A stretch of DNA of 64,000 bases, taken from the NCBI GenBank assembly GCA_026416815.1, contig JAOAEJ010000028.1, forward strand, positions 1 through 64,000. The letters are read 5' to 3'. A program made the position numbers and the translations under genes. Within the stretch, counting starts at the first letter, position 1. The number at the start of each line of letters is the position of its first letter. Origin of the DNA: Clostridia bacterium (lineage in GTDB: Bacteria > Bacillota > Clostridia > Acetivibrionales > DSM-2933). This document shows, piece by piece, positions 1-64,000 of the stretch. The notes under the pieces are model-generated. The model did no database searches. It was not told the DNA's origin and saw only the letters and a list, made by a program, of their open reading frames with translations.

Positions 1-118
1 GTGTAGGTGTTGGTGTTACTACTGGCGTTGGGGTAGGGGTTACTACAGGTGTTGGTGTAGGTGTTCCAATAGGTGTAGGTGTTGGCGTTACAATTGGTGT
101 AGGTGTTGGCGTCACTAC
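1..118 (-). repeat. Repeated Thr-Pro linker coding DNA
   Basis: Short degenerate repeats of GGTGTAGGTGTT type on the plus strand read as TPTPTP with interspersed VVTP or IGTP on the minus strand, in frame with the amylase. Such linkers separate a catalytic domain from a carbohydrate-binding module or dockerin in clostridial enzymes. The tract is cut by the window edge, so its full length is unknown. Confidence 0.85.
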
Positions 119-1843
119 GCTACCTGCGTCTTCAATCAATATAACACCATTGGTATTAGCAGTAAATGTAGCATTTCCGTTGTTAACAACCGCTGTTGCA
201 CCAGTATAGAAGTCTCTTACTGTAGTACCGTTAGCAAATACTGATGATACGTTTACTGTAGTTGATCCGCTTGCACCAAGTACGCAAACAACTTTATCGG
301 TAGTACCGTAAACCCTGCTGAATGTGTATGGAGCTGAGGTTATTTGTCTATGTACACCTGCTCCGACAGCTACGTGGTTGTTCCTGAACTGTCCGAGTTT
401 CTGCCAGTGAGCCAATACATCTGTGTTTCCAGGCCATGGCATATCAGACCTAGTTCCCTGATATGGGTCTGAGCTCTGCTGTCCAAATGCCCTTGCATTT
501 TCATCTCCATAGAAAACTTGTACTGCCTTTGGAGTAAGCATAAGAAGTGTTCCAGCTTTTTTCTGCCTAGTTGCATCACCATTGTAGAACAGTGAAGTAT
601 CATGGGAAGAAATGTAGCTCAAAGGATTCGCATTAGTTAAACCTGCATAGTAAGCGTAGGTTGATTCAATTCCTGAATAGTTGCTGATACCATTTCCAAT
701 AGCACCCTGGTATGAGAAGTTTATCATGGAGTCAAATCCATTGTCATAGTAGTTGCTTCTGTCTGTTCCATGTCCCCAAGCTTCGCCGGTCATCCAGAAA
801 GGAGCATCATCTATTTTCTTAGTTGGGTTAGCCGCTTTCCACTGCTGCAGAGCTGTTGTAGCAGCTGTTTTTAAATCCTTCCAGCCAGCCATTTCAACGT
901 GCTTTGCAGTATCACATCTAAATCCGTCTACACCATAATCTCTTACCCAATCAGATAACCATTTTACTAAGTATTGTCTAGCTGTGTAATTTGATATAGC
1001 AACAGCCCTAGTGTCAGTTTTTCTTGTGAGGAATGAAGGCAATCCTGGAACGGTAGTTGACTCAGTCTTAAAATCCGGTAAATTGTCCAGAGTTTTAGTT
1101 AAATCATCACTTCCCCCTGCTGTATATCCAGGCAATCCAGCCCTAATCCAGTTAGGTCCCCACCATTTTGCCCATTCAGTTGCTCCATTGCTATAGTCTA
1201 TGGAGTCATGATATGAATGCCAGTTTTGTCCGGAACCTGGTGCCCAACTATTGCTAAGAGGCGTACTTTTCCATTTACCGAAGCCAAACTCATTCATGTC
1301 TTTAATAGTATTGTATCCTGCATGGTTCATAACGATGTCAAACAATACCCTGATTCCCTTGGAATGAGCTGTATCAATGAAAGTTCTGAGGTCAGTCTCT
1401 GTTCCCATATTTGCATCAACTTTAGTATAGTCCAGCGTATAGTATCCATGGTAAGCATAGTGCTTGAAGTCACCGGCGCTTCCACCGCCTACCCATCCGT
1501 GAATCTGCTCGTAAGGAGCTGTGATCCAGATAGCATTAATACCCAAATTAGTGAAGTATCCTTGATTCAACTTATTAGTCAAACCAGCAAGGTCTCCACC
1601 GTGGAATGTTCCGATATTCTTTCCACCGTCACCGCCATCAGTAGGGCTGCGTCCGTAGGAATTGTCATTCGCTGTATTACCGTTAACGAAACGGTCTGTC
1701 ATTACAAAATATATATTTGCGTTATTCCATGAAAATGTACTTGTTGCCGCAACTGCCTCTTGTGGAGCACTTATTACAGGCGCTAAAGTCAACACTATGG
1801 CAATTACCAAAAGCATTGCTAACATCTTTTTAAAATTTTTCAT
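1..1843 (-). CDS. Secreted alpha-amylase (GH13), C-terminus beyond window edge
   Basis: Open minus-strand frame from an ATG at 1843 (GGAGG-type site just upstream) to the left edge, about 614 codons with no stop, so the gene is partial here. The N-terminus is a signal peptide: a Lys-rich start, a hydrophobic stretch and an A-rich cleavage region. The body carries the four GH13 landmarks: region I DIVMNH, region II GFRCDTAKHV (nucleophile Asp), region III GEAW (acid/base Glu) and region IV SSHD. It should hydrolyse alpha-1,4 linkages of starch outside the cell. After the catalytic and C-terminal beta domains the frame enters a Thr-Pro-rich linker, which in this bacterial group usually leads to a binding module or dockerin; that part is not visible. 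The gene stands alone, with a long upstream region holding two LacI-type palindromes. Function is sure; the exact maltodextrin product is not. Confidence 0.93.
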   Translation of the reverse strand, partial: MKNFKKMLAMLLVIAIVLTLAPVISAPQEAVAATSTFSWNNANIYFVMTDRFVNGNTANDNSYGRSPTDGGDGGKNIGTFHGGDLAGLTNKLNQGYFTNLGINAIWITAPYEQIHGWVGGGSAGDFKHYAYHGYYTLDYTKVDANMGTETDLRTFIDTAHSKGIRVLFDIVMNHAGYNTIKDMNEFGFGKWKSTPLSNSWAPGSGQNWHSYHDSIDYSNGATEWAKWWGPNWIRAGLPGYTAGGSDDLTKTLDNLPDFKTESTTVPGLPSFLTRKTDTRAVAISNYTARQYLVKWLSDWVRDYGVDGFRCDTAKHVEMAGWKDLKTAATTALQQWKAANPTKKIDDAPFWMTGEAWGHGTDRSNYYDNGFDSMINFSYQGAIGNGISNYSGIESTYAYYAGLTNANPLSYISSHDTSLFYNGDATRQKKAGTLLMLTPKAVQVFYGDENARAFGQQSSDPYQGTRSDMPWPGNTDVLAHWQKLGQFRNNHVAVGAGVHRQITSAPYTFSRVYGTTDKVVCVLGASGSTTVNVSSVFANGTTVRDFYTGATAVVNNGNATFTANTNGVILIEDAGSVVTPTPTPIVTPTPTPIGTPTPTPVVTPTPTPVVTPTPT

Positions 1844-2015
1844 TTAAGCAACCTCCCAATTTTTTTAACATACACTCAATTAAAAGTAAATTGTACTAAG
1901 ATATACTTCTGCCAAATATCACAATCTTACTAAGGTAATCCCAGTAAAATTCCTCTTTTTCAGTTCTCTAAATCTTTTTGTACAACTTGTAATACAAATC
2001 CTTTAAGATTAATCT

Positions 2016-2120
2016 TTAGACATACCAGAGAATACCTATTAATAAATATAAAACTGCAATGCCTATGATATTAATACTGATACTTAAAAACTTACTTTTT
2101 CCCCCCTTCCATTTGTTCAT
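2016..2120 (-). CDS. Small single-span membrane protein (34-42 aa), unrecognised
   Basis: Reading leftward from ATG 2120 gives MNKWKGGKSK followed by about 22 hydrophobic residues ending GILWYV, then TAA at 2018-2016. The basic N-terminus plus one hydrophobic helix looks like a real small membrane protein. A GGAGG lies at 2148-2144, which is too far (23 nt) for ATG 2120. An in-frame GTG at 2144 could extend the protein by eight residues using AAGGG at 2155-2151, so the start is open. It sits between the amylase and the DJ-1 gene, all on the same strand. No family recognised. The alternative is chance coding in AT-rich spacer. Confidence 0.4.
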   Translation of the reverse strand: MNKWKGGKSKFLSISINIIGIAVLYLLIGILWYV

Positions 2121-2144
2121 GTAATACCCAAATTCACCAATCAC

Positions 2145-2763
2145 CTCCACCCTTGTTCGTAGTTTTTTAATTTGGTGCCTTTCATATTAAACTATTTTAA
2201 TTTAAAAAATAGTAAAATCCTTTTTATTACATGCGCAAGCGTATGCACTGCATACCATTAACTGGATACAACCCACACTACTTTCACATTAAACCATTGA
2301 GCACACTCAGAAAACGTTTGCATTTTAAATGACTAATATAAGATAAATAAATAGTATAAAGGAACTGTTTAACTGCTGCTGTTAAATTGCAGTTGTACTG
2401 TCTGACTGTTGAAGTGATTGTGATAAGATAATTGACTACAAGCATAAAAAGCTACTTTAAATTTTGAAATCCTCACCTATATAAAAGTAAACTTTATATG
2501 CATCGATCCACTGACTACTCCCTATACATACTTATATTATCTCTCTATATAAATTTAACATATTTCCCGCTTAAGTAAATACTTTGAAAAGTTTTTAGAC
2601 ATTTACATTAAAAATGTATGGACTATATTGTTTTGCAATATTTTTTGTTAAATAAAGGTTAACTTATACCGAAATTATACAACTTTTTTCGACAGGTGTC
2701 AATCTAAAATATTCCTTAAATTCAATTCGATAATTATAAATAAGCTTGACGGTAAGTTATCTA
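2145..2763. other. Long AT-rich spacer upstream of amylase
   Basis: About 620 bases without a convincing gene. The only structure seen is two LacI-type palindromes near 2235 and 2310, listed separately. The rest is AT-rich sequence that could hold the amylase promoter. Confidence 0.6.
2235..2321 (-). promoter_or_regulatory. Two LacI/CcpA-type operator-like palindromes
   Basis: GCAAGCGTATGC at 2235-2246 and GAAAACGTTTGC at 2310-2321 each have the central CG and near-symmetric arms typical of LacI-family operators. The second differs from the catabolite-responsive consensus at two positions by eye. Their centres are 75 bp apart. They lie 390-480 bp before the amylase start, so a link to it is inference; they are also upstream of the small membrane ORF. 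No regulator gene is in the window. Confidence 0.4.
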
Positions 2764-2786
2764 TTAAGAGGGGAAAACTCCCCCTC
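2764..2786 (-). terminator. Weak intrinsic terminator after the DJ-1 gene
   Basis: GAGGGG (2768-2773) pairs with CCCCTC (2781-2786) around a 7-nt loop, ten bases beyond the DJ-1 stop. Reading leftward it is followed by TTAATAG, a poor U-run, so efficiency is doubtful. Confidence 0.5.
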
Positions 2787-2795
2787 ACCTTTCGG

Positions 2796-3344
2796 TTAGT
2801 CGCAGACTATCATTCCTTGCTTTAAAGCGTTTGCAATATCTGCACCCTCCAAAGCTTCTACAACTTTTAATGCAAAATCAATAGAGGTCCCTGGGCCTCT
2901 TGAAGTAATTACCTTTCCATCCCATACAGAAGACTCCTTTGTAGTGTTTGCACCTCTTAATTGAGGTTCACAACCTGGGTAGCAGGTCACTGACTTCCCC
3001 TCAAGCAATCCCATTCTTCCTAATATCATAGGTGCTGCACAAATAGCTCCAATCCATTTCCCCTGCTCTATGAAATCCTTCAACTGCTCTTTTAGTCCCT
3101 CATGTGCTTCAAGATTATTTACACCTGGAAGTCCCCCGGGAAGTATAATCATATCAGCCTTCGGATAGTCGGCCTCTTCAAATAAGATGTCCGAAAGCAC
3201 AACAATATCATGTGCTCCTCTTACTTCCTTTCTGCCCATAATTGAAACTGTTTCCACATCAATTTCCGCCCTACGAAGAACATCTACAATACTGACTGCT
3301 TCAATTTCTTCAAAACCATCCGCTAAGTGTACGTATACTTTCAT
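2796..3344 (-). CDS. DJ-1/PfpI family protein (YajL/ThiJ-like)
   Basis: 182 aa, the usual length of a single-domain DJ-1 protein. The nucleophile elbow reads GAICAAP with the conserved Cys, and the early FEEIE supplies the Glu that hydrogen-bonds it. LPGG and the ending SRGPGTSIDFAL also match the family. Members are described as glyoxalases, deglycases or oxidative-stress chaperones; the substrate cannot be told from sequence. The start ATG has GAGGAG 10 nt upstream. It lies downstream of the lipase gene on the same strand, but a strong terminator between them suggests separate transcription. Confidence 0.9.
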   Translation of the reverse strand: MKVYVHLADGFEEIEAVSIVDVLRRAEIDVETVSIMGRKEVRGAHDIVVLSDILFEEADYPKADMIILPGGLPGVNNLEAHEGLKEQLKDFIEQGKWIGAICAAPMILGRMGLLEGKSVTCYPGCEPQLRGANTTKESSVWDGKVITSRGPGTSIDFALKVVEALEGADIANALKQGMIVCD

Positions 3345-3471
3345 TTATATATTCTCCTCTCATTAGCTCTACTTTTGTACTTAATAATTATATCACTTTC
3401 GTGCATAGTTTATAAGCATTTTATGGAAGTTACTATCTATTCTTTTTATAAACCCACCCGATTATCTGCGC

Positions 3472-3517
3472 TAAAAAAGACAGATTTTCTTAATAGTTAA
3501 GTAAGAAAAGCCTGTCT
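3472..3517 (-). terminator. Intrinsic terminator of the lipase-like gene
   Basis: On the minus strand AGACAG plus GCTTTTCTTA pairs with TAAGAAAAT plus CTGTCT (3502-3517 with 3478-3492), followed by TTTTTTAG. It starts about 30 bases after the lipase stop. Confidence 0.85.
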
Positions 3518-3547
3518 CCATATAAATAAACCTATACTACCTAGTAT

Positions 3548-4651
3548 CTATCTACTTTTTCTTTCAAACCAATCGTCAGCTGGATCTGCTGTATATCTTC
3601 CCTCTACCTGTACCCACCTATAAGAAGAACTCATCATTTCAGCAATCCTACTATCCGATGTTTTGGCATTAGCCGCTACATTTCCTGTCTTTATTCTTGT
3701 CCCCCAAAAATTTATTGTGCATTCAATCGGAGGATTGGAATAGAAAGAATAGAAGTACCAGTTATAAGCCGCAACATGTTTCCATGTTATTTCTAAGGTC
3801 GGTATATACCAAGGAGCTAATTCTGAGAATGCTGTCATTTTTTGAAGCTCAGTATTGCTATCTCCCCCAAGCTCTACAGCTGAAGATCTATATTGTTCGA
3901 AAAGTACTCCTTTTGTTTTTAGCTCAGCAACAAATTCTCTTACTTTTTCACCAGTCCATTTTCCTCCTAGATAATCCTTGCCGTACTTAGACCAAAAGGG
4001 ATCAAGTAATGCTACCCTTTTGGGTAAAAGATTCTTAGGAAGCTGTCCTGCAGAAACTTTATCACTTACCAGCTTAGTCAGGTGTACTGCCATCTGATTG
4101 CCTAGCGAATGTCCAGTTATACGGACATTTGACCCCGTATAATCGGAAAGGGCTTGTACATAAGAGTCATAGAACAATTCCGCAGCATTTTTTGTTACTC
4201 CTGTAGTTACGTATGTACCGTCAATTTTACGCCATCTCATGCCTTTAGGTCCAGTGGCTGACCATATCTTAGCTTCCGCATCAGTGACACTTGCTTCATC
4301 TGCAAACTGTGTCCAGTAGAAAATCCCTATATTCCACCCTGCTTTTATCCATGCGTCAGCAGTATTTACATCCACTCCATATGTACTGTCATTCTTTTTA
4401 TAATTGAAGGTTTCCCTTCTTAATTCCGGTGTAGCGCCGTTTTGCCATCCATGGACATATATAATAGTAGGTTTATTAGGATCATAATAAGGGTTTGTAA
4501 CACCAGAAGTATGCTTCTGAGATACATTTCCCAACCCAAACCAGTATATACCGTAGTCTAGTGACTGCCCATCATATACAGCTCCGGCAAAACTAACACA
4601 TGAAATAAACAGCGCCATAATAATTAATACACCAATACCTTTTTTAAACAC
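3548..4651 (-). CDS. Secreted lipase-like alpha/beta hydrolase
   Basis: 367 aa. The N-terminus has two Lys, a hydrophobic core and SFAGA, a clear signal peptide. IIYVHGW around residue 58 is the oxyanion-hole strand, ITGHSLGNQ is the nucleophile elbow with the catalytic Ser, and ALLDPFW probably supplies the acid Asp. The order matches secreted lipases of the pancreatic/triacylglycerol type, so an extracellular esterase or lipase is likely. The catalytic His cannot be fixed by eye; WKHVAAYNWY is a candidate. It is a single gene, divergent from ylbJ, with its own terminator. The substrate could be a lipid or an acylated polysaccharide. Confidence 0.8.
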   Translation of the reverse strand: MFKKGIGVLIIMALFISCVSFAGAVYDGQSLDYGIYWFGLGNVSQKHTSGVTNPYYDPNKPTIIYVHGWQNGATPELRRETFNYKKNDSTYGVDVNTADAWIKAGWNIGIFYWTQFADEASVTDAEAKIWSATGPKGMRWRKIDGTYVTTGVTKNAAELFYDSYVQALSDYTGSNVRITGHSLGNQMAVHLTKLVSDKVSAGQLPKNLLPKRVALLDPFWSKYGKDYLGGKWTGEKVREFVAELKTKGVLFEQYRSSAVELGGDSNTELQKMTAFSELAPWYIPTLEITWKHVAAYNWYFYSFYSNPPIECTINFWGTRIKTGNVAANAKTSDSRIAEMMSSSYRWVQVEGRYTADPADDWFERKSR

Positions 4652-4778
4652 TTTTACCCCTCCATAAAATTATTTTTAAACATGCAAATGTAGTTAAATA
4701 AATATAAATATGGATTTATTAGCTAAAATTTTATCATATATTTTTACATAAATAAATAAAATCTTCTATAGATTAATT

Positions 4779-6089
4779 GTGCTATGGATTGGGTGTATGA
4801 GCTTATATTTTTATGCGATACTATTTCTAATAATTATAATACTATTTTGGAGAAAGTTTCAGGGTAGCAGGGTCATATACCTAAAAAACCTTTTACTACC
4901 CTTTGCAACTATATCATTTATCCTATGTCTTGTATTATTTTCAAAAACAGCGGTCAGCGCAGCCTCTCAGGGGATTACGTTATGGCTGAATGTAGTTTTT
5001 CCATCTTTATTCCCTTTTTTTGTTGCTTCCCAGTTGCTAAATAAAACTGGATTTGTGCGGGCTATCGGAATACTCTTCGAGCCTATAATGCGCCCACTAT
5101 TTAATGTACCCGGCTGTGGGTCCTTTGCACTGGCAGTTGGTATTACCAGTGGATACCCATTAGGAGCTAAGGTCACAACCCAAATGAGAGAGGAAAAGCT
5201 ATTAACTAAGATAGAAGCAGAAAGACTTCTCACTTTTACAAACAACTCGGGACCATTATTCATAATAGGGGCAGTATCAGTAGGCATGTTCAAAATACCA
5301 GAGCTAGGATTGTTCCTTTTGGCATGTCATATTGCAGCATGTGTAACTGTTGGGATAGTTTTTAGATTTTATAAAAGAACGAAAGAGGCAAACAACCAAG
5401 TCTATAGTATGAAACTCTTATCAAGATTTAAGTATGAACTAATTACAGTTCAAAAAAATTCTTCCTCTAGCTTTGGCAATATTTTGGGAGAGGCTGTTAG
5501 AGATTCGGTAACAATGCTGCTTGCCATAGGCGGGTTTATAACTTTTTTCTCAGTTATTATAAATATGCTCCTTGAGACAGGCTTTGTAGCATGTGTTTCA
5601 AGCTTGCTATCCCCTATACTCGCCCCTATCGGGATACATAAGGATATTATTTCATCTTTAATAAGCGGTTTTTTTGAGATAACCACAGGAACAAGCATGG
5701 TAAGCAACTCAAAGACAGCTCCGTTAGTAGAGCAACTAACGGCAGCAAGTATGATAATAGGTTGGGCAGGACTTTCAGTTCATTCACAAGTTTTAAGTAT
5801 CATTAACAAAACAGATCTAAGTATAAAACCTTATTTGGCAGGCAAATTCCTTCAAGGTATTTTTTCTGCTTTTTACACATATGTTTGTTTAAAAACAATG
5901 AGTTTGTTCAACTTTGAAGTACGACCTGCATTTCTTCAGCTTGAAACAACCAAAACACCCCATTGGATTAATAACTTTTTAACAGCTTGTGAAAACCTCT
6001 TAGCCACATTTGTTATTATAGCCTTAGGCATTTTATTGTCGGTACTAATAAACTTTATCCGCAATGCAAATAAAAAACGCCTATTTTAA
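4779..6089 (+). CDS. ylbJ: Sporulation integral membrane protein YlbJ
   Basis: 436 aa with repeated hydrophobic segments. The core reads LNVVFPSLFPFFVASQLL, then SGYPLGAK, then TFTNNSGPLFIIGAV, all hallmarks of YlbJ, a nucleoside-recognition/gate domain protein needed for spore formation in Bacillus under sigma-E. The frame can open at GTG 4779 or ATG 4797; neither has a good ribosome site, so the start is uncertain. It is divergent from the lipase gene and overlaps the convergent coiled-coil gene by nine bases. In Bacillus it follows rsmD and coaD; here it faces them, so the neighbourhood is kept but inverted. Confidence 0.9.
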   Translation: MLWIGCMSLYFYAILFLIIIILFWRKFQGSRVIYLKNLLLPFATISFILCLVLFSKTAVSAASQGITLWLNVVFPSLFPFFVASQLLNKTGFVRAIGILFEPIMRPLFNVPGCGSFALAVGITSGYPLGAKVTTQMREEKLLTKIEAERLLTFTNNSGPLFIIGAVSVGMFKIPELGLFLLACHIAACVTVGIVFRFYKRTKEANNQVYSMKLLSRFKYELITVQKNSSSSFGNILGEAVRDSVTMLLAIGGFITFFSVIINMLLETGFVACVSSLLSPILAPIGIHKDIISSLISGFFEITTGTSMVSNSKTAPLVEQLTAASMIIGWAGLSVHSQVLSIINKTDLSIKPYLAGKFLQGIFSAFYTYVCLKTMSLFNFEVRPAFLQLETTKTPHWINNFLTACENLLATFVIIALGILLSVLINFIRNANKKRLF

Positions 6090-6521
6090 TTCTTCTCGAT
6101 TATTTTGCACTACTTCAATGGTATCCTTTAATATTTCCTCAACCTTATTAAGTATGCTGTCAGCATACTCCCTGGTACCCAATCTGATTTCCCTTGCATT
6201 TTTTTGAGCATTTGCGATGATTTCGTTTGCCTGCTCATAGGCTTTTTTTGTTATCTCATGTTCGTCAACAAGGGAAGAAATCTTATTTTCTGCGTCTTTT
6301 ATTATGTTGTTAGCTTCCTTTTGTGCTTCCAATAAAATTCTCTGCCGTTCCTCCTTCACCCACTTTGCCTGTTTAATATCATCAGGAAGCTTGAGCCTTA
6401 TTTCCTTAACAATCTCAAGTATCTCTTCCTTATCAATTAGACTTCTGCCGGAAAACGGTACGCTCACACTTCTCTCAACAACATCCTCAAGAGTTTCCAG
6501 AATAGCTAGTATCTCCATCAT
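6081..6521 (-). CDS. Coiled-coil protein, V-type ATPase subunit-like, next to coaD
   Basis: 146 aa, almost wholly helical. Residues 50-110 are a long Glu/Lys/Ala-rich coiled coil (EAQKEANNIIKDAENK and later EQANEIIANAQKN) like the stalk subunits of rotary ATPases (F-type b, V-type E/H) and like DivIVA-type proteins. There is no membrane anchor and there are no other ATPase subunits here, so it is unlikely to be part of a synthase. It sits 14 bases after coaD, in one operon with rsmD and coaD. Function unknown. Confidence 0.75.
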   Translation of the reverse strand: MMEILAILETLEDVVERSVSVPFSGRSLIDKEEILEIVKEIRLKLPDDIKQAKWVKEERQRILLEAQKEANNIIKDAENKISSLVDEHEITKKAYEQANEIIANAQKNAREIRLGTREYADSILNKVEEILKDTIEVVQNNREELK

Positions 6522-6535
6522 TCACCCTCCCTGAT

Positions 6536-7021
6536 TTATACTCCAAGATTAAACTTCCTAATAACTTCGTCCTTAATGCATTCAGGTACAAGCCCATCTA
6601 TCTTACCGCCATTCCTGGCCAATTCCTTTACAGCGCTAGAGCTTAAAAACGAATAGTTTATATTTGTCATCATGAATAAAGTCTCAATATCCGGTGCCAG
6701 GTTTTTATTTAGTAGCGCCATTTGAAGTTCATATTCAAAATCCGATACAGCTCTCAACCCTTTAATGATAGCAGTAGCGTTTTTCTCCTTCATAAAATCA
6801 ACCAGCAGACCGGAAAAACTTCCTATTTCTACATTTGGCTTATCCTTTAAAGTACATTTTAAAAGCCTTACTCTTTCTTCAAGGGTAAATAACGGGTTCT
6901 TACTGCTGTTTACAAGGACAGCCACTATTAACTTATCGCTAATTTTTGAAGCCCTGTCTATTATATCTAAATGTCCGTTTGTTATTGGGTCAAAACTACC
7001 CGGATAAACACATATTCTCAA
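6536..7021 (-). CDS. coaD: Pantetheine-phosphate adenylyltransferase
   Basis: 161 aa, full length. [16 protein letters not shown] holds the nucleotidyltransferase TxGH signature and the C-terminal SSSAVKEL matches the ISS motif. It transfers AMP from ATP to 4'-phosphopantetheine, the fourth step of coenzyme A synthesis in the cytoplasm; coaE, the last step, is at 39514. It is second in the rsmD-coaD operon, 68 bases after rsmD, the same order as in Bacillus. Confidence 0.97.
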
Positions 7022-7089
7022 TTTTCTATACCGTCCTATCTCTGTTTACCTTTTAATTACAAAATACCCTCTTTAATATCAAATCTGTA

Positions 7090-7644
7090 TTAGCCTTTCT
7101 TATAAAAGGATAATACAGTATCACCATATTTTTGATCTCTTATAAGCTTTAGTACTCCGAATTCCTCAGGCACATCATCATCCTTGTCCCTCTCTGCTAC
7201 AATAATACCGCCATCGGTAATTATATCATTTTCCAATATGTGGTTTAATGTCGATTGGACAAGATTTTTATTATATGGAGGGTCTAAAAAAATTATATCA
7301 AACTTTTTACCTTCATTGTAAAGTTTTTTTATCATTACTGCAACATCCCCTACTAATACAGTAGCTCTGTCCACCATCTTTGTATGGGCTAAGTTTTCCT
7401 TAATAACCATAATAGACTCATGGCTTTTATCTACCAGTACAGCAGTCTTTGCCCCTCTACTTAAGGCCTCTATTGCCAAATTACCCGTCCCTGCAAACAA
7501 ATCCAATACATCCGACTCGGCGATATAGGGTGCAATTATATTAAATAACGATTCCTTTACTCTATCTGAGGTCGGCCTCGTAACGTCACCTTTCACGGTT
7601 TTTAACTTATGGCCCTTAGCTGTTCCCGAAATTACACGTAAAAT
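7090..7644 (-). CDS. rsmD: 16S rRNA (guanine-N2)-methyltransferase RsmD, apparent ATT start
   Basis: Conserved RsmD features: RPTSDRVKESLFNI, the SAM-binding LDLFAGTGNLAIEALSRGA, and catalytic DPPY. It methylates G966 of 16S rRNA (E. coli numbering). The first standard start is GTG at 7596, but the frame stays open upstream and encodes LRVISGTAKGHKLKT, which is the normal conserved N-terminus of the family. The only well-placed ribosome site, GGAGG at 7656-7652, is 7 nt before an in-frame ATT at 7644-7642. Starting there gives 184 aa, typical for RsmD; the GTG start would give 168 aa and lose the N-terminal strand. I chose ATT. It heads the operon with coaD. Confidence 0.9.
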   Translation of the reverse strand: MLRVISGTAKGHKLKTVKGDVTRPTSDRVKESLFNIIAPYIAESDVLDLFAGTGNLAIEALSRGAKTAVLVDKSHESIMVIKENLAHTKMVDRATVLVGDVAVMIKKLYNEGKKFDIIFLDPPYNKNLVQSTLNHILENDIITDGGIIVAERDKDDDVPEEFGVLKLIRDQKYGDTVLSFYKKG

Positions 7645-7724
7645 AAAAATTCCTCCAAATAAACGTATTATAGTTACATATATTTCAATTAAAACACTTG
7701 ATTGACAAAATCCTTTATAATGTT

Positions 7725-7752
7725 ATTTTATATTATGATTTTTAATTGTCAA
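7725..7752 (-). promoter_or_regulatory. Sigma-A type promoter for rsmD-coaD
   Basis: Minus strand TTGACA at 7752-7747, a 16-nt spacer, and TAAAAT at 7730-7725, about 80 bases before the rsmD start. The segment 7702-7752 is also an imperfect inverted repeat (TTGACAA and TTGTCAA ends), so it may double as a recG terminator. Confidence 0.65.
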
Positions 7753-7766
7753 CCCTTGCATAGTCT

Positions 7767-9857
7767 TTAATTTAAACTAAGTTCATTTAATTTGTTGCTG
7801 AACTTTTCAATTATCCTATCTTTTAGTTTCAGATTTTCTTCCTTTTCCAGAAGCGCATCACTCTCAAGTATCTTTAAAGCTACCTCTTGTGATAACCGCA
7901 ATACCTCCATGTCCTTATACAGATTTGCTATCTTAAGATCCGGAATCCCGTGCTGCCTTGTACCAAAAAATTCTCCAGGACCACGGAGCTCCAAATCCTT
8001 TTCGGATATGATAAACCCATCGTTTGTCTTTTGCATGACAGACATTCGTTCCTTAGATACTTTGCTCTTTCCCTGATTGTAGAGTATACAGTAAGACTGG
8101 TGCTCACCTCTGCCAACCCTACCTCTTAACTGGTGGAGCTGTGCAAGCCCAAACCGTTCCGAATTCTCCACAACCATTACAGTTGCATTTGGTACATTAA
8201 CCCCGACTTCTATAACCGTTGTAGAAACCAGGATATTAATCTCACCGGATACAAACCCTCTCATAATTTCTTCTTTATCTTTAGCCTTCATCCTACCATG
8301 AATCAACCCAACACTTAAGTCTGCAAAATCCTCTTTTGCAATCCTTTCAGCCATTTCAGAAGCAGATTTGGCTTCGATAGTCTCCGACTCTTCAACCAAA
8401 GGACATACTATATAAACCTGCCGGCCTTCCGCAACCTTTTTTCTAATAAAGCTGTTTATCCTTTCACGCATACTATTATCTACTGAGTAAGTTTCTATAG
8501 GCTTTCTACCTGGCGGTAGCTCATCAATTATTGATATATCCAGATCACCATATAAGATTAATGCAAGTGTTCTGGGTATAGGAGTAGCAGTCATGACAAT
8601 AACATCTGTATTTTCTCCTTTTTGGGACAATATTGCTCTCTGCCTTACGCCAAAACGATGTTGTTCGTCAGTAATAACCAGTCCCAACCGATTAAACTTT
8701 ACATTTTCCTCAATTAAAGCATGGGTTCCTATTACTAAATCTATTTTACCCAATGATATTTTTTCTAAAATCTCATTTTTTTGTTTTTTAGTCTGACTTC
8801 CAGTAAGCAGTTCCACTCTGATGTCATATTTCTCAAGCAAGGGACGTATTGATGTGTAATGCTGTTCGGCCAGGATTTCTGTAGGTACCATTAAAGCCCC
8901 CTGATAACCGTTTCTTATAGCCTTAAACAGTGCAAGCACTGCGACAATAGTTTTACCCGAACCTACATCCCCCTGCACAAGCCTATTCATTACCTTATCG
9001 CTTTCCATATCCTTTTCAATCTCAGAAAAGACTCTCATCTGTGCACCGGTAAGATTAAAAGGCAGTCCATTTATAAAGGACTTCATTTCATCAACAGCTT
9101 CAAAACTTATACCTTTTTTAGTCTCATCAATTGTATTCTTTATGCTCAAAAGCCCCAGTTGTAGAAGTAGCAGTTCCTCAAAAACAAGTCTGTACCTGGC
9201 ATTTTTAAAATCTTCTTCGCTTCCAGGAAAATGTATATGTTTCATTGAGTAACTTATTTCGCTTAGGTTATAATGACTTCTTATCCACTGGGGTAGTATT
9301 TCCTCAATACTGTTTGAAGCTAACTCCAACGCATTACCGATAGCTGTGCGAATGGTATTTTGAGTTAAAGTCGCTGTTGATGGATATACCGGCACTATCC
9401 TACAAGCATTTTTTGTATCAGCCATACCATCAACTTTTTCATAAATAGCCCCCTGCACCTCAAAGCTACCGTATTTTCTTACTATCTTTCCATAAAATAC
9501 ATAACTTTCACCTATGCTAAAAATATTCTTTATATAATGCCGATTATACCACACGGCAGTTATAATTCCTGACCCATCTTTTATACTCACTTTATATATT
9601 GACAGGCCCTTTCTTGGTCGGCTTTCAGATATTTTAGAGGCAATTATTCCCCTAAAGGAACATGTTTCGCCATGCTCAAGCTGGCTTATTGTTTTAAGGC
9701 TACTCCTATCCTCATATTCCCTTGGATAATGGGTTATTATATCTTCAATTGTATATATGTTTAACTTATGAAAAAGTCTGGCTCTAGCCTCACCTACACT
9801 TTTAACATACTGGACAGGTTTTTTAAGAACACTCTTAGTTTCTTCTCTCATAGGCAT
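7767..9857 (-). CDS. recG: ATP-dependent DNA helicase RecG
   Basis: 696 aa, normal length. The N-terminal wedge/OB domain (residues ~15-170) contains TIEDIITHYPREYEDR. The helicase core has Walker A GDVGSGKT, DEQH for motif II, MTATPIPRT for motif III, and the C-terminal QLRGRVGRG motif VI. It remodels stalled forks and Holliday junctions. Start ATG 9857, with AAGG upstream. In Bacillus recG is also near rpmB and spoVM, as here. Confidence 0.98.
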   Translation of the reverse strand: MPMREETKSVLKKPVQYVKSVGEARARLFHKLNIYTIEDIITHYPREYEDRSSLKTISQLEHGETCSFRGIIASKISESRPRKGLSIYKVSIKDGSGIITAVWYNRHYIKNIFSIGESYVFYGKIVRKYGSFEVQGAIYEKVDGMADTKNACRIVPVYPSTATLTQNTIRTAIGNALELASNSIEEILPQWIRSHYNLSEISYSMKHIHFPGSEEDFKNARYRLVFEELLLLQLGLLSIKNTIDETKKGISFEAVDEMKSFINGLPFNLTGAQMRVFSEIEKDMESDKVMNRLVQGDVGSGKTIVAVLALFKAIRNGYQGALMVPTEILAEQHYTSIRPLLEKYDIRVELLTGSQTKKQKNEILEKISLGKIDLVIGTHALIEENVKFNRLGLVITDEQHRFGVRQRAILSQKGENTDVIVMTATPIPRTLALILYGDLDISIIDELPPGRKPIETYSVDNSMRERINSFIRKKVAEGRQVYIVCPLVEESETIEAKSASEMAERIAKEDFADLSVGLIHGRMKAKDKEEIMRGFVSGEINILVSTTVIEVGVNVPNATVMVVENSERFGLAQLHQLRGRVGRGEHQSYCILYNQGKSKVSKERMSVMQKTNDGFIISEKDLELRGPGEFFGTRQHGIPDLKIANLYKDMEVLRLSQEVALKILESDALLEKEENLKLKDRIIEKFSNKLNELSLN

Positions 9858-10047
9858 AACTACCTTCTATAATGTATTTTAGGTTTACCTTCTATAAATA
9901 ATACAATATGTGAATATAGTCAAGCCTTTACCAAGGCTATTTAACGCAAAAAATAGACTCAATATTTTATTTACTTTTATATTTTTAGTATTTTTCTTAA
10001 TCTAAAACATTGTTTATTTATATTAAGAAAATATATAGAAAAAAAAC

Positions 10048-10077
10048 TTGCGGAATTTCTAGAATATGTGTTAAAAT
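10048..10077 (+). promoter_or_regulatory. Probable rpmB promoter
   Basis: TTGCGG at 10048-10053, an 18-nt spacer and TAAAAT at 10072-10077. The leader of about 70 nt that follows can fold as GAAAT/ATTTC with an inner AGTCT/AGACT helix just before the ribosome site, a possible control structure. Confidence 0.55.
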
Positions 10078-10155
10078 AGTTATTGCTTTGATTCTGAAAT
10101 GAACTAAGTCTATGAAAGACTTTATTTCTCCAGCTTAAAGGAGGTGTAATTATAA

Positions 10156-10344
10156 ATGGCAAAATGCGATGTATGCAGCAAAGATACTAAATTCGGAAAC
10201 AATAGAAGTCACGCTATGAATGCAACAAGCCGTACCTGGAAGCCAAACGTGAGAAAAGTAAAGGTTGTTGATAATGGTACTGCTAAATCAGCTTATGTTT
10301 GTACCAGATGCTTACGTTCCAATAAAGTTACAAGGGCAATATAA
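10156..10344 (+). CDS. rpmB: 50S ribosomal protein L28
   Basis: 62 aa. It starts MAKCDVCSK and ends with VCTRCLRSNKV, giving two Cys pairs, so this is the zinc-binding form. NNRSHAMNATSRTW matches the L28 core. A strong AAAGGAGG site lies 11 nt before ATG 10156. It is a single gene followed at once by a strong terminator and faces spoVM. Confidence 0.98.
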   Translation: MAKCDVCSKDTKFGNNRSHAMNATSRTWKPNVRKVKVVDNGTAKSAYVCTRCLRSNKVTRAI

Positions 10345-10351
10345 TAAAATT

Positions 10352-10400
10352 GCTTATAAAAAATAAAAAAGCGTAGAACGCTTTTTTATTTTTTATAAGC
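10352..10400. terminator. Perfect 22-bp stem terminator between rpmB and spoVM
   Basis: 10352-10373 pairs with 10379-10400 without mismatch around a 5-nt loop (tagaa). T-rich arms on both strands make it suited to stop rpmB (plus) and spoVM (minus) transcripts. Confidence 0.9.
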
Positions 10401-10403
10401 AGC

Positions 10404-10475
10404 TTATCCCATTCTTAATACTCTTTTAAGTATGCTTCCAAAGAACTTCGGCATTTTAACTACTAAGATTTTCAT
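10404..10475 (-). CDS. spoVM: Stage V sporulation protein M (23 aa)
   Basis: A 23-codon gene reading MKILVVKMPKFFGSILKR and ending RMG, with GGGGAGGAG 7 nt before the ATG at 10475. Bacillus SpoVM begins MKFYTIKLPKFLGGIVR: the spacing, the Pro at position 9 that kinks the amphipathic helix, the following KF and the basic C-terminal half all agree. SpoVM recognises the curved forespore membrane and anchors SpoIVA for coat and cortex assembly. The place next to rpmB and close to recG is the same as in Bacillus, which strongly supports the call despite the short length. Confidence 0.9.
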   Translation of the reverse strand: MKILVVKMPKFFGSILKRVLRMG

Positions 10476-10707
10476 AAAATACTCCTCCCCCTAATACAAA
10501 AACGGTTCGACGCTACACTATTAATATATTCAACAAATATTTTTTCGTGAATGTTTTTACTTTTGTTATACTTTTACGGTTATTATTTCTCCTATCAAAT
10601 ACTTTTAACGTATCGACTTCTCTAATACTTCCAGGTATTATAAATTGCATTTCCTCGCTTGTGGCCTTGCTGCTATAAATACTCTCTATTAGAAGGTACT
10701 AATTCTA

Positions 10708-10971
10708 TTAACTTGCTTGTTTTACTGCACTTTTAAAAAGCCCAAGTATAAAAACAAATACTGCTGCTCCAATAATTGTTGGTATTAGAGCTACTCCCAA
10801 AACTCTAGGTCCAAGTGTGTTAAACACAGGTATATACGCCCCTATCCATGAACCTACCAAGCCAGCTAACAATGCCCCCCAAAAACCTCCCGGCATATTG
10901 TTTCTAACCAAAGCATCCCCTATCCATCCCGCTAAAGCTGCAACAAATAACGTAATAACAAATCCAAACAT
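10708..10971 (-). CDS. GlsB/YeaQ/YmgE family small membrane protein
   Basis: 87 aa from ATG 10971, chosen because GGAGG lies 10 nt upstream; the frame extends 17 codons further without a ribosome site. There are three Gly-rich hydrophobic segments with LAGWIGDALVRN, GFWGALLAGLVGSWIGA and a C-terminal ALIPTIIGA helix, the pattern of the transglycosylase-associated (YeaQ) family. The family is tied to general stress but has no proven activity. Single gene, divergent from the gene at 11134. Confidence 0.8.
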   Translation of the reverse strand: MFGFVITLFVAALAGWIGDALVRNNMPGGFWGALLAGLVGSWIGAYIPVFNTLGPRVLGVALIPTIIGAAVFVFILGLFKSAVKQAS

Positions 10972-11133
10972 TAAGCTATACCTCCATATCTTCTCAGTAC
11001 ATAACTCCTTATATAAACACAATACCCATAGGTAGTTAATTGTACACTATCCGCAAGACGGATAATAATCAGTTTTATTTTGTCCCTTTATCGAATAAAT
11101 ATAATATTGAGACTTTTCGAGGGGGTATTTAAC

Positions 11134-11829
11134 TTGTACGTTATTTATATTAGAAATTACAAAAAAAAGGTGATATTTTTGTCTGCATTATGCATACTCT
11201 GTTCCTTTATATTTTTTTTATACATATTTGATATATCTAATAAGTTAGCTTTTAATGTAAGTATCAATAACCACCTTACTTTCTCCTATCCTTTTTCCTA
11301 TGAGATTGATAATGTATATATAAGCCAGCAGGTAAGCATCGATTCTATAGAAACAGGTTTTGCACTTTCCCGACCACTTGCACAAAAATTTTCTAACTAT
11401 GAATCTCTAAAAGGCAAATTCAGCTTTAAATACCCGTCGATATTTACTTTAAGCACTCAAGATTTCAGTGGAAGTGAAATACTTTATCATATAGACTTTA
11501 AAAATAAAACCCAGAATACTATCCATGGCTTTGTACAAGTTTGGAATCTACCTTATTCACTTAAGGAATTTCTAGAAAAATCTCAGAAAAGTTCTCCTAG
11601 CTTATATAAAAACTTTAAATCATCTAAAGTACGTATTAACAATATTCCTGGCTATCTATGGGATTATACTATTTTAACAAGTGATAGGAAAAATTATAGA
11701 TGTGTTGAAGTATTTCTGCAAAGAAGTAACCTAATGTATAGAATTAGCTATTTTTCTCCTGAAAGCTTATGGAATAAAGCTCAGTCTGATACATTCTGGA
11801 GTATAGCGAAGTCTTTTAAGCTGCACTAA
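11134..11829 (+). CDS. Membrane-anchored extracytoplasmic protein, PsbP-like fold possible
   Basis: 231 aa from TTG 11134, chosen because GAGGGGG sits 8 nt upstream; an ATG-less extension to 11080 has no site. A basic start (RNYKKK) is followed by about 20 hydrophobic residues, a signal anchor. The soluble part has paired phrases FSYPFSYEI and FKYPSIFTL, then PGYLWDYTI and a C-terminal FWSIAKSFKL. This layout resembles small PsbP-type lipoproteins of Firmicutes, but I do not recognise the family with certainty. Single gene with its own strong terminator. Confidence 0.6.
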   Translation: MYVIYIRNYKKKVIFLSALCILCSFIFFLYIFDISNKLAFNVSINNHLTFSYPFSYEIDNVYISQQVSIDSIETGFALSRPLAQKFSNYESLKGKFSFKYPSIFTLSTQDFSGSEILYHIDFKNKTQNTIHGFVQVWNLPYSLKEFLEKSQKSSPSLYKNFKSSKVRINNIPGYLWDYTILTSDRKNYRCVEVFLQRSNLMYRISYFSPESLWNKAQSDTFWSIAKSFKLH

Positions 11830-11847
11830 GGCGATACTCAATAATTC

Positions 11848-11904
11848 TTACCAATTATAAAAACCCAGCCTTTTTCAAAAGTACTGGGTTTTTGTAATTG
11901 GTAA
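11848..11904 (+). terminator. Strong intrinsic terminator
   Basis: 21-bp arms (11848-11868 with 11884-11904) with one G-T wobble, containing AAAAACCCAG/CTGGGTTTTT, 18 bases after the upstream stop and followed by a T-rich run. Confidence 0.9.
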
Positions 11905-11928
11905 AATATTTTTAAGCTTTCAGTATAT

Positions 11929-12048
11929 AAATTGCAAAAAAGAATCTACAACGAAGTTCCCCCTAAATCTTTTTTGCAATTTGTTACATTAGGTTATATT
12001 GCGATAATCAAATTTTCCCTTGTAATATCATTATCGCAATTTATATAG
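11929..12048 (-). repeat. 120-bp twin-hairpin repeat, copy A
   Basis: Nearly identical to 35446-35565: same length, about nine differences by eye. It has two inverted repeats: a 15-bp perfect one (AAATTGCAAAAAAGA with its complement) and one with ATTGCGATAAT/ATTATCGCAAT arms. Its right end overlaps the last codons and stop of the GGDEF gene. Confidence 0.9.
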
Positions 12049-13741
12049 AATCCTGCTGTGTTTTTGCAACTCTCACACAATTACGACCATTTTTCTTAGC
12101 GTCGTATAGGGCGTCATCGGCATCACGGATCAGTTCCGTTTCAAGGCTAGAGCTTAAAGGAAAACAAGCTATACCAAAGCTTACAGTAACATTTGCAGTT
12201 ACAAGGTTATCCTTAACTTCACTTTGTGCTATTTTCTGTCTTAGTGCCTCTACCTTTTCATATGCGTCTTGCAAGCTTGTACGAGGAAAGAGTATGATGA
12301 ATTCCTCTCCGCCAAATCTCGCAAATATGTCGCTATTTCTCAAGGAACTCTTAACAAGTTCTGCAATTGACTTTAAAACTTTATCACCAAACAAGTGCCC
12401 ATAGGTATCATTAAACTTTTTAAAATGGTCAATATCAAATATTGCAAGAGAAAGTTCATAGTTTCCTTCCTTAGCACTTTTATATTCTTTTTGCAGCCTA
12501 TCATGGAAGTATACCCTGTTGTAAACACCGGTTAATCCGTCGGTTGTAGCCAACTCCTGCATTTGCTGGTACAATTCTGCATTTTCCATTGCTATACCCA
12601 CCTGCTGAGCAATAATGTCAAGCAGTCGTACATTTTCTTCATCAAATGCATTATAATACTTATGTTCAATTAGGACCAATCCCTGCTTACGCGATTTTGT
12701 ATTGAGTGGGATACAAATAAGTGAATTTACATCCCTTCCTTTAGTAAAAGCGTATTCTTCATGATCCACAAAATTCTCGATTATAGGTTTCCCTTTATCC
12801 AAAACATCTACAAGTACTTTAGAATTTATATTGTCATTTATAGCTAAAAGCTCATCTTCATTTTTAATATTTGTAGTATCTACCTTCAAGATCTTTTTCT
12901 TTTCATCATATAAAATAATAGTTGAATTGTTAACCCCCATTACCCCGATAATTATATCATTAACATACTTTAGGAGTTCTTTTATATCAAATATAGAACC
13001 GATAGCCTGGCTTATCTGCTGAAGAGTATAAAATTCTGCTATATTACTTGTAAGCTTTTTATTAGTATCCTCCAGCTTAATGTTCGCATCCTTGAGCCTT
13101 TCATACTGGCACTTTGCTTCTTCCTGAGCGATAGCTATCTGATCATATTTTTCTTCCAGTTCATCCAGCAGCTTTTTGTTATCATGCTCTCTCTCAATAT
13201 TTTCTTTATACATGTATCCACAAAACACTGTGAAAATAATCATTGATAAATAGAAAAATACAACGTAAAAAACTGTGTCGTAAATATTAAACCCATAGAC
13301 ATCAGGACCCTGGTACGGGAAGAAAGCTATGTTGACAACCTTTAGCAGCGCATAAACTATAAATGAGGAACCTATTAAAAGAAGTCCGGGCTTACTTCCT
13401 TTGGATATACTTGTGAAAAACACTGGAAAAACGAGGAAAATAAAAAGCCAGTACCCTACTTGCATAAAAATAATAGAAAACGCTATAAGGAAAAGCTCTA
13501 TTATCCTGGAGGCCATATAGACTTCATTTTTTTCGAACAAGCCTTTTCGCAAAAAAATCAGCTTTGCATAATTTAGTGTAGCTACCAAAGCAAAATAAGT
13601 AATATTTATATAAATATCCGATTCTGCCTGCCGTTCAAGTACCCCCATAGCATTGGAAAGAATAATATAAATAGCACAGACAAATATCAATGCCCATGTA
13701 AACTTGATATACAGCAATTCATATTTTGCGGTTTTATTCAT
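12041..13741 (-). CDS. Membrane GAF-GGDEF diguanylate cyclase
   Basis: 566 aa. Residues ~10-180 hold about six membrane segments, ~185-235 are coiled coil (LLDELEEKYDQIAIAQEE), ~240-385 form a GAF domain, and ~400-560 form a GGDEF domain with the active-site GGEEF and the upstream DGLTGVYNR and FDIDHFKKFND. It should make cyclic-di-GMP from GTP. The inhibitory RxxD is not present in the usual place (SSLRNSDIFARFGGEEF has RNSD, which could serve). The stop codon and the two codons before it lie inside the 120-bp repeat, so the extreme C-terminus may come from it. Confidence 0.92.
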   Translation of the reverse strand: MNKTAKYELLYIKFTWALIFVCAIYIILSNAMGVLERQAESDIYINITYFALVATLNYAKLIFLRKGLFEKNEVYMASRIIELFLIAFSIIFMQVGYWLFIFLVFPVFFTSISKGSKPGLLLIGSSFIVYALLKVVNIAFFPYQGPDVYGFNIYDTVFYVVFFYLSMIIFTVFCGYMYKENIEREHDNKKLLDELEEKYDQIAIAQEEAKCQYERLKDANIKLEDTNKKLTSNIAEFYTLQQISQAIGSIFDIKELLKYVNDIIIGVMGVNNSTIILYDEKKKILKVDTTNIKNEDELLAINDNINSKVLVDVLDKGKPIIENFVDHEEYAFTKGRDVNSLICIPLNTKSRKQGLVLIEHKYYNAFDEENVRLLDIIAQQVGIAMENAELYQQMQELATTDGLTGVYNRVYFHDRLQKEYKSAKEGNYELSLAIFDIDHFKKFNDTYGHLFGDKVLKSIAELVKSSLRNSDIFARFGGEEFIILFPRTSLQDAYEKVEALRQKIAQSEVKDNLVTANVTVSFGIACFPLSSSLETELIRDADDALYDAKKNGRNCVRVAKTQQDSI

Positions 13742-13771
13742 CTGAACACACCCTTACCCCTTGTTTGAAGA

Positions 13772-15967
13772 TTACTTATCCCAAAATATATCAATAACAT
13801 CCCCAGGCTTTATTGCATCGGTAAACGCCGCGGGTTTACCATTTAGTTTTAATACAATATTTCCTTGGGGCTTAGACAAATCAAAATCAATGTAGTTAAA
13901 TATATCTACAAAAATATACTGTAATTTCTCACTACTCATAGCAACTGCCTTCCCATTCACTGTAACGTTAAAGGAAGCAAAGTCATTCATAACAAGTGGA
14001 GATGTATTCTGATTGAGTTCCACTGCCTCCACATCGCTATTTAATACTTTTATTTCATCAATAACTATTTCATGTTCTTCGGCTTCGGGTATATCTACAA
14101 CTTGAACTGGTTCTTTGCCTTTTTCTTTCCACTTACACTCTATAACATCCTCGTTTTTCAATATGTACCCACAGTTCACAGCCTGACCGTTTATAATAAT
14201 ATTAAATTCGTTTGCATCAATCTCACAAACCTTAAATAGTTCTGCTGCTGTAGCTATTTCATGAACCTCAACAACATCTCCGTCTGAAATATCACTGTCG
14301 AGTGTAGCAATTTTACCATTTATATACACCGTAGTGCTAATATCAATAACAGAACCATTTAAAGAAACCTTACCCCTTCTCAGTTGGGAAACAAAGTTTC
14401 CAACTTTAGCCTGAGCATTTTTTCCATCCTCAGCCGGTATTATAGTGATACTGTCCCCAGGCTCCAGCATGGTATCCAGACTGGCAGTTTTACCGTTTAC
14501 AATTATTTCTGCCGCTTTACCATGTTCTCCTCTAAGCATTTTTTTAATGCCATTAAGTTCAAAGGAAATACCTTTACCGGTTCTTCCTATAAGCTGGTTT
14601 GCATTATACCCCACCAGAATTAACGAGTCTGCAACAGTAAGTTTTTTAGAATTAAAGAGTCTGACCTTCTTCCCGTTAACTGTAACGGCTAAAAAGTCTT
14701 GTCCCCTCTGCATTTGAGCGGTAATAGCTATACCAAATGGTGTAATTGCCTCTGGTCCAGCCAATTTCTTGCCCTTAAATTTAACATTCTGGATTATATC
14801 TCTTCCCCTGACTACAACCCTATCCTTGGGCAATTTCAACTGTTCAGCTACCATTTCCGTAAGTCCGGGTATCTGACTACCACCACCTATTAAAAATACC
14901 GCATTGGGTGCTTTATGGTTGTACTCAAGTATTTTCTGGGAAATGGTTTCCGCCAGAAGTTCTACTGAAGGCTTTATGACCTCCAATACTTCACTTCTTT
15001 TTATGGTGTTTTTCTTTCCTAATATATCAACAAAGGTTATATTCTCACTTTTAGCAGAAAGGCATATTTTAATCTTTTCACCTGTATTAAAGTCAACAAG
15101 ATAATGGTGTGCAATCTTTTCGGTGAGTTCATCACCGGCAATTGGAGCCATTGCATAGGCAACAACTGCACCATCTTTAGTGATGGCAATATCCGAAGTT
15201 CCTGCCCCTATATCAACAAGTGCAAGATTCAATAGCCTAAGATCTTTAGGGATTGTAACATTTATAGCAGCTATTGGCTCCAAAGTAAGACTTATTACTT
15301 CCAAATCTATCTTAGCCATTACGGTATATAGGCTATCCACTACAATATGAGGCAAAAATGTTGCTAAAATATCCACTCCTATCTTTTTACCCCTGTGACC
15401 AAGTAGAGAAGAAATCACATAGCCATTGAGATAGTAATTTATTATACTATATCCTACACAGTAGAACTGGGTTTTTTCATCCTTGGCAATTTCTTCGTCC
15501 AATATGAGTTGGGCCTTTTGTATGGCCTCCATCTCTATACTGCCTATCATTTCCTGAGTAATTTCTCTTCCCTGCTCTATTTCTCGTTCTATCTTGACTT
15601 CGCAGGTCTTTAGTACCCTACCTGCAGCAGCTATGGCAACCCTTGACAACGTAGTGCCAATTATTTTTTCGAGGCTTTCCTTAACCTCTTTTGCTACCTC
15701 GGCAACCTGCTTTATATCATGTATCTGACCATCAAGCATTGCTCTGTTTTTATGCTCAACAACTTCAGCAGCTATTACCTTAAAAATTTCCTTCTCCTGA
15801 ACACCTACTATACCAACAACTGTTCTTGTACCTATATCTAAAGCAAATATTAAATCCTCAGGATCATACCCTTCAAGAGGTTTTTTCTCAACCTCTTTCT
15901 GCTTTTCCAATTTTAACACTTTCTTTTGTTTTGCAGGTTTTTCCGCCTGGTTGGCATTTAAGGGCAT
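13772..15967 (-). CDS. FtsA-like actin-fold ATPase with tandem beta-grasp-like C-terminal repeats
   Basis: 731 aa, much longer than FtsA (about 420). After a Lys-rich start, residues ~37-420 match the FtsA/PilM actin fold: FALDIGTRTVVGIVG (phosphate 1), LVDIGAGTSDIAI (phosphate 2) and FLIGGGSQIPGL (adenosine). The following 300 residues contain repeated units around VNGK or LNGK followed by PGDSITI, DGDVVEV or PGDVIDI, reminiscent of ThiS/MoaD beta-grasp domains. There is no C-terminal FtsA amphipathic helix. It lies 30 bases upstream of the GGDEF gene in the same direction, so the two are probably co-transcribed. A cytoskeletal or cell-envelope role is inference; it is not the main FtsA of a dcw cluster. 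Confidence 0.8.
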   Translation of the reverse strand: MPLNANQAEKPAKQKKVLKLEKQKEVEKKPLEGYDPEDLIFALDIGTRTVVGIVGVQEKEIFKVIAAEVVEHKNRAMLDGQIHDIKQVAEVAKEVKESLEKIIGTTLSRVAIAAAGRVLKTCEVKIEREIEQGREITQEMIGSIEMEAIQKAQLILDEEIAKDEKTQFYCVGYSIINYYLNGYVISSLLGHRGKKIGVDILATFLPHIVVDSLYTVMAKIDLEVISLTLEPIAAINVTIPKDLRLLNLALVDIGAGTSDIAITKDGAVVAYAMAPIAGDELTEKIAHHYLVDFNTGEKIKICLSAKSENITFVDILGKKNTIKRSEVLEVIKPSVELLAETISQKILEYNHKAPNAVFLIGGGSQIPGLTEMVAEQLKLPKDRVVVRGRDIIQNVKFKGKKLAGPEAITPFGIAITAQMQRGQDFLAVTVNGKKVRLFNSKKLTVADSLILVGYNANQLIGRTGKGISFELNGIKKMLRGEHGKAAEIIVNGKTASLDTMLEPGDSITIIPAEDGKNAQAKVGNFVSQLRRGKVSLNGSVIDISTTVYINGKIATLDSDISDGDVVEVHEIATAAELFKVCEIDANEFNIIINGQAVNCGYILKNEDVIECKWKEKGKEPVQVVDIPEAEEHEIVIDEIKVLNSDVEAVELNQNTSPLVMNDFASFNVTVNGKAVAMSSEKLQYIFVDIFNYIDFDLSKPQGNIVLKLNGKPAAFTDAIKPGDVIDIFWDK

Positions 15968-16133
15968 GACAACACCTCTTTCCCCTTTAATACATTTTAA
16001 TATTATTCGACAAATTAGTATTAAATCCTTCTTTTATATTATACATAACCAACCTTAAAATGACAAAATTTATTTCAATATTTAGTAAATATTTTGAGAT
16101 TAAATTAATACAAGCTATTTAAATTTAGTTTTT

Positions 16134-16772
16134 TTATTTTATAGTAATTTTTCCATAGTCGCAAAAGTATTTGATACCGCAATCTTCACACCTTGGTCTA
16201 CGTGCATTACATACTGCTCTTCCATGGTAGACCAATTGATGGCAAAACTTGCCCCAGCTCTCCATAGGCACTATATCCATTAAGTCGTATTCAATTTTCT
16301 CCGGATCTTCTTTTGTAGTAAAACCTATCCTATTGGATAGCCTTTTAGCATGTGTATCTACTACAATCCCGGGTATACCGAATATATCACCTAAAACTAG
16401 GTTTGCAGTTTTTCTCCCAACCCCAGGGAGCTTTAGCAAATCTTCCATTGTATTGGGAACTATTCCACCATAACAATCAATTATCATTTTACAGCAGTTA
16501 ATGATATTACGAGCCTTGTTATGGTAGAAACCTGTAGATTTTACTTCACTCTCCAATTCATCAAGGTCAGCGTTGGCAAAATCATACACAGTTTTGTACT
16601 TTTGAAAAAGTGTTTTGGTAACTATATTGACACGTGCATCGGTACATTGGGCAGCTAATTGGGTAGCTATAAGCAATTGCAGAGGGTCCTTATACTCAAG
16701 AGAACATTCTGCATCGGAATACAATTCATCAAATACCTTTATAATTTCAATAGCTCTTTGTTTTTTATCCAT
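16134..16772 (-). CDS. nth: Endonuclease III
   Basis: 212 aa, full length. LPGVGRKTANLVLG is the helix-hairpin-helix with the catalytic Lys, VDTHAKRL holds the catalytic Asp, and CNARRPRCEDCGIKYFC gives the four Cys of the 4Fe-4S cluster. It excises oxidised pyrimidines and nicks abasic sites. Single gene on the minus strand after the FtsA-like/GGDEF pair is passed going right. Confidence 0.97.
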   Translation of the reverse strand: MDKKQRAIEIIKVFDELYSDAECSLEYKDPLQLLIATQLAAQCTDARVNIVTKTLFQKYKTVYDFANADLDELESEVKSTGFYHNKARNIINCCKMIIDCYGGIVPNTMEDLLKLPGVGRKTANLVLGDIFGIPGIVVDTHAKRLSNRIGFTTKEDPEKIEYDLMDIVPMESWGKFCHQLVYHGRAVCNARRPRCEDCGIKYFCDYGKITIK

Positions 16773-16892
16773 GGCTTGTTCACTCCTAAAATTCTAGTTT
16801 AGTTATCTATAGCGTGATGTCAACTTGAAATCTGTATAAACAAAACGCTTATGTATATAGTGTTTGTATGAAGTGAAACAGCTATTAAAAAG

Positions 16893-16920
16893 CCAAAAAA
16901 TCCGGACTACCCGGATTTTA
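16893..16920 (-). terminator. Intrinsic terminator downstream of HD-GYP unit
   Basis: AAAATCCGG (16911-16919 read leftward) pairs with CCGGATTTT (16897-16905), followed on the minus strand by TTTTTTGG. It lies in the 330-base gap between nth and the small ORF at 17104; nothing else clear is in that gap apart from a short in-frame peptide noted under findings. Confidence 0.85.
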
Positions 16921-17103
16921 AACATATTTATCTGTCATTATCAGGTATAACATATTAAAAAAATTAATTCAACAGTTTATATCTGGTATATTGGCATTTT
17001 AGTATAATTCAAAAATCTCTTATTAATAGTGTATTCCTTAGCAACCTTCAAACTTATTTAACTCAAATGGTAATGTAAATATTTCTTCGTAACAAACACC
17101 TTT

Positions 17104-17250
17104 TTAGTTTAACTTATCCTTCGCAATCGCAGTTTTTATTGCTTTTGCCAGCATTTCAGTCACATTATCCTTTTTTAAGGCTTCTTCCAGTGCATTCTTT
17201 TTTTCTTCTATAGGCTTTATTTTACTGTCTTTTACATTTTTATTATCCAA
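17104..17250 (-). CDS. Small charged protein (48 aa) coupled to HD-GYP gene
   Basis: TTG start at 17250 with AGGGGTGA 5-6 nt upstream, 12 bases after the HD-GYP stop, giving translational coupling. The product is helical and charged: DNKNVKDSKIKPIEEKK, then NALEEALKKD, and a C-terminal EMLAKAIKTAIAKDKLN. No family recognised. The good ribosome site, codon pattern and terminator downstream support a real gene. Confidence 0.65.
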   Translation of the reverse strand: MDNKNVKDSKIKPIEEKKNALEEALKKDNVTEMLAKAIKTAIAKDKLN

Positions 17251-17262
17251 TAAAATCACCCC

Positions 17263-18762
17263 TTATATTTGCTCTCCTGCATCTATTACCGCCTTACACA
17301 TTGCTATAAACAAGTCTGATATTTCCGGGTCAAACTGAGTACCCTTGCAACGCTCTATTTCCTTTAGTGCCTCCTCCATAGGCATACCCTTTCTATAAGG
17401 TCTATCGCTTGTCATCGCATCGAATGCATCAGCTACACATAAAATCCTTCCGAATATATGTATGTCTTTCCCTTTTATACCGTAGGGGTATCCTCTCCCG
17501 TCATATCGCTCATGGTGCTGCAGTACGCCTTCAAGTCCCTTTCTTATGAACTCTACATCCCTTAAGATATTATGGGAGATTGACGGATGTCTCTTAATCT
17601 CGTTATATTCTTCATCAGTGAGCTTGCCTTCTTTATTGAGTATATTGGCAGAAATCCCTATCTTACCTATATCATGCAATATGGCAGAGTATCTTAAATC
17701 CTTAATACCCTCTTCATCCATGCCCATACGTGTAGCTATTTCACATGAAATTTCCATAACTCTTTGGCAATGCCCTCTAGTATACGCATCTTTTGCCTCT
17801 ATTGCGTTGGCAAGAGACATAACAGTCTGCAGGTAACCTGTCTGAATATTATTATAGAAGTTAGTCAACTCATTGTTTTTTATCTTTAACTCTTCCTTGG
17901 TCTTATTCAAATCTTCAATATAACTGTTAAGTTCCTCATTTACCGCGGCAGTCTCTTCATACAGAGCCTCAATCTCTTGCTTCTGGTAGTAAATATTATT
18001 AAACAGCTCTGCATTTTTTATTGCTACTGCAGCATAGTTTGCAAGGCTTTCAAGAAAGCTTTTGTTTATTTCCGAGAAAGTCCCTGGTATGCTAGACTCA
18101 ATAAATATGACGCCAACAAGTTCATTTGATAGGTTTAAAGGAATCGCAGCTTTATCTCCTATTACACATCTCGTCTTAATTTCTACATTTTGTATTGAAA
18201 TTACCTCTTTACTTTCAAAGCATTTTTTAACAGCCGAATCTTCACAAAATACCTTTCCAACTTCATTAAGCAAAGTATCTCCAAGTTCATATTTGCAAAT
18301 TAACTCGCTCGTTTCCTTATCTACAAAGCTGATTAGCGACCTATCACACCCCGTAAATTTTTTAAACACTTCATATATATACTCGATTATTGTATTAATA
18401 TCTAAAGATGATGTCAATATTTCGGATGTGGCTCTTAGTGCCTCAAGTTCATCCTCTTTTAACTTTAGCTTTACCAAAATGCCATCATGCTTTTCTTCAA
18501 CCACCGTCTTATTATTTACTCGCTGTGAGACCACTGCTGCTTCATCCATCGCATTCCCTTTACAATCACTGGTATGCAAAAGTGCAAGCTGCCTTCTCTT
18601 CTTAGACACAAACTCATAAAGTAGGACTGTAACCAAGTATAAGCAGACGATTGACAAATTTAAAATGCTCTTTACTATAAAATACTGGTATAACAGCACA
18701 ATCAGAAGGGAGAAAGCTAATATCAATTTTATTATATCAATCCTTGGCAACTTATTTAGCAT
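17263..18762 (-). CDS. Membrane GAF and HD-GYP cyclic-di-GMP phosphodiesterase
   Basis: 499 aa. Two N-terminal membrane helices (residues ~8-50), a GAF domain (~110-255), a coiled coil (~265-310) and an HD-GYP domain to the end. The key motifs are HDIGKIG, HHERYDGRGYP and CVADAFDAMTS, all intact, so hydrolysis of cyclic-di-GMP is expected. It opposes the GGDEF proteins at 12041 and 35598. A 500-base AT-rich stretch precedes it. Confidence 0.93.
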   Translation of the reverse strand: MLNKLPRIDIIKLILAFSLLIVLLYQYFIVKSILNLSIVCLYLVTVLLYEFVSKKRRQLALLHTSDCKGNAMDEAAVVSQRVNNKTVVEEKHDGILVKLKLKEDELEALRATSEILTSSLDINTIIEYIYEVFKKFTGCDRSLISFVDKETSELICKYELGDTLLNEVGKVFCEDSAVKKCFESKEVISIQNVEIKTRCVIGDKAAIPLNLSNELVGVIFIESSIPGTFSEINKSFLESLANYAAVAIKNAELFNNIYYQKQEIEALYEETAAVNEELNSYIEDLNKTKEELKIKNNELTNFYNNIQTGYLQTVMSLANAIEAKDAYTRGHCQRVMEISCEIATRMGMDEEGIKDLRYSAILHDIGKIGISANILNKEGKLTDEEYNEIKRHPSISHNILRDVEFIRKGLEGVLQHHERYDGRGYPYGIKGKDIHIFGRILCVADAFDAMTSDRPYRKGMPMEEALKEIERCKGTQFDPEISDLFIAMCKAVIDAGEQI

Positions 18763-19260
18763 GTATTTCCTCCATAACCTACTTTTATACTTTTCCGTAC
18801 AAAGATTAATATATTCTACTCATTCTTGACCAACCTGATTTTATAGATAGTGCTTTATAACATTACAAATAGCTAACTATTTTAATGTTATAAATGCATT
18901 TCCTCGATTGTTATGCCTTACTGCTTCTAGAAACAAATTCGGTTACAAGGCAATAATTGAGATATAGTTTTTAAATTCCAGTTAAACTATAAAGGTTTTT
19001 ACTAACAAGTAACAAGAAATTATTCAATCTAGTAATTAAGATCTTCGCATTTTAGATCCTTTTGCATTTAGTAGAACATTTTGAATTAATTATACAGACA
19101 AATTTCACGCATATAATATTCTACATTTTAGTATGAAATCCTCTAATTTTTTTACTTTTTTATTTAAATATCGAAATTATTATGTATGCTGTCATATTTA
19201 ATCTCTTACAGCACCCCAAATTTTACCTTTATAGTGTTTTATTCTTAATATTTCTTTACA
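18763..19260. other. 500-base AT-rich spacer
   Basis: Between the HD-GYP start and the htrA terminator. No coding, RNA-like or repeated sequence seen; probably holds the HD-GYP promoter. Confidence 0.5.
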
Positions 19261-19261
19261 T

Positions 19262-19294
19262 AAAAAAATGACAGTCATACAACTGTCATTTTTT
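19262..19294 (-). terminator. htrA terminator
   Basis: AAAAAATGACAG pairs with CTGTCATTTTTT around an 8-nt loop, 10 bases beyond the htrA stop, with U-run. Confidence 0.9.
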
Positions 19295-19303
19295 AACTCT
19301 TAT

Positions 19304-20701
19304 TTATTTAGCTTCGCCTAGTGTAACCTTAAATGATTTGTTCTCACCGTCACGGTATACTTCTATAGTAACAATATCCCCTGGCTTACGCTTATTCTTT
19401 ACTTCTTCTAATTCATCAAAACTCTTTACAGCCTTGCCATCAATCTTTACAATAATGTCGTTTTCCCTAATTCCTGCCTTATAGGCACCACTTAGCATTT
19501 CTACATCTGCCACATATACCCCGACCGGTAAGTCATTTTTCTTAGCTATCTCTTCATTATACCTTTGATCTATCGAGACACCGAGGTAAGGCCTACCTTT
19601 AACATATGAATACTGCATGAGGCTATCAGTAATTTCTTTTGCTTTATTGCTAGGTATTGCAAATCCAAGCCCTTCAAAACCCTGAGCAACCATCTTTATG
19701 GAGTTAACTCCTATTACCTGCCCTTTTGAGTTAACTAATGCTCCGCCGCTATTTCCAGGATTTATAGCCGCATCAGTCTGTATCAGTTTAAATTCTTTTC
19801 CACCTTCTGATTGAACTGTCCTATTTAGGCCGCTTATAACTCCTACAGTTACCGAACCCATGTATTCCAATCCACCCGGATTACCTATAGCTACTGCAAG
19901 CTCACCAACTTTAACTTCGTCAGAGTTTCCCATCTCAGCTGCCGGTAAGTTCTTGCCTTCTATCTTTATGACAGCTAAGTCAGTCCTAGCATCGTACCCT
20001 ACTACCTGTGCTAGATGAGGAGTTTCCTTTTGACTTGGCAAGTACACCTCAATTTTTGCCCCACTATTGAGTTTTTTTGTCTTAGTATTTATTGCCTCCT
20101 GTATTACATGGTAGTTTGTCATTATATACCCATCAGCTTTTATAATGATACCCGATCCTTCCCCTCCTCCTTGCTGCTCACTGAAGAAGAAATCTCTAGA
20201 CTCATATACCGCCCTTATTCCTACAATAGATGGACTTACTTTTTCAGCAATTGCTGATACAGGAGAGTCAGACTTTTCAATTTCAACCTTTTTATAGATA
20301 CCATCTTTTTGTACAGCAGCTGAATCCGAAGTTACCCTGCCTGGTATCATTTTGTCAAAATACTCCTTAACTGAAGGCTGAACAGCAGGTGCAAAAAATA
20401 TAAAAGCTCCCGCCACTACACCTCCACCTAAAATAGAACTAATAACAGCTACAAGCGCCAACTGTAAAACGCCGTTTCTTTTTTTATCAGCAGGCTTTCT
20501 GTATGTTTCGGTATAAAATGATGTTGTTTTAAGAGTATCTGCTCCTCCATTATCACTTGAATACCCACTATTAGTATCATTATTGCTGTTGTCTGAATCG
20601 TTAGTTTCAATACTTAAATTATCAGTACCACTATCACTTATCGCATTGTTAGATTCACTTGCTTCAACTTCGTTGAAATTATTTAAATCCTTATTTTCCA
20701 T
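19304..20701 (-). CDS. htrA: HtrA/DegP-like membrane serine protease with PDZ domain
   Basis: 465 aa. Residues 1-75 are low-complexity Asn/Asp/Ser-rich cytoplasmic sequence, ~80-105 are one membrane span, ~150-345 are the trypsin-like domain with the triad NYHVI (His), RTDLAVIKI (Asp) and GNSGGALV (Ser), and ~360-460 are a PDZ domain with PYLGVSI. It degrades or refolds misfolded exported proteins at the outer membrane face. It lies 140 bases downstream of a sensor kinase/regulator pair in the same direction, the arrangement expected for a secretion-stress system of CssRS type. Confidence 0.95.
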   Translation of the reverse strand: MENKDLNNFNEVEASESNNAISDSGTDNLSIETNDSDNSNNDTNSGYSSDNGGADTLKTTSFYTETYRKPADKKRNGVLQLALVAVISSILGGGVVAGAFIFFAPAVQPSVKEYFDKMIPGRVTSDSAAVQKDGIYKKVEIEKSDSPVSAIAEKVSPSIVGIRAVYESRDFFFSEQQGGGEGSGIIIKADGYIMTNYHVIQEAINTKTKKLNSGAKIEVYLPSQKETPHLAQVVGYDARTDLAVIKIEGKNLPAAEMGNSDEVKVGELAVAIGNPGGLEYMGSVTVGVISGLNRTVQSEGGKEFKLIQTDAAINPGNSGGALVNSKGQVIGVNSIKMVAQGFEGLGFAIPSNKAKEITDSLMQYSYVKGRPYLGVSIDQRYNEEIAKKNDLPVGVYVADVEMLSGAYKAGIRENDIIVKIDGKAVKSFDELEEVKNKRKPGDIVTIEVYRDGENKSFKVTLGEAK

Positions 20702-20841
20702 GAGCTATACTCCTTTCCATGTTTGTTATATATCCTATACTTATTTTAAATAATCATTTTTAAAAAAATATGAACAATCTGTTAACATTGGGCCGTTTTA
20801 AGCCCCTTTTTCAACATTGGTTAAATATACTTAAAGTTACT

Positions 20842-22317
20842 CTATAAATCTGAACGACTAAGTGTGAAGTAAAATCTGGTGCCTTTCCCCAGCTCACTTT
20901 CAACCCATATCTCCTGTTGGTGTTCGTTAATTATATTCTTTACTATGGCAAGTCCTAAACCTGCTCCCGATTTATCCTTACTTCTTGACTTGTCGGTTTT
21001 ATAGAATCTATCCCATATAAGGCTTATCTCATCCTTGTCAATTCCTATACCGTTATCTTCTACGGTAACAATAATCTTATCCTTTTGAGCTGATGTAGAA
21101 ACTGTTATTTTGCCACTTTCAGGTGTAAACTTTATAGCATTATGGACAAGATTAATAATAACCCTTTCCACAGCGTCGGTATCTGCACTAACAAACATGT
21201 CCTCTTCTTCAAAGCTTGCCTCGACTTGGATATTTTTTGAGGTAATAAAGCTTTCAAGCTTTATTATGCACCTTCTTATAAGTTCATTTATATTGAAGTT
21301 TTTATAGTTAAGTCCAACTTCACCGGCCTCCATTCTTGCAAGATCCAGCAAATCGTTAACCAGCCTGTTCAATCTATTTGTTTCATCTCTAACGATAACA
21401 AGGTAATCCCGCTGCCTCTCAGGGGGTATTGTTTCATCCAAAATACCCTCTATAAACCCCCTTATTGAAGTCATGGGAGTCCTTAATTCATGAGATACAT
21501 TAGCTATAAATCCTCTTCGCATTTCTTCGAGGTTTTGTAGCGCAACCACCATCTGATTGAAGCTATTTGCCAGTTCACCGATTTCATCACTGGAGTTTAT
21601 ACTTAACCGCTTTCTAAATTCTCCCCCGGCTATTACCTTTGCCGCATTGTTAATTTCCTTTAGAGGTTTGGAGATCCTTAAAGAGAAAATATATACTAAT
21701 ACTATCGAAATTAGTATAGACACAGCAACCGACACCATAAAAAAACCAAACACCGAAGTTCTGGTCTTATTAATCTCTGATATAGGGGCATGTAGGTATA
21801 CTGCTCCAATTATCTGTTCTTTGTTATCTTTCAGGGGTTTCTCAATTGTAATCCATGACCATCCGGTATCTTTAAATAGTCCGTAAAAATCCCCTTTTTC
21901 TCTAACAAACTGACTTTCACCCGTCATTACTTTTTTGTACTGACGTTCATCGGGAAGCGCTGGATAACCTGTATCATATTTCAGCCTGTTTTGTATTTTC
22001 TCATTCATTTCGGTAATTTCAGGCTTTGAGTATCTTATCTGTCCATCTTTATCTACAACCCAAACTATCGACCCGGTACTTTCACTATAAGACTTAAGAA
22101 GCCACTCAAAAGCCACTACAGCCATCGGATCTCTTTGATTTTCAACATGACTGAAGAAATTACTAATTTTCTCCGCACTTTGTTCAAGTGATTTTACCTT
22201 TTCTGATGATCCATAGTTGTCAAGAAAATAGTAGAGCACTATACCGGCAATTGAGAAGCTAACTATCAAAATACAAATAAATATGACAACTAGCTTACTA
22301 AATATTGTCTTAAACAT
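20842..22317 (-). CDS. Sensor histidine kinase (ResE/PhoR type)
   Basis: 491 aa. Two membrane spans (~8-28 and ~190-212) bracket an extracytoplasmic domain. HAMP is at ~215-265, the phosphoacceptor motif is SHELRTPMTSIRGF, the N box is NLVHNAIKF, and DNGIGI and GAGLGLAIVKNI are the G boxes. It overlaps the regulator by one base (same operon). The htrA gene downstream suggests envelope stress as the signal; that is inference. Confidence 0.96.
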   Translation of the reverse strand: MFKTIFSKLVVIFICILIVSFSIAGIVLYYFLDNYGSSEKVKSLEQSAEKISNFFSHVENQRDPMAVVAFEWLLKSYSESTGSIVWVVDKDGQIRYSKPEITEMNEKIQNRLKYDTGYPALPDERQYKKVMTGESQFVREKGDFYGLFKDTGWSWITIEKPLKDNKEQIIGAVYLHAPISEINKTRTSVFGFFMVSVAVSILISIVLVYIFSLRISKPLKEINNAAKVIAGGEFRKRLSINSSDEIGELANSFNQMVVALQNLEEMRRGFIANVSHELRTPMTSIRGFIEGILDETIPPERQRDYLVIVRDETNRLNRLVNDLLDLARMEAGEVGLNYKNFNINELIRRCIIKLESFITSKNIQVEASFEEEDMFVSADTDAVERVIINLVHNAIKFTPESGKITVSTSAQKDKIIVTVEDNGIGIDKDEISLIWDRFYKTDKSRSKDKSGAGLGLAIVKNIINEHQQEIWVESELGKGTRFYFTLSRSDL

Positions 22318-23003
22318 TATTTCACCTCAAACTTATACCCTACACCCCAAACAGTTTTCAATTGCCATATCTGATTTTCTATTTCTATTTTTTCTCTCAG
22401 TCTCTTGATATGCACATCTACCGTTCTTGAGTCTCCGTAGAAATCAAACCCCCACACATGTTCCAAAAGCTGTTCTCTAGTAAAGACCTTATTGGGGTTT
22501 GAGGCAAGGAAGAATAAGAGTTCCAGTTCTTTAGGGGGAAGCTCCAAATCCTTGCTATTAATCCTTACAGTATAATTGGTTTTATTTATAATAAGGTTGG
22601 GGTACACAATTTCCTGTACATCTACTTCTTTATGTTCATACCTTCTTAATACAGCTTTAACTCTTGCTACTAGTTCTTTTGGCTCGAAAGGTTTAACCAT
22701 ATAGTCATCTGCTCCAAGCTCCAATCCCAGAACCTTATCAAAGGTCTCCCCCTTTGCAGTCAACATTATTATGGGTATAGTACTGACCTTCCTTATTTCT
22801 CTGCACACCTGCCATCCGTCAATTCCGGGAAGCATTATGTCAAGAATAACTATGTTTGGAGCAGCTTCTTTAAACACCTCTATAGCTTTTATACCGTTGT
22901 ATGCTGTTAAAACTTCATACCCTTCCTTCTCCATATACAACCTTATAAGTTCGCATATATTGACATCATCATCTATTATCAGAACTTTAGGCTTAACATA
23001 CAT
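22317..23003 (-). CDS. OmpR/PhoB-type response regulator
   Basis: 228 aa. Receiver with IIDDD acid pocket, phospho-Asp in VILDIMLPG, MLTAKG and VKPFEPKEL; C-terminal winged helix with PPKELELLFFLASNPNKV and SRTVDVHIKRLREKI. It is the partner of the overlapping kinase and probably controls htrA and itself. Confidence 0.97.
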   Translation of the reverse strand: MYVKPKVLIIDDDVNICELIRLYMEKEGYEVLTAYNGIKAIEVFKEAAPNIVILDIMLPGIDGWQVCREIRKVSTIPIIMLTAKGETFDKVLGLELGADDYMVKPFEPKELVARVKAVLRRYEHKEVDVQEIVYPNLIINKTNYTVRINSKDLELPPKELELLFFLASNPNKVFTREQLLEHVWGFDFYGDSRTVDVHIKRLREKIEIENQIWQLKTVWGVGYKFEVK

Positions 23004-23188
23004 TCTTCCTCACCCACTTTCATCTTGGTTGTTACCCATATTGCACAGAATAATAATAGCATTCTCAAAACATTTCAACAACAGCTAATTTTTGAATATA
23101 CTGTAAGATACAAAGGTCACTTTGATACTTTTATTTAAGCAAGTCCTTTCCGAACTAGCAAAAATGCTGGAACGGCATAAATTCAATG

Positions 23189-23232
23189 TTTTTTATTATA
23201 TAAGAAATATATATTTCTTATATAATAAAAAA
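23189..23232. terminator. 44-bp perfect palindrome, probable terminator
   Basis: Fully symmetric around 23210/23211 with 22-bp half-sites, T-run on the left and A-run on the right, so it would terminate on either strand. It lies between the coiled-coil gene (ending 23271) and the regulator promoter region; both genes are on the minus strand. Confidence 0.8.
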
Positions 23233-23270
23233 AGGGTTACGCCTTGATATGCGCCCCCTTATCTTATACT

Positions 23271-23459
23271 CTAATTTATCATTTCATTTCTTAGCGTAAA
23301 ATTATTTAAAACAAAATTACTGAGCTTTACTTCTTCTCTTAGCTTCCTTTGCTCCTCCCGCAACTCTACAACAGTTTTCATCAGCTTCTCGTGCTCATCT
23401 GCAAGAACCTTTAGCATTTCACGTATCTCAATCAAAATTGAATTGTATTCCTCGTTCAT
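23271..23459 (-). CDS. Small coiled-coil protein, unrecognised
   Basis: 62 aa from ATG 23459, chosen because GGAGG lies 7 nt upstream; 13 more codons upstream have no site. MNEEYNSILIEIREML then heptad-rich KTVVELREEQRKLREEV indicate one coiled coil; no membrane span or signal. Single gene between the two-component system and the trp operon, with its own terminator. Confidence 0.65.
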   Translation of the reverse strand: MNEEYNSILIEIREMLKVLADEHEKLMKTVVELREEQRKLREEVKLSNFVLNNFTLRNEMIN

Positions 23460-23722
23460 TGTATTCCTCCTACTTACAATTGCAATCATATCTTGCATTG
23501 ATTCTGTACCGCTAATACAGTCTTTACTAATCCTATTATCGATTTTGACAACTTATTACCTGTTATATTTTATCATATTTTTTATTTTTTCCAACAAAGA
23601 GAAATGCATAACTTTCACAAAAATAACTTTAGAAAGTTATGCATTTCTCACAAATAATTAATATTATATTGTAAATTTTCTATAAAGCCTGCTATAAACT
23701 TTAATATATCTAAACAAACTTG

Positions 23723-23793
23723 AAGTAATTTTATCCAGTTAGGCAAGTCGCACTTATCATAGCCCATTGTCTAATGGGAAATCACTAAGTTTA
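23723..23793 (+). repeat. About 71-bp palindromic repeat, copy 1
   Basis: Matches the reverse complement of 51038-51109. It is a long imperfect hairpin: AGTaATTT outer arm, CCAGTTAGGCAA inner arm, a loop with GTCGCACTTA, then TTGTCTAATGGG and AAATCACT. It lies just beyond the trpA stop. Confidence 0.8.
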
Positions 23794-23810
23794 AATTTGG
23801 TTATCCCTAC

Positions 23811-24605
23811 TTAGTCATCTAATGCATACCTAAGTTCCCTGACCAAATTCCCCACATTCTTTATAATTTCCTCTTCGCCGGTACTTTTCTCCACTTGCCT
23901 TACTATTGCACTTCCTACAATCAAACCATCACAATACTTTCTAAGTTTTTGCACATGCTCTGGAGTTGAAATTCCAAATCCTAGAGCCTTTGGGATATCT
24001 GTAAATCTGTCTATATATGAAAAAAACTCATCAAAATCAGTGTTAAATTCACTTCTCATTCCCGTTACCCCAAGGGAGGAAACACAGTATAAAAATCCTT
24101 TTGCATTCCTTGCAATTCTTTCTATTCTATCCTTGGAAGTCGGAGAAACCAAGGTGATTATGTGTACCGAATATTTGTCGGCTATATCCTCTATTTCACC
24201 ACGCTCCTCAAAGGGCAAATCAGGAATTATAACCCCATCAATACCGCACTTTGAGCAGTGGGAAAAAAATTTTTCGGGACCATATTGGAATATACAATTA
24301 AAATAAAGTAAATATACTAAAGGTACCTTTACTTCCGTTCTAATCTCTTTTACTGTATCCATTACGTCTTTAATTTTTATGGGATTCTTAAGTGCCCTTT
24401 CATTTGCTGCCTGTATTACCGGACCCTCAGCTATCGGGTCGGAGTATGGTATGCCTAATTCTATTATATCAGCCCCTTGAATCTCCATTTCCCTTACCAG
24501 CTTTTTAGTGACCTCCAAAGTCGTATCTCCGGCAGTAACAAAGGTTATTAACGCTTTTTTATTATTCGCTTTAAGTTCAGAAAATTTTTCCTCAATTCTA
24601 TTCAT
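23811..24605 (-). CDS. trpA: Tryptophan synthase alpha chain
   Basis: 264 aa. [17 protein letters not shown] is the active loop with catalytic Asp; VITFVTAGD and [10 protein letters not shown] are further TIM-barrel landmarks. It releases indole from indole-3-glycerol phosphate for channelling to TrpB. It overlaps trpB by 8 bases and is the last gene of the operon. Confidence 0.98.
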
Positions 24606-25791
24606 TTATATCCACCCCCATATACCTTGCAACGGAATATACATCCTTATCTCCTCTTCCCGAAAGGTTGATAACGATAATTTTATTTTTCGGCAATTGC
24701 GGTGCAATTTTCATCGCATATGCAACTGCATGGGAGCTTTCGATAGCAGGTATTATCCCCTCTACCCTTGTAAGGTATTTAAAAGCTTCAACGGCTTCAT
24801 TATCGGTTACAGGCACGTATTGCGCCCTTTCGCTTTCGTAAAAGTGAGCATGTTCCGGCCCTATACCAGGATAGTCCAAACCTGCGGATATTGAGTATAC
24901 AGGTGTTATCTGCCCATCCTTATCCTGCAGGAAGTATGATTTCATACCGTGAAGTACTCCTATACTTCCCTTTGTTATAGATGCAGCGTGTTTTTCGGTG
25001 TCAATTCCTTCTCCTGCCGCTTCAGTACCCACCATTTTCACTTCAGTATCGTGCAGGAAGGGGTAAAACAACCCCATTGCGTTACTCCCCCCTCCAACGC
25101 ATGCGATAAGGTAATCGGGATAACGCCCTTCCTTGTCCATTATCTGATCCTTGACTTCATTTCCTATTATACTCTGGAAGTCACGCACCATTGCCGGATA
25201 TGGGTGTGGGCCCACTACCGAACCCAATACATAAAACGTATCATTTACTCTGCTAACCCATTCCCGCATAGCCTCGCTTGTAGCATCTTTTAAGGTAGCT
25301 GTCCCTGATGTAACGGGATGTACCTCTGCTCCAAGCAGTCTCATTCGGAATACATTAAGGGCCTGCCTTTCCATATCTTCTTTCCCCATGAAAACATCAC
25401 ATTCCAGATCAAATAAAGCTGCAGCAGTAGCAGTAGCTACTCCATGCTGTCCCGCTCCAGTCTCAGCTATAACCCTTTTTTTACCCATGCGTTTAGCAAG
25501 CAGCGCCTGACCCAAAACATTATTTATTTTATGGGACCCGGTGTGATTAAGGTCTTCACGCTTTAGATAAATCTTTGCACCCCCGAGGTCTTTTGTCATC
25601 CTTTCGGCGAAGTACAGTAAAGAAGGTCTTCCTGCGTATTCCTTAAAATAAAATTCTAGCTCCTTCTTAAAATCATCATCATCCTTATATTTATTATAAG
25701 CTTCTTCCAGCTCTATTAAGGCATTCATCAGTGTTTCGGGGACATACTGACCACCAAATTCCCCGAATCTACCTTTTCTTTGTATTGACAT
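24598..25791 (-). CDS. trpB: Tryptophan synthase beta chain
   Basis: 397 aa from ATG 25791; a GTG four codons upstream (25803) is also possible. [11 protein letters not shown], the PLP lysine in HTGSHKINN, and [10 protein letters not shown], the phosphate loop, are intact. It joins indole and serine to tryptophan in complex with TrpA. Confidence 0.98.
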
Positions 25792-25913
25792 TCTACCTTC
25801 CACCCCAATCTGTTAGTCATTTCCAAGCAGGGTCCATCTTATATTAATCCTACTTGGATAATCTACTTCCTGTTATAACAGTATACCGAACTTCCATACG
25901 ACAAACTTCAGTA

Positions 25914-26585
25914 TCAGCCATAGCTTCTAACTGCACAAATAAAGTCTCGTATCTTTTTTTCGTCCTTAAAGCCATCTGACTCAACTCCGCTGCTTATATC
26001 CACTGCCAAAGGCGCTACCTCGTCTACCGCCTTCTGTACATTCCTCTGGTTTAAGCCACCAGCCAGTATTATACTTCCGTATTGTTGTGCTTCTTTAACT
26101 AGACGCCAATCGAAAGTGATACCTGCACCTCCATAGTGGCCTTCAACAAAAGTATCCAGGACAAAAGCATCTACCTTGTAGTCCTTCATGGCTGTAATAC
26201 TACTTATATCCTTTACTCTTACAGCTTTCCATATCTGTATACTACCTTCTACCGGATACCTATTAGCCTTATCAATGTTTAACTGTAATAAATCAAGCTC
26301 TTTTCTCAGAACAGAGATATATTCCGGTGTTTCATCACCGTGTATTTGTACTGCATTCAATCTGCATTTGCAGGCTATATCTACCACGGCCTTAATATCT
26401 TCATTAACAAATACTCCTACAGCCTGAATCCTTCCATCAAGTGCAGCTCCTAATTGCTCTGCGCATTCGGGCGTTACTTGCCTCTTACTTTTTGCAAATA
26501 CAAAACCAATATATTCAGGTAGGACCCGATTGACATAGGTTACATCCTCTTGCCTTCTTATACCGCATATTTTGATTTTAGCCAT
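25914..26585 (-). CDS. trpF: Phosphoribosylanthranilate isomerase
   Basis: 223 aa. It begins KIKICGIRR with the catalytic Cys, and has VQIHGDE, LDTF (catalytic Asp) and LAGGLNQRNV. It carries out the Amadori step of tryptophan synthesis. It follows trpC with a 4-base gap. Confidence 0.97.
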   Translation of the reverse strand: MAKIKICGIRRQEDVTYVNRVLPEYIGFVFAKSKRQVTPECAEQLGAALDGRIQAVGVFVNEDIKAVVDIACKCRLNAVQIHGDETPEYISVLRKELDLLQLNIDKANRYPVEGSIQIWKAVRVKDISSITAMKDYKVDAFVLDTFVEGHYGGAGITFDWRLVKEAQQYGSIILAGGLNQRNVQKAVDEVAPLAVDISSGVESDGFKDEKKIRDFICAVRSYG

Positions 26586-26589
26586 ATTA

Positions 26590-27372
26590 TCAACCCACTC
26601 TTAATTCATTTATTTTCCCCTGGATTGATTCTGCTCTCATAAATGTTTCACCTATAAGTACTGCGTCCACGCCCATTTCTTTAAGATGCCTCATATCCTC
26701 GGCAGTCTTTATCCCACTTTCACTCACGACTGCTCTATCATGGGGAATATGGTTCATAAGCTTTTCAGTTGTTTTGATATCCACATCAAAGGTTCTTAAA
26801 TTTCTATTGTTTATCCCTATTATCTTGGCACCTGATTCCAAAGCTCTTTCCAGTTCGTTTCTATCATGCACCTCAACCAAGCAGTGCAGCCCCAGAATGC
26901 CTGCAACAACCTGAAACTTTTTCAATTCTTCATCTGACAATATTGAAGCTATGAGCAATATGGCATCTGCTCCCATGCACCGGGATTGATACACCTGCCA
27001 TAAATCTATAATAAAATCTTTTCTTAATAGAGGCGTTGCCAGTGACTGTCTGATTCTTACGAGATAGTCGTCATTACCTAGAAAAAAACTCTTTTCAGTC
27101 AATACAGATATAGCCTGAACATTTGAAGCAGTGTACTCCTTTGCTATCTCCAAAGGCTCAAAATTTTCTTTGATTATACCTTTCGACGGTGAAGCCTTTT
27201 TTACTTCAGCAATTATTGATAGTTCACCCGGTCTCTTTATTGCATTAAAGAAATTTAACGGTGAGTGTAATCCCGGTCTTTTTATCCTTTGCTTCCAGCC
27301 TTCCAGTGTAATTTGCTTCATTTCTTCGTCCAGCTGTATTCTCTTTTGCTCAACTATTTTATCTAAAATCAT
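26590..27372 (-). CDS. trpC: Indole-3-glycerol phosphate synthase
   Basis: 260 aa from ATG 27372, chosen for GGAGGG 4 nt upstream; an ATG four codons earlier is weaker. AEVKKASPSKG, LLRKDFI (catalytic Lys), EVHD and GINNRNL are the expected motifs, with VSESGI near the end. It closes the indole ring. Confidence 0.97.
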   Translation of the reverse strand: MILDKIVEQKRIQLDEEMKQITLEGWKQRIKRPGLHSPLNFFNAIKRPGELSIIAEVKKASPSKGIIKENFEPLEIAKEYTASNVQAISVLTEKSFFLGNDDYLVRIRQSLATPLLRKDFIIDLWQVYQSRCMGADAILLIASILSDEELKKFQVVAGILGLHCLVEVHDRNELERALESGAKIIGINNRNLRTFDVDIKTTEKLMNHIPHDRAVVSESGIKTAEDMRHLKEMGVDAVLIGETFMRAESIQGKINELRVG

Positions 27373-27406
27373 ATTACCCTCCATAAATCTTTGCTATATA
27401 AAATTC

Positions 27407-28141
27407 TTAGATACGGCATAATTTTAACATTGTATTTGCGTTAATTTGAAATTCATAGGGGACTTTTACTTCTTCAATACTCCATCCCTCATTTCGAATC
27501 CATTGAAGCAATTTGTCCATGTAAGCGTATCTTTTTCCCTCAAGGTCTACAGTAGGAAAGATTCTAATTTCTGTACGAGTTACACGCATTAGTTCCTGCA
27601 GCGTTTTCCTGTGAAATTCATAATCCAGCTGCTCGGCATAAGTAAATAGGAAGTGGGCCGATAAAGTCAAGTCAAAACTTTCATTATCAAAAGGCAACCA
27701 AGGCAGTTCTACGGGAATATATCGCTTCCTTTCGCAATCAAGCTTCATATCAGTTATACAATCATTTATGGCCTTAGTTCGTGCCTCTTTCAATCCATCA
27801 ACATTTTTGAATGCATCCCATAAAAAACCGTCCTTTGATTCGCCTATTCTGGAAATTACATGCTCAATATCGAGAGTCCCCTTTTCCTTCAGCTCATCGG
27901 GTGTATAATAATAAGCTATATCACAAGCTTTAACATCAGCATTATATTTCTTAGCTGCTATAGCTGTAAAAGAACAAGCACCAGATGGACAGTCAAGTAT
28001 TTGTCGCCCGTAAAGGTCATTATCTTCCAAGCTAAACATCAGCTTATATTCTTCAAATGTCCTACCTATAAAAACAATACGATCTAAATTAAGACTTATG
28101 GGCTTCTTCCCGTTTTCGGTAGGTATATTCATCTTGTTCAC
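27407..28141 (-). CDS. SAM-dependent methyltransferase-like protein inside trp operon
   Basis: 244 aa. [15 protein letters not shown] is a SAM-binding glycine loop of class I type, VKACDI fits the acidic strand 2 position and [11 protein letters not shown] the strand 4 motif. The substrate is unknown. Its GTG start overlaps the trpD stop by four bases (GTGA) and the next gene, trpC, follows after 34 bases, so it is co-translated with the pathway. It is not a known step of tryptophan synthesis. An alternative start is ATG 28132. Confidence 0.8.
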
Positions 28142-29169
28142 CTACCTGCAAGATTTACCGTAAACTCAGCAAACTCATTCAGTTTTGCCAAAACCTTACC
28201 GGAGTCAATTAACTCCGCTGCCTTTTCTATTCCCGCTTCTATACTATCAACTGCCTTGCCTACATACAAAGCAGCTGCTGAATTCATAAGTACTATATCC
28301 CTCTTTGGTCCCGTTGATCTGTTAAAAATTGATTTTATAATCTCAGCATTAGTTGCACTATCTCCCCCAGCCAACTCAGCCTTATCAACTCTCGTCAGTC
28401 CGAACTTTTCAGGAGTTATTTCATAGTTTGAAACTGTCCCATTTTTTAATTCCGATACCTTTGTAGCATTTGTAGTGGTAATTTCGTCGAGGCCGTCCAT
28501 ACCATGTACAACCATAGCCCGTTCAAGTCCTAAATTCAGTAAAACGTTTGCCATAGGCTCCGTGAGCTTCTCATCAAACACACCTAACACTTGCCCCTTT
28601 GCTGTTGCAGGATTTGTTAAAGGCCCAAGTATGTTGAATATTGTTCTGATTCCTAATTCTCTTCTGGGTCCTGCCGCATGTTTCATTGACTTGTGGAAAG
28701 TTGGTGCAAACATAAACCCTATTCCAACCCTGTCTATGCATTCCTTTACCTGTTCCGGACTCAACTGAATATTTACTCCCAAAGCTTCCAACACATCTGC
28801 ACATCCGCATCTGCTGGATACCGACCTGTTACCGTGCTTAGCTACTGTTACTCCTGCCGAGGCTGATACAAATGCCACAGCAGTTGAGATATTAAATGTA
28901 TTTGCTCCATCCCCACCTGTACCGCAGGTATCTATAAAGTACTCCGCTTGTGGAACAATTCTGTCCGCTTTTTGCCTCATAACTTTAGCACAGCCGGTTA
29001 TTTCGTCAATGGTCTCACCCTTAATCCTTAAAGCAGTTATAAAGCTTCCTATCTGTGCTTGAGTTGCTTCACCTTCCATAATGCAGTTCATAGCTTCTAT
29101 AATTTCCTGTTCGGTCAAGCTCTTACCCTCTACAAGCTTTTTAATTGCACTCTGCATCATAATACTCAT
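28138..29169 (-). CDS. trpD: Anthranilate phosphoribosyltransferase
   Basis: 343 aa. [17 protein letters not shown] binds [16 protein letters not shown] and [13 protein letters not shown] are the anthranilate and hinge segments, and [10 protein letters not shown] is typical. It is a separate gene, not fused to trpG. Confidence 0.98.
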
Positions 29170-29200
29170 CTCCTCTCAGCTCTTCACGATTATAAATTTT

Positions 29201-29491
29201 TTATCTCAGTTCTTTTAATTCTTCATCTATAAAATAACCTACGAGATCTCGGTAAACCTTTTCAATAAGCCTTGGGTCCAAGCCCTCGGCCTCTGCCCAA
29301 ACCTTCCTCTGTTCAAGCATAACTTCCACCCTCTCGGGTGCTTTAACCGCCATTTCGCCTACCTTGAACTTCGCAGCTGCCTTTACATACTTTAAACGAG
29401 TTCCGATAGCTGAAATAATTCCGAGGTCTACCCTATCTATTTCACAGCGTATATCTTCCAAACTTCTGCATTCCTCAGGCTTTTTCATCAC
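29201..29491 (-). CDS. AroQ-type chorismate mutase / isochorismate lyase-like protein
   Basis: 96 aa, all-helical AroQ fold length. SLEDIRCEIDRVDLGII, KYVKAAAKFK, and ERVEVMLEQRKVWAEAEGLDP resemble PchB (isochorismate pyruvate-lyase) as much as chorismate mutase; the KAAAKFK segment favours the PchB branch. Both reactions use chorismate-type substrates. It lies 8 bases after trpG and 31 bases before trpD, inside the operon at the chorismate branch point. Confidence 0.75.
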   Translation of the reverse strand: MMKKPEECRSLEDIRCEIDRVDLGIISAIGTRLKYVKAAAKFKVGEMAVKAPERVEVMLEQRKVWAEAEGLDPRLIEKVYRDLVGYFIDEELKELR

Positions 29492-29499
29492 TTAGCCCC

Positions 29500-30072
29500 C
29501 TACTTCTCAACTTTCAAAAAGTTGCCCAACATCGTTTTTCCGTCGGGTGTAAGTATAGACTCGGGATGGAATTGTATCCCATACACCGGATATTCCTTAT
29601 GTTTTATTCCCATTATCTGCCCGTCAATAGTTTTAGCCGTAATCTCCAGACACTCCGGCAAGGATTCATCTTCTACTATAAGAGAATGATACCTTCCCAC
29701 AGTGAACTGCTCCGGTAAGGATTCAAACATGCTGCATTTGCTGCAAACTTCTACTAATGAAGCTTTACCGTGCATTAGTTCTTTCGCATGTACTACCTTC
29801 CCCCCATAGGCCTCTCCTATAGCTTGGTGACCAAGACATACCCCAAGTATAGGTATGCTATACCCCAACTCCCTTATTAACTCAATTGTTATACCTGCGT
29901 CCTTCGGAAATCCCGGTCCTGGGGATATGATAATATGCGTAGGATTTTTTTGCCTTACTTCCTCTATGGTTATTTTATCGTTCCTGTACACCTCTATGTC
30001 AGGATTTATTTCCCCTATATACTGATACAGGTTATAGGTAAACGAATCATAGTTATCTATAATCAATATCAT
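29500..30072 (-). CDS. trpG: Anthranilate synthase glutamine amidotransferase subunit
   Basis: 190 aa. Class I amidotransferase: IIDNYDSFTYNL, GVCLGHQAI with the nucleophile Cys, and QFHPESILT with His and Glu. It supplies ammonia to TrpE, and may also serve para-aminobenzoate synthesis as in Bacillus. It overlaps trpE by 4 bases. Confidence 0.97.
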   Translation of the reverse strand: MILIIDNYDSFTYNLYQYIGEINPDIEVYRNDKITIEEVRQKNPTHIIISPGPGFPKDAGITIELIRELGYSIPILGVCLGHQAIGEAYGGKVVHAKELMHGKASLVEVCSKCSMFESLPEQFTVGRYHSLIVEDESLPECLEITAKTIDGQIMGIKHKEYPVYGIQFHPESILTPDGKTMLGNFLKVEK

Positions 30073-31553
30073 CTTATTTCACCTACTTCCTCCAAAGCTT
30101 TTAACAGTGCTCCTGCCTTGTTTAACGTTTCTTCATACTCCTTTTCGGGTATGGAATCGGCTACTACACCGGCACCGGCCTGTACATATGCTTTTGTCCC
30201 TTTAAATATAATAGTTCTTATTGTTATACAACTATCAAGATTTCCATTAAAGCTTAGGTACCCAATTGCCCCCCCATAAATTCCTCTTTTATTAGGCTCC
30301 AATTCATCGATTATCTCCATGGCTCTTACCTTTGGGGCTCCTGAAAGAGTACCTGCAGGAAGTATTGACATAAGCGCGTCAAAAGGAGATTTATCCTCTC
30401 TCAGTGCACCCTGAACATTTGTAACTATATGCATTACGTGCGAATATCTTTCAATATGCATTAAATCCTTAACAAAAACCGACCCATACTTTGATACCTT
30501 ACCAACATCATTTCTTCCAAGGTCAACAAGCATTGTATGTTCCGCCAGTTCCTTCTCATCAGCCAACAAATCCTTTTCCAACTCTTCATCTTCCTGCTTT
30601 GTTGCTCCTCTTTTCCGCGTACCGGCAATAGGGCAGGTCTCCACAGTACCGTTTTCCACCCTAGCCAGCATTTCAGGAGATGAGCCGACCAGCTTATAAT
30701 CGTTGAATTTTAAATAATACATATACGGAGAGGGATTAATTATCCTTAAAACCCTGTATACATTAAATGGGTCTTGGTCTGTTTCCACACATAACCTCTG
30801 GGAAAGAACAACCTGAAATATATCCCCATCCTTTATATACTGCTTTGCCTTTACTACGTTTTCACAAAACTGTTCCTTTGTTATATTGCTAGTAAAGCTA
30901 AACTCTTTTTTATTTGTACCGAAATTTGGATTAAAATTGTCCGCGATTTTCCAACGGGTAGATAATATCTCTTTATAAATTTCTTTAATTCTCTCAACGA
31001 CACTATTATAACATCTTTCAATGTTGCCGTTGACATGAAGATTTACTATTATATGAATTTTCTGCTTTAAATGGTCAAATACTAAAACTTCGTCTGTAAA
31101 CATAAAGTGACTCTCAGGAAGCTGTAGGTCGTCAATTTGCCCACCAGGTAATTTTTCATAATATCGAATCAGATCATATCCGAAATACCCAACGGCTCCC
31201 CCATTGAATCTTGGCAGTTTCAGTAAATCCGGGGTTTTATATTTATCCAGTAAACCCTTTAAAATATCTATTGGATTGCCTTCTATTTCTTTTTTTCTTC
31301 CCGATTTATCTTCAACTAACGATTTATAACTGCTGCTTTTAATAGTCAAAAAAGGATTTCTGCCTATGAAAGAATATCTTGCCCATTTTTCTCCACCTTC
31401 TACACTTTCAAGCAGGAAGCAGTATTTGCTGTCTTCAAACCTTTTAAAAATACTTATGGGCGTTTCCATATCAGCATATACTTCCATGCTGACAGGTATA
31501 AGATTATAGTCTTTAGCTAGAATTTTTACTTCGTCTAATGTTGGGTAAAACAT
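30069..31553 (-). CDS. trpE: Anthranilate synthase component I
   Basis: 494 aa. PISIFKRF and the SVEGGEKWARYSF region carry the feedback Trp site; the C-terminal half has VVLSQRL, PSPYMYYL, GTRKRGAT, ERYSHVMH and SGAPKVRAM of chorismate-using enzymes. It is the first gene of the operon; GGAGGAG lies before its ATG. Confidence 0.97.
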   Translation of the reverse strand: MFYPTLDEVKILAKDYNLIPVSMEVYADMETPISIFKRFEDSKYCFLLESVEGGEKWARYSFIGRNPFLTIKSSSYKSLVEDKSGRKKEIEGNPIDILKGLLDKYKTPDLLKLPRFNGGAVGYFGYDLIRYYEKLPGGQIDDLQLPESHFMFTDEVLVFDHLKQKIHIIVNLHVNGNIERCYNSVVERIKEIYKEILSTRWKIADNFNPNFGTNKKEFSFTSNITKEQFCENVVKAKQYIKDGDIFQVVLSQRLCVETDQDPFNVYRVLRIINPSPYMYYLKFNDYKLVGSSPEMLARVENGTVETCPIAGTRKRGATKQEDEELEKDLLADEKELAEHTMLVDLGRNDVGKVSKYGSVFVKDLMHIERYSHVMHIVTNVQGALREDKSPFDALMSILPAGTLSGAPKVRAMEIIDELEPNKRGIYGGAIGYLSFNGNLDSCITIRTIIFKGTKAYVQAGAGVVADSIPEKEYEETLNKAGALLKALEEVGEIR

Positions 31554-31604
31554 TGTGACTCCTCCTTCCGTTTTTGGAAAGAAGATATGAGAATAGAGTA
31601 TATT

Positions 31605-31710
31605 AAAAAACCGGGTAAAGACACCCGGCGTATAGACATACTAATTAAACTTCTTATGCCTCGTCTCTTCTCATCTCTTCTTAAATTTTACTCTAACTTC
31701 TCTCATCTCA
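31605..31710 (-). promoter_or_regulatory. trp operon leader: terminator preceded by GAG/TAG triplet run
   Basis: CCGGGT (31628-31623) pairs with ACCCGG (31616-31611) around six bases and is followed by TTTTTT, an intrinsic terminator about 50 nt before trpE. Upstream, GAG triplets occur on the minus strand at 31709, 31704, 31677, 31672, 31667 and 31662 (5-nt period within each run) with TAG at 31695. This resembles a TRAP binding tract but is incomplete. No T-box motif and no Trp-rich leader peptide were found. The rest of 31711-31986 holds only AT-rich sequence and presumably the divergent promoters. Confidence 0.6.
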
Positions 31711-31986
31711 ACTGAACTTTATTATTGAAATTATAGCATGCTTCTGAATAAAGTGCAATCGATATTTTCTATATTTTAGCAGATATTTTGCAGTATTTTT
31801 TAATGCCCGTTAGTACTACAGAGAAAAACACGTCTAATACAGAATATGTAAATAAAATCATAGAATTTTGCAAACTATAATTTAATGCAACATAAACTCT
31901 GTGGCTTCTGCATTATTATTGCATTCAAATTATGGATGTTATATAATTTGTATGGTCTAAAAATCGAGAAAGGAACGATGATATAA

Positions 31987-33081
31987 ATGAGATTAGGTGT
32001 AGTAGGACTACCGAATGTAGGTAAAAGTACTCTTTTTAACGCGATAACAAAAGCAGGTGCAGAATGCGCCAACTATCCTTTTTGTACTATAGAGCCAAAT
32101 GTCGGTATAGTTGCAGTACCTGACGAAAGGCTTGATAAACTTGCCGAAATGTATAACCCGGAGAAAGTAACTCCGACTACAATAGAGTTCGTAGATATTG
32201 CAGGTCTTGTAAAGGGAGCAAGCAAAGGTGAAGGTCTTGGTAATAAATTTTTATCCCATATAAGGGAAGTTGACGCAATAGTGCATGTAGTACGCTGCTT
32301 CGAGGACAGCAATATTGTACATGTCGATGGTTCAATAGGCCCGGTACGCGATGTTGAAACCATTAGCCTAGAGTTGATTTTCTCCGACCTTGAAGTAATG
32401 GAAAGAAGAATAGACAGAACCCGTAAAATGCTTAAATCAGGCGATAAGAAATTCCAGGTAGAGCTTGAATTGTACGAAAGTATAAAGGAAACCTTAGAGA
32501 AAGGCCAGCCGGTAAGGTCAATGAGTCTCGACACCGAACAGCAGGAATTGGTGGAGCAACTGTTCCTTCTAACCTCCAAGCCTGTTATATATGCTGCAAA
32601 TGTTTCGGAGGATGACTTACAGGCAGGTGGCGATAATGCTTTTGTTTCAGAACTTAAAGCCTTCGCCCAGAAGGAAGGTGCTCAGGTTATGGTGATATGT
32701 GCTAAAATCGAAGAGGAAATAGCACAACTTGCCGATGACGATAAAAAAGAGTTTTTAGATGCTCTAGGATTGTCTGAGTCCGGTCTGGACAAGCTTATCA
32801 AAGCAAGCTATACACTTCTTGGGCTTATAAGCTTCCTCACAGCAGGACAGCAGGAAGTAAGAGCGTGGACCATTGTAAAAAGAACCAAAGCTCCACAGGC
32901 AGCCGGTAAAATACACAGCGATATCGAAAGAGGATTTATCCGTGCGGAAATTGTTGCTTACGAGGACTTGATGAAGTGTGGCACATACACTGCTGCCAAA
33001 GAAAGAGGCCTGGTGCGTTCTGAAGGTAAAGAATATGTAATGCAAGATGGAGACGTGACTCTTTTCAGGTTTAATGTATAA
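31987..33081 (+). CDS. ychF: Redox-regulated ATPase/GTPase YchF
   Basis: 364 aa, full length. GLPNVGKSTLFNAIT is the P loop, NYPFCTIEPN switch I, DIAGLVKGASKGEGLGN switch II; the C-terminal TGS-like domain ends with YVMQDGDVTLFRFNV. It is an Obg-family, ATP-preferring protein bound to ribosomes. Single gene. Confidence 0.98.
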   Translation: MRLGVVGLPNVGKSTLFNAITKAGAECANYPFCTIEPNVGIVAVPDERLDKLAEMYNPEKVTPTTIEFVDIAGLVKGASKGEGLGNKFLSHIREVDAIVHVVRCFEDSNIVHVDGSIGPVRDVETISLELIFSDLEVMERRIDRTRKMLKSGDKKFQVELELYESIKETLEKGQPVRSMSLDTEQQELVEQLFLLTSKPVIYAANVSEDDLQAGGDNAFVSELKAFAQKEGAQVMVICAKIEEEIAQLADDDKKEFLDALGLSESGLDKLIKASYTLLGLISFLTAGQQEVRAWTIVKRTKAPQAAGKIHSDIERGFIRAEIVAYEDLMKCGTYTAAKERGLVRSEGKEYVMQDGDVTLFRFNV

Positions 33082-33114
33082 AAATAAACAGCCGCTATGG
33101 CTGTTTATTTTTTT
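33082..33114 (+). terminator. ychF terminator overlapping the 3' end of cheW
   Basis: AAATAAACAGCC (33082-33093) pairs with GGCTGTTTATTT (33099-33110), then TTTT. The cheW stop codon (33095-33097) is in the loop and its last codons are in one arm. Confidence 0.9.
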
Positions 33115-33574
33115 CCTCCTCTGGAAGTACTTTGTTTATATCTTCAATTTCCTCACTGCCTAAAATTGCTCTTAAATCCAGAATAGATATTAGTTTTTCG
33201 CCTTTTTTCCCTACGCCATTCATATACGAGTTATCCTTTTTTTGTATGACACCCGGAGGACTTTCAATTTCATCATCAGAAAGCTTTATAATCTCTTGCA
33301 CATCGTTTACAACAAACCCAACCAACCCTTTATCTATTTCAGTAATTATTATTTTTGTTTTCTTTGTAATCTCAGTCTGTCCAAGGTCAAACCTCCTGTT
33401 AAGATTGACAACAGGTACAACTCTTCCCCTCAGATTCATTATACCATCGACAAAATAAGGCATTTCGGGAATTTTATCAACCTTCTGATATTTCTCAATT
33501 TTAAACACTTGTGAAGTATCTGCACCACAAGTTTCATCATTAAGGCTAAAAACTACAATCTGCATCTCTGCCAT
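33095..33574 (-). CDS. cheW: CheW-like chemotaxis coupling protein
   Basis: 159 aa from ATG 33574, chosen for GGAGG 8 nt upstream. CheW domain: QIVVFSLNDETCGADTSQV, MNLRGRVVPVVNL, and FVVNDVQEIIKLSDDEI. It normally links receptors to CheA; neither partner is in the window. Single gene with its 3' end in the ychF terminator. The 295 bases upstream, up to the T-box, hold no gene. Confidence 0.92.
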   Translation of the reverse strand: MAEMQIVVFSLNDETCGADTSQVFKIEKYQKVDKIPEMPYFVDGIMNLRGRVVPVVNLNRRFDLGQTEITKKTKIIITEIDKGLVGFVVNDVQEIIKLSDDEIESPPGVIQKKDNSYMNGVGKKGEKLISILDLRAILGSEEIEDINKVLPEEEKNKQP

Positions 33575-33865
33575 TGCTATTACCTCCTGTAACATTGGAA
33601 TAAATACGGTGTATAGGTCTAAGGCGGATAATTTAGTTCTGCTGGAAATAAAGGTGAGCTGATAACAGATTCAAACATTTTCTAATTTTTAAGTCACTTC
33701 AAATTGCAGTGACTAATATAATAATATCATACTGCAACATTTAATAGCAATTTTTTTGAAGTATAAGTTTACACTTACCAAATTTTAAGGTGCAGACGAC
33801 ATTAATAAAACTACTTGACAGTAAAATACCAAACATGGTAATATAAAAAAAATTAATAAACCTTA

Positions 33866-34158
33866 AAGGCTATGAAAAGGAAAAGTAGGTTATTGATACT
33901 TTTACAGCGAACCGGTGGTGGTGTGAGTCCGGTAAAGTTACATAATTGAAGTTCTCCTTCGAGCTGTTGGCTGAAAAAACACCCTTTGTCCAGTATAGGG
34001 TGCTATGCAGTAGGCTAAACCGGAAACTTTCGCCGTTACATGAAGGAGTGTATCAGATGAAATTTCATCTCGTACATTATGAGTGGGCATTTATGCCAAT
34101 TTGGGTGGTACCGCGCGGAATATAACTCCTCGTCCCTTAAGGGATTGAGGAGTTTTTT
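33866..34158 (+). ncRNA. T-box riboswitch leader of DAHP synthase, probable tRNA-Phe specifier
   Basis: The diagnostic GGGTGGTACCGCG is at 34103-34115. Stem I is recognised by AAGGA then AGTA at 33876-33887 and the distal CAGCGAACCGGTGGTGG loop at 33905-33921. Aligning CTCCTTCGAG (33954-33963) to the usual 3' side puts TTC (Phe) at 33952-33954 as the specifier, followed by T rather than the common A. The terminator AACTCCTC.../GAGGAGTT with a T run ends at about 34158. Uncharged tRNA would stabilise the antiterminator and let aroF be read. A Tyr specifier (TAC 33939-33941) is a less likely reading. Confidence 0.95.
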
Positions 34159-34373
34159 ATATTTTAAAATCTTATATCACTTAGAGCATTATAAGTTTTT
34201 TACAAGCACTTTACCTATTGAACTACAGTATAAATTATCGTTATACCATTGCTGAGGGATGTACGACGGGTCTTCGTTCTCCCCCACCAGACCCAAATAT
34301 AGCGTTAATCACAAGCACTGTATGAACTTAGGAATTTTATCTGATTATTAATGAATATTTAGGAGGCTTTACC

Positions 34374-35387
34374 ATGATTATAATAATGAGTTCATCCGCT
34401 ACGAGAGAACAAGTTGATAATGTTGAAAGAAAATTGTCCGAACTGGGATTTAAAACCCATCCCATATTCGGAGACATAAAAACCGTCATTGGAGCTATAG
34501 GAGACAAAAGACTCCTCAATACACAGCTAATATCCAATATGCCCGGTGTTGAAAACCTCGTCCCTATTATGAAACCCTATAAGCTTGCAGGTAAGGAGCT
34601 AAAACAGACACCTACCATAATAGAAATCGGAGACGTAAAAATAGGCGGTGACGAATTAGTCGTTATGGCTGGCCCTTGTGCAATTGAAAATGAAGCAAAC
34701 TTCTTGGAGACAGCAGTAAAGGTAAAGGAAGCTGGGGCTAAGATATTGCGTGGAGGCGCATTTAAACCACGTACTTCTCCCTATGCCTTCCAAGGCCTTG
34801 AAGAGGATGGACTTAAAATAATGGCTGCTGCCAGAGAAGCTACCGGTCTTAAAATCGTTACCGAAGTTGTTGATACACGTGATGTCGAGCTGGTTTCCTC
34901 ATACACTGATATAATCCAAATAGGCGCAAGGAATATGCAGAATTTCAGACTTCTACAGGAAGCAGGCTCTACTCAAAAACCTGTATTACTTAAAAGAGGA
35001 TTGTCAGCTACCATTGAAGAATGGCTAATGGCAGCGGAGTATATAATTGCTGCCGGAAATAAGGACGTAATTCTTTGTGAAAGAGGCATACGTACTTTCG
35101 AAACGGCTACCAGAAACACTTTGGATTTAAGTGCAATTCCGGTTGTCAAAGAGGCTTCACACCTTCCTATAGTAATTGACCCAAGCCATGCTACCGGAGC
35201 TTGGAAATACGTAGCACCTCTCGCTAAAGGAGCTATAGCAACCGGTGCTGATGGCTTAATTATAGAAGTACACCCCGATCCGGCAAATGCTCTTTGTGAT
35301 GGTCCTCAATCACTACGCCCATCTAAATTTGCTCAGCTAATGAAAGAGCTTGAGCCAATTGCCATGGCAGTAGGAAAAAAAATATAA
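34374..35387 (+). CDS. aroF: 3-deoxy-7-phosphoheptulonate (DAHP) synthase, type I-beta
   Basis: 337 aa. Residues ~1-70 are the ferredoxin-like regulatory domain that in this class allows feedback by Tyr or Phe, and the rest is the TIM barrel: MAGPCAIENE, LRGGAFKPRTSPYAFQG, LLKRGLSAT, ILCERGIRTFE, DPSHATG and EVHPDP. It condenses PEP and erythrose 4-phosphate, the entry to the shikimate pathway that supplies the trp operon. ATG has GGAGG 9 nt upstream. It is 215 bases downstream of the T-box terminator, with nothing else visible between. Confidence 0.98.
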   Translation: MIIIMSSSATREQVDNVERKLSELGFKTHPIFGDIKTVIGAIGDKRLLNTQLISNMPGVENLVPIMKPYKLAGKELKQTPTIIEIGDVKIGGDELVVMAGPCAIENEANFLETAVKVKEAGAKILRGGAFKPRTSPYAFQGLEEDGLKIMAAAREATGLKIVTEVVDTRDVELVSSYTDIIQIGARNMQNFRLLQEAGSTQKPVLLKRGLSATIEEWLMAAEYIIAAGNKDVILCERGIRTFETATRNTLDLSAIPVVKEASHLPIVIDPSHATGAWKYVAPLAKGAIATGADGLIIEVHPDPANALCDGPQSLRPSKFAQLMKELEPIAMAVGKKI

Positions 35388-35400
35388 ATGCAGTTTAGAA

Positions 35401-35432
35401 TGAAGGGTGGACACATAGATATCCACCCTTCA
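35401..35432 (+). terminator. Hairpin after aroF
   Basis: TGAAGGGTGGA pairs perfectly with TCCACCCTTCA around a 10-nt loop, 14 bases after the aroF stop. No T-run follows, so it may instead stabilise the 3' end. Confidence 0.55.
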
Positions 35433-35445
35433 AGCTTTACCATAC

Positions 35446-35565
35446 AAATTGCAAAAAAGAATCTATAACGGAGTTCTCCCTAAATCTTTTTTGCAATTTG
35501 TTACCTTAAGTTATATTGCGATAATCTAATTTTTCCTTGTAATATCATTATCACAATTTATATAG
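35446..35565 (-). repeat. 120-bp twin-hairpin repeat, copy B
   Basis: Same length and orientation as 11929-12048. The first inverted repeat is identical; in the second, the right arm reads ATTATCACAAT instead of ATTATCGCAAT, which keeps a U-G pair only if the minus strand is transcribed. It ends 33 bases past the GGDEF stop. Confidence 0.9.
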
Positions 35566-35597
35566 TAAAGATTTAAACTGTTCGCCTACCCTTTTTT

Positions 35598-36695
35598 TCA
35601 AACATAATGCTTTATTTCCTCATAACTTACAACTGTATTTTTCCCTATTTCTTTAGCACGATACAACGCCTTGTCAGCACATTCTATAGCGTCTTTTAAC
35701 CGCTTCGAATGTATAGGGTACTGGGCAACACCACAGCTAACGGTTACAATTCTTCGATTTTCATCATCTGCTATATAGACACGTTGCATTTCAAGGTTTT
35801 TTCTTATTCTTTCAGCCACACCTTTAGCAGTTTCAATGTCCAAATCCCTGATGAATATTAAGAACTCTTCCCCTCCATACCTTACAGCTACATCATCATT
35901 TCTTGTATTTTGGCGTATTATGCCTGAAAATAATGTAAGCAGCTTATCACCCCATATATGTCCATAAGTATCATTAAAGCTTTTGAAATTATCCAGGTCA
36001 AATATAAGTACATTTATAGGATTTCCTGTTCTTTGGGCATATTCCTCTTCTTCCTTTAGCTTCTGTTCAAAATGGTGTCTGTTGGACAATCCTGTGAGCT
36101 TATCTGTCCTAGCACGCTTAAATTCCTTCTTATGCATTTCGTTGTACTTCTTCATCTCATAGCATACCAGTGAAACACTAAAGCTTGCAGCTATTAGTAA
36201 AAAGTCTCTTATGAGTAATTTCCAAGGATTTAGTATGCCAATCCCAGCCTTATCCGCAAGAAAACTCGAGGCAGAATAAAGTATAATACAAAGCATACCT
36301 AACCTATACGCACTTGAAATATTTCCATATAAACTACAATAGCCTATTATAAAAAAGAGAAGAATGTATATATCGGAACCTGTTCCTCCAAGCTGATATG
36401 AGAAAGTACAAACAGATACAATATCTATATAGGTTGTTAAAAACAATATTAAACTGAGTTTTCTATTATCCTCAGTGTTTTTCATTACTAAAGATGTTGT
36501 TATAAGAAGATAAAAGGCATATACCGCTAAGGTTTTAACAAAAGCAGAACTATGTATTTTGAACTCCGAGACAAAGAAATACATAAAAATAACCAGCAAT
36601 AAAGAAAGCCATTTAAAACAAATGACAACGCTCCACTTATTCAGGCTTTTTAGTTTTTCTTCCTTAACAGGTTTTCTGGTATTTTTATTTTTCAT
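35598..36695 (-). CDS. Membrane GGDEF diguanylate cyclase
   Basis: 365 aa. About six membrane segments (residues ~20-180), then a GGDEF domain with DKLTGLSNRHHF, FDLDNFKSFND and YGGEEF. No GAF domain. It should make cyclic-di-GMP. It lies upstream on the same strand of copy B of the 120-bp repeat, just as the 12041 gene does with copy A. The EamA gene is 78 bases further upstream in the same direction. Confidence 0.93.
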   Translation of the reverse strand: MKNKNTRKPVKEEKLKSLNKWSVVICFKWLSLLLVIFMYFFVSEFKIHSSAFVKTLAVYAFYLLITTSLVMKNTEDNRKLSLILFLTTYIDIVSVCTFSYQLGGTGSDIYILLFFIIGYCSLYGNISSAYRLGMLCIILYSASSFLADKAGIGILNPWKLLIRDFLLIAASFSVSLVCYEMKKYNEMHKKEFKRARTDKLTGLSNRHHFEQKLKEEEEYAQRTGNPINVLIFDLDNFKSFNDTYGHIWGDKLLTLFSGIIRQNTRNDDVAVRYGGEEFLIFIRDLDIETAKGVAERIRKNLEMQRVYIADDENRRIVTVSCGVAQYPIHSKRLKDAIECADKALYRAKEIGKNTVVSYEEIKHYV

Positions 36696-36773
36696 AATTA
36701 CTTCTCATCTCTAGAGAGAAATTTACCATTCTGTCTTGGACAATTTTCACTGGCAATTAGATTTATTCTCCAT

Positions 36774-37688
36774 TTATTTAGAAAATCCTGCATGTCTCTT
36801 AAAAAATTTCGCACTCATTAAAGGCCAGTATATTGTAATAACTATGCCAGCAACTATTAGGATTGTTCCTACAAAAAGGTTTATTGAAGGCTGTTCCTTT
36901 AAAAATAATATGGCAATTAAACTTGCAAGTACCGGTTTAATAAAAAACACTAGAGAACCCTTGCTTGCACCTATCATAGAAAGTCCTTTAAAATACGTCA
37001 GATACGCCAATCCTGTTACTAAAACCGCTAAATATGCAACCTGCCATATACCTGAATAGTCAAACTCTACTAAAGGTATTTTGAAAAGTATGAACATAGG
37101 TAGGAGTATACCACTACCTATTAAGAAAGAATAAGAGTTCATTTTTAAGCTCCCTACTCTCATTGAAGCCTTTCTTCCAATCACAGTGTATAGTCCGTAG
37201 AAAACAGCTGATGTCAAAGCAAGTAGTGGGCTTGTATATCTCAGGCCATTTAATTGTAATCTTTCGAAGAAAATAATGATAATACCTATTATGCCTACAA
37301 ACATACCCGCAAGCTTATATATGTGTGCCTCTTCTTTATCTATCAAAACCGAAAAAGCAAATACAAATATCGGATTACTACTGAAAATAACTGCTACGAC
37401 CGAAGCCTTGGCATTTGGGACATATAGACTTAGTTGAAGCAAGTTCATACTTATTGCTACATTAACTATCCCTACAAGAGCTACAAGCGTTAAGTCCTTC
37501 TTTTGTATATACAAATCCTTTTTAGTCATCAAGAAAATGAGTAGTATTAATCCACCGACGAAAAACCTAATAAAGTTTATTTGGAAAGGGTCTATCTTCC
37601 CCACTAATGTCTTACTGACAACCTCAAACGTACTGAAGAGAACCACCGTGTTTAGAAGAAATATGTATCCTTTATTTTCAGGTTTCAA
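36774..37688 (-). CDS. EamA/DMT-family transporter
   Basis: 304 aa from TTG 37688, with GGGGGCGA upstream. Ten hydrophobic segments in two EamA repeats; FSTFEVVSK and GLYTVIGRKASM near the repeat starts, FKGLSMIGASKGSLVFFIKP typical of repeat two. Substrate unknown (amino acid or metabolite efflux in the family). Probably in one unit with the GGDEF gene. Confidence 0.9.
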   Translation of the reverse strand: MKPENKGYIFLLNTVVLFSTFEVVSKTLVGKIDPFQINFIRFFVGGLILLIFLMTKKDLYIQKKDLTLVALVGIVNVAISMNLLQLSLYVPNAKASVVAVIFSSNPIFVFAFSVLIDKEEAHIYKLAGMFVGIIGIIIIFFERLQLNGLRYTSPLLALTSAVFYGLYTVIGRKASMRVGSLKMNSYSFLIGSGILLPMFILFKIPLVEFDYSGIWQVAYLAVLVTGLAYLTYFKGLSMIGASKGSLVFFIKPVLASLIAILFLKEQPSINLFVGTILIVAGIVITIYWPLMSAKFFKRHAGFSK

Positions 37689-37991
37689 ACTTATCGCCCC
37701 CTTAGAATTCTATATCTTTACTCTCTAATTTATACTATCCATTACCTACAATCGATCCTAGTATAACCAAACTAATTATAGCAGTAATAGTTCCCATTGC
37801 CAATTAAGAGTTTTTTCACACCCCCAGCGCTAAAAGACCCAGGACCTAGGCACTACTATATAGGACTTTTCCAAATAAAAGTTGAGGCTGTGTGTTTATT
37901 AACATAATTTGAGACAGGATATATAATTATATTATGAAGTAGCATATTATAGGAATTGCAACCAACAACCTGCTGAACAGGGGGAATTTAT
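37689..37991. other. Spacer between divergent genes
   Basis: About 300 bases. No gene or clear hairpin; presumably promoters for the EamA and YvyF-like genes. ACCCAGGACCTAGG near 37838 is the only GC-rich patch. Confidence 0.5.
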
Positions 37992-38417
37992 ATGGTAGAA
38001 GAATTGAGAAATTGCAAGATATGCGGACGATTGTTTAGGTCAATCAGTGATTCCAGTGTTTGCGTTCCCTGTATGGAGCAGGATGAAAAGAACTACCATA
38101 GAATCAGGGAATATCTAATCGAACATCCCTTGTCTAAAATTTTTGAAGTTTCAAACGAACTTAGTATACCTGTAAGCAGAATTAAACGCTATCTTAGAGA
38201 AGGCTGGCTTGAAATTGTTGAAAAAGATAATCGGTTCCTTGATTGTGAAATATGCGGAACTCCAATACACTCCGGCAAATACTGTGAGCAGTGTGCCGAA
38301 AAGGCTAGGCACGAATATAAATCCAGCTATTCAGGAGGCTATGGTACCAAAACAGCCCAAAAGCTCAACTTCCATTCACGTCCTGAGAAAGCTGTAAAAA
38401 AAGTAGCATCTAGATAG
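37992..38417 (+). CDS. YvyF-like flagellar-operon protein with two zinc fingers
   Basis: 141 aa. CKICGRLF...CVPCMEQ and CEICGTPI...CEQCAEK form two Cys4 pairs around a helix-turn-helix-like segment (LSKIFEVSNELSIPVSRIKRYL). This layout is that of YvyF/TIGR03826 proteins, found in flagellar operons and next to flgM. Here it is alone, with GGGGG before the ATG. A regulatory role is likely but not shown. Confidence 0.75.
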   Translation: MVEELRNCKICGRLFRSISDSSVCVPCMEQDEKNYHRIREYLIEHPLSKIFEVSNELSIPVSRIKRYLREGWLEIVEKDNRFLDCEICGTPIHSGKYCEQCAEKARHEYKSSYSGGYGTKTAQKLNFHSRPEKAVKKVASR

Positions 38418-38424
38418 TATTTAT

Positions 38425-38470
38425 AAATAAAAAATCAGGTTTGTATGTGTGCAAACCTGATTTTTTATTT
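38425..38470. terminator. Perfect bidirectional terminator
   Basis: 19-bp perfect arms (38425-38443 and 38452-38470), A-run left and T-run right, serving both convergent genes; the last bases overlap the stop of the next gene. Confidence 0.92.
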
Positions 38471-38816
38471 ATGCTTCTATATCATCTACACTGCTATATT
38501 CTACTTTATCTCCGGCAAAATCCACCCTTACATATTTGCTATCGGCAAGTTCACTGCCTATCTCAGGTGTTACAGATATATATAAATCTACATTTACCTT
38601 AATATCAACATTAATTTTATCAAATATGTCACTTTTCATAATTCCAACTATAGACTCAAAATGTCTAATTGGTGAATGAGGTGTTTTGTTTTCAATCACA
38701 ACAGGTATTTTCCCCTTTTTGGTAGGATTTAATACCTCTACGTGGATACATCCCGGCTCAGATATATTATCCGTAGGATAGAGCAAATCCCTTACAAATA
38801 CTATACTCTTACTCAT
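38469..38816 (-). CDS. Conserved-looking soluble protein, unrecognised
   Basis: 115 aa from ATG 38816, chosen for GGAGGA 7 nt upstream; the frame runs 20 codons further without a site. It starts MSKSIVFVRDLLYPTDN and contains IHVEVLNPTKKGKIPVVIENKTPHSP then alternating hydrophobic strands (INVDIKVNVDLYISVTPEI), so it is probably beta-rich. No signal peptide. No family recognised. Single gene with a shared terminator. Confidence 0.65.
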   Translation of the reverse strand: MSKSIVFVRDLLYPTDNISEPGCIHVEVLNPTKKGKIPVVIENKTPHSPIRHFESIVGIMKSDIFDKINVDIKVNVDLYISVTPEIGSELADSKYVRVDFAGDKVEYSSVDDIEA

Positions 38817-38939
38817 TTTAATTCCTCCTCGGTACACAAAAACTAATAACTGTATGAACTCAATAACTCCTAACAAAACTACATATACTAATAAATTCTT
38901 TTGGTAGCTTTTTTTACATTTTCAATATATACGATATCA

Positions 38940-39527
38940 CTAAAATCTATTTTCGTAAAGCTTTTTGTAGGCAAAGTAGTTATTTTTGACATTTTTGACA
39001 TACCTATCAGTTTCTTTGAAAGGGATTCTTTCAAGGTTCTTACCTGTGCGACTTAAATTTGGGTCTTTAAGCCATTCGCTTACATTCCCGCTTCCACCAT
39101 TGTAAGCTGCAAGTATAAGGCTTATATCATTATTAAATGCTTTTTTCAGCCATTTTAGATACCAGCATCCAATTTTTATATTTAGCTCGGGGTTATACAA
39201 TAAATCATGTGTATAGTTCTCAAGCTTTAATTTCTCCATTGCAACCCATTTGCCTGTTCCTTCACTTATTTGCATTAATCCCCTGGCATTTTTATGTGAA
39301 ATTGCATTAGGGTCAAAGCTGCTTTCTGCCTTAATAATGGAAAAAACAAGATAAGGGTCAAGGTTATTTTGTGCTGAATATTTATAAACATACTCCTTGT
39401 ACTTTAAAGGATAGTTGAATCGCAAAATTGTAGTAGAATTATCAATTAACAGTACTATGGCTATGAAAATGAAGAATATGCCCCAAATTGCTCTACTGCT
39501 TTTCCGTAAACTTTTATTCAACAGCAT
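38940..39527 (-). CDS. Membrane-anchored lytic transglycosylase (Slt70-like)
   Basis: 195-196 aa. One N-terminal membrane helix (AIWGIFFIFIAIVLLID), then an SLT domain: IIKAESSFDPNAIS with catalytic Glu, ARGLMQI, and LILAAYNGGSGNV. It cleaves peptidoglycan glycan strands to anhydro-muropeptides at the cell surface. ATG 39527 lies inside the coaE 3' end (14-base overlap), so the two are coupled. Confidence 0.95.
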   Translation of the reverse strand: MLLNKSLRKSSRAIWGIFFIFIAIVLLIDNSTTILRFNYPLKYKEYVYKYSAQNNLDPYLVFSIIKAESSFDPNAISHKNARGLMQISEGTGKWVAMEKLKLENYTHDLLYNPELNIKIGCWYLKWLKKAFNNDISLILAAYNGGSGNVSEWLKDPNLSRTGKNLERIPFKETDRYVKNVKNNYFAYKKLYENRF

Positions 39528-40125
39528 CACCCTGATTTTCCTTGCTTAACAGCTCAGTTATTAAACTCTCCAATTGTTTTGTATCGCCATTGTTTGTTAT
39601 TATCCTATCGGCTATCCCCATATATTCCTCATCCTTCATCTGAGAGTTTATCCGTGCCGCTGCTTCTTCATAGGTAAGCAAGTTTCTTTCCATAATTCTT
39701 TTTATTCTTATATCCCTTTCAGCTATAACCACCCATACCTCATCAACTGTATCTATAAATCCGTGTTTAAAAGGAATTGCAGCATCAACAACCACAGTTT
39801 TTATACATTTTGCACTCTTTAACTCATTTACTTCTTTGATTATTTTATCTATTATATATTTATGTGTGATACTGTTTAAAACTTCCAATTTTTTAGTATT
39901 ATTAAATACTATTTTGCCTAGCTGCTTCCTGTCAAGCTCTCCATCCTTGCTTAGTATGCCTGTACCAAAAAAGTCTACAATTTCACTAAGAGCCTTTTCA
40001 CCTTTTTGTACCACTTCCCTCGCTATTACATCTGCATCTATTATTTTGGCTCCGAAACCGGTCAGTATTCTGGAAACTGTACTTTTGCCGCTGCCAATTC
40101 CTCCTGTAACTCCAATTATCCTCAA
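39514..40125 (-). CDS. coaE: Dephospho-CoA kinase
   Basis: 203 aa. GVTGGIGSGKSTVSRIL is the P loop; DADVIAREVV and VVDAAIPFKHG are substrate motifs. Last step of coenzyme A synthesis. It follows polA by 80 bases on the same strand, a common clostridial arrangement (polA-coaE-slt). Confidence 0.97.
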   Translation of the reverse strand: MRIIGVTGGIGSGKSTVSRILTGFGAKIIDADVIAREVVQKGEKALSEIVDFFGTGILSKDGELDRKQLGKIVFNNTKKLEVLNSITHKYIIDKIIKEVNELKSAKCIKTVVVDAAIPFKHGFIDTVDEVWVVIAERDIRIKRIMERNLLTYEEAAARINSQMKDEEYMGIADRIITNNGDTKQLESLITELLSKENQGDAVE

Positions 40126-40205
40126 CTCAAAACATCCTTTTTATAATTTAATTTGCAAGGAGACAGATAAAACGTACTGTCTCCTTAGATACTCAAGGGT
40201 TATTC

Positions 40206-42905
40206 TCATTTTGTTTCATACCAGTTTTGTCCTGTTCTTACTTCCACACTCAAAGGTACTCTTAACGTCACTGCATTTTCCATGCTATCCTTTAATATGT
40301 GAGACACAAGCTCCGTTTCATCTTTATGTGTCTCTATTATCAATTCATCGTGTACTTGTAAAATTAACGTTGACTTCAGTTTTTGCTCTGTTAATTGCCT
40401 ATAAACTTTTACCATAGCAATTTTAATTATATCCGCTGCACTACCCTGTATAGGAGTATTCATAGCGATTCGTTCCCCAAACGACCTCATATTGAAATTG
40501 CTTGATTTGAGTTCCGGCAGATATCTTCTTCTATTAAACATGGTAGTAACAAAACCGTTGTTTTTACCCTGTTCCACGATATCATGCATATACTGCTTGA
40601 CATTGCTGTATTTATCCAAGTATTCGTCGATATACCTTCTTGCTTCCTTTCGAGTTATACCAAGGTCTTTTGAAAGGCTGAAGTCCCCTATACCATATAC
40701 TATTCCAAAATTGACAGCCTTTGCCCTGGACCTCATAAGAGAAGTCATTTCCTCTTTGGGTATTCCGAACACCCTTGAAGCAGTAGTGGTATGTATATCT
40801 TCATTATTCTTAAAAGCCCATACCATATTTTCATCATCAGATATATGGGCCAATACCCTTAATTCTATTTGAGAATAATCGGCATCCGAAAGAAGATAAT
40901 TTTCATCACTTGGCACAAATACCTTCCGTATCTTTCTACCCATTTCAAGCTTTACCGGGATATTCTGAAGGTTTGGCTCGGTACTGCTTATTCTTCCTGT
41001 AGCTGTAACAGTCTGGTTAAAGCTTGAGTGAATTTTGCCTGTTTCAGGATTAATAACGTTTAGAAGTCCTTCAACATAGGTAGATTTCAGCTTTACCAAC
41101 TGCCTGTACTCAAGTATTTTTCTTACTATATCATGCCTTTCAGCCAGCTGCTCTAATACTTCTGCATCGGTAGAGTAACCGGTTTTTGTCTTTTTCAGTA
41201 CTGGAAGTCCTAGCTTTTCAAACAGGATTACCCCCAGCTGCTTTGGTGAGTTTATATTAAACTCCTCTCCTGCTAAAGCATATATATCTACAACCAGGCC
41301 ACCTATTTTCCCTTCCAGTTCTGTAGAAAATCCTCTAAGCGCATTTACATCCACTCTAAACCCACGGAATTCCATATCTGCCAGTACTTCTACCAGCGGA
41401 AGTTCTATACCGAAATACAATTCTTCCTGTTCATTCTCTTTAATAACTCTATCAATCAGCTTCCAAATTTCAAATACGCTTTCACAGTGCATTCCAGCTA
41501 CCGCTGCAATTTTTTCTACAGTCATTTTTCCGAAGGGAGTAAAACTTTTCCCCTTACCAATTAACTCTTCTATTGGCTGTATGTCTATCTGCAAATACTC
41601 AGCTGCCAGTTCGGAAACTGTATACGTATCTCTGGATGGATTAACTACATAAGCACCTATCATGGTGTCAAAGGTCAATCCATTTAATCCGATTCCTTTA
41701 CCTTTTAAATACAAAATAAAGTTTTTAACGTCATGCCCGTACTTCTTCAGTGTATTGTTTTCAAAAATATCCTTAAACTCTATGAGGAAGCTATCTTCAT
41801 CAATGTGCTCACCCAAATCAATATATGCAGTTTTTTCCTTGCCCCACGTGACAGCAATACCAACTAACTTGTTTTTGAAGCCTTCTACTTTATCAATAAG
41901 ATAATAGAAAGAAAACCCTCCGGATGAAAGTATATTTGACCTTAGCTCTCTCAGCTTGTCCATATCCTTTATAGCTTCTATGGCTTTAGAAACGCTCTTG
42001 GGAGCTACTGCCGATGAAGTTTCTCCCAGTTTAAACTTTTCTATAAAACTCTTAAACTCCAACCGCTTAAATAACTCCAACAATCTTTCTTTATCAAACC
42101 CTCTACGTTCGAGTTCATCCAGATTACAAAGCTCCGGCATTTGTCTTTCAATTGTAGCAAGCTTTTTACTTATAAAAGCAAGATCTTTATTCGTTGACAA
42201 TTTTTCCTTTACACTCTTTTTTTCCACCTTGTCAAGGTTTTCATAAAGGCTTTCTATAGTTCCGAATGTTTTTATCAAGTCAATTGCAGTTTTTTCCCCT
42301 ACACCGGGTACTCCGGGTATATTATCCGATTTATCACCCATTAATCCTTTTAAATCAATGAATTGGGTAGGAGTTACTCCATACTTTTCCATCATTTTGT
42401 CAAAGTCATATTCGTCGGTTTCAGTCTTGCCACCTCTTGTAGTAGGTAGTTTTATACGAGTTTTTCTTGATGCAAGCTGCAATGAATCTTTATCTCCGGT
42501 AACTATAACAACTTCCATTCCCTTATTCTCAGCGCAATAAGACACCGATCCTATAATATCGTCAGCCTCATACCCCTCATACTCCAACCTCTTTATCCTC
42601 ATTGCATCCAATACATCCTTTATCACAGGCATTTGGACTGCCAATTCCGAGGGCATACCTTTCCTATTGGCCTTATACCCCTCAAATTCCTTGTGTCTAA
42701 AGGTTGGTGCCTTTAAGTCGAAGGCAACACACAAATAATTTGGCTGCTCCTCCTCAAGGTATTTATAAAGGATATTTAAAAAACCAAAAACAGCGTTGGT
42801 ATATAGCCCATCGGACGTAGCAAGAAGTTGAGATCCCTGCAATCCGTAAAAGGCTCTATTTAAAATACTATTTCCATCAATTAGCATTAGCTTATCAGAA
42901 TTCAT
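40206..42905 (-). CDS. polA: DNA polymerase I, with degenerate 3'-5' exonuclease domain
   Basis: 899 aa. The 5'-3' exonuclease (residues 1-290) is intact (MLIDGNSILNRAFYGL, DKDSLQL, GVGEKTA). The polymerase (~490-899) has DADYSQIELRVLAHIS, RSRAKAVNFGIVYG and VHDELI. In the middle domain the proofreading FDTET motif is replaced by FYYLID and later acidic positions are absent, as in Bst-type enzymes, so no proofreading is expected. ATG with AAAGGGG upstream. It follows a DUF3006-like gene. Confidence 0.97.
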   Translation of the reverse strand: MNSDKLMLIDGNSILNRAFYGLQGSQLLATSDGLYTNAVFGFLNILYKYLEEEQPNYLCVAFDLKAPTFRHKEFEGYKANRKGMPSELAVQMPVIKDVLDAMRIKRLEYEGYEADDIIGSVSYCAENKGMEVVIVTGDKDSLQLASRKTRIKLPTTRGGKTETDEYDFDKMMEKYGVTPTQFIDLKGLMGDKSDNIPGVPGVGEKTAIDLIKTFGTIESLYENLDKVEKKSVKEKLSTNKDLAFISKKLATIERQMPELCNLDELERRGFDKERLLELFKRLEFKSFIEKFKLGETSSAVAPKSVSKAIEAIKDMDKLRELRSNILSSGGFSFYYLIDKVEGFKNKLVGIAVTWGKEKTAYIDLGEHIDEDSFLIEFKDIFENNTLKKYGHDVKNFILYLKGKGIGLNGLTFDTMIGAYVVNPSRDTYTVSELAAEYLQIDIQPIEELIGKGKSFTPFGKMTVEKIAAVAGMHCESVFEIWKLIDRVIKENEQEELYFGIELPLVEVLADMEFRGFRVDVNALRGFSTELEGKIGGLVVDIYALAGEEFNINSPKQLGVILFEKLGLPVLKKTKTGYSTDAEVLEQLAERHDIVRKILEYRQLVKLKSTYVEGLLNVINPETGKIHSSFNQTVTATGRISSTEPNLQNIPVKLEMGRKIRKVFVPSDENYLLSDADYSQIELRVLAHISDDENMVWAFKNNEDIHTTTASRVFGIPKEEMTSLMRSRAKAVNFGIVYGIGDFSLSKDLGITRKEARRYIDEYLDKYSNVKQYMHDIVEQGKNNGFVTTMFNRRRYLPELKSSNFNMRSFGERIAMNTPIQGSAADIIKIAMVKVYRQLTEQKLKSTLILQVHDELIIETHKDETELVSHILKDSMENAVTLRVPLSVEVRTGQNWYETK

Positions 42906-42916
42906 AGATAACCCCT

Positions 42917-43090
42917 TTAATCCAGTCCATTAATATTTCCGTCTTTATCCAAGGTCAATGTCAAAACTTCCCCTTCATTGTATGTACCTTCTATTATATC
43001 TGCCGGAACACTTATTTCTATGCCGATTTCATCAGCAAGAAGAATAGCATTTCCATTTTCTATCCTAGCTATAACTGCTGTTATTGTCAT
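42917..43090 (-). CDS. DUF3006-like small protein (57 aa)
   Basis: ATG 43090 with AAGGTGG upstream. MTITAVIARIENGNAILLAD, then SVPADIIEGTYNEGEVLTL: a small beta-barrel pattern matching DUF3006 (short proteins with ..V.RIE...A.L..D....I..P......GD.). Function unknown. It ends 12 bases before the polA start, so the two are probably one unit. Confidence 0.8.
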   Translation of the reverse strand: MTITAVIARIENGNAILLADEIGIEISVPADIIEGTYNEGEVLTLTLDKDGNINGLD

Positions 43091-43193
43091 TTACAACCAC
43101 CTTATCAGCAAAATATTATTATAACTGCCTTGTATTTGCTTTATTGTATTTTATGTAAAAATTGTGTTAATAAACACTAAAGTTAATTTTACA

Positions 43194-43222
43194 CAAAAAA
43201 ATAACAACCGTAAACGGTTGTT
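43194..43222 (-). terminator. Intrinsic terminator of the PilZ gene
   Basis: AACAACCG pairs with CGGTTGTT around TTTA, followed on the minus strand by TATTTTTTT; about 40 bases past the stop. Confidence 0.85.
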
Positions 43223-43259
43223 TTGTACTTTCTGTGATTATTTTAATACGGATAATTAT

Positions 43260-43934
43260 TTATTTTAAGGTTTCTGTTACATATAGGCTTTCATTCTCCT
43301 GGAGGTGGAAGATAACCTTCTCCATCAAATCTCTGTTCAATTCATCTATATCTACTATTTCCAAACCGTATTCGTTATAGCTTCCCATAGGAATAGTCCT
43401 TACGACTCTAGCTTTGAACTCCAGCATTTCTCTTTTGCCGATTTGCGCAGAGACATCCACCTTTACGTGGCTATTAAGATCTATTTGTTCTTTAAATACT
43501 GCAGAAACACCTATGTTGTTAATATTTTTTATAATTGCATATACTTTCTTGCTACCGCCGGGTGTGGTAATATTCGCCTGGAAGTTTACTGGATACCTTT
43601 TAGCTTTCCTGTTGTTTTTATATTTCTCTACCTTATCCAGAGATATACGTACCATGTGGGGGTAGCCTATATCTATTTCACTTATTATACCGGTAGCAAC
43701 AAACTCATAATCACCCTGGAATATGTGACATGATACCATATCGCCCTTTAATACATTGCTTTTTAAGAACTCGTCCGGAACTTTGAAGAATATAGACATG
43801 TCCTCTACTGATTGTATTACAGTTAAAATAGGCTCGAAAATCAAAGGATGCTTAATGCTTAATACGGCACCTCTTTTAAAAACGTCTTCCCGTTCTTCTT
43901 TGTGTATTATAAAATTCTGATCATTCATATACAC
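43260..43934 (-). CDS. YcgR-like PilZ domain cyclic-di-GMP receptor
   Basis: 224 aa. N-terminal YcgR-type domain (~10-105), then PilZ from RKAKRYPVNFQANI, which supplies the RxxxR motif; the second motif reads NNIGVSAVF, a variant of [D/N]xSxxG in which Ile replaces Ser. Binding of cyclic-di-GMP is likely but the variant needs testing. In the family this acts on flagellar motors or secretion. Single gene between polA and the sigma-factor pair. Confidence 0.88.
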   Translation of the reverse strand: MYMNDQNFIIHKEEREDVFKRGAVLSIKHPLIFEPILTVIQSVEDMSIFFKVPDEFLKSNVLKGDMVSCHIFQGDYEFVATGIISEIDIGYPHMVRISLDKVEKYKNNRKAKRYPVNFQANITTPGGSKKVYAIIKNINNIGVSAVFKEQIDLNSHVKVDVSAQIGKREMLEFKARVVRTIPMGSYNEYGLEIVDIDELNRDLMEKVIFHLQENESLYVTETLK

Positions 43935-44036
43935 AGCCCCCTCACAAAATTATCAGAGTAAATATATTCGACATAATTTTTATTTTTCCTTCTTTTTCAT
44001 GGGAAAAAATCAATAAATAATTATTCCTATATATTT

Positions 44037-45287
44037 TTATTTACTTCCAATTGTGAGCTGAATCTCTGTGTACTCCATAACTTTTTTTAAATTTTCTATA
44101 TCAGCAGTTATCTTCTCTTTTTCCACTTTTAGCTCATTAAGTTCCTTCAAGTTAATAGTATTTTTTTCACTGTTGATTTTATTATTAACTTCCTCCAACC
44201 TCTTTGTAAGCTCATTGATTTTAGCCGAATTGTCCACCTTTTGCATTTCACCTACTGATAAAAGCTCCGGTGTATAGCTTACCTTTAGTGCCTCAAGAAA
44301 TTTTTCATACTGGTCATTAGGTATTCTAGCAGTAAGTACCACTGGCTCAGCAGGAGTTTTATTATAGGTATCCGCCCCATCTACTCGTTCATCGAACGTG
44401 GTGGCTATAACCATTTCATCAATGTTTCCCCCATAGGAACCCACCAGTTTCTTTATATTATCTGATTCTTCCCAAGGTTTATCGGAAAGTATAGTAATGC
44501 TGCTAGTGTTCACGCTTGCTACAGCTAGTCCTGCTAATTTAGGACTCGCAGCCATAGCAACACTGCTACTGGTATCTGCATTATTAACCTGCTCGGATGT
44601 TGCTTCAGAAAAATTCATGATAAATTTTTCTTCTGTTCCCTGTATAGTAACGGTTTCCGTACCATTGTTCCTCTCACCTTTACTGGCATCTTGCGCAGTT
44701 ACTACTCGACTCTCACTGGATTTATTTTTAACTGTTTCATTTTGGACACTGTAAGTATCTGCCTTATTACTTTCTGCTGCTTCACTCTTCTCTTTGTCGC
44801 TTGGGCTGGAGTTACTCATAATATCGCCTTTTTCCAACACACTTTGGTCCCTGTAAGCTTTGGTATCCCACTTGCCGGAAGGTTCTTCTTTATGTTCTAT
44901 ACTCTGTGTACTACTAAAATCACCTGATTGGCCCACAATAAAGTTACTACCCCAGAAGCCCCTTAATAGAAACACCAGCATTAATCCTGCAGCGATGGAA
45001 GAACATATTTTAATATACCTATTTCTTATAGTTAAAAGTTTATTCTTACTTTCTTCTTCAGCTTTGCACTTTACGAGCTTACTGTGTAGCTTTTGTTTAA
45101 AATCTTCCGGAGGCTCTTCTTCTGGTATCTCCCTGCAGTAATTTACCGTTTGCATGATGTCGTCAAATTCTTCTTTACAGCAATCACAGCTTCTAGCGTG
45201 CTCTTCAAATTCACTTCGAGCAGCTTCATCAAGTTCATTATCTATATAAAGTGAAATCAGTTCATTAAATTCCTTGCAGCTAGCCAT
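44037..45287 (-). CDS. Anti-sigma factor with zinc finger and DUF4349 domain
   Basis: 416 aa. The N-terminus has HARSCDCCKEEF, the His-Cys-Cys zinc finger of ZAS anti-sigma factors. One membrane span at ~90-112 (ICSSIAAGLMLVFLL), a long Ser/Glu/Asn-rich extracytoplasmic linker (~120-250), then a DUF4349 domain ending in a coiled coil (AKINELTKRLEEVNNKI). It lies 21 bases after the sigma gene, as expected for a co-transcribed regulator. Signals are probably sensed outside the membrane. Confidence 0.9.
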   Translation of the reverse strand: MASCKEFNELISLYIDNELDEAARSEFEEHARSCDCCKEEFDDIMQTVNYCREIPEEEPPEDFKQKLHSKLVKCKAEEESKNKLLTIRNRYIKICSSIAAGLMLVFLLRGFWGSNFIVGQSGDFSSTQSIEHKEEPSGKWDTKAYRDQSVLEKGDIMSNSSPSDKEKSEAAESNKADTYSVQNETVKNKSSESRVVTAQDASKGERNNGTETVTIQGTEEKFIMNFSEATSEQVNNADTSSSVAMAASPKLAGLAVASVNTSSITILSDKPWEESDNIKKLVGSYGGNIDEMVIATTFDERVDGADTYNKTPAEPVVLTARIPNDQYEKFLEALKVSYTPELLSVGEMQKVDNSAKINELTKRLEEVNNKINSEKNTINLKELNELKVEKEKITADIENLKKVMEYTEIQLTIGSK

Positions 45288-45308
45288 CTAAACCCCTCCT
45301 CTCCATAT

Positions 45309-45905
45309 TTATTTGACGTATTCCGAATTAAAAAGTTCCCTTTTACTTTTGAGAATTTGTTTTAATTCTTGCCTCGCACGGTTTATCCTGGATTTTACGG
45401 TACCTTCCGGGCACTTTAGCACCTTAGCTATTTCATCATAGCTGAGCCCTTGTATATCCCTCATTACAACTACCATCCTATGGTCCGCGGATAATGTATT
45501 TATGGCGTCATTTACCGCTTTTCTCATCTCTTTATTTTCCACTACCATATCCGGTGTTGGCTTGTCATCCTCTACCTGGCGTTTGATATCTCCATCCTCG
45601 GCCTTTATATCCTCATCCAACGAGATGACCTTTTTATTTTTTCTCCTGCGCAACTCATCAAGACATACATTGGACGTAATTCTATAAATCCATGTAGAAA
45701 AGGAGGATTCCTCCTTAAAGCTTTTGATCGACTTATAAACACGAATAAATACTTCTTGAGCAAGTTCACTTGCATCATCGTGGTTTCCAATCATTCTTAA
45801 AGCCATATTGAATACTTTTCTTTGGTATGCTTCGATCAGCTCCTCGAATGCCTCAATATCCCCATTTTTTGATTTTAGCAAAAGATATTTTTCCTTATCA
45901 CTCAT
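45309..45905 (-). CDS. ECF RNA polymerase sigma factor, SigW-like
   Basis: 198 aa from ATG 45905, chosen because GGAGGGCAGGG is upstream; the frame extends 29 codons more without a site. Region 2 has DASELAQEVFIRVYKSI and SFSTWIYRITSNVCLDELRRRK; region 4 has LSYDEIAKVLKCPEGTVKSRINRAR. The partner is the downstream zinc-finger anti-sigma factor. Confidence 0.95.
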   Translation of the reverse strand: MSDKEKYLLLKSKNGDIEAFEELIEAYQRKVFNMALRMIGNHDDASELAQEVFIRVYKSIKSFKEESSFSTWIYRITSNVCLDELRRRKNKKVISLDEDIKAEDGDIKRQVEDDKPTPDMVVENKEMRKAVNDAINTLSADHRMVVVMRDIQGLSYDEIAKVLKCPEGTVKSRINRARQELKQILKSKRELFNSEYVK

Positions 45906-46109
45906 ATGTACCCTGCCCTCCCTAATAAGAGCACTTAATAAAGAACAGAAAGAGATGATAGTAACGCTATCATCTCTCCACATATTATACAATTATTTTA
46001 TTTATATTTGAACTTAAACCTCAAAAATTATTTTTCCACTTAATGGACGCACTATTAAGCTTGTACAGAAAGTTCTAAAGATATTTCTTTTTGATCGTCC
46101 TTTTACCTT

Positions 46110-47240
46110 CTACATTGCTAATCCCAGTGCACTTATGAGGAACCTTATTTTCTCCCTATCAAGGCTATTTTCGAACTCAACATTTTTAAAATTCATTGTA
46201 TCAATAGTGTAGACCGGTATCTCTAATATTTCGGTTGAGAAATGCTTTAAACCTTTTAGCCCTGACCCTCCACCTATAAACAATAACCTTTCTATAGGCT
46301 GCCCTCCGCAGCGATTAACATAAAACTCCAGGCTTCTTTTTACATTCCTTAATATCTCACCTAGGTATTCTCTTACACATCCATCTACCATTTCCTCAAT
46401 TTCATCCCCCATATGCCTTTTATTTACTATTCCATGCATTTTCTTATATCTTTCAGCTACCTCACGCCCTACTCCGAGTTTTCTTGCGATTATCTCGTCC
46501 AGGTTTCGCCCCCCTGCAAGTATAATTCTATTAAACTCAAGGGCTCCGCTATTCAATACACTCAGGTTGGTAGTTTCCGAGCCTAGATCAACTACAGCTG
46601 TAGCTCCACTGTCAATACTCAAATACTTCATGTCATAACGCCAGCCGTCATCTTGAGCCACTGTCACACCTGTACTAAAAAACTTCGCAACACTTCTGAA
46701 AGGAATTTCTATTGCAATAGGCTTAAATTTAAGGTGCTTTATTAGCCCAACATAATTGTCAATGGTGGTATTGGGTACTACTGTAACGAGAACCTTATAG
46801 TAAGGTGCGCCACCAATTAGAGTCTCTCCGGTTATTCTATAGAAAAGCTTTTGTTTATGAATATCTACAGGCATTTGCTTAGACAACTGCTCCCTTATGC
46901 AGTCTTCCGCTTTTTTCCCGTTGACCTTTAGTACAAATATTACTTTGGAAATGATATTTGAACCTGCAGAAATTACGATCTTTACATTTTTTTCACTTAT
47001 ACCGCATTCCTCAATAATTTTTTTCAAGTTTTCTGCTATTTGTTCCATATCCGATATGATACCGTTTTTTATACATCCTGATGGTGTGCTGGAGATACCA
47101 AAGTTGAGTACTTTAACTGTATTTCCCGATTTTTTTCTTACATGGACAATTTTTATGTTTGTAAATCCAATATCAATACTCAGAATATCGTTTTTTAAAA
47201 ATACTTTTCCTAATCCGCTGAAAGTAAACGGAAACATCAT
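46110..47240 (-). CDS. pilM: PilM-like type IV pilus assembly ATPase
   Basis: 376 aa. Actin-like fold with ILSIDIGFTNIKIVHV, SKQMPVDI, VVDLGSETTNLSVL and LLFIGGGSGLKGL, matching PilM/TIGR01175. In pilus systems it is the cytoplasmic ring protein that binds PilN. The only neighbour of pilus type is the PilB-like gene 88 bases upstream; pilN, pilO, pilC and pilins are not in the window. Confidence 0.88.
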   Translation of the reverse strand: MMFPFTFSGLGKVFLKNDILSIDIGFTNIKIVHVRKKSGNTVKVLNFGISSTPSGCIKNGIISDMEQIAENLKKIIEECGISEKNVKIVISAGSNIISKVIFVLKVNGKKAEDCIREQLSKQMPVDIHKQKLFYRITGETLIGGAPYYKVLVTVVPNTTIDNYVGLIKHLKFKPIAIEIPFRSVAKFFSTGVTVAQDDGWRYDMKYLSIDSGATAVVDLGSETTNLSVLNSGALEFNRIILAGGRNLDEIIARKLGVGREVAERYKKMHGIVNKRHMGDEIEEMVDGCVREYLGEILRNVKRSLEFYVNRCGGQPIERLLFIGGGSGLKGLKHFSTEILEIPVYTIDTMNFKNVEFENSLDREKIRFLISALGLAM

Positions 47241-47327
47241 ATTTTCTCCTTATTACATATAGTGTAGTCATTTGTATAGTGTGTTGTTATAACTGTTCCA
47301 TATCCTCCAATTGTATTCCGGGCCACT

Positions 47328-49025
47328 TTATATAATCCTCTCCGCCTCCAACTTTCTTGTTTCCTCGATTGTTGCCAGCTTCCAGGCTATAAGTCTTTCA
47401 AAGTTTTTCTTGAAGGTACTCTGCTCACTCTCTAGCTTATCCCGGATTTCCCGTAAATTATTACTCCTAATTAATAATTCTTTATAGTCATTATTCATAA
47501 AGAAAACTTCAAATAAGCCAATCTTACCGTTGCACGACTTATCTTTGCATTTGATATAGTCACCAGCCCCAGGCTTTGCTTCCTCTGTAGCATTGTTTGT
47601 GCTGATATTAGTTGCAAGCTGAATATCAAGGCAGCCCGCACATAGCTTTCTTATCAGGTTTTGTGCTATTATTACGTCTACCGATGAAGCAATCATATAC
47701 GGTGCTATTCCCATATTTATTAGCCCGAGTAATGCTTCATAAACATTAGGGAAAGGAAGCGTCACGATTATCTTTTTACCGCTTAGTGCAATTCTCATCA
47801 GGAAGTCTATTACAGGCTTGCTTATTAAGGTATCCAGCATGACGACATCAGGATCATGGTCTGATACCGATTCAAGCAGATTTAAAATTTCTTCGTCCCT
47901 CCTGTGGTGTATCTGTATCTGACCGATCCCCTCAATTTCCTCCCGGATTTTTTCCTCTATGGTAATTATATTTAATCCCTGAGTTGACATTTCCTTTAGC
48001 AAAGCATAGCATGTAGTAGTTCTTCCACTTCGTCCCGTACCCGTTGAAATTACCATGCCGGATTTTTTTTCAATTGCATTGCTGAGTAGTGTTTTCTCGT
48101 GCTCGGTAAAACCTAGTTCACCTAAAATAGGCTGCACCATTCTTTCTTGCACTTTTATGAGTAGTTTATCTCCACTTATGGTGGCTAGAGCCAATACCTC
48201 TACATATAGACTTTCTTTCCTGCTGAGCTCATATGATATGTATCCCTTTTGGGCACTATGTAAGTCTGTTCCTTTCAAGCCTGCTAGAGCCTTGAGCTTC
48301 GATACTACCATCTCAAAATTGTTTGAATTTTTATTGTTTTCTTCTATTAAAGAGCCGTCCACGCGGTAACGTACTCTTAATTTATTGTTAACCTTGTCAA
48401 TGTGAATATGGGTTGCATTGTTTTTTAAGGCTATAATAAACATACTTTTTATAAAAATATCTACACCACTTGAATTACTTCTGCTTTTGTTGATATCGGT
48501 ATCAGCATCTATAGCCTGTTTTTTCTGTGGTTGGCTGCTCATTTCTTCACATCTGTGCTCGGTTCCATCGGCATCTGCTTCTAACAACTCTTCTGGATAA
48601 AAGTATTCTATAGCGTTGCTTATCAGACTACCTTCTGCAAGAAAGGGCTTTATTTCCATTTGCGTAAATACTTTTATCTCATCTATTATAAAAATATCAT
48701 CAGGGTTTTCCATAGCTAAAAACAAGAGGTTGTTTCTTATATCAAAAGGAAAGACAAAGTATTTTTTTGCAGTGTCGGCAGTTAGTAGCTGAAGAGCTTT
48801 TTTGTTAACACTAATATTTTCCAAATCAACAAATTCAACGCCCATTTTTCTTGCTACTATACTTAATATTTCTTTCTGGTTTTTAATCTCATCGGAAAGC
48901 AGTATCTTTTCTATTTTTTCACCGGTGTACTCACACTTTTTGTTAACTTCATCTAATTTAGCTACATCAATAAGTCCTGCTTCAACTAGAATATCTTCTA
49001 TTTTCTTATCTTTTGTATTTTGCAT
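47328..49025 (-). CDS. PilB/GspE-like ATPase with altered nucleotide-binding motifs
   Basis: 565 aa from ATG 49025, or up to 582 from upstream starts; MGVKMQNT at 49037 is also possible. It has the N-terminal GspE domain (~20-140) and the secretion ATPase core: NATHIHIDKVNNKLRVRYRVDG matches the ASDIHIEP/VRYRIDG motifs. Walker A reads GTGRSGRTTT with Arg in place of the Lys, and the Walker B/Asp-box region reads DPDVVMLDTLISKP without the usual GEIRD. CAGC and CKDKSC form the zinc site. It may be a regulatory or inactive paralogue. It is read in one unit with pilM. Confidence 0.88.
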   Translation of the reverse strand: MQNTKDKKIEDILVEAGLIDVAKLDEVNKKCEYTGEKIEKILLSDEIKNQKEILSIVARKMGVEFVDLENISVNKKALQLLTADTAKKYFVFPFDIRNNLLFLAMENPDDIFIIDEIKVFTQMEIKPFLAEGSLISNAIEYFYPEELLEADADGTEHRCEEMSSQPQKKQAIDADTDINKSRSNSSGVDIFIKSMFIIALKNNATHIHIDKVNNKLRVRYRVDGSLIEENNKNSNNFEMVVSKLKALAGLKGTDLHSAQKGYISYELSRKESLYVEVLALATISGDKLLIKVQERMVQPILGELGFTEHEKTLLSNAIEKKSGMVISTGTGRSGRTTTCYALLKEMSTQGLNIITIEEKIREEIEGIGQIQIHHRRDEEILNLLESVSDHDPDVVMLDTLISKPVIDFLMRIALSGKKIIVTLPFPNVYEALLGLINMGIAPYMIASSVDVIIAQNLIRKLCAGCLDIQLATNISTNNATEEAKPGAGDYIKCKDKSCNGKIGLFEVFFMNNDYKELLIRSNNLREIRDKLESEQSTFKKNFERLIAWKLATIEETRKLEAERII

Positions 49026-49328
49026 TTTTACACCCATTTCCCCACAAAATGTTAAATCATCAAATATATCCCACATATTACTAATAGATTATATATCTCA
49101 TGTTTTTTTGTGTCAATATTTAACATTTGTATTATTCAATACCTTTTATCTTTGTATAGCCTGTTTATGAAGAAGTTTTATAAGACATCACATTTTCCCT
49201 TTATTTCCCAAAGGTTTTTTTACGCTTTTTGTAGAATAACAATCATTGACTAACTAATACAGTAAGATGACTGTATAGGGCACTGACTTAATTGTTTACT
49301 TTATTCTATTATAAAAAGGGGTAATTAT

Positions 49329-49775
49329 ATGATAAACACTATATTGGTTACCGATGATAATGTACTTGATAATGCTATTCTCAGAAACTACCTATATAAC
49401 GAAAGGGTTAATCTGGTTTCGGCATTGAATGGTATGGAAGCGTTGGAGCTGGTTGAAAGCCGTAACGTTGATCTTATTCTTCTTGATCTTGTTATGCCTG
49501 TACTGGACGGATTTGGATTCCTAAAGCAATTTTCAAAGACTGAGCTTTACAAAGAAATTCCTATAATTGTTGCTTCTAGCCTTGATGACGCAAAAAATAT
49601 TGAGGAAATTTTGCAGTATAATATTTTTGATTATGTGATTAAGCCATTAGATCATACAAACCGATTAATATTGGTAAACAAAATAAAGAAGGCCATTGAA
49701 TTTAGAAAAACCATCGCAGACTTGAAAAAGGCGACAAAAATAATTAATAAAGTAACAACATCTGCAACCGAGTAG
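49329..49775 (+). CDS. Single-domain response regulator (CheY-like)
   Basis: 148 aa. VTDDN acid pair, LILLDLVMPVLDG phospho-Asp, VASSLDD with Ser, and VIKPLD with conserved Lys; the C-terminal ~25 residues are helical and Lys-rich. No output domain. It is divergent from the PilM/PilB-like unit and could act on it, which is inference. AAGGGG precedes the ATG. Confidence 0.93.
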   Translation: MINTILVTDDNVLDNAILRNYLYNERVNLVSALNGMEALELVESRNVDLILLDLVMPVLDGFGFLKQFSKTELYKEIPIIVASSLDDAKNIEEILQYNIFDYVIKPLDHTNRLILVNKIKKAIEFRKTIADLKKATKIINKVTTSATE

Positions 49776-49783
49776 AAATAGGG

Positions 49784-49811
49784 CCGGGGAAAAACTCCCC
49801 GGTTTTATTTT
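49784..49811 (+). terminator. Intrinsic terminator
   Basis: CCGGGGA pairs with TCCCCGG around five bases, then TTTTATTTT. Confidence 0.92.
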
Positions 49812-50059
49812 GTGTTTAGCCTCTAAAATCATCGTATTTTTATAGAAATACTTGCCTCTTATTTCCCATTTAAAATTATTACATTTATTACCATATTAGG
49901 GCTAATGTAATATAATATATGAACAATAAATCTTAAAACTGACATATATCTTTTGTTTACGTAAAATTATACGCGGTTATTCTTTATGTAAATAACACAA
50001 ACTATAAAAGCTACATTGTTCATATTTGTAGACTTGATTAAACAAAAGGAGGCTGTTTT

Positions 50060-50221
50060 ATGAAAACTCGTGAAGGATTGGTACCAACCGTACTCGGAAC
50101 AGTAGTAACAGCAACCGGTATTGCACTTAGACCGGTTATTCCACGTTTAGCATGGGGAATTGCAGGTTTCGGTCTTGCACACATAGTTCTTGGCTCTCTT
50201 GACCTTATAGAACACCGTTAA
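50060..50221 (+). CDS. Small Gly/Ala-rich membrane-associated protein (53 aa)
   Basis: ATG 50060 with AAAGGAGG 8 nt upstream. Starts MKTREGLVPTVLGTVVTATG and ends LGSLDLIEHR; two hydrophobic segments separated by PVIPRLAW. I recall near-identical small proteins scattered in clostridia, without known role. About 280 bases of AT-rich sequence precede it; terminator directly after. Confidence 0.75.
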   Translation: MKTREGLVPTVLGTVVTATGIALRPVIPRLAWGIAGFGLAHIVLGSLDLIEHR

Positions 50222-50238
50222 GCTTTTGGTATATATGA

Positions 50239-50264
50239 TTAAAGGGAGCATCCGCTCCCTTTAA
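50239..50264. terminator. Bidirectional terminator
   Basis: TTAAAGGGAGC pairs perfectly with GCTCCCTTTAA around ATCC, between convergent genes. Confidence 0.85.
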
Positions 50265-50269
50265 CTAAT

Positions 50270-50767
50270 TTATTTTAAGTATAGACTTTCTGCTAATTTT
50301 CTCGCTGATGAGGTCTTAAAGTTTTTATCAATAATTCCTTTTAGTTTGGGGTTATCCACTGCCAGTCCATCTTCCTCTATATTAACCAATAAGTCGGCTT
50401 CCCATATTATTTGAAAGTCAACTCCATTATTTTTAGATGCCGTATGATGCCCTCCGATAATATAGCAAACCCTGTCCATTGTTTCTGTATCAATATCCAA
50501 CTCTTCCATAATACTTCTAGCTATAGGCGGCCCTTCAATTTCCTGATAATTCCCTGAGTTTGAATTGTACTTTCTTTCAGCCTCATGTATTCCTATATCA
50601 TGTAGAATTGCTGTAATACATACTATCTTTTCAATATCCCCGCTCATGTTTTCTTCAAGAAGAATTTGCTCTGAAAATCTCAGTACTTTTAATGCATGAT
50701 TTATACGGCGCTCATCACTTCCGAATATTTCTTTCATTTTTTTCACAACTTCATCTTTTAAGCTCAT
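50270..50767 (-). CDS. HD-domain phosphohydrolase
   Basis: 165 aa. HALKVLRF, ILHDIGIHEAE and GGHHTASKNNG give the metal-binding His/Asp set of a small HD hydrolase. The substrate is unknown (nucleotide-type in the family); it lacks the GYP motif, so cyclic-di-GMP hydrolysis is not implied. Single gene. Confidence 0.85.
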   Translation of the reverse strand: MSLKDEVVKKMKEIFGSDERRINHALKVLRFSEQILLEENMSGDIEKIVCITAILHDIGIHEAERKYNSNSGNYQEIEGPPIARSIMEELDIDTETMDRVCYIIGGHHTASKNNGVDFQIIWEADLLVNIEEDGLAVDNPKLKGIIDKNFKTSSARKLAESLYLK

Positions 50768-51166
50768 AATTAAATTACACCCCTTCTCAATACTCTACTT
50801 TCATAGTAAAGACTGTTAGAATTTACTTTATAACCATGTCAATTAATATGCTATCATAGACTTAAGTTAGCACAAGTATATAATTTCTACAACAATTCTT
50901 TTTCAAGATATTTATATTAAAATTTAGAAAAAATTTGAAGGTTTTTGTAAGTTTTATGTAGAATAATACCAGTGTTGGGAATGCTCCATTAAATAATTCT
51001 ATTTAATCAGCGCTCTTTAACTAAAGATAGTTTACTGTAAACTTAGTGATTTCCAGCTAGGCAATAAGCTGTGGTAAGTGCGACTTGCCTGGCTGGATAA
51101 AATCACTTTCAACCTAAACTATCTATATCTATAACCTACATTTCTAACAATACTAGGAGGGGTTTA
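50768..51166. other. 400-base spacer carrying palindromic repeat copy 2
   Basis: Divergent region between the HD gene and the zinc-ribbon gene. Apart from the repeat at 51038-51109, nothing was recognised; AT-rich and likely to hold both promoters. Confidence 0.5.
51038..51109 (-). repeat. About 72-bp palindromic repeat, copy 2
   Basis: Inverse of 23723-23793. AGTGATTT and AAATCACT outer arms, CCAGCTAGGCAA and TTGCCTGGCTGG inner arms, loop with AAGTGCGAC. Ends 57 bases before the zinc-ribbon gene. Differences between the copies are mostly transitions in the arms. Confidence 0.8.
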
Positions 51167-53011
51167 ATGTTTTGCAATAATTGTGGTAAAGAAGTGCCAG
51201 AGGGAACAGAAATCTGCGAAAGCTGCCAAAATTCAAGCATTCATGGCAGTTCTAACAGCGGTGCAGGTATACTCCAGCAAATGAATAGTCTGCCTGATTT
51301 CCAGAATGATTTATCTCCTAAAAAGGGCAGTAAAAAACTATTAAAAGTGCTTTTGGTGGCAGCAATTGCATTAATAGCATTGTCAGGAGTTGCTTTTGGT
51401 GCTTTCTCCGTCATCGAAATGCTTAAATCGCCTAAGCAGCTCTATCTCGAAATTGAAGCAAAAAATCTTGAATCAAATATTGAAGCTATCTCAGAGAAGT
51501 ATCAAAAAGAATATGAAGAGCAGATTAAGCCTATGCTTGATAAAAACTATCAAAGCAAAGTGGAGTTTTCAGTAGGTGCTGACCTAAAAAACATGCCGGG
51601 TATAGACCCCGATACAGCTCAGAAAGTGAGTGAGCTACTTGGCAAATTGAAGATTGAGAGTGATATAAAGGCCAATCCTGTAAAAAAGCAGTATTTAACT
51701 GATTTTAAGTTGTTTATAAAAGATACGCAATTGATAAAAAGTACTATTCTTATGAATGATAAGAAGATAGGGATAAATGTGCCTGATTTTTACAGCAAAT
51801 ATCTAGTTGTAGACGGTTCTGACTTAAAATCACTTTACAAAAATTTAGGCGTTTCATACGATGAGAACATTCCAAATAAAATTATAGAAAATAAGGACAT
51901 AATCGATGCTATAAAAATCGACGATAATGTTGTAAAAGCTCTTCTGAAGAAGTACGGTAAGCTTATTTATGACAGTATAGACGAGAAGAGTATTGTTTTG
52001 GAGCGTAATGTTGCATTTGAGGCAAATGGAGAGCAGATAAAAAGCCGCAAATTCACCATTACTCTTGACGAAAATACTCTAAAATCCTTTATGATAAAGA
52101 TGTACGACGAAGTTTCAAATGACGATTCTTTATTCGAAATTACCTATGGTAATTTCTTAAATGTTGTTGATGTTTACCGTAAGGCAGGCTACTTCACTGA
52201 ATCTGATGAAGAGCTTGAGGAATTATTTGATAAAGTTAAGGCTAAACAATCTTTTAAAGAAAGTAAAGAACAGTTTATCGAAGGTCTCAACGAACTCAAA
52301 TTACCTAATGGCATCAAAATGACTTTATGGGCTGATAGCAAAAAACACATTCTTGGAAGAAAGATAGATATCTTGGTAGATAGTAATGATGAACCTGTAA
52401 ATATCAGCTTTAATAGCAAGCATTGGACTAAAGAGCAGGATAATTCAAAAAACAATGTTTTAGAGCTTGCTGTTGCACCACAAAATAATGAAGGAAAATT
52501 GGCCTTAAAATGTAATACTCAAAGCCTGGAGGATGGCAAAAATACTACTGATAAAGCACAGTTTGAGTTTGCATTCTCTGAAACTTCCGGTAATACCTCA
52601 GCTTTTAAACTTGATTTAGTATCTAAAGTAAATAAGCCTGAAGGTAAACAGAATTTAAAGCTTGATTTCTTACTCAAGCAAAATGATGAGGAGTTTAAGG
52701 GAGCCGGAGAAGTGGATATAAAAACTGCTTCAAACAACAAAAACAAATCAAGATCTACAGATTATGCCGTCAAATTCGATTTAACACCTCCGGGAGCTTC
52801 AGAAAAGCAATTTTCCGGCAATATAAACCTTAAGGAAGAAACTACTTTTGATATCGATTTTACCTTACCTGAGGTGACTAGTTCAAATTCGGTAAGCTTA
52901 AATACTGCAAGCCAAGAGGAATTACAAGGGGTAATGCAGGAAGTTTATATGTCTGTTCAGAAGTTTGTTCAGAACAATCAAGAGTTGTTTAATTCATTAA
53001 TGGAATATTAA
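51167..53011 (+). CDS. Zinc-ribbon membrane protein with large extracytoplasmic region
   Basis: 614 aa. FCNNCGKEVPEGTEICESC is an N-terminal zinc ribbon; one membrane span at ~65-90 (LLVAAIALIALSGVAFGAF). The remaining 520 residues are Lys/Asp/Asn-rich with many beta strands and no catalytic motif seen; this fits the DUF6583-type zinc-ribbon proteins of clostridia. Role unknown, perhaps envelope. GGAGGGG lies before the ATG. Confidence 0.75.
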   Translation: MFCNNCGKEVPEGTEICESCQNSSIHGSSNSGAGILQQMNSLPDFQNDLSPKKGSKKLLKVLLVAAIALIALSGVAFGAFSVIEMLKSPKQLYLEIEAKNLESNIEAISEKYQKEYEEQIKPMLDKNYQSKVEFSVGADLKNMPGIDPDTAQKVSELLGKLKIESDIKANPVKKQYLTDFKLFIKDTQLIKSTILMNDKKIGINVPDFYSKYLVVDGSDLKSLYKNLGVSYDENIPNKIIENKDIIDAIKIDDNVVKALLKKYGKLIYDSIDEKSIVLERNVAFEANGEQIKSRKFTITLDENTLKSFMIKMYDEVSNDDSLFEITYGNFLNVVDVYRKAGYFTESDEELEELFDKVKAKQSFKESKEQFIEGLNELKLPNGIKMTLWADSKKHILGRKIDILVDSNDEPVNISFNSKHWTKEQDNSKNNVLELAVAPQNNEGKLALKCNTQSLEDGKNTTDKAQFEFAFSETSGNTSAFKLDLVSKVNKPEGKQNLKLDFLLKQNDEEFKGAGEVDIKTASNNKNKSRSTDYAVKFDLTPPGASEKQFSGNINLKEETTFDIDFTLPEVTSSNSVSLNTASQEELQGVMQEVYMSVQKFVQNNQELFNSLMEY

Positions 53012-53051
53012 TTCACAAATTATATTTAATTTTGTGTACTGTAATTGGTTG

Positions 53052-53080
53052 ATAAAAGACCTCTGAATGGGGTCTTTTAT
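53052..53080 (+). terminator. Intrinsic terminator of the zinc-ribbon gene
   Basis: ATAAAAGACC pairs with GGTCTTTTAT around nine bases. Confidence 0.88.
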
Positions 53081-53108
53081 CTGTTTACAGCTATTTTTAC
53101 CTGCTTCA

Positions 53109-53477
53109 CTATTGTGCCAATAAACCAACATATACACCCGGGTAGCTTATAGTCACATTTCCATAGCGTGCCAGTATAGGGCCCATAAAAATTATTGAAG
53201 ATCGCATTTCTGTTGCTAGGTCTTCTGGTATTTTAGTAGTGTTCATTGTAGAAGAGTCAATAATAACTGTGTCTCCTTCCACTTTTACAGTACAACCTAT
53301 TTTCCTTAATATTTCAATAATCAATTCAACATCTTTCAACTTTGGACAATTTTTTATAATATTCATCCCATTGTTTAAAACTGTTGCTGCTAAAATAGGC
53401 AGTACAGCATTTTTAGAGCCCTCTATGGTTATTTCTCCTTTTAGCTTCTGACCACCTATCACAACTAATTTGCCCAT
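53109..53477 (-). pseudogene. murA: murA N-terminal fragment (122 of about 420 aa)
   Basis: From ATG 53477 (GGAGG 9 nt upstream) the frame reads KLVVIGGQKLKGEITIEGSK with the NAVLPILAA that starts every UDP-GlcNAc enolpyruvyl transferase, then ATEMRSSIIFMGPILARYG and ISYPG. The normal continuation GGCxIG...HLKG is replaced by VYVGLLAQ and a stop. The catalytic Cys loop and both domains' remainder are absent, and none of it is seen in other frames downstream. It cannot make active MurA; a full copy must be elsewhere. It marks a break in the wall cluster. Confidence 0.85.
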
Positions 53478-53784
53478 AATAAATACACCTCCGTAGAACC
53501 AGGGCAATTATGACTCTGAGACTGTAAAGTAAATGCAGTTATTTTTTAATTTACTTTAGACTATAAGGTGCTTAGATTTACAGTCACAAACCCAATTGTA
53601 TAACAACTTTTTTGACTAAAAATAAAAATGGAGTATATCTTTTACCTGTCTCTTGAGTGCTATATCAGGCAGTAAAAAATACCTCAATAATCACCAGTCA
53701 GTTGTTGTTCTTCCGTATTATTATCTTATGCCAGGTTTACGAAAGTGTTACTTTATGGCATTAGCATAACCATCTTATAGTTAT
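53478..53784. other. Spacer between murG terminator and murA fragment
   Basis: About 300 bases; no gene or repeat recognised. A promoter for the murA fragment could lie here. Intact clusters usually have murA much closer to murG. Confidence 0.5.
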
Positions 53785-53850
53785 CAAAAAACACATAAAT
53801 AATGAATCAATCCCAGGCTGGGAGCCTGGGATTGATTCATTATTTATGTG
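53785..53850 (-). terminator. 27-bp perfect-stem terminator after murG
   Basis: 53792-53818 pairs with 53824-53850 with no mismatch around a 5-nt loop; TTTTTTG follows on the minus strand. It ends the division/wall operon. Confidence 0.93.
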
Positions 53851-53854
53851 CTTT

Positions 53855-54952
53855 TTACATATTCGAAAGTTCTCTCACTATTGAATAAATTTTTTCTGTT
53901 GCATTAGTGACACCTGTTTTCTTTGCATTTCTTGACATTTTACTCAGTTGTTCTTTATCCTTTAACAAATCCATCATCTGGTGGTGTAGTAATTCAGCAT
54001 TTAGATTCTTCTCAAGAATAACAACAGCCCCACCCTCTTGCTCCAGAGCCCTTGCGTTAAATTCTTGATGGTTTGCCGTGACGTTTGGCGAAGGTATCAT
54101 TATTGATGGCGTCCCAAGCACTTGCAGTTCACTGATGGTTATAGCGCCGGCTCTGCATATTGCCAGGTCTGCCGCCGCCATTATGTTACTCATATCATAA
54201 ATGTATGGTGTAACTTCTATATTAGAAGTTTTTATATCAGAAAGCTGCTTGCTGATTTTTTCGAATTGAGCCTCTCCTGTAGCAAATATTATTTTACAGT
54301 CGCCATCTTTATAGTATTTTTGAATTAACTCCGCAACTGTCTCATTTATTTTTCCTGCTCCTCTACTTCCGCCGAATACTACTACAAGCTGTTTATCGTT
54401 AGGTATTCCAAGCTTTTGACGAGCTTCATTCTTATCTACACGAAGCATTTCATCCCTTACAGGATTTCCTGTGTGTACTAATTTCTTTGCCGATTTAAAG
54501 AATTTTTTTGACTCTTTAAAGCTTATAGCCACAGCCTCAGTGACTCTTGAAAGAATCCTGTTTGTAACACCGGGAAAAGCATTTTGCTCATGAATCACTG
54601 TAGGTATACGCATCCTTGTGGCACTAAAAACTACAGGTCCACAGACATATCCTCCGGTACCAATCACCACATCGGGGCTAAATTCTTTTATAATTTTTCT
54701 GGCTTCCAATAACCCCTGGAATAATTCCTTTACAGCGACTAAAGTATCTACCGAAAGCTTCCTTTTAAATCCCCGGACAGTAATCAGCTTAAGTTCAAAC
54801 CCTTCCCTGGGTATCAGCTTTGTTTCCAGCCCTTTTTGGGTACCAACGAAAACAATTTCCGAATCGGGGTGCTTTTGCTTTATAAACTTTGCTATCGCCA
54901 CGCCTGGATAAATATGACCTCCAGTTCCGCCGCCCGCAATTAATACTTTCAA
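53855..54952 (-). CDS. murG: UDP-GlcNAc:lipid I transferase
   Basis: 365 aa. GGGTGGHIYPGVAIA, VIGTGGYVCGP, HEQNAFPG, FGGSRGA and CRAGAITISEL are all present. Makes lipid II at the inner face of the membrane. Eleven bases after ftsW/spoVE. Confidence 0.98.
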   Translation of the reverse strand: MKVLIAGGGTGGHIYPGVAIAKFIKQKHPDSEIVFVGTQKGLETKLIPREGFELKLITVRGFKRKLSVDTLVAVKELFQGLLEARKIIKEFSPDVVIGTGGYVCGPVVFSATRMRIPTVIHEQNAFPGVTNRILSRVTEAVAISFKESKKFFKSAKKLVHTGNPVRDEMLRVDKNEARQKLGIPNDKQLVVVFGGSRGAGKINETVAELIQKYYKDGDCKIIFATGEAQFEKISKQLSDIKTSNIEVTPYIYDMSNIMAAADLAICRAGAITISELQVLGTPSIMIPSPNVTANHQEFNARALEQEGGAVVILEKNLNAELLHHQMMDLLKDKEQLSKMSRNAKKTGVTNATEKIYSIVRELSNM

Positions 54953-54963
54953 TCCTATTCACC

Positions 54964-56073
54964 TCATATTCGCTCGTAATTGGCATATCGGGATATATTC
55001 AACAGAACACCCATTCCACACATAAGGAATACCAGCGACGTACCTCCATAGCTAAAAAACGGCAATGGCATACCCGTTGCAGGCATTGATGATGTTACAA
55101 CCGCGACATTGATTATAACCTGTATGGCTATAAGTGTTGTTATGCCTATAGCAATAAAACTACCGAACGCATCGGGGGCATTCATGGCTATTTTTATCCC
55201 TCGCCATATAAAAATAAGAAACAGCAGCAATACTGTGAAAACTCCTATATATCCAAGCTCCTCGGCCATTACAGAAAAAATAAAGTCATTATGGGGCTCG
55301 GGAATATACAGAAATTTCTGAAGACTTTTCCCCAATCCTCTTCCAAACAGTCCTCCCGAACCTATAGCCAAAAGTGATTGCACTATCTGCCATCCTTCAT
55401 CCTGCTTGTATTTCCATGGGTCCAGGAATGCCCTGACCCTATCCAGCCTGTAGGGCTCATAAATAATAGCTGCAACTACTCCGAGTATCGCCGGTATGGA
55501 CATTAGTATAAAATGCTTGATTCTTGCCCCGGCACAGAATAATATAACGCAGGCAACAGATGCTATTACTATCGTACCGCTTAAGTGCTTTTCGAACATA
55601 AGCAAGGCGACGTATACCCCAATTATCATAAGATACGGCAGCAACCCTTTGTAGAAATATTTCAGCTGGTCTTTCCTTTTAGAAAGACTGTAAGAAAAGA
55701 AAAGTATTACAGCCAACTTTGCAATTTCTGAAGGCTGAAAGTTGATCGGACCTATATAAATCCATCTCCATGCACCTTTAGTTTCTCGACCAATTCCAGG
55801 TATACGCGCCATGAGCAGCAATACCATACTCACTACTACCAGGATAGATGACCATTTGCCCAGTTTTCTGTAATCAATGTTCATAACTACAATCATTGCT
55901 ACCAACCCTATTGGAGCAGATTGCAGCTGTTTTCTTAAAAATAGGTATGTATCTCCATGGAATGTATTATAAGCATATGCTGCACTGGAACTAAATACCA
56001 TAATGGTACCTAAACACAGCAGCACCAGAACAGTAGCAAAAATCCAAAAATCGAAAGGCTTTTTATTGGTCAT
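54964..56073 (-). CDS. ftsW: FtsW/SpoVE-type lipid II polymerase (SEDS)
   Basis: 369 aa, about ten membrane segments. GAWRWIYIGPINFQPSEIAKL and HNDFIFSVMAEELGYIG are SEDS motifs with the catalytic Asp-type loop, and the C-terminal GMPLPFFSYGGTSL is diagnostic. Together with SpoVD it could be the sporulation enzyme SpoVE; FtsW cannot be told apart by eye. GGAGG 7 nt before ATG. Confidence 0.95.
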   Translation of the reverse strand: MTNKKPFDFWIFATVLVLLCLGTIMVFSSSAAYAYNTFHGDTYLFLRKQLQSAPIGLVAMIVVMNIDYRKLGKWSSILVVVSMVLLLMARIPGIGRETKGAWRWIYIGPINFQPSEIAKLAVILFFSYSLSKRKDQLKYFYKGLLPYLMIIGVYVALLMFEKHLSGTIVIASVACVILFCAGARIKHFILMSIPAILGVVAAIIYEPYRLDRVRAFLDPWKYKQDEGWQIVQSLLAIGSGGLFGRGLGKSLQKFLYIPEPHNDFIFSVMAEELGYIGVFTVLLLFLIFIWRGIKIAMNAPDAFGSFIAIGITTLIAIQVIINVAVVTSSMPATGMPLPFFSYGGTSLVFLMCGMGVLLNISRYANYERI

Positions 56074-56102
56074 TTAGCACCTCCGGATAATCAAAAAATG
56101 AA

Positions 56103-57086
56103 TTAGAAGAATCTTATTCTAAGCAAAAGCAGCCCTATAAAGCATAAGACAGCCGTCATTATATAAAAAACCGTTACAACCTTTGTTTCTTTCCATCCGC
56201 TAAGTTCAAAGTGATGATGGAGAGGGGCCATTTTAAATACCCTTTTCCCTCTAAGCTTATATGACGAAACCTGTATAATTACAGATAGAGTTTCTACTAC
56301 ATATATCCCGCCAACCACCAACAAAATAAGGGGCATCCTCATCATAATGGCTATAGCCCCCAAAGCACCACCAAGAGCCAGTGAGCCGGTATCGCCCATA
56401 AAAACCCTAGCAGGATGGGAGTTAAAAGCCAGAAATCCCAAACATCCACCGGCAATGCTAGCCGAGAAAACCTTTATATAATCCCATTCGTTTCTTGTCA
56501 TTGCTACGATAGTGAAAAACACCATTACAATCAGTGTTACACCTGCTGCAAGTCCGTCAAGTCCATCCGTTATATTAACAGCATTGGCGGTTGCATAGAG
56601 CAATATAACTGTAAAAGCTATAAACATCCAAGGAGCTACAGTTATATCTACGTATGGTATAACAATGTTACTGCCTACGTCGGTAAATCGGCTTATGTAT
56701 ACTGCAAAAACCGCTGCTACAATCAACTGTAATATGGTTTTTTGATTTGCATACAGGCCATCTTTTCTTTTCTTTATTACCTTAATAAAATCATCAATAA
56801 ATCCTATCAAACCAAACCCTAAAGTTACAAGTACAAGTGGTTTTATCTCAGGATATATACGTGAATAATAGGCACCAACAAGTAAAATAGGAATTAAAAA
56901 TATTAAGCCTCCAATTGTAGGAGTACCTGTTTTTTTAAAGTGTGAGGCCGGTCCATCATCCCTGACCGTTTGGCCGAACTTTAATCTTGTTAATGCCGGT
57001 ATCAGTATAGGCCCTGCAATCAACGCTAGTATAAAGGTTACTACAAATACTACCACCTGTATTGAACTGCAAAAAGGTAAATTCAA
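56103..57086 (-). CDS. mraY: Phospho-MurNAc-pentapeptide transferase
   Basis: 327 aa from TTG 57086, chosen because GGGGGG lies 7 nt upstream; five more codons upstream (TTG 57101) lack spacing. GFIDDFIKV, NAVNITDGLDGLA, MGDTGSLALGG and APLHHHFE are the family signatures. Forms lipid I. Confidence 0.97.
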   Translation of the reverse strand: MNLPFCSSIQVVVFVVTFILALIAGPILIPALTRLKFGQTVRDDGPASHFKKTGTPTIGGLIFLIPILLVGAYYSRIYPEIKPLVLVTLGFGLIGFIDDFIKVIKKRKDGLYANQKTILQLIVAAVFAVYISRFTDVGSNIVIPYVDITVAPWMFIAFTVILLYATANAVNITDGLDGLAAGVTLIVMVFFTIVAMTRNEWDYIKVFSASIAGGCLGFLAFNSHPARVFMGDTGSLALGGALGAIAIMMRMPLILLVVGGIYVVETLSVIIQVSSYKLRGKRVFKMAPLHHHFELSGWKETKVVTVFYIMTAVLCFIGLLLLRIRFF

Positions 57087-57202
57087 CTCTGTTCCCCCCA
57101 AAAAGTTTGTAGAGAAAGGCTCTTGTTTTGAGTTCCTCTCTTCTGCACGGGAATATCCTGCGTATAGTCTATCTCCAAATGCATATTACCTATTGTAGAT
57201 AA

Positions 57203-58615
57203 TCAAAGCTCATTTGTCAAACTCTCAACTATTTGTTCCATCCTCATTCCACGCGAGCCTTTAACAAGTATATAATCATTCTCTTTCACTAAGCCTTTTA
57301 AAAATGCATTAGCCGCATTGTTATCTTCAAACGTATGAATATTACCTTCGGGAACTCCAGCCTTCTGAGCACCTATTGCTATATTCTTGCCATTTTCTCC
57401 TATTGTTATTAAATAATCTATACCTTTTGTGGCTGCAAATTTGCCGACATCAATATGTGCTTTATAAGCCCACTCACCCATTTCAAGCATATCTCCCAGA
57501 ACAGCAATAGTCCTGTTATTTCCCGCAATATCCTTCAATACACTAATGGCTGCCTCCATGGATTGTGGACTTGCGTTGTAGGCATCATTTATTATCTTAA
57601 AGCCCTTGTGGGATATTATGTTCTGCCTCATTTTGCCGGAACTGAATTGCGAAATGCCTTTTACTATTTTTCCCATAGAAATTTTTAACTCTATACCTGC
57701 AGCTATTGCAGCAAGAGCGTTGTATACATTGTGAATTCCCGGTACAGGTACATGGACTTTATACTCACGGCTGCCAATTGTAATTTCAAAATATGTTCCA
57801 CTTTCACCAACCGGTGTTATATTATAAGCTTGATAATCAACATCCTCTTCCATTCCATAGAATACTGTCCTGAATTTCAAAAGATCCTTCAAACCGTAAA
57901 GCAGCTTGTCATCACCGTTTAGTACTGCCAGCCCGTCTTTTCTCAGCCCCTCAAATATCTCCATTTTTGCTTTTAATATATTCTGTCTTGAGCCCAATTT
58001 TTCTATATGGGAAAGTCCAATATTCGTAATTACTGCTATGGATGGCCTCACAATCGAGGTTAGCCTGCTGATTTCACCAAATCCGCTCATTCCCATCTCA
58101 ATGACCGCAGCCTCGTGAGAACTCTCCAGATTGAATACCGTCAGCGGAAGTCCTATCTCATTATTGAAATTCCCTTGGGTCTTGAGTACATTAAACTCCT
58201 GTTCCAGTACACTTGCAATCATATCTTTTGTACTTGTTTTTCCCACGCTCCCTGTTATTCCAACAAAGGGGATATCGAACTTCGTCCTATAATACTCAGC
58301 AATATCTCTTAGTGCCTTGGATGTGTCGTCAACCTTTATAACAATCTTGTTTTCTATTTTTTCTATAGTTTTATGGGTCAATACAGCTTCCGCCCCCAAT
58401 TCCAGCGAACTCTGTATAAAGTCATGTCCGTCAAATCGCTCGCCCACTATGGGTATAAACAAATCACCACTGCTAATTTTCCTTGAGTCTATAGATATAC
58501 CGGTAAATTCGGCATTAATACTTCCCGAGACTAGCACTCCATTTGTTGCTTTGACTATTTCTTGACAACTAATTTTCTGCATTACTTTCCTCCATATTTT
58601 AAGGGTTATAGCCAA
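57203..58615 (-). CDS. murF: UDP-MurNAc-tripeptide:D-Ala-D-Ala ligase
   Basis: 470 aa (start may be an internal ATG 10 codons in, MQKISCQ). GITGSVGKTSTKDMI is the ATP loop; EMGMSGFGEI and NDAYNASPQSM are MurF motifs. Adds D-Ala-D-Ala. Hundred bases before mraY. Confidence 0.97.
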   Translation of the reverse strand: MAITLKIWRKVMQKISCQEIVKATNGVLVSGSINAEFTGISIDSRKISSGDLFIPIVGERFDGHDFIQSSLELGAEAVLTHKTIEKIENKIVIKVDDTSKALRDIAEYYRTKFDIPFVGITGSVGKTSTKDMIASVLEQEFNVLKTQGNFNNEIGLPLTVFNLESSHEAAVIEMGMSGFGEISRLTSIVRPSIAVITNIGLSHIEKLGSRQNILKAKMEIFEGLRKDGLAVLNGDDKLLYGLKDLLKFRTVFYGMEEDVDYQAYNITPVGESGTYFEITIGSREYKVHVPVPGIHNVYNALAAIAAGIELKISMGKIVKGISQFSSGKMRQNIISHKGFKIINDAYNASPQSMEAAISVLKDIAGNNRTIAVLGDMLEMGEWAYKAHIDVGKFAATKGIDYLITIGENGKNIAIGAQKAGVPEGNIHTFEDNNAANAFLKGLVKENDYILVKGSRGMRMEQIVESLTNEL

Positions 58616-58710
58616 CCAAAATTAAACTTAACCATTCCCTACCGCGGAAAAATTACTTAAAAATGTTTGCCTATATGTATATATACTTCTATACTTACAC
58701 AGGCCAAACT

Positions 58711-60156
58711 CTATACCAGCCCATCAAGGATTTCCTTTATTACTTCCCTCTCATCGAAGTGTATTACCTTATTTGCAAACTCCTGGTAAGTCTCGTGGCC
58801 TTTGCCTGACAGTACAATTACATCCTTAGACTGAGCATTTTCTATTGCATACTTTATTGCTTCTCTTCTATCTACAATTGTTATATATGCAGCATTTGTC
58901 CCTTTGATTCCTGCTTCTATATCTTTTACAATTTCAGCAGGTTCTTCAGTTCTTGGGTTATCGGAAGTTATTATTGTAAAATCAGCAAGCTTACCTGAAA
59001 TTTCACCCATTATCGGCCTTTTGGTCCTATCACGGTCTCCACCGCAGCCGAATAGTGATACTACTCTTGCGGGCGCATAGCCCTTTATTGTGGTTAGTAT
59101 GTTTTCAAGACTGTCGGGAGTATGAGCATAATCTATAACAATAGTAAAATCTCTCCCAGTTTCTACTACTTCAGCCCTTCCCGGAACTGTAACCTTCTCC
59201 AATCCAGACTTTATATCCCCAAACGATATCCCCATAAGACAGCATGTTCCTATGGCTGCAAGAGCATTATATACACTGAATTTCCCCGGAATATTTACTC
59301 TTATATCACTACTTCCCCATGGAGTTATCACTTTGAATTCAACACTATCGGGATGTTTTACGACATCTACAGCCCTGATATCGGCTTCCTTGTCGATAGC
59401 ATAGGTATAAACTTTGCACTCTGCCCTTCTTACCACTTCATCGCCGTACTCATTATCAATATTAACTAGCCCTTCTTTACACATTTTAAAAAGCTTAATC
59501 TTAGCGTTTAAATAATTTTCAAAAGTCTTATGGAAATCCAGGTGATCCCTCGAAAGGTTTGTAAAAACCCCTATGTCATATTCCGAGCGGCTTACTCTGT
59601 GTAAATCCAGAGCGTGTGACGACACTTCCATAACTACACTTCCAACATTTTTTTCAAGCATTTCCGAAAACAGTGACTGGAGATCATAAGATTCGGGTGT
59701 AGTTCTTGTAGCATAGAGAACCTCATCACCTATCATATTGGCTATTGTCCCAATCAACCCCACCTTTTGTCCTGTAACTTCAAGGATGGATTTAAGCATG
59801 TATGTTGTAGTTGTTTTCCCTTTTGTGCCGGTTACTCCCACTAAGTTAAATTTAGATGATGGGTGTTGGTAGAATGAATCCGAAACATATGCAAGCCCAT
59901 ACCGCGTATCTTCAATTTTTACTACAGTTATACCCTCAGGAACATCAACATCTTTCTGAACCAATACTGCTTTTACACCATTTTCTAACGCATCGGGTAT
60001 ATAGTTATGTCCATCTACTTTATTTCCTTCTATACATACAAACAATGTACCCGCTTTGGCCTTTCTCGAATCATACGCAATACTGTTTATATCAATTTCC
60101 AGACTACCTCTGGAATCTTTTATTTCCAAACCTGAAATCAAATCTTTAAGCAACAT
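58711..60156 (-). CDS. murE: UDP-MurNAc-L-Ala-D-Glu:meso-diaminopimelate ligase
   Basis: 481 aa. GVTGTKGKTTTTYML ATP loop, EVSSHALDLHRV, and the substrate motif DNPRTEEP with Arg that marks meso-diaminopimelate users. Ninety-five bases before murF. Confidence 0.98.
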   Translation of the reverse strand: MLLKDLISGLEIKDSRGSLEIDINSIAYDSRKAKAGTLFVCIEGNKVDGHNYIPDALENGVKAVLVQKDVDVPEGITVVKIEDTRYGLAYVSDSFYQHPSSKFNLVGVTGTKGKTTTTYMLKSILEVTGQKVGLIGTIANMIGDEVLYATRTTPESYDLQSLFSEMLEKNVGSVVMEVSSHALDLHRVSRSEYDIGVFTNLSRDHLDFHKTFENYLNAKIKLFKMCKEGLVNIDNEYGDEVVRRAECKVYTYAIDKEADIRAVDVVKHPDSVEFKVITPWGSSDIRVNIPGKFSVYNALAAIGTCCLMGISFGDIKSGLEKVTVPGRAEVVETGRDFTIVIDYAHTPDSLENILTTIKGYAPARVVSLFGCGGDRDRTKRPIMGEISGKLADFTIITSDNPRTEEPAEIVKDIEAGIKGTNAAYITIVDRREAIKYAIENAQSKDVIVLSGKGHETYQEFANKVIHFDEREVIKEILDGLV

Positions 60157-60187
60157 ATTTTAACCTCCGTATTATATAAGACTGGAA

Positions 60188-60224
60188 TTAAGAAGAAGTT
60201 AATTATTCTTTAACTTCTTCTTAA
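60188..60224. other. 15-bp perfect hairpin between spoVD and murE
   Basis: TTAAGAAGAAGTTAA pairs with TTAACTTCTTCTTAA around seven bases. On the transcribed minus strand no U-run follows, so it is more likely an RNA processing or stabilising element than a terminator. Confidence 0.6.
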
Positions 60225-60250
60225 TCTTTTTCTAAATATTACTTCATTTC

Positions 60251-62428
60251 CTATTCCGTATCAAGGTGTCTGAATTCTACTTCTACGATTTCACCTTTGC
60301 GCATTTCCTTGCCGGGTGCAATACTTTGTGCAAAAGCATTTCCCATACCATTTACCTTTATGTTCAAGCCTACATCATTCAGTGTCTGTGTTGCTTCAGA
60401 AATGGTCTTGTTTGACAAGTCCGGCACTCTCACCATTACGTCCTTAGCAGGTTTATGGGTATATAATATTATCACTGATTTTTCCAGTACACTTGCATTT
60501 GGCTTAGGAGTTTGTTCCATTATTACAGCGTCTTTATTATTTGCGTCGCCTTCCACCTTATACTCAAGACCTTTCTCTTTGAGTATCTTCCTAGCCTCTT
60601 CAATAGTAACATTTCTAACATCGGGTACAGGTACTTCCTGCATAAGAAGTTTTTTATCGTCTTCAGTATACTGTCTTTCTATACCAAGATAATTCAAAAT
60701 ATCCTCTACCAGCTTTCCTGCAACCGGAGCAGCTATATAACCACCTGTATGTGGGTATGTGTTTGGATGGTCCAATATAACCAGTACGCATACAACAGGG
60801 TTATCCGCCGGTGCGAAGGCGGAGAATGAAGCTATATATCTTCCCTTTGTTTTTGTATCTACCGTCTCGGATGTACCGGTTTTACCAGCTACCTTATACC
60901 CTGCTACACGGGCATTACCACCAGTTCCTTTAGAAACAACCCCTTCAAGGATATTCTTTACTGTATCCGATGTCTGTTTGGATATTACACGTCTTACAAC
61001 TTCCGGTTCGTATTTTTTTATAACATTTCCTTCTACATCTGTAACTTCCTTTACTAAGTGGGGTTTTATGAGTTTCCCACCATTAGCAATAGCAGCATAA
61101 GCTGTTATAAGCTGGATTGGCGTAATGGTAAACCTTTGTCCGAAGGAAGCAACAGCCATATCAACTTCACTAGGCCTTTTATGAATAATTCCAGTAGCTT
61201 CTCCAGGAAGGTCTATGCCTGTCTTATCATAAAACCCGAAAGCTTTTATATAGCTATAGAATTTATCTATTCCAAGACCCTGAGCCAGTCTTACAAAGAC
61301 AGGGTTACATGAGTTGAACACTCCTTGCTCGAAGGTTTCATTTCCATGGGCATTAGGCTTCCAGCAGTTAATTTTTCTTCCACCGACAGTAACTGTGAAA
61401 TCATTTACAGGGCTTTCAGGTGTTATTGCCCCCTCTTCCAGCCCAGCAGAGGACGTTATTGCCTTAAATGTAGACCCGGGCTCATATGTATCTGTCACAA
61501 CCTTATTTCTCCAAACTGTTTCACTCAACAGCTTAACGTCTTCTGCGGTGTATCCCTTCCATGTAGCCGGGTCTACTCCAGCAGGCGCTCCCCTGGGGTC
61601 ATTGGGGTCAAAATCCGGTTTTGAAACAAGAGCCAGTATTTCACCGTTTCTTGGATCCATTACTATTGCTGCCGCTCCATTTAACACGTTATTATCGGCA
61701 ATAGCTTTATCCATCGCTTTCTGCGCAAAGTATTGTATGGTTTCATCTATTGTAAGGTATACATTGGCCCCGTCCTGGGCCTCTATGTGCTTCTCCTCCT
61801 TAAAAGGTACTTCAAGACCTCCCGCATCTACTTCACTCAGTATTTTCCCCGGAACACCCTTAAGGTACTTTTCCATTACCTTCTCCATTCCGAAAATACC
61901 GTCATTATCAGTGTTGGTAAAGCCTATAACATGGGCTGCCAGGTTTCTGTTCGGATAAAAACGTTTTGTATCCTCATCAATATATATTCCCTGGATTTTT
62001 TCATCCTGTACCCATTTCCTAACCTTGTCACCCACATCTTTATCGATTTTTCTCTTTATCCACTCATAGCGGCTTGACTTTTTCAGCTTCTTCAAAACTG
62101 TTTCCTTATCCATTTCCAGGATTTCAGAAAGCTTTTCTGCCATGCCATCTATATTCTGTTTGGTCTTTTTTATAACTTGAGGATTAGCCGATATAGTTTC
62201 AACCGAAGCGCTTATAGCAAGTTCCTTACCATTTCTATCGTATATGGTACCTCTCCTTGGACTGATTATTCTGTCTTGAGTCTGCTGTTCAAATGCCAGC
62301 TTCTGATATTTATCTCCCTGTACAACCTGTATCCACGCTACTCTGACAAGCAAAGCAGCTATCAGCGCTGTAAAGAAAAACAGCAGAAACAATAACCTCT
62401 TCTTTGTTTGTATACTTGGTCCTGCCAA
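60251..62428 (-). CDS. spoVD: SpoVD/FtsI-type class B penicillin-binding protein with two PASTA domains
   Basis: 725 aa. One N-terminal membrane span, pedestal, transpeptidase with STFK (Ser nucleophile), SCN and KTGTSE triads in order, then two PASTA units (VPVPDVRNVTIEEA and RVPDLSNKTISEA). PASTA repeats plus place after ftsL fit SpoVD, the sporulation enzyme for the spore cortex, though the division PBP is not excluded. It has its own upstream terminator and space for a promoter. Confidence 0.92.
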   Translation of the reverse strand: MAGPSIQTKKRLLFLLFFFTALIAALLVRVAWIQVVQGDKYQKLAFEQQTQDRIISPRRGTIYDRNGKELAISASVETISANPQVIKKTKQNIDGMAEKLSEILEMDKETVLKKLKKSSRYEWIKRKIDKDVGDKVRKWVQDEKIQGIYIDEDTKRFYPNRNLAAHVIGFTNTDNDGIFGMEKVMEKYLKGVPGKILSEVDAGGLEVPFKEEKHIEAQDGANVYLTIDETIQYFAQKAMDKAIADNNVLNGAAAIVMDPRNGEILALVSKPDFDPNDPRGAPAGVDPATWKGYTAEDVKLLSETVWRNKVVTDTYEPGSTFKAITSSAGLEEGAITPESPVNDFTVTVGGRKINCWKPNAHGNETFEQGVFNSCNPVFVRLAQGLGIDKFYSYIKAFGFYDKTGIDLPGEATGIIHKRPSEVDMAVASFGQRFTITPIQLITAYAAIANGGKLIKPHLVKEVTDVEGNVIKKYEPEVVRRVISKQTSDTVKNILEGVVSKGTGGNARVAGYKVAGKTGTSETVDTKTKGRYIASFSAFAPADNPVVCVLVILDHPNTYPHTGGYIAAPVAGKLVEDILNYLGIERQYTEDDKKLLMQEVPVPDVRNVTIEEARKILKEKGLEYKVEGDANNKDAVIMEQTPKPNASVLEKSVIILYTHKPAKDVMVRVPDLSNKTISEATQTLNDVGLNIKVNGMGNAFAQSIAPGKEMRKGEIVEVEFRHLDTE

Positions 62429-62682
62429 AATAATTACCCCCTGTATTTGCTATAGATTTATTCTTCTAAATGTTATTTGAAGCCTACCTATTACAATAAA
62501 AGATAAGCAGTCCGGCACATCAAATTATACTATATTTACGGCCAAGGTACTATACAAGAATCAACCTGCTGTGGTATAAATTTACTCCATTAATTATGTA
62601 TAATGTAAAAGGCAGCATAAGTATGCTTAAATATCACAAGTTGGTTTATAAAATTATATACTTTACAGTTTGTCTCAAATAT

Positions 62683-62725
62683 AAAAAAAGACCCCGGACT
62701 ATATAAAATTGATTTTATACCGTCC
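62683..62725 (-). terminator. Probable terminator between ftsL and spoVD
   Basis: GGAC..TATAAAAT pairs with ATTTTATA..GTCC, followed on the minus strand by GGGGTCTTTTTTTAT. It lies in the 390-base gap 62429-62817, in which nothing else was recognised, and suggests that spoVD is transcribed separately from rsmH-ftsL. Confidence 0.7.
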
Positions 62726-62817
62726 ACAGTCTATGCTTTTCAATTATTTTTTATCACTTTACTTGCTGATTGTATATGTCTCCAGATTATGTAATTACTA
62801 TGTTATTAAAGTAAAAA

Positions 62818-63303
62818 TTAATATAATAGCTTAGTAAGCTTATCCGCTTTGCTGGATATTGCTGCAAATATATCGTTTCCAATCTCTTTAGCCTCTTCTT
62901 CCGCTACTTTTGTAAAGTCGGATTTAGGTACTTTTATGTATACTACCTGATATTTATCCGGTTTATGCATACCTAGCTTAGTTTCTGCAACATCTCTAAC
63001 CTTGTGTAAATCTACTTCCTTCTCTAATGCTACCTTTAATCTTGAATTATCGTTTCTTAGGTCATTATACTTTTTATTCATTTGGCTGATTTCATAGTTT
63101 ATATCGGTTATAAGTGCGTATCTCAGCATAATAATAAAGCATACGGCAAATGCTGTTAATATATAACCTATCATCTTGAACTTAGCTTTAGTATTTGATC
63201 TCTGCTGCTTTTTTTTCTTTAAGACAACATTTTCTTCATAAACATTGTATTCAATTTTTTCCGCAGCTGTACCGTAAACGTACTTATTATTTGACTGTAT
63301 CAA
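62818..63303 (-). CDS. ftsL: FtsL/DivIC-like septum protein
   Basis: 161 aa. Cytoplasmic basic N-terminus with KKKKQQR, one membrane helix (MIGYILTAFAVCFIIML), then a coiled coil (ISQMNKKYNDLRNDNSRLKV) and the LHKVRDVAETKLGMHKPD motif typical of FtsL. It recruits the septal PBP and SEDS pair. Position after rsmH is standard. Confidence 0.9.
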   Translation of the reverse strand: MIQSNNKYVYGTAAEKIEYNVYEENVVLKKKKQQRSNTKAKFKMIGYILTAFAVCFIIMLRYALITDINYEISQMNKKYNDLRNDNSRLKVALEKEVDLHKVRDVAETKLGMHKPDKYQVVYIKVPKSDFTKVAEEEAKEIGNDIFAAISSKADKLTKLLY

Positions 63304-63479
63304 TTCTATTCACCCCAATAACAATTTATTCACGATAACTAGGACTCCGTATACTTTGTAAATATAAACTATGACTAGCATTAAGTCTTGATACTATCCA
63401 AGTGTTTACAGAAGTTCTTAATTATCTTACACCTTTACGTAAGACAGTAAATCCGGGAACTGGCCAGCAGCCAGTCCAC

Positions 63480-63692
63480 GGAAGGCAACTTAGTTTTAAG
63501 TCTTACTTGTCCTTTTCTCTTGTACTTTTTTCTGTGATTTTTCTTTTGTGTGTCTTTCCAGCAAATCTGCTGCTTTTTCTTTTGTTAATTTTGGTTTCAG
63601 CTTTTGTGTACTTTGTAGTTTTTTCTTTTGTTTTTCCTAAGCTTTTCTTTTGTTTTTAGTTATTTTTTCTTTTGTTTGCTTTTATGGTAAAT
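63480..63692 (-). repeat. A-rich ACAAAAG repeat region between rsmH and ftsL
   Basis: On the minus strand ACAAAAG occurs six times between 63680 and 63543, mostly as ACAAAAGAAAA. No plausible start codon opens any minus frame. The sequence next to it (63461-63480) can form a small GAACTGGC/GCCAGTCC-type hairpin without a U-run. Probably untranslated leader. Confidence 0.65.
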
Positions 63693-64000
63693 TTAAATTT
63701 TTTTAACAACTCTTAGTTTTGCACTTCTTGCTCTTGGGTTTTCTTCTAGTTCCCTATCCGATGGAATTATCGGCTTTCTTGTAACATGTTCTACTTCTTT
63801 TTTATTTCCGCATATACATACGGGAAAACTATGAGGACATGTACAAGGCTGAACTTTTTGTTGAAACTCATTTTTTACTATTCTATCCTCTAGAGAGTGA
63901 AAAGTTATTATACATAATCTCCCCCCAGGGTTTAGAATAGATACGGAATCGTCTATAGCCTGTTTTAGTATACCCAATTCATTATTTACTGCTATTCTCA
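63693..64000 (-). CDS. rsmH: 16S rRNA m4C1402 methyltransferase, C-terminal part
   Basis: Open past the right edge; about 102 codons are seen. [30 protein letters not shown] and [14 protein letters not shown] are the C-terminal RsmH (MraW) signatures; [13 protein letters not shown] is a typical insert. It is the first visible gene of the dcw cluster. Confidence 0.97.

Follow-up and report, generated by a model that had tools for sequence, protein, structure and literature searches.

The window, that is, the whole stretch of 64,000 nucleotides that was analysed, carries two copies of a repeat of 120 bp, each close to the end of a gene encoding a GGDEF protein (Table 1). An earlier note on this DNA had described two copies of equal orientation with about nine differences between them and two inverted repeats in each; indeed, they differ at 10 positions in 124 bp and two hairpins were folded in each. 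Pfam matches confirmed the GGDEF genes that it had placed beside both copies, and the stop codon of one cyclase does lie inside copy A, while the end of copy B lies 33 bp from the stop of the other cyclase. Its coordinates were a few bases off, and the limits, TA duplication included, are those of Table 1.

Alignment of 107 copies from the same genome, together with a comparison of filled and empty sites (see below), placed the limits of the element at TA-TATAAATTGC...GCAATTTATA-TA. Terminal inverted repeats (TATATAAATTGC) are present at either end, and the sequence outside TATATAAATTGC...GCAATTTATATA is unrelated between copies, the limits being sharp and common to them. The consensus is 120 bp long (below about 200 bp) and has stop codons in five of the six frames. 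The repeat is very probably a non-autonomous, non-coding MITE of the IS630/Tc1-mariner type, of about 120 bp, and is called the MITE hereafter. This reading was adopted, and that of a cyclase-linked RNA dropped, because the copies are intergenic, show no strand bias and seldom adjoin GGDEF genes.

Table 1. Features of the two copies of the putative MITE and of the adjoining genes, in positions of the window.
Feature	Position	Strand	Description and basis
Copy A including TA duplication	11924-12047		
Copy A	11926-12045	+	120 bp, ends TATAAATTGC ... GCAATTTATA; 96.8% identity to genome consensus
Copy A, left TA target-site duplication	11924-11925		Alignment of 107 copies, filled/empty comparison
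Copy A, left hairpin, outer arm	11927-11943	+	Overlaps left terminal repeat; fold, cross-species covariation
Copy A, left hairpin, inner arm	11968-11984	+	Inverted copy of terminal repeat core, lacking in autonomous relatives; fold, covariation
Copy A, central 7-bp site	11990-11996	+	Consensus TAAGTTA, here TAGGTTA; IS982-family insertion point in other copies
Copy A, right hairpin, inner arm	11999-12008	+	Fold, covariation
Copy A, right hairpin, outer arm	12030-12039	+	Overlaps right terminal repeat; fold, covariation
Copy A, right TA target-site duplication	12046-12047		Alignment of 107 copies, filled/empty comparison
GAF-GGDEF gene adjoining copy A, not belonging to the element	12041-13741	-	Pfam GGDEF, E 1.4e-46
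TAA stop codon of the GGDEF gene 12041-13741	12041-12043	-	Supplied by MITE terminal repeat
Copy B including target duplication	35441-35564		
Copy B	35443-35562	+	120 bp; 95.9% identity to consensus
Copy B, left target-site duplication	35441-35442		Decayed to CA; sequence, alignment
Copy B, right TA target-site duplication	35563-35564		Outer bases C...G (CTAG-like target)
Membrane GGDEF gene adjoining copy B, not belonging to the element	35598-36695	-	Pfam GGDEF, E 3e-46

Copy number and distribution

Further copies were sought in the genome from which the window comes (G000; 4.78 Mb in 102 contigs, an assembly 90% complete), whose organism a scan with the GGDEF protein placed near clostridia such as Herbivorax. 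BLAST returned at least 40 strong copies. Scans with the end patterns, at no more than 3 mismatches, hit the left end 114 times and the right end 123 times, while reversed patterns, used as controls, hit 0 times; the listed ends fall into 128 places, mostly 124 bp in length. In 853 kb of loci, BLAST gave 132 matches, 107 of them near full length. More than 120 copies are thus present in all, and the element is confined neither to the two in the window nor to the surroundings of cyclases. The spread of the MITE is recent enough to have left most copies 95-99% identical to the consensus (median 96.8%).

All but one of the 107 full copies (106) are intergenic. Neighbouring genes lie on either strand alike, with counts of 65 and 61 at 5' ends and of 45 and 41 at 3' ends, and copies face the 5' ends of genes more often than the 3' ends (126 vs 86). 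In five copies, a reading frame that enters the MITE finds its stop codon there, the cyclase at copy A included. Relatives of the MITE were found in other families of the same order, namely in G026 (about a dozen copies, 78-87% identity), G029, G031 and probably G020, while the plasmid and phage collections gave no match. One copy in G026 (L245, C34:14877-15025) bears a 27-bp insertion beside the inner arm of its left hairpin.

Target site

Three MITE copies lie inside another dispersed repeat, which could be compared with four uninterrupted, that is empty, paralogous sites. Without the MITE the site reads GTTTCTAGCAGC, and with it GTTTC-TA-(TATAAATTGC...GCAATTTATA)-TA-GCAGC, both orientations being seen, a comparison that identifies CTAG as the target and TA as the duplicated part. 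In line with this, the base before the left TA is C in 71 of the 107 copies, the base after the right TA is G in 71 as well, and just 4 copies have neither. Such a two-fold symmetric preference would be expected of a dimeric DDE transposase cutting with a 2-bp stagger. Insertion at TA with a 2-bp duplication is described for IS630/Tc1-mariner elements, ISY100 among them, in PMC2170065, where the preference of IS630 for a TA within CTAG is also cited (Tenzen and Ohtsubo, 1991).

Other palindromic repeats occur in the same genome. The window holds, at 18848-18955, an 83% copy of a dispersed palindrome about 107 bp long (CTAGTGCCTTGTAACAG...AAAAAGCACTAG) which is a target of MITE insertion and has 24 matches in the examined loci and the window. 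Another repeat (CTATATAGATAACC...TTATCTATA), a nearly perfect palindrome of about 109 bp with TATA-type ends, is scattered through the genome, with diverged copies at 51038-51128 and 23704-23805 of the window.

Relatives among IS630-family elements

An IS630-family transposase was almost certainly responsible for the movement of the MITE. Indeed, G029, from the same order, holds a decayed IS630-type copy (L225:247-1104) whose end, TATATAAATCACGATAATGAAGTTACAAGG, compares with the right end of the MITE, TATATAAATTGCGATAATGATATTACAAGG. When the proteins of 391 genomes of the class were searched, 18 genomes proved to encode related transposases, with identities of up to 61-75% over parts of the sequence. 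Where the ends could be resolved, the elements measure about 0.9-1.3 kb and open with inverted repeats of the TATATA type, and in several of them C and G stand on the outer side of the TA. Elsewhere in the class, IS630-family elements with matching ends appear intact, and the one in G187 has two frames matching NF033545 (transpos_IS630) and PF13358 (DDE_3). The right end of the MITE agrees with the ends of the G029 and G187 elements at 18-21 of 26 positions beyond TATATA, against a background of 0 of 3,316 32-mers starting with TATATA, so that its ends are homologous to those of IS630-family elements.

A DDE_3 search of G000 (90% complete, 102 contigs) found no IS630 copy with MITE-like ends; with the assembly in this state, the source of transposase could be missing from it, extinct or on another replicon. 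The sole DDE_3 match in the genome (C35:639-1091) was rejected as the parent, as its ends differ (TAGCGCACCC) and its frame is split. That element, at L221:88-1181, is itself of the IS630 family, with a transposase gene broken into two frames where a run of A occurs; this split possibly reflects programmed frameshifting.

From a mechanistic point of view, an IS630-family DDE transposase would bind ends of the TATAAATTGC type, excise the element and insert it at a TA, preferably within CTAG, with duplication of the TA; the MITE would thereby have come to occupy more than 120 sites between the genes of this clostridium. We infer this transposition reaction, together with a present or past source of transposase in G000.

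Paired structure of the two halves

At each end of the MITE, the terminal repeat is matched by an inverted copy of itself farther in, and each half therefore forms a hairpin. Both strands of both copies in the window fold far better than shuffled sequences (z -4.6 to -5.9). Among 11 sequences from four genomes, pairing is kept in 96% of the cells of the 27 hairpin pairs, a figure favoured by the structure having been taken from one of the 11, which does not favour the double changes. The latter affect 8 of the 27 pairs, in both hairpins and between families; compensatory changes, to which the earlier note had attached weight, are thus present between species. The covariation score of 0.255 compares with at most 0.044 for slid partners, and the left terminal repeat and its own inner arm change together. 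Within G000, stems vary half as much per site as loops (2.4% vs 4.7%), and only one cell is compensated. The earlier note had observed one arm change that keeps pairing on the minus strand only (C-G to U-G); this holds for that change, but not as a general rule, since one-sided transitions that keep a wobble pair number 55 on the plus and 35 on the minus strand across the 107 copies, in a count that ignores kinship, and thus lean the opposite way.

The inner arms are a trait of the miniature: within 75 bases, the autonomous relatives reach an inverted match to the terminal repeat of only 6-9 of 12 positions, against 10-12 of 12 at the ends of the MITE. These arms are old enough to co-vary between families. 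Template-switch correction of near-palindromes makes arms agree without selection. The persistence of the hairpins may reflect either such correction or a structural requirement, and a constraint at the level of structure, on the element itself, is possible. It is conceivable, if rather unlikely, that the miniature gained its hairpins as a functional trait under selection for structure, in cruciform or single-stranded DNA or in the transcript, through which it would win transposase in competition with its parent or withstand insertion between genes, and that compensatory change has kept them across families.

Alternative explanations

The position of both window copies at the 3' ends of GGDEF genes, the strong folding of both strands and the co-varying pairs could also suggest a structured RNA element or a terminator acting on diguanylate cyclase mRNAs, which was the second alternative of the earlier note. 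G000 holds 33 GGDEF matches, yet the 107 full copies adjoin such genes in only 4 of about 212 neighbour slots, two of them in the window, where about 1.7 would be expected (P ~0.09), an expectation based on about 4,100 genes, a number extrapolated from simple ORF calls. This is no significant enrichment, and the lack of orientation bias and the excess of 5' over 3' ends noted above likewise speak against such a role. At the MITE, neither an Rfam match above the gathering score nor a terminator pattern was found; the sole Rfam match in the window is a T-box leader (RF00230, 122.5 bits) at 33863-34140, upstream of the gene 34374-35387. As a general role, the RNA element is refuted by the distribution of the copies, and as an explanation of the repeat it is highly improbable; the position beside two c-di-GMP cyclase genes is chance. 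The arrangement of two inverted hairpins, with a conserved motif on the outside, resembles that of REPINs (PMC3116915). Together with pairing that co-varies between species and the occurrence of Y1 transposases in G000, G026, G029 and G031, it would rather recall a REPIN/BIME-like or IS200/IS605-type palindrome whose two hairpins are recognised by a Y1 (HUH) transposase and which transposes in single-stranded form. The TA duplication and the symmetric CTAG target fit instead a staggered double-strand insertion by a DDE enzyme, and the ends match those of IS630 elements. No Y1 gene flanked by the hairpins, the arrangement of REPINs and their RAYTs, was seen among 30 Y1 loci with flanks of about 1.5 kb, which gave just short marginal matches to the repeat; these transposases were thus rejected as the mobiliser, and such an origin is very unlikely.

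A further candidate for the parent was an IS982-family element, since a 1189-bp unit (C98:2209-3397; L134:2209-3397) has a 313-aa IS982 transposase (NF033520, E 1.5e-74) between two halves of the MITE, which could make the latter its miniature derivative. However, IS982 has its own inverted repeats, ACTCGTTGTGCTAATT and ACCCCTTGTGCTAATT, with duplications of 7 bp (TAAGTTA, for example) on either side, and lies in both orientations in different copies, and also outside the repeat. The contig C98 therefore holds a complete IS982 with both MITE flanks, inserted into the centre of a copy, and derivation of the MITE from this unit, which was rejected, has hardly any probability left. Such insertions into the MITE centre (TAAGTTA) occurred repeatedly: the contig ends C46/C53 and C72/C16, in a pairing that is itself deduced, look like two more, in both orientations and with TAAGTTA/TAAATTA duplicated. 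Sites resembling TAAnTTA outside the MITE hold about three more IS982 copies; the MITE accounts for about half of those seen. At the same position of the MITE, and with the same TAAGTTA duplication, lies a second IS with ends ACGTGAGTTCGATGAA (C72:24761, L171; C99:134, L135), known from only about 130 bp at contig ends. The IS630-type MITE remains the preferred reading, and accords with the first alternative of the earlier note, a mobile palindromic element, given the dispersed copies, TA duplication, empty sites and IS630-like ends; the copies, their limits, the TA duplication, the target preference, the homology of the ends and the covariation are all direct observations.

Comparison with known systems and significance

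The repeat belongs to a known class, that of IS630-type MITEs, in which it is a new family with an uncommon twin-hairpin build. One close counterpart is RUP, the repeat unit of pneumococcus, of 107 bp and 108 copies, for which mobilisation by IS630-Spn1 was proposed (PMC2229807). The two are alike in size (107 and 120 bp), copy number (108 and more than 120), intergenic location, TA target and ends related to an IS630-family element; they differ in organism and sequence, in that each half of the MITE is a hairpin, and in that no parent IS was found in the MITE's genome. The Correia/NEMIS elements of Neisseria are also short, TA-flanked, palindromic and present in many copies, with inverted terminal repeats, but unlike the MITE in sequence (PMC2229807). 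Most MITEs fold end to end and not as two arms, CIR being the exception in the same review (PMC2229807). The CIR of Caulobacter and Brucella resembles the present element in its two long inverted repeats, its two arms with a linker and its conservation between genera; in that review, however, CIR lacks ordinary terminal inverted repeats and its mobility is given as unknown, whereas the MITE has terminal repeats and a TA duplication. REPINs and BIMEs (PMC3116915, PMC2817692) share two inverted hairpins per unit, high copy number and intergenic location, but REPINs are linked to RAYT Y1 transposases, while the target duplication and ends of the MITE point to a DDE transposase of the IS630 family.

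REP sequences are likewise targets for other IS (PMC1525189), and the role of the MITE as a landing site of an IS982-family element parallels this targeting of REP palindromes. What appeared to be a cyclase-linked RNA motif thus becomes a well-bounded family of IS630-type MITEs of clostridia, with its transposase relatives identified. Its hairpins, conserved in the miniature and absent from the related full-length elements, offer a concrete case for considering why bacterial miniatures are often palindromic.
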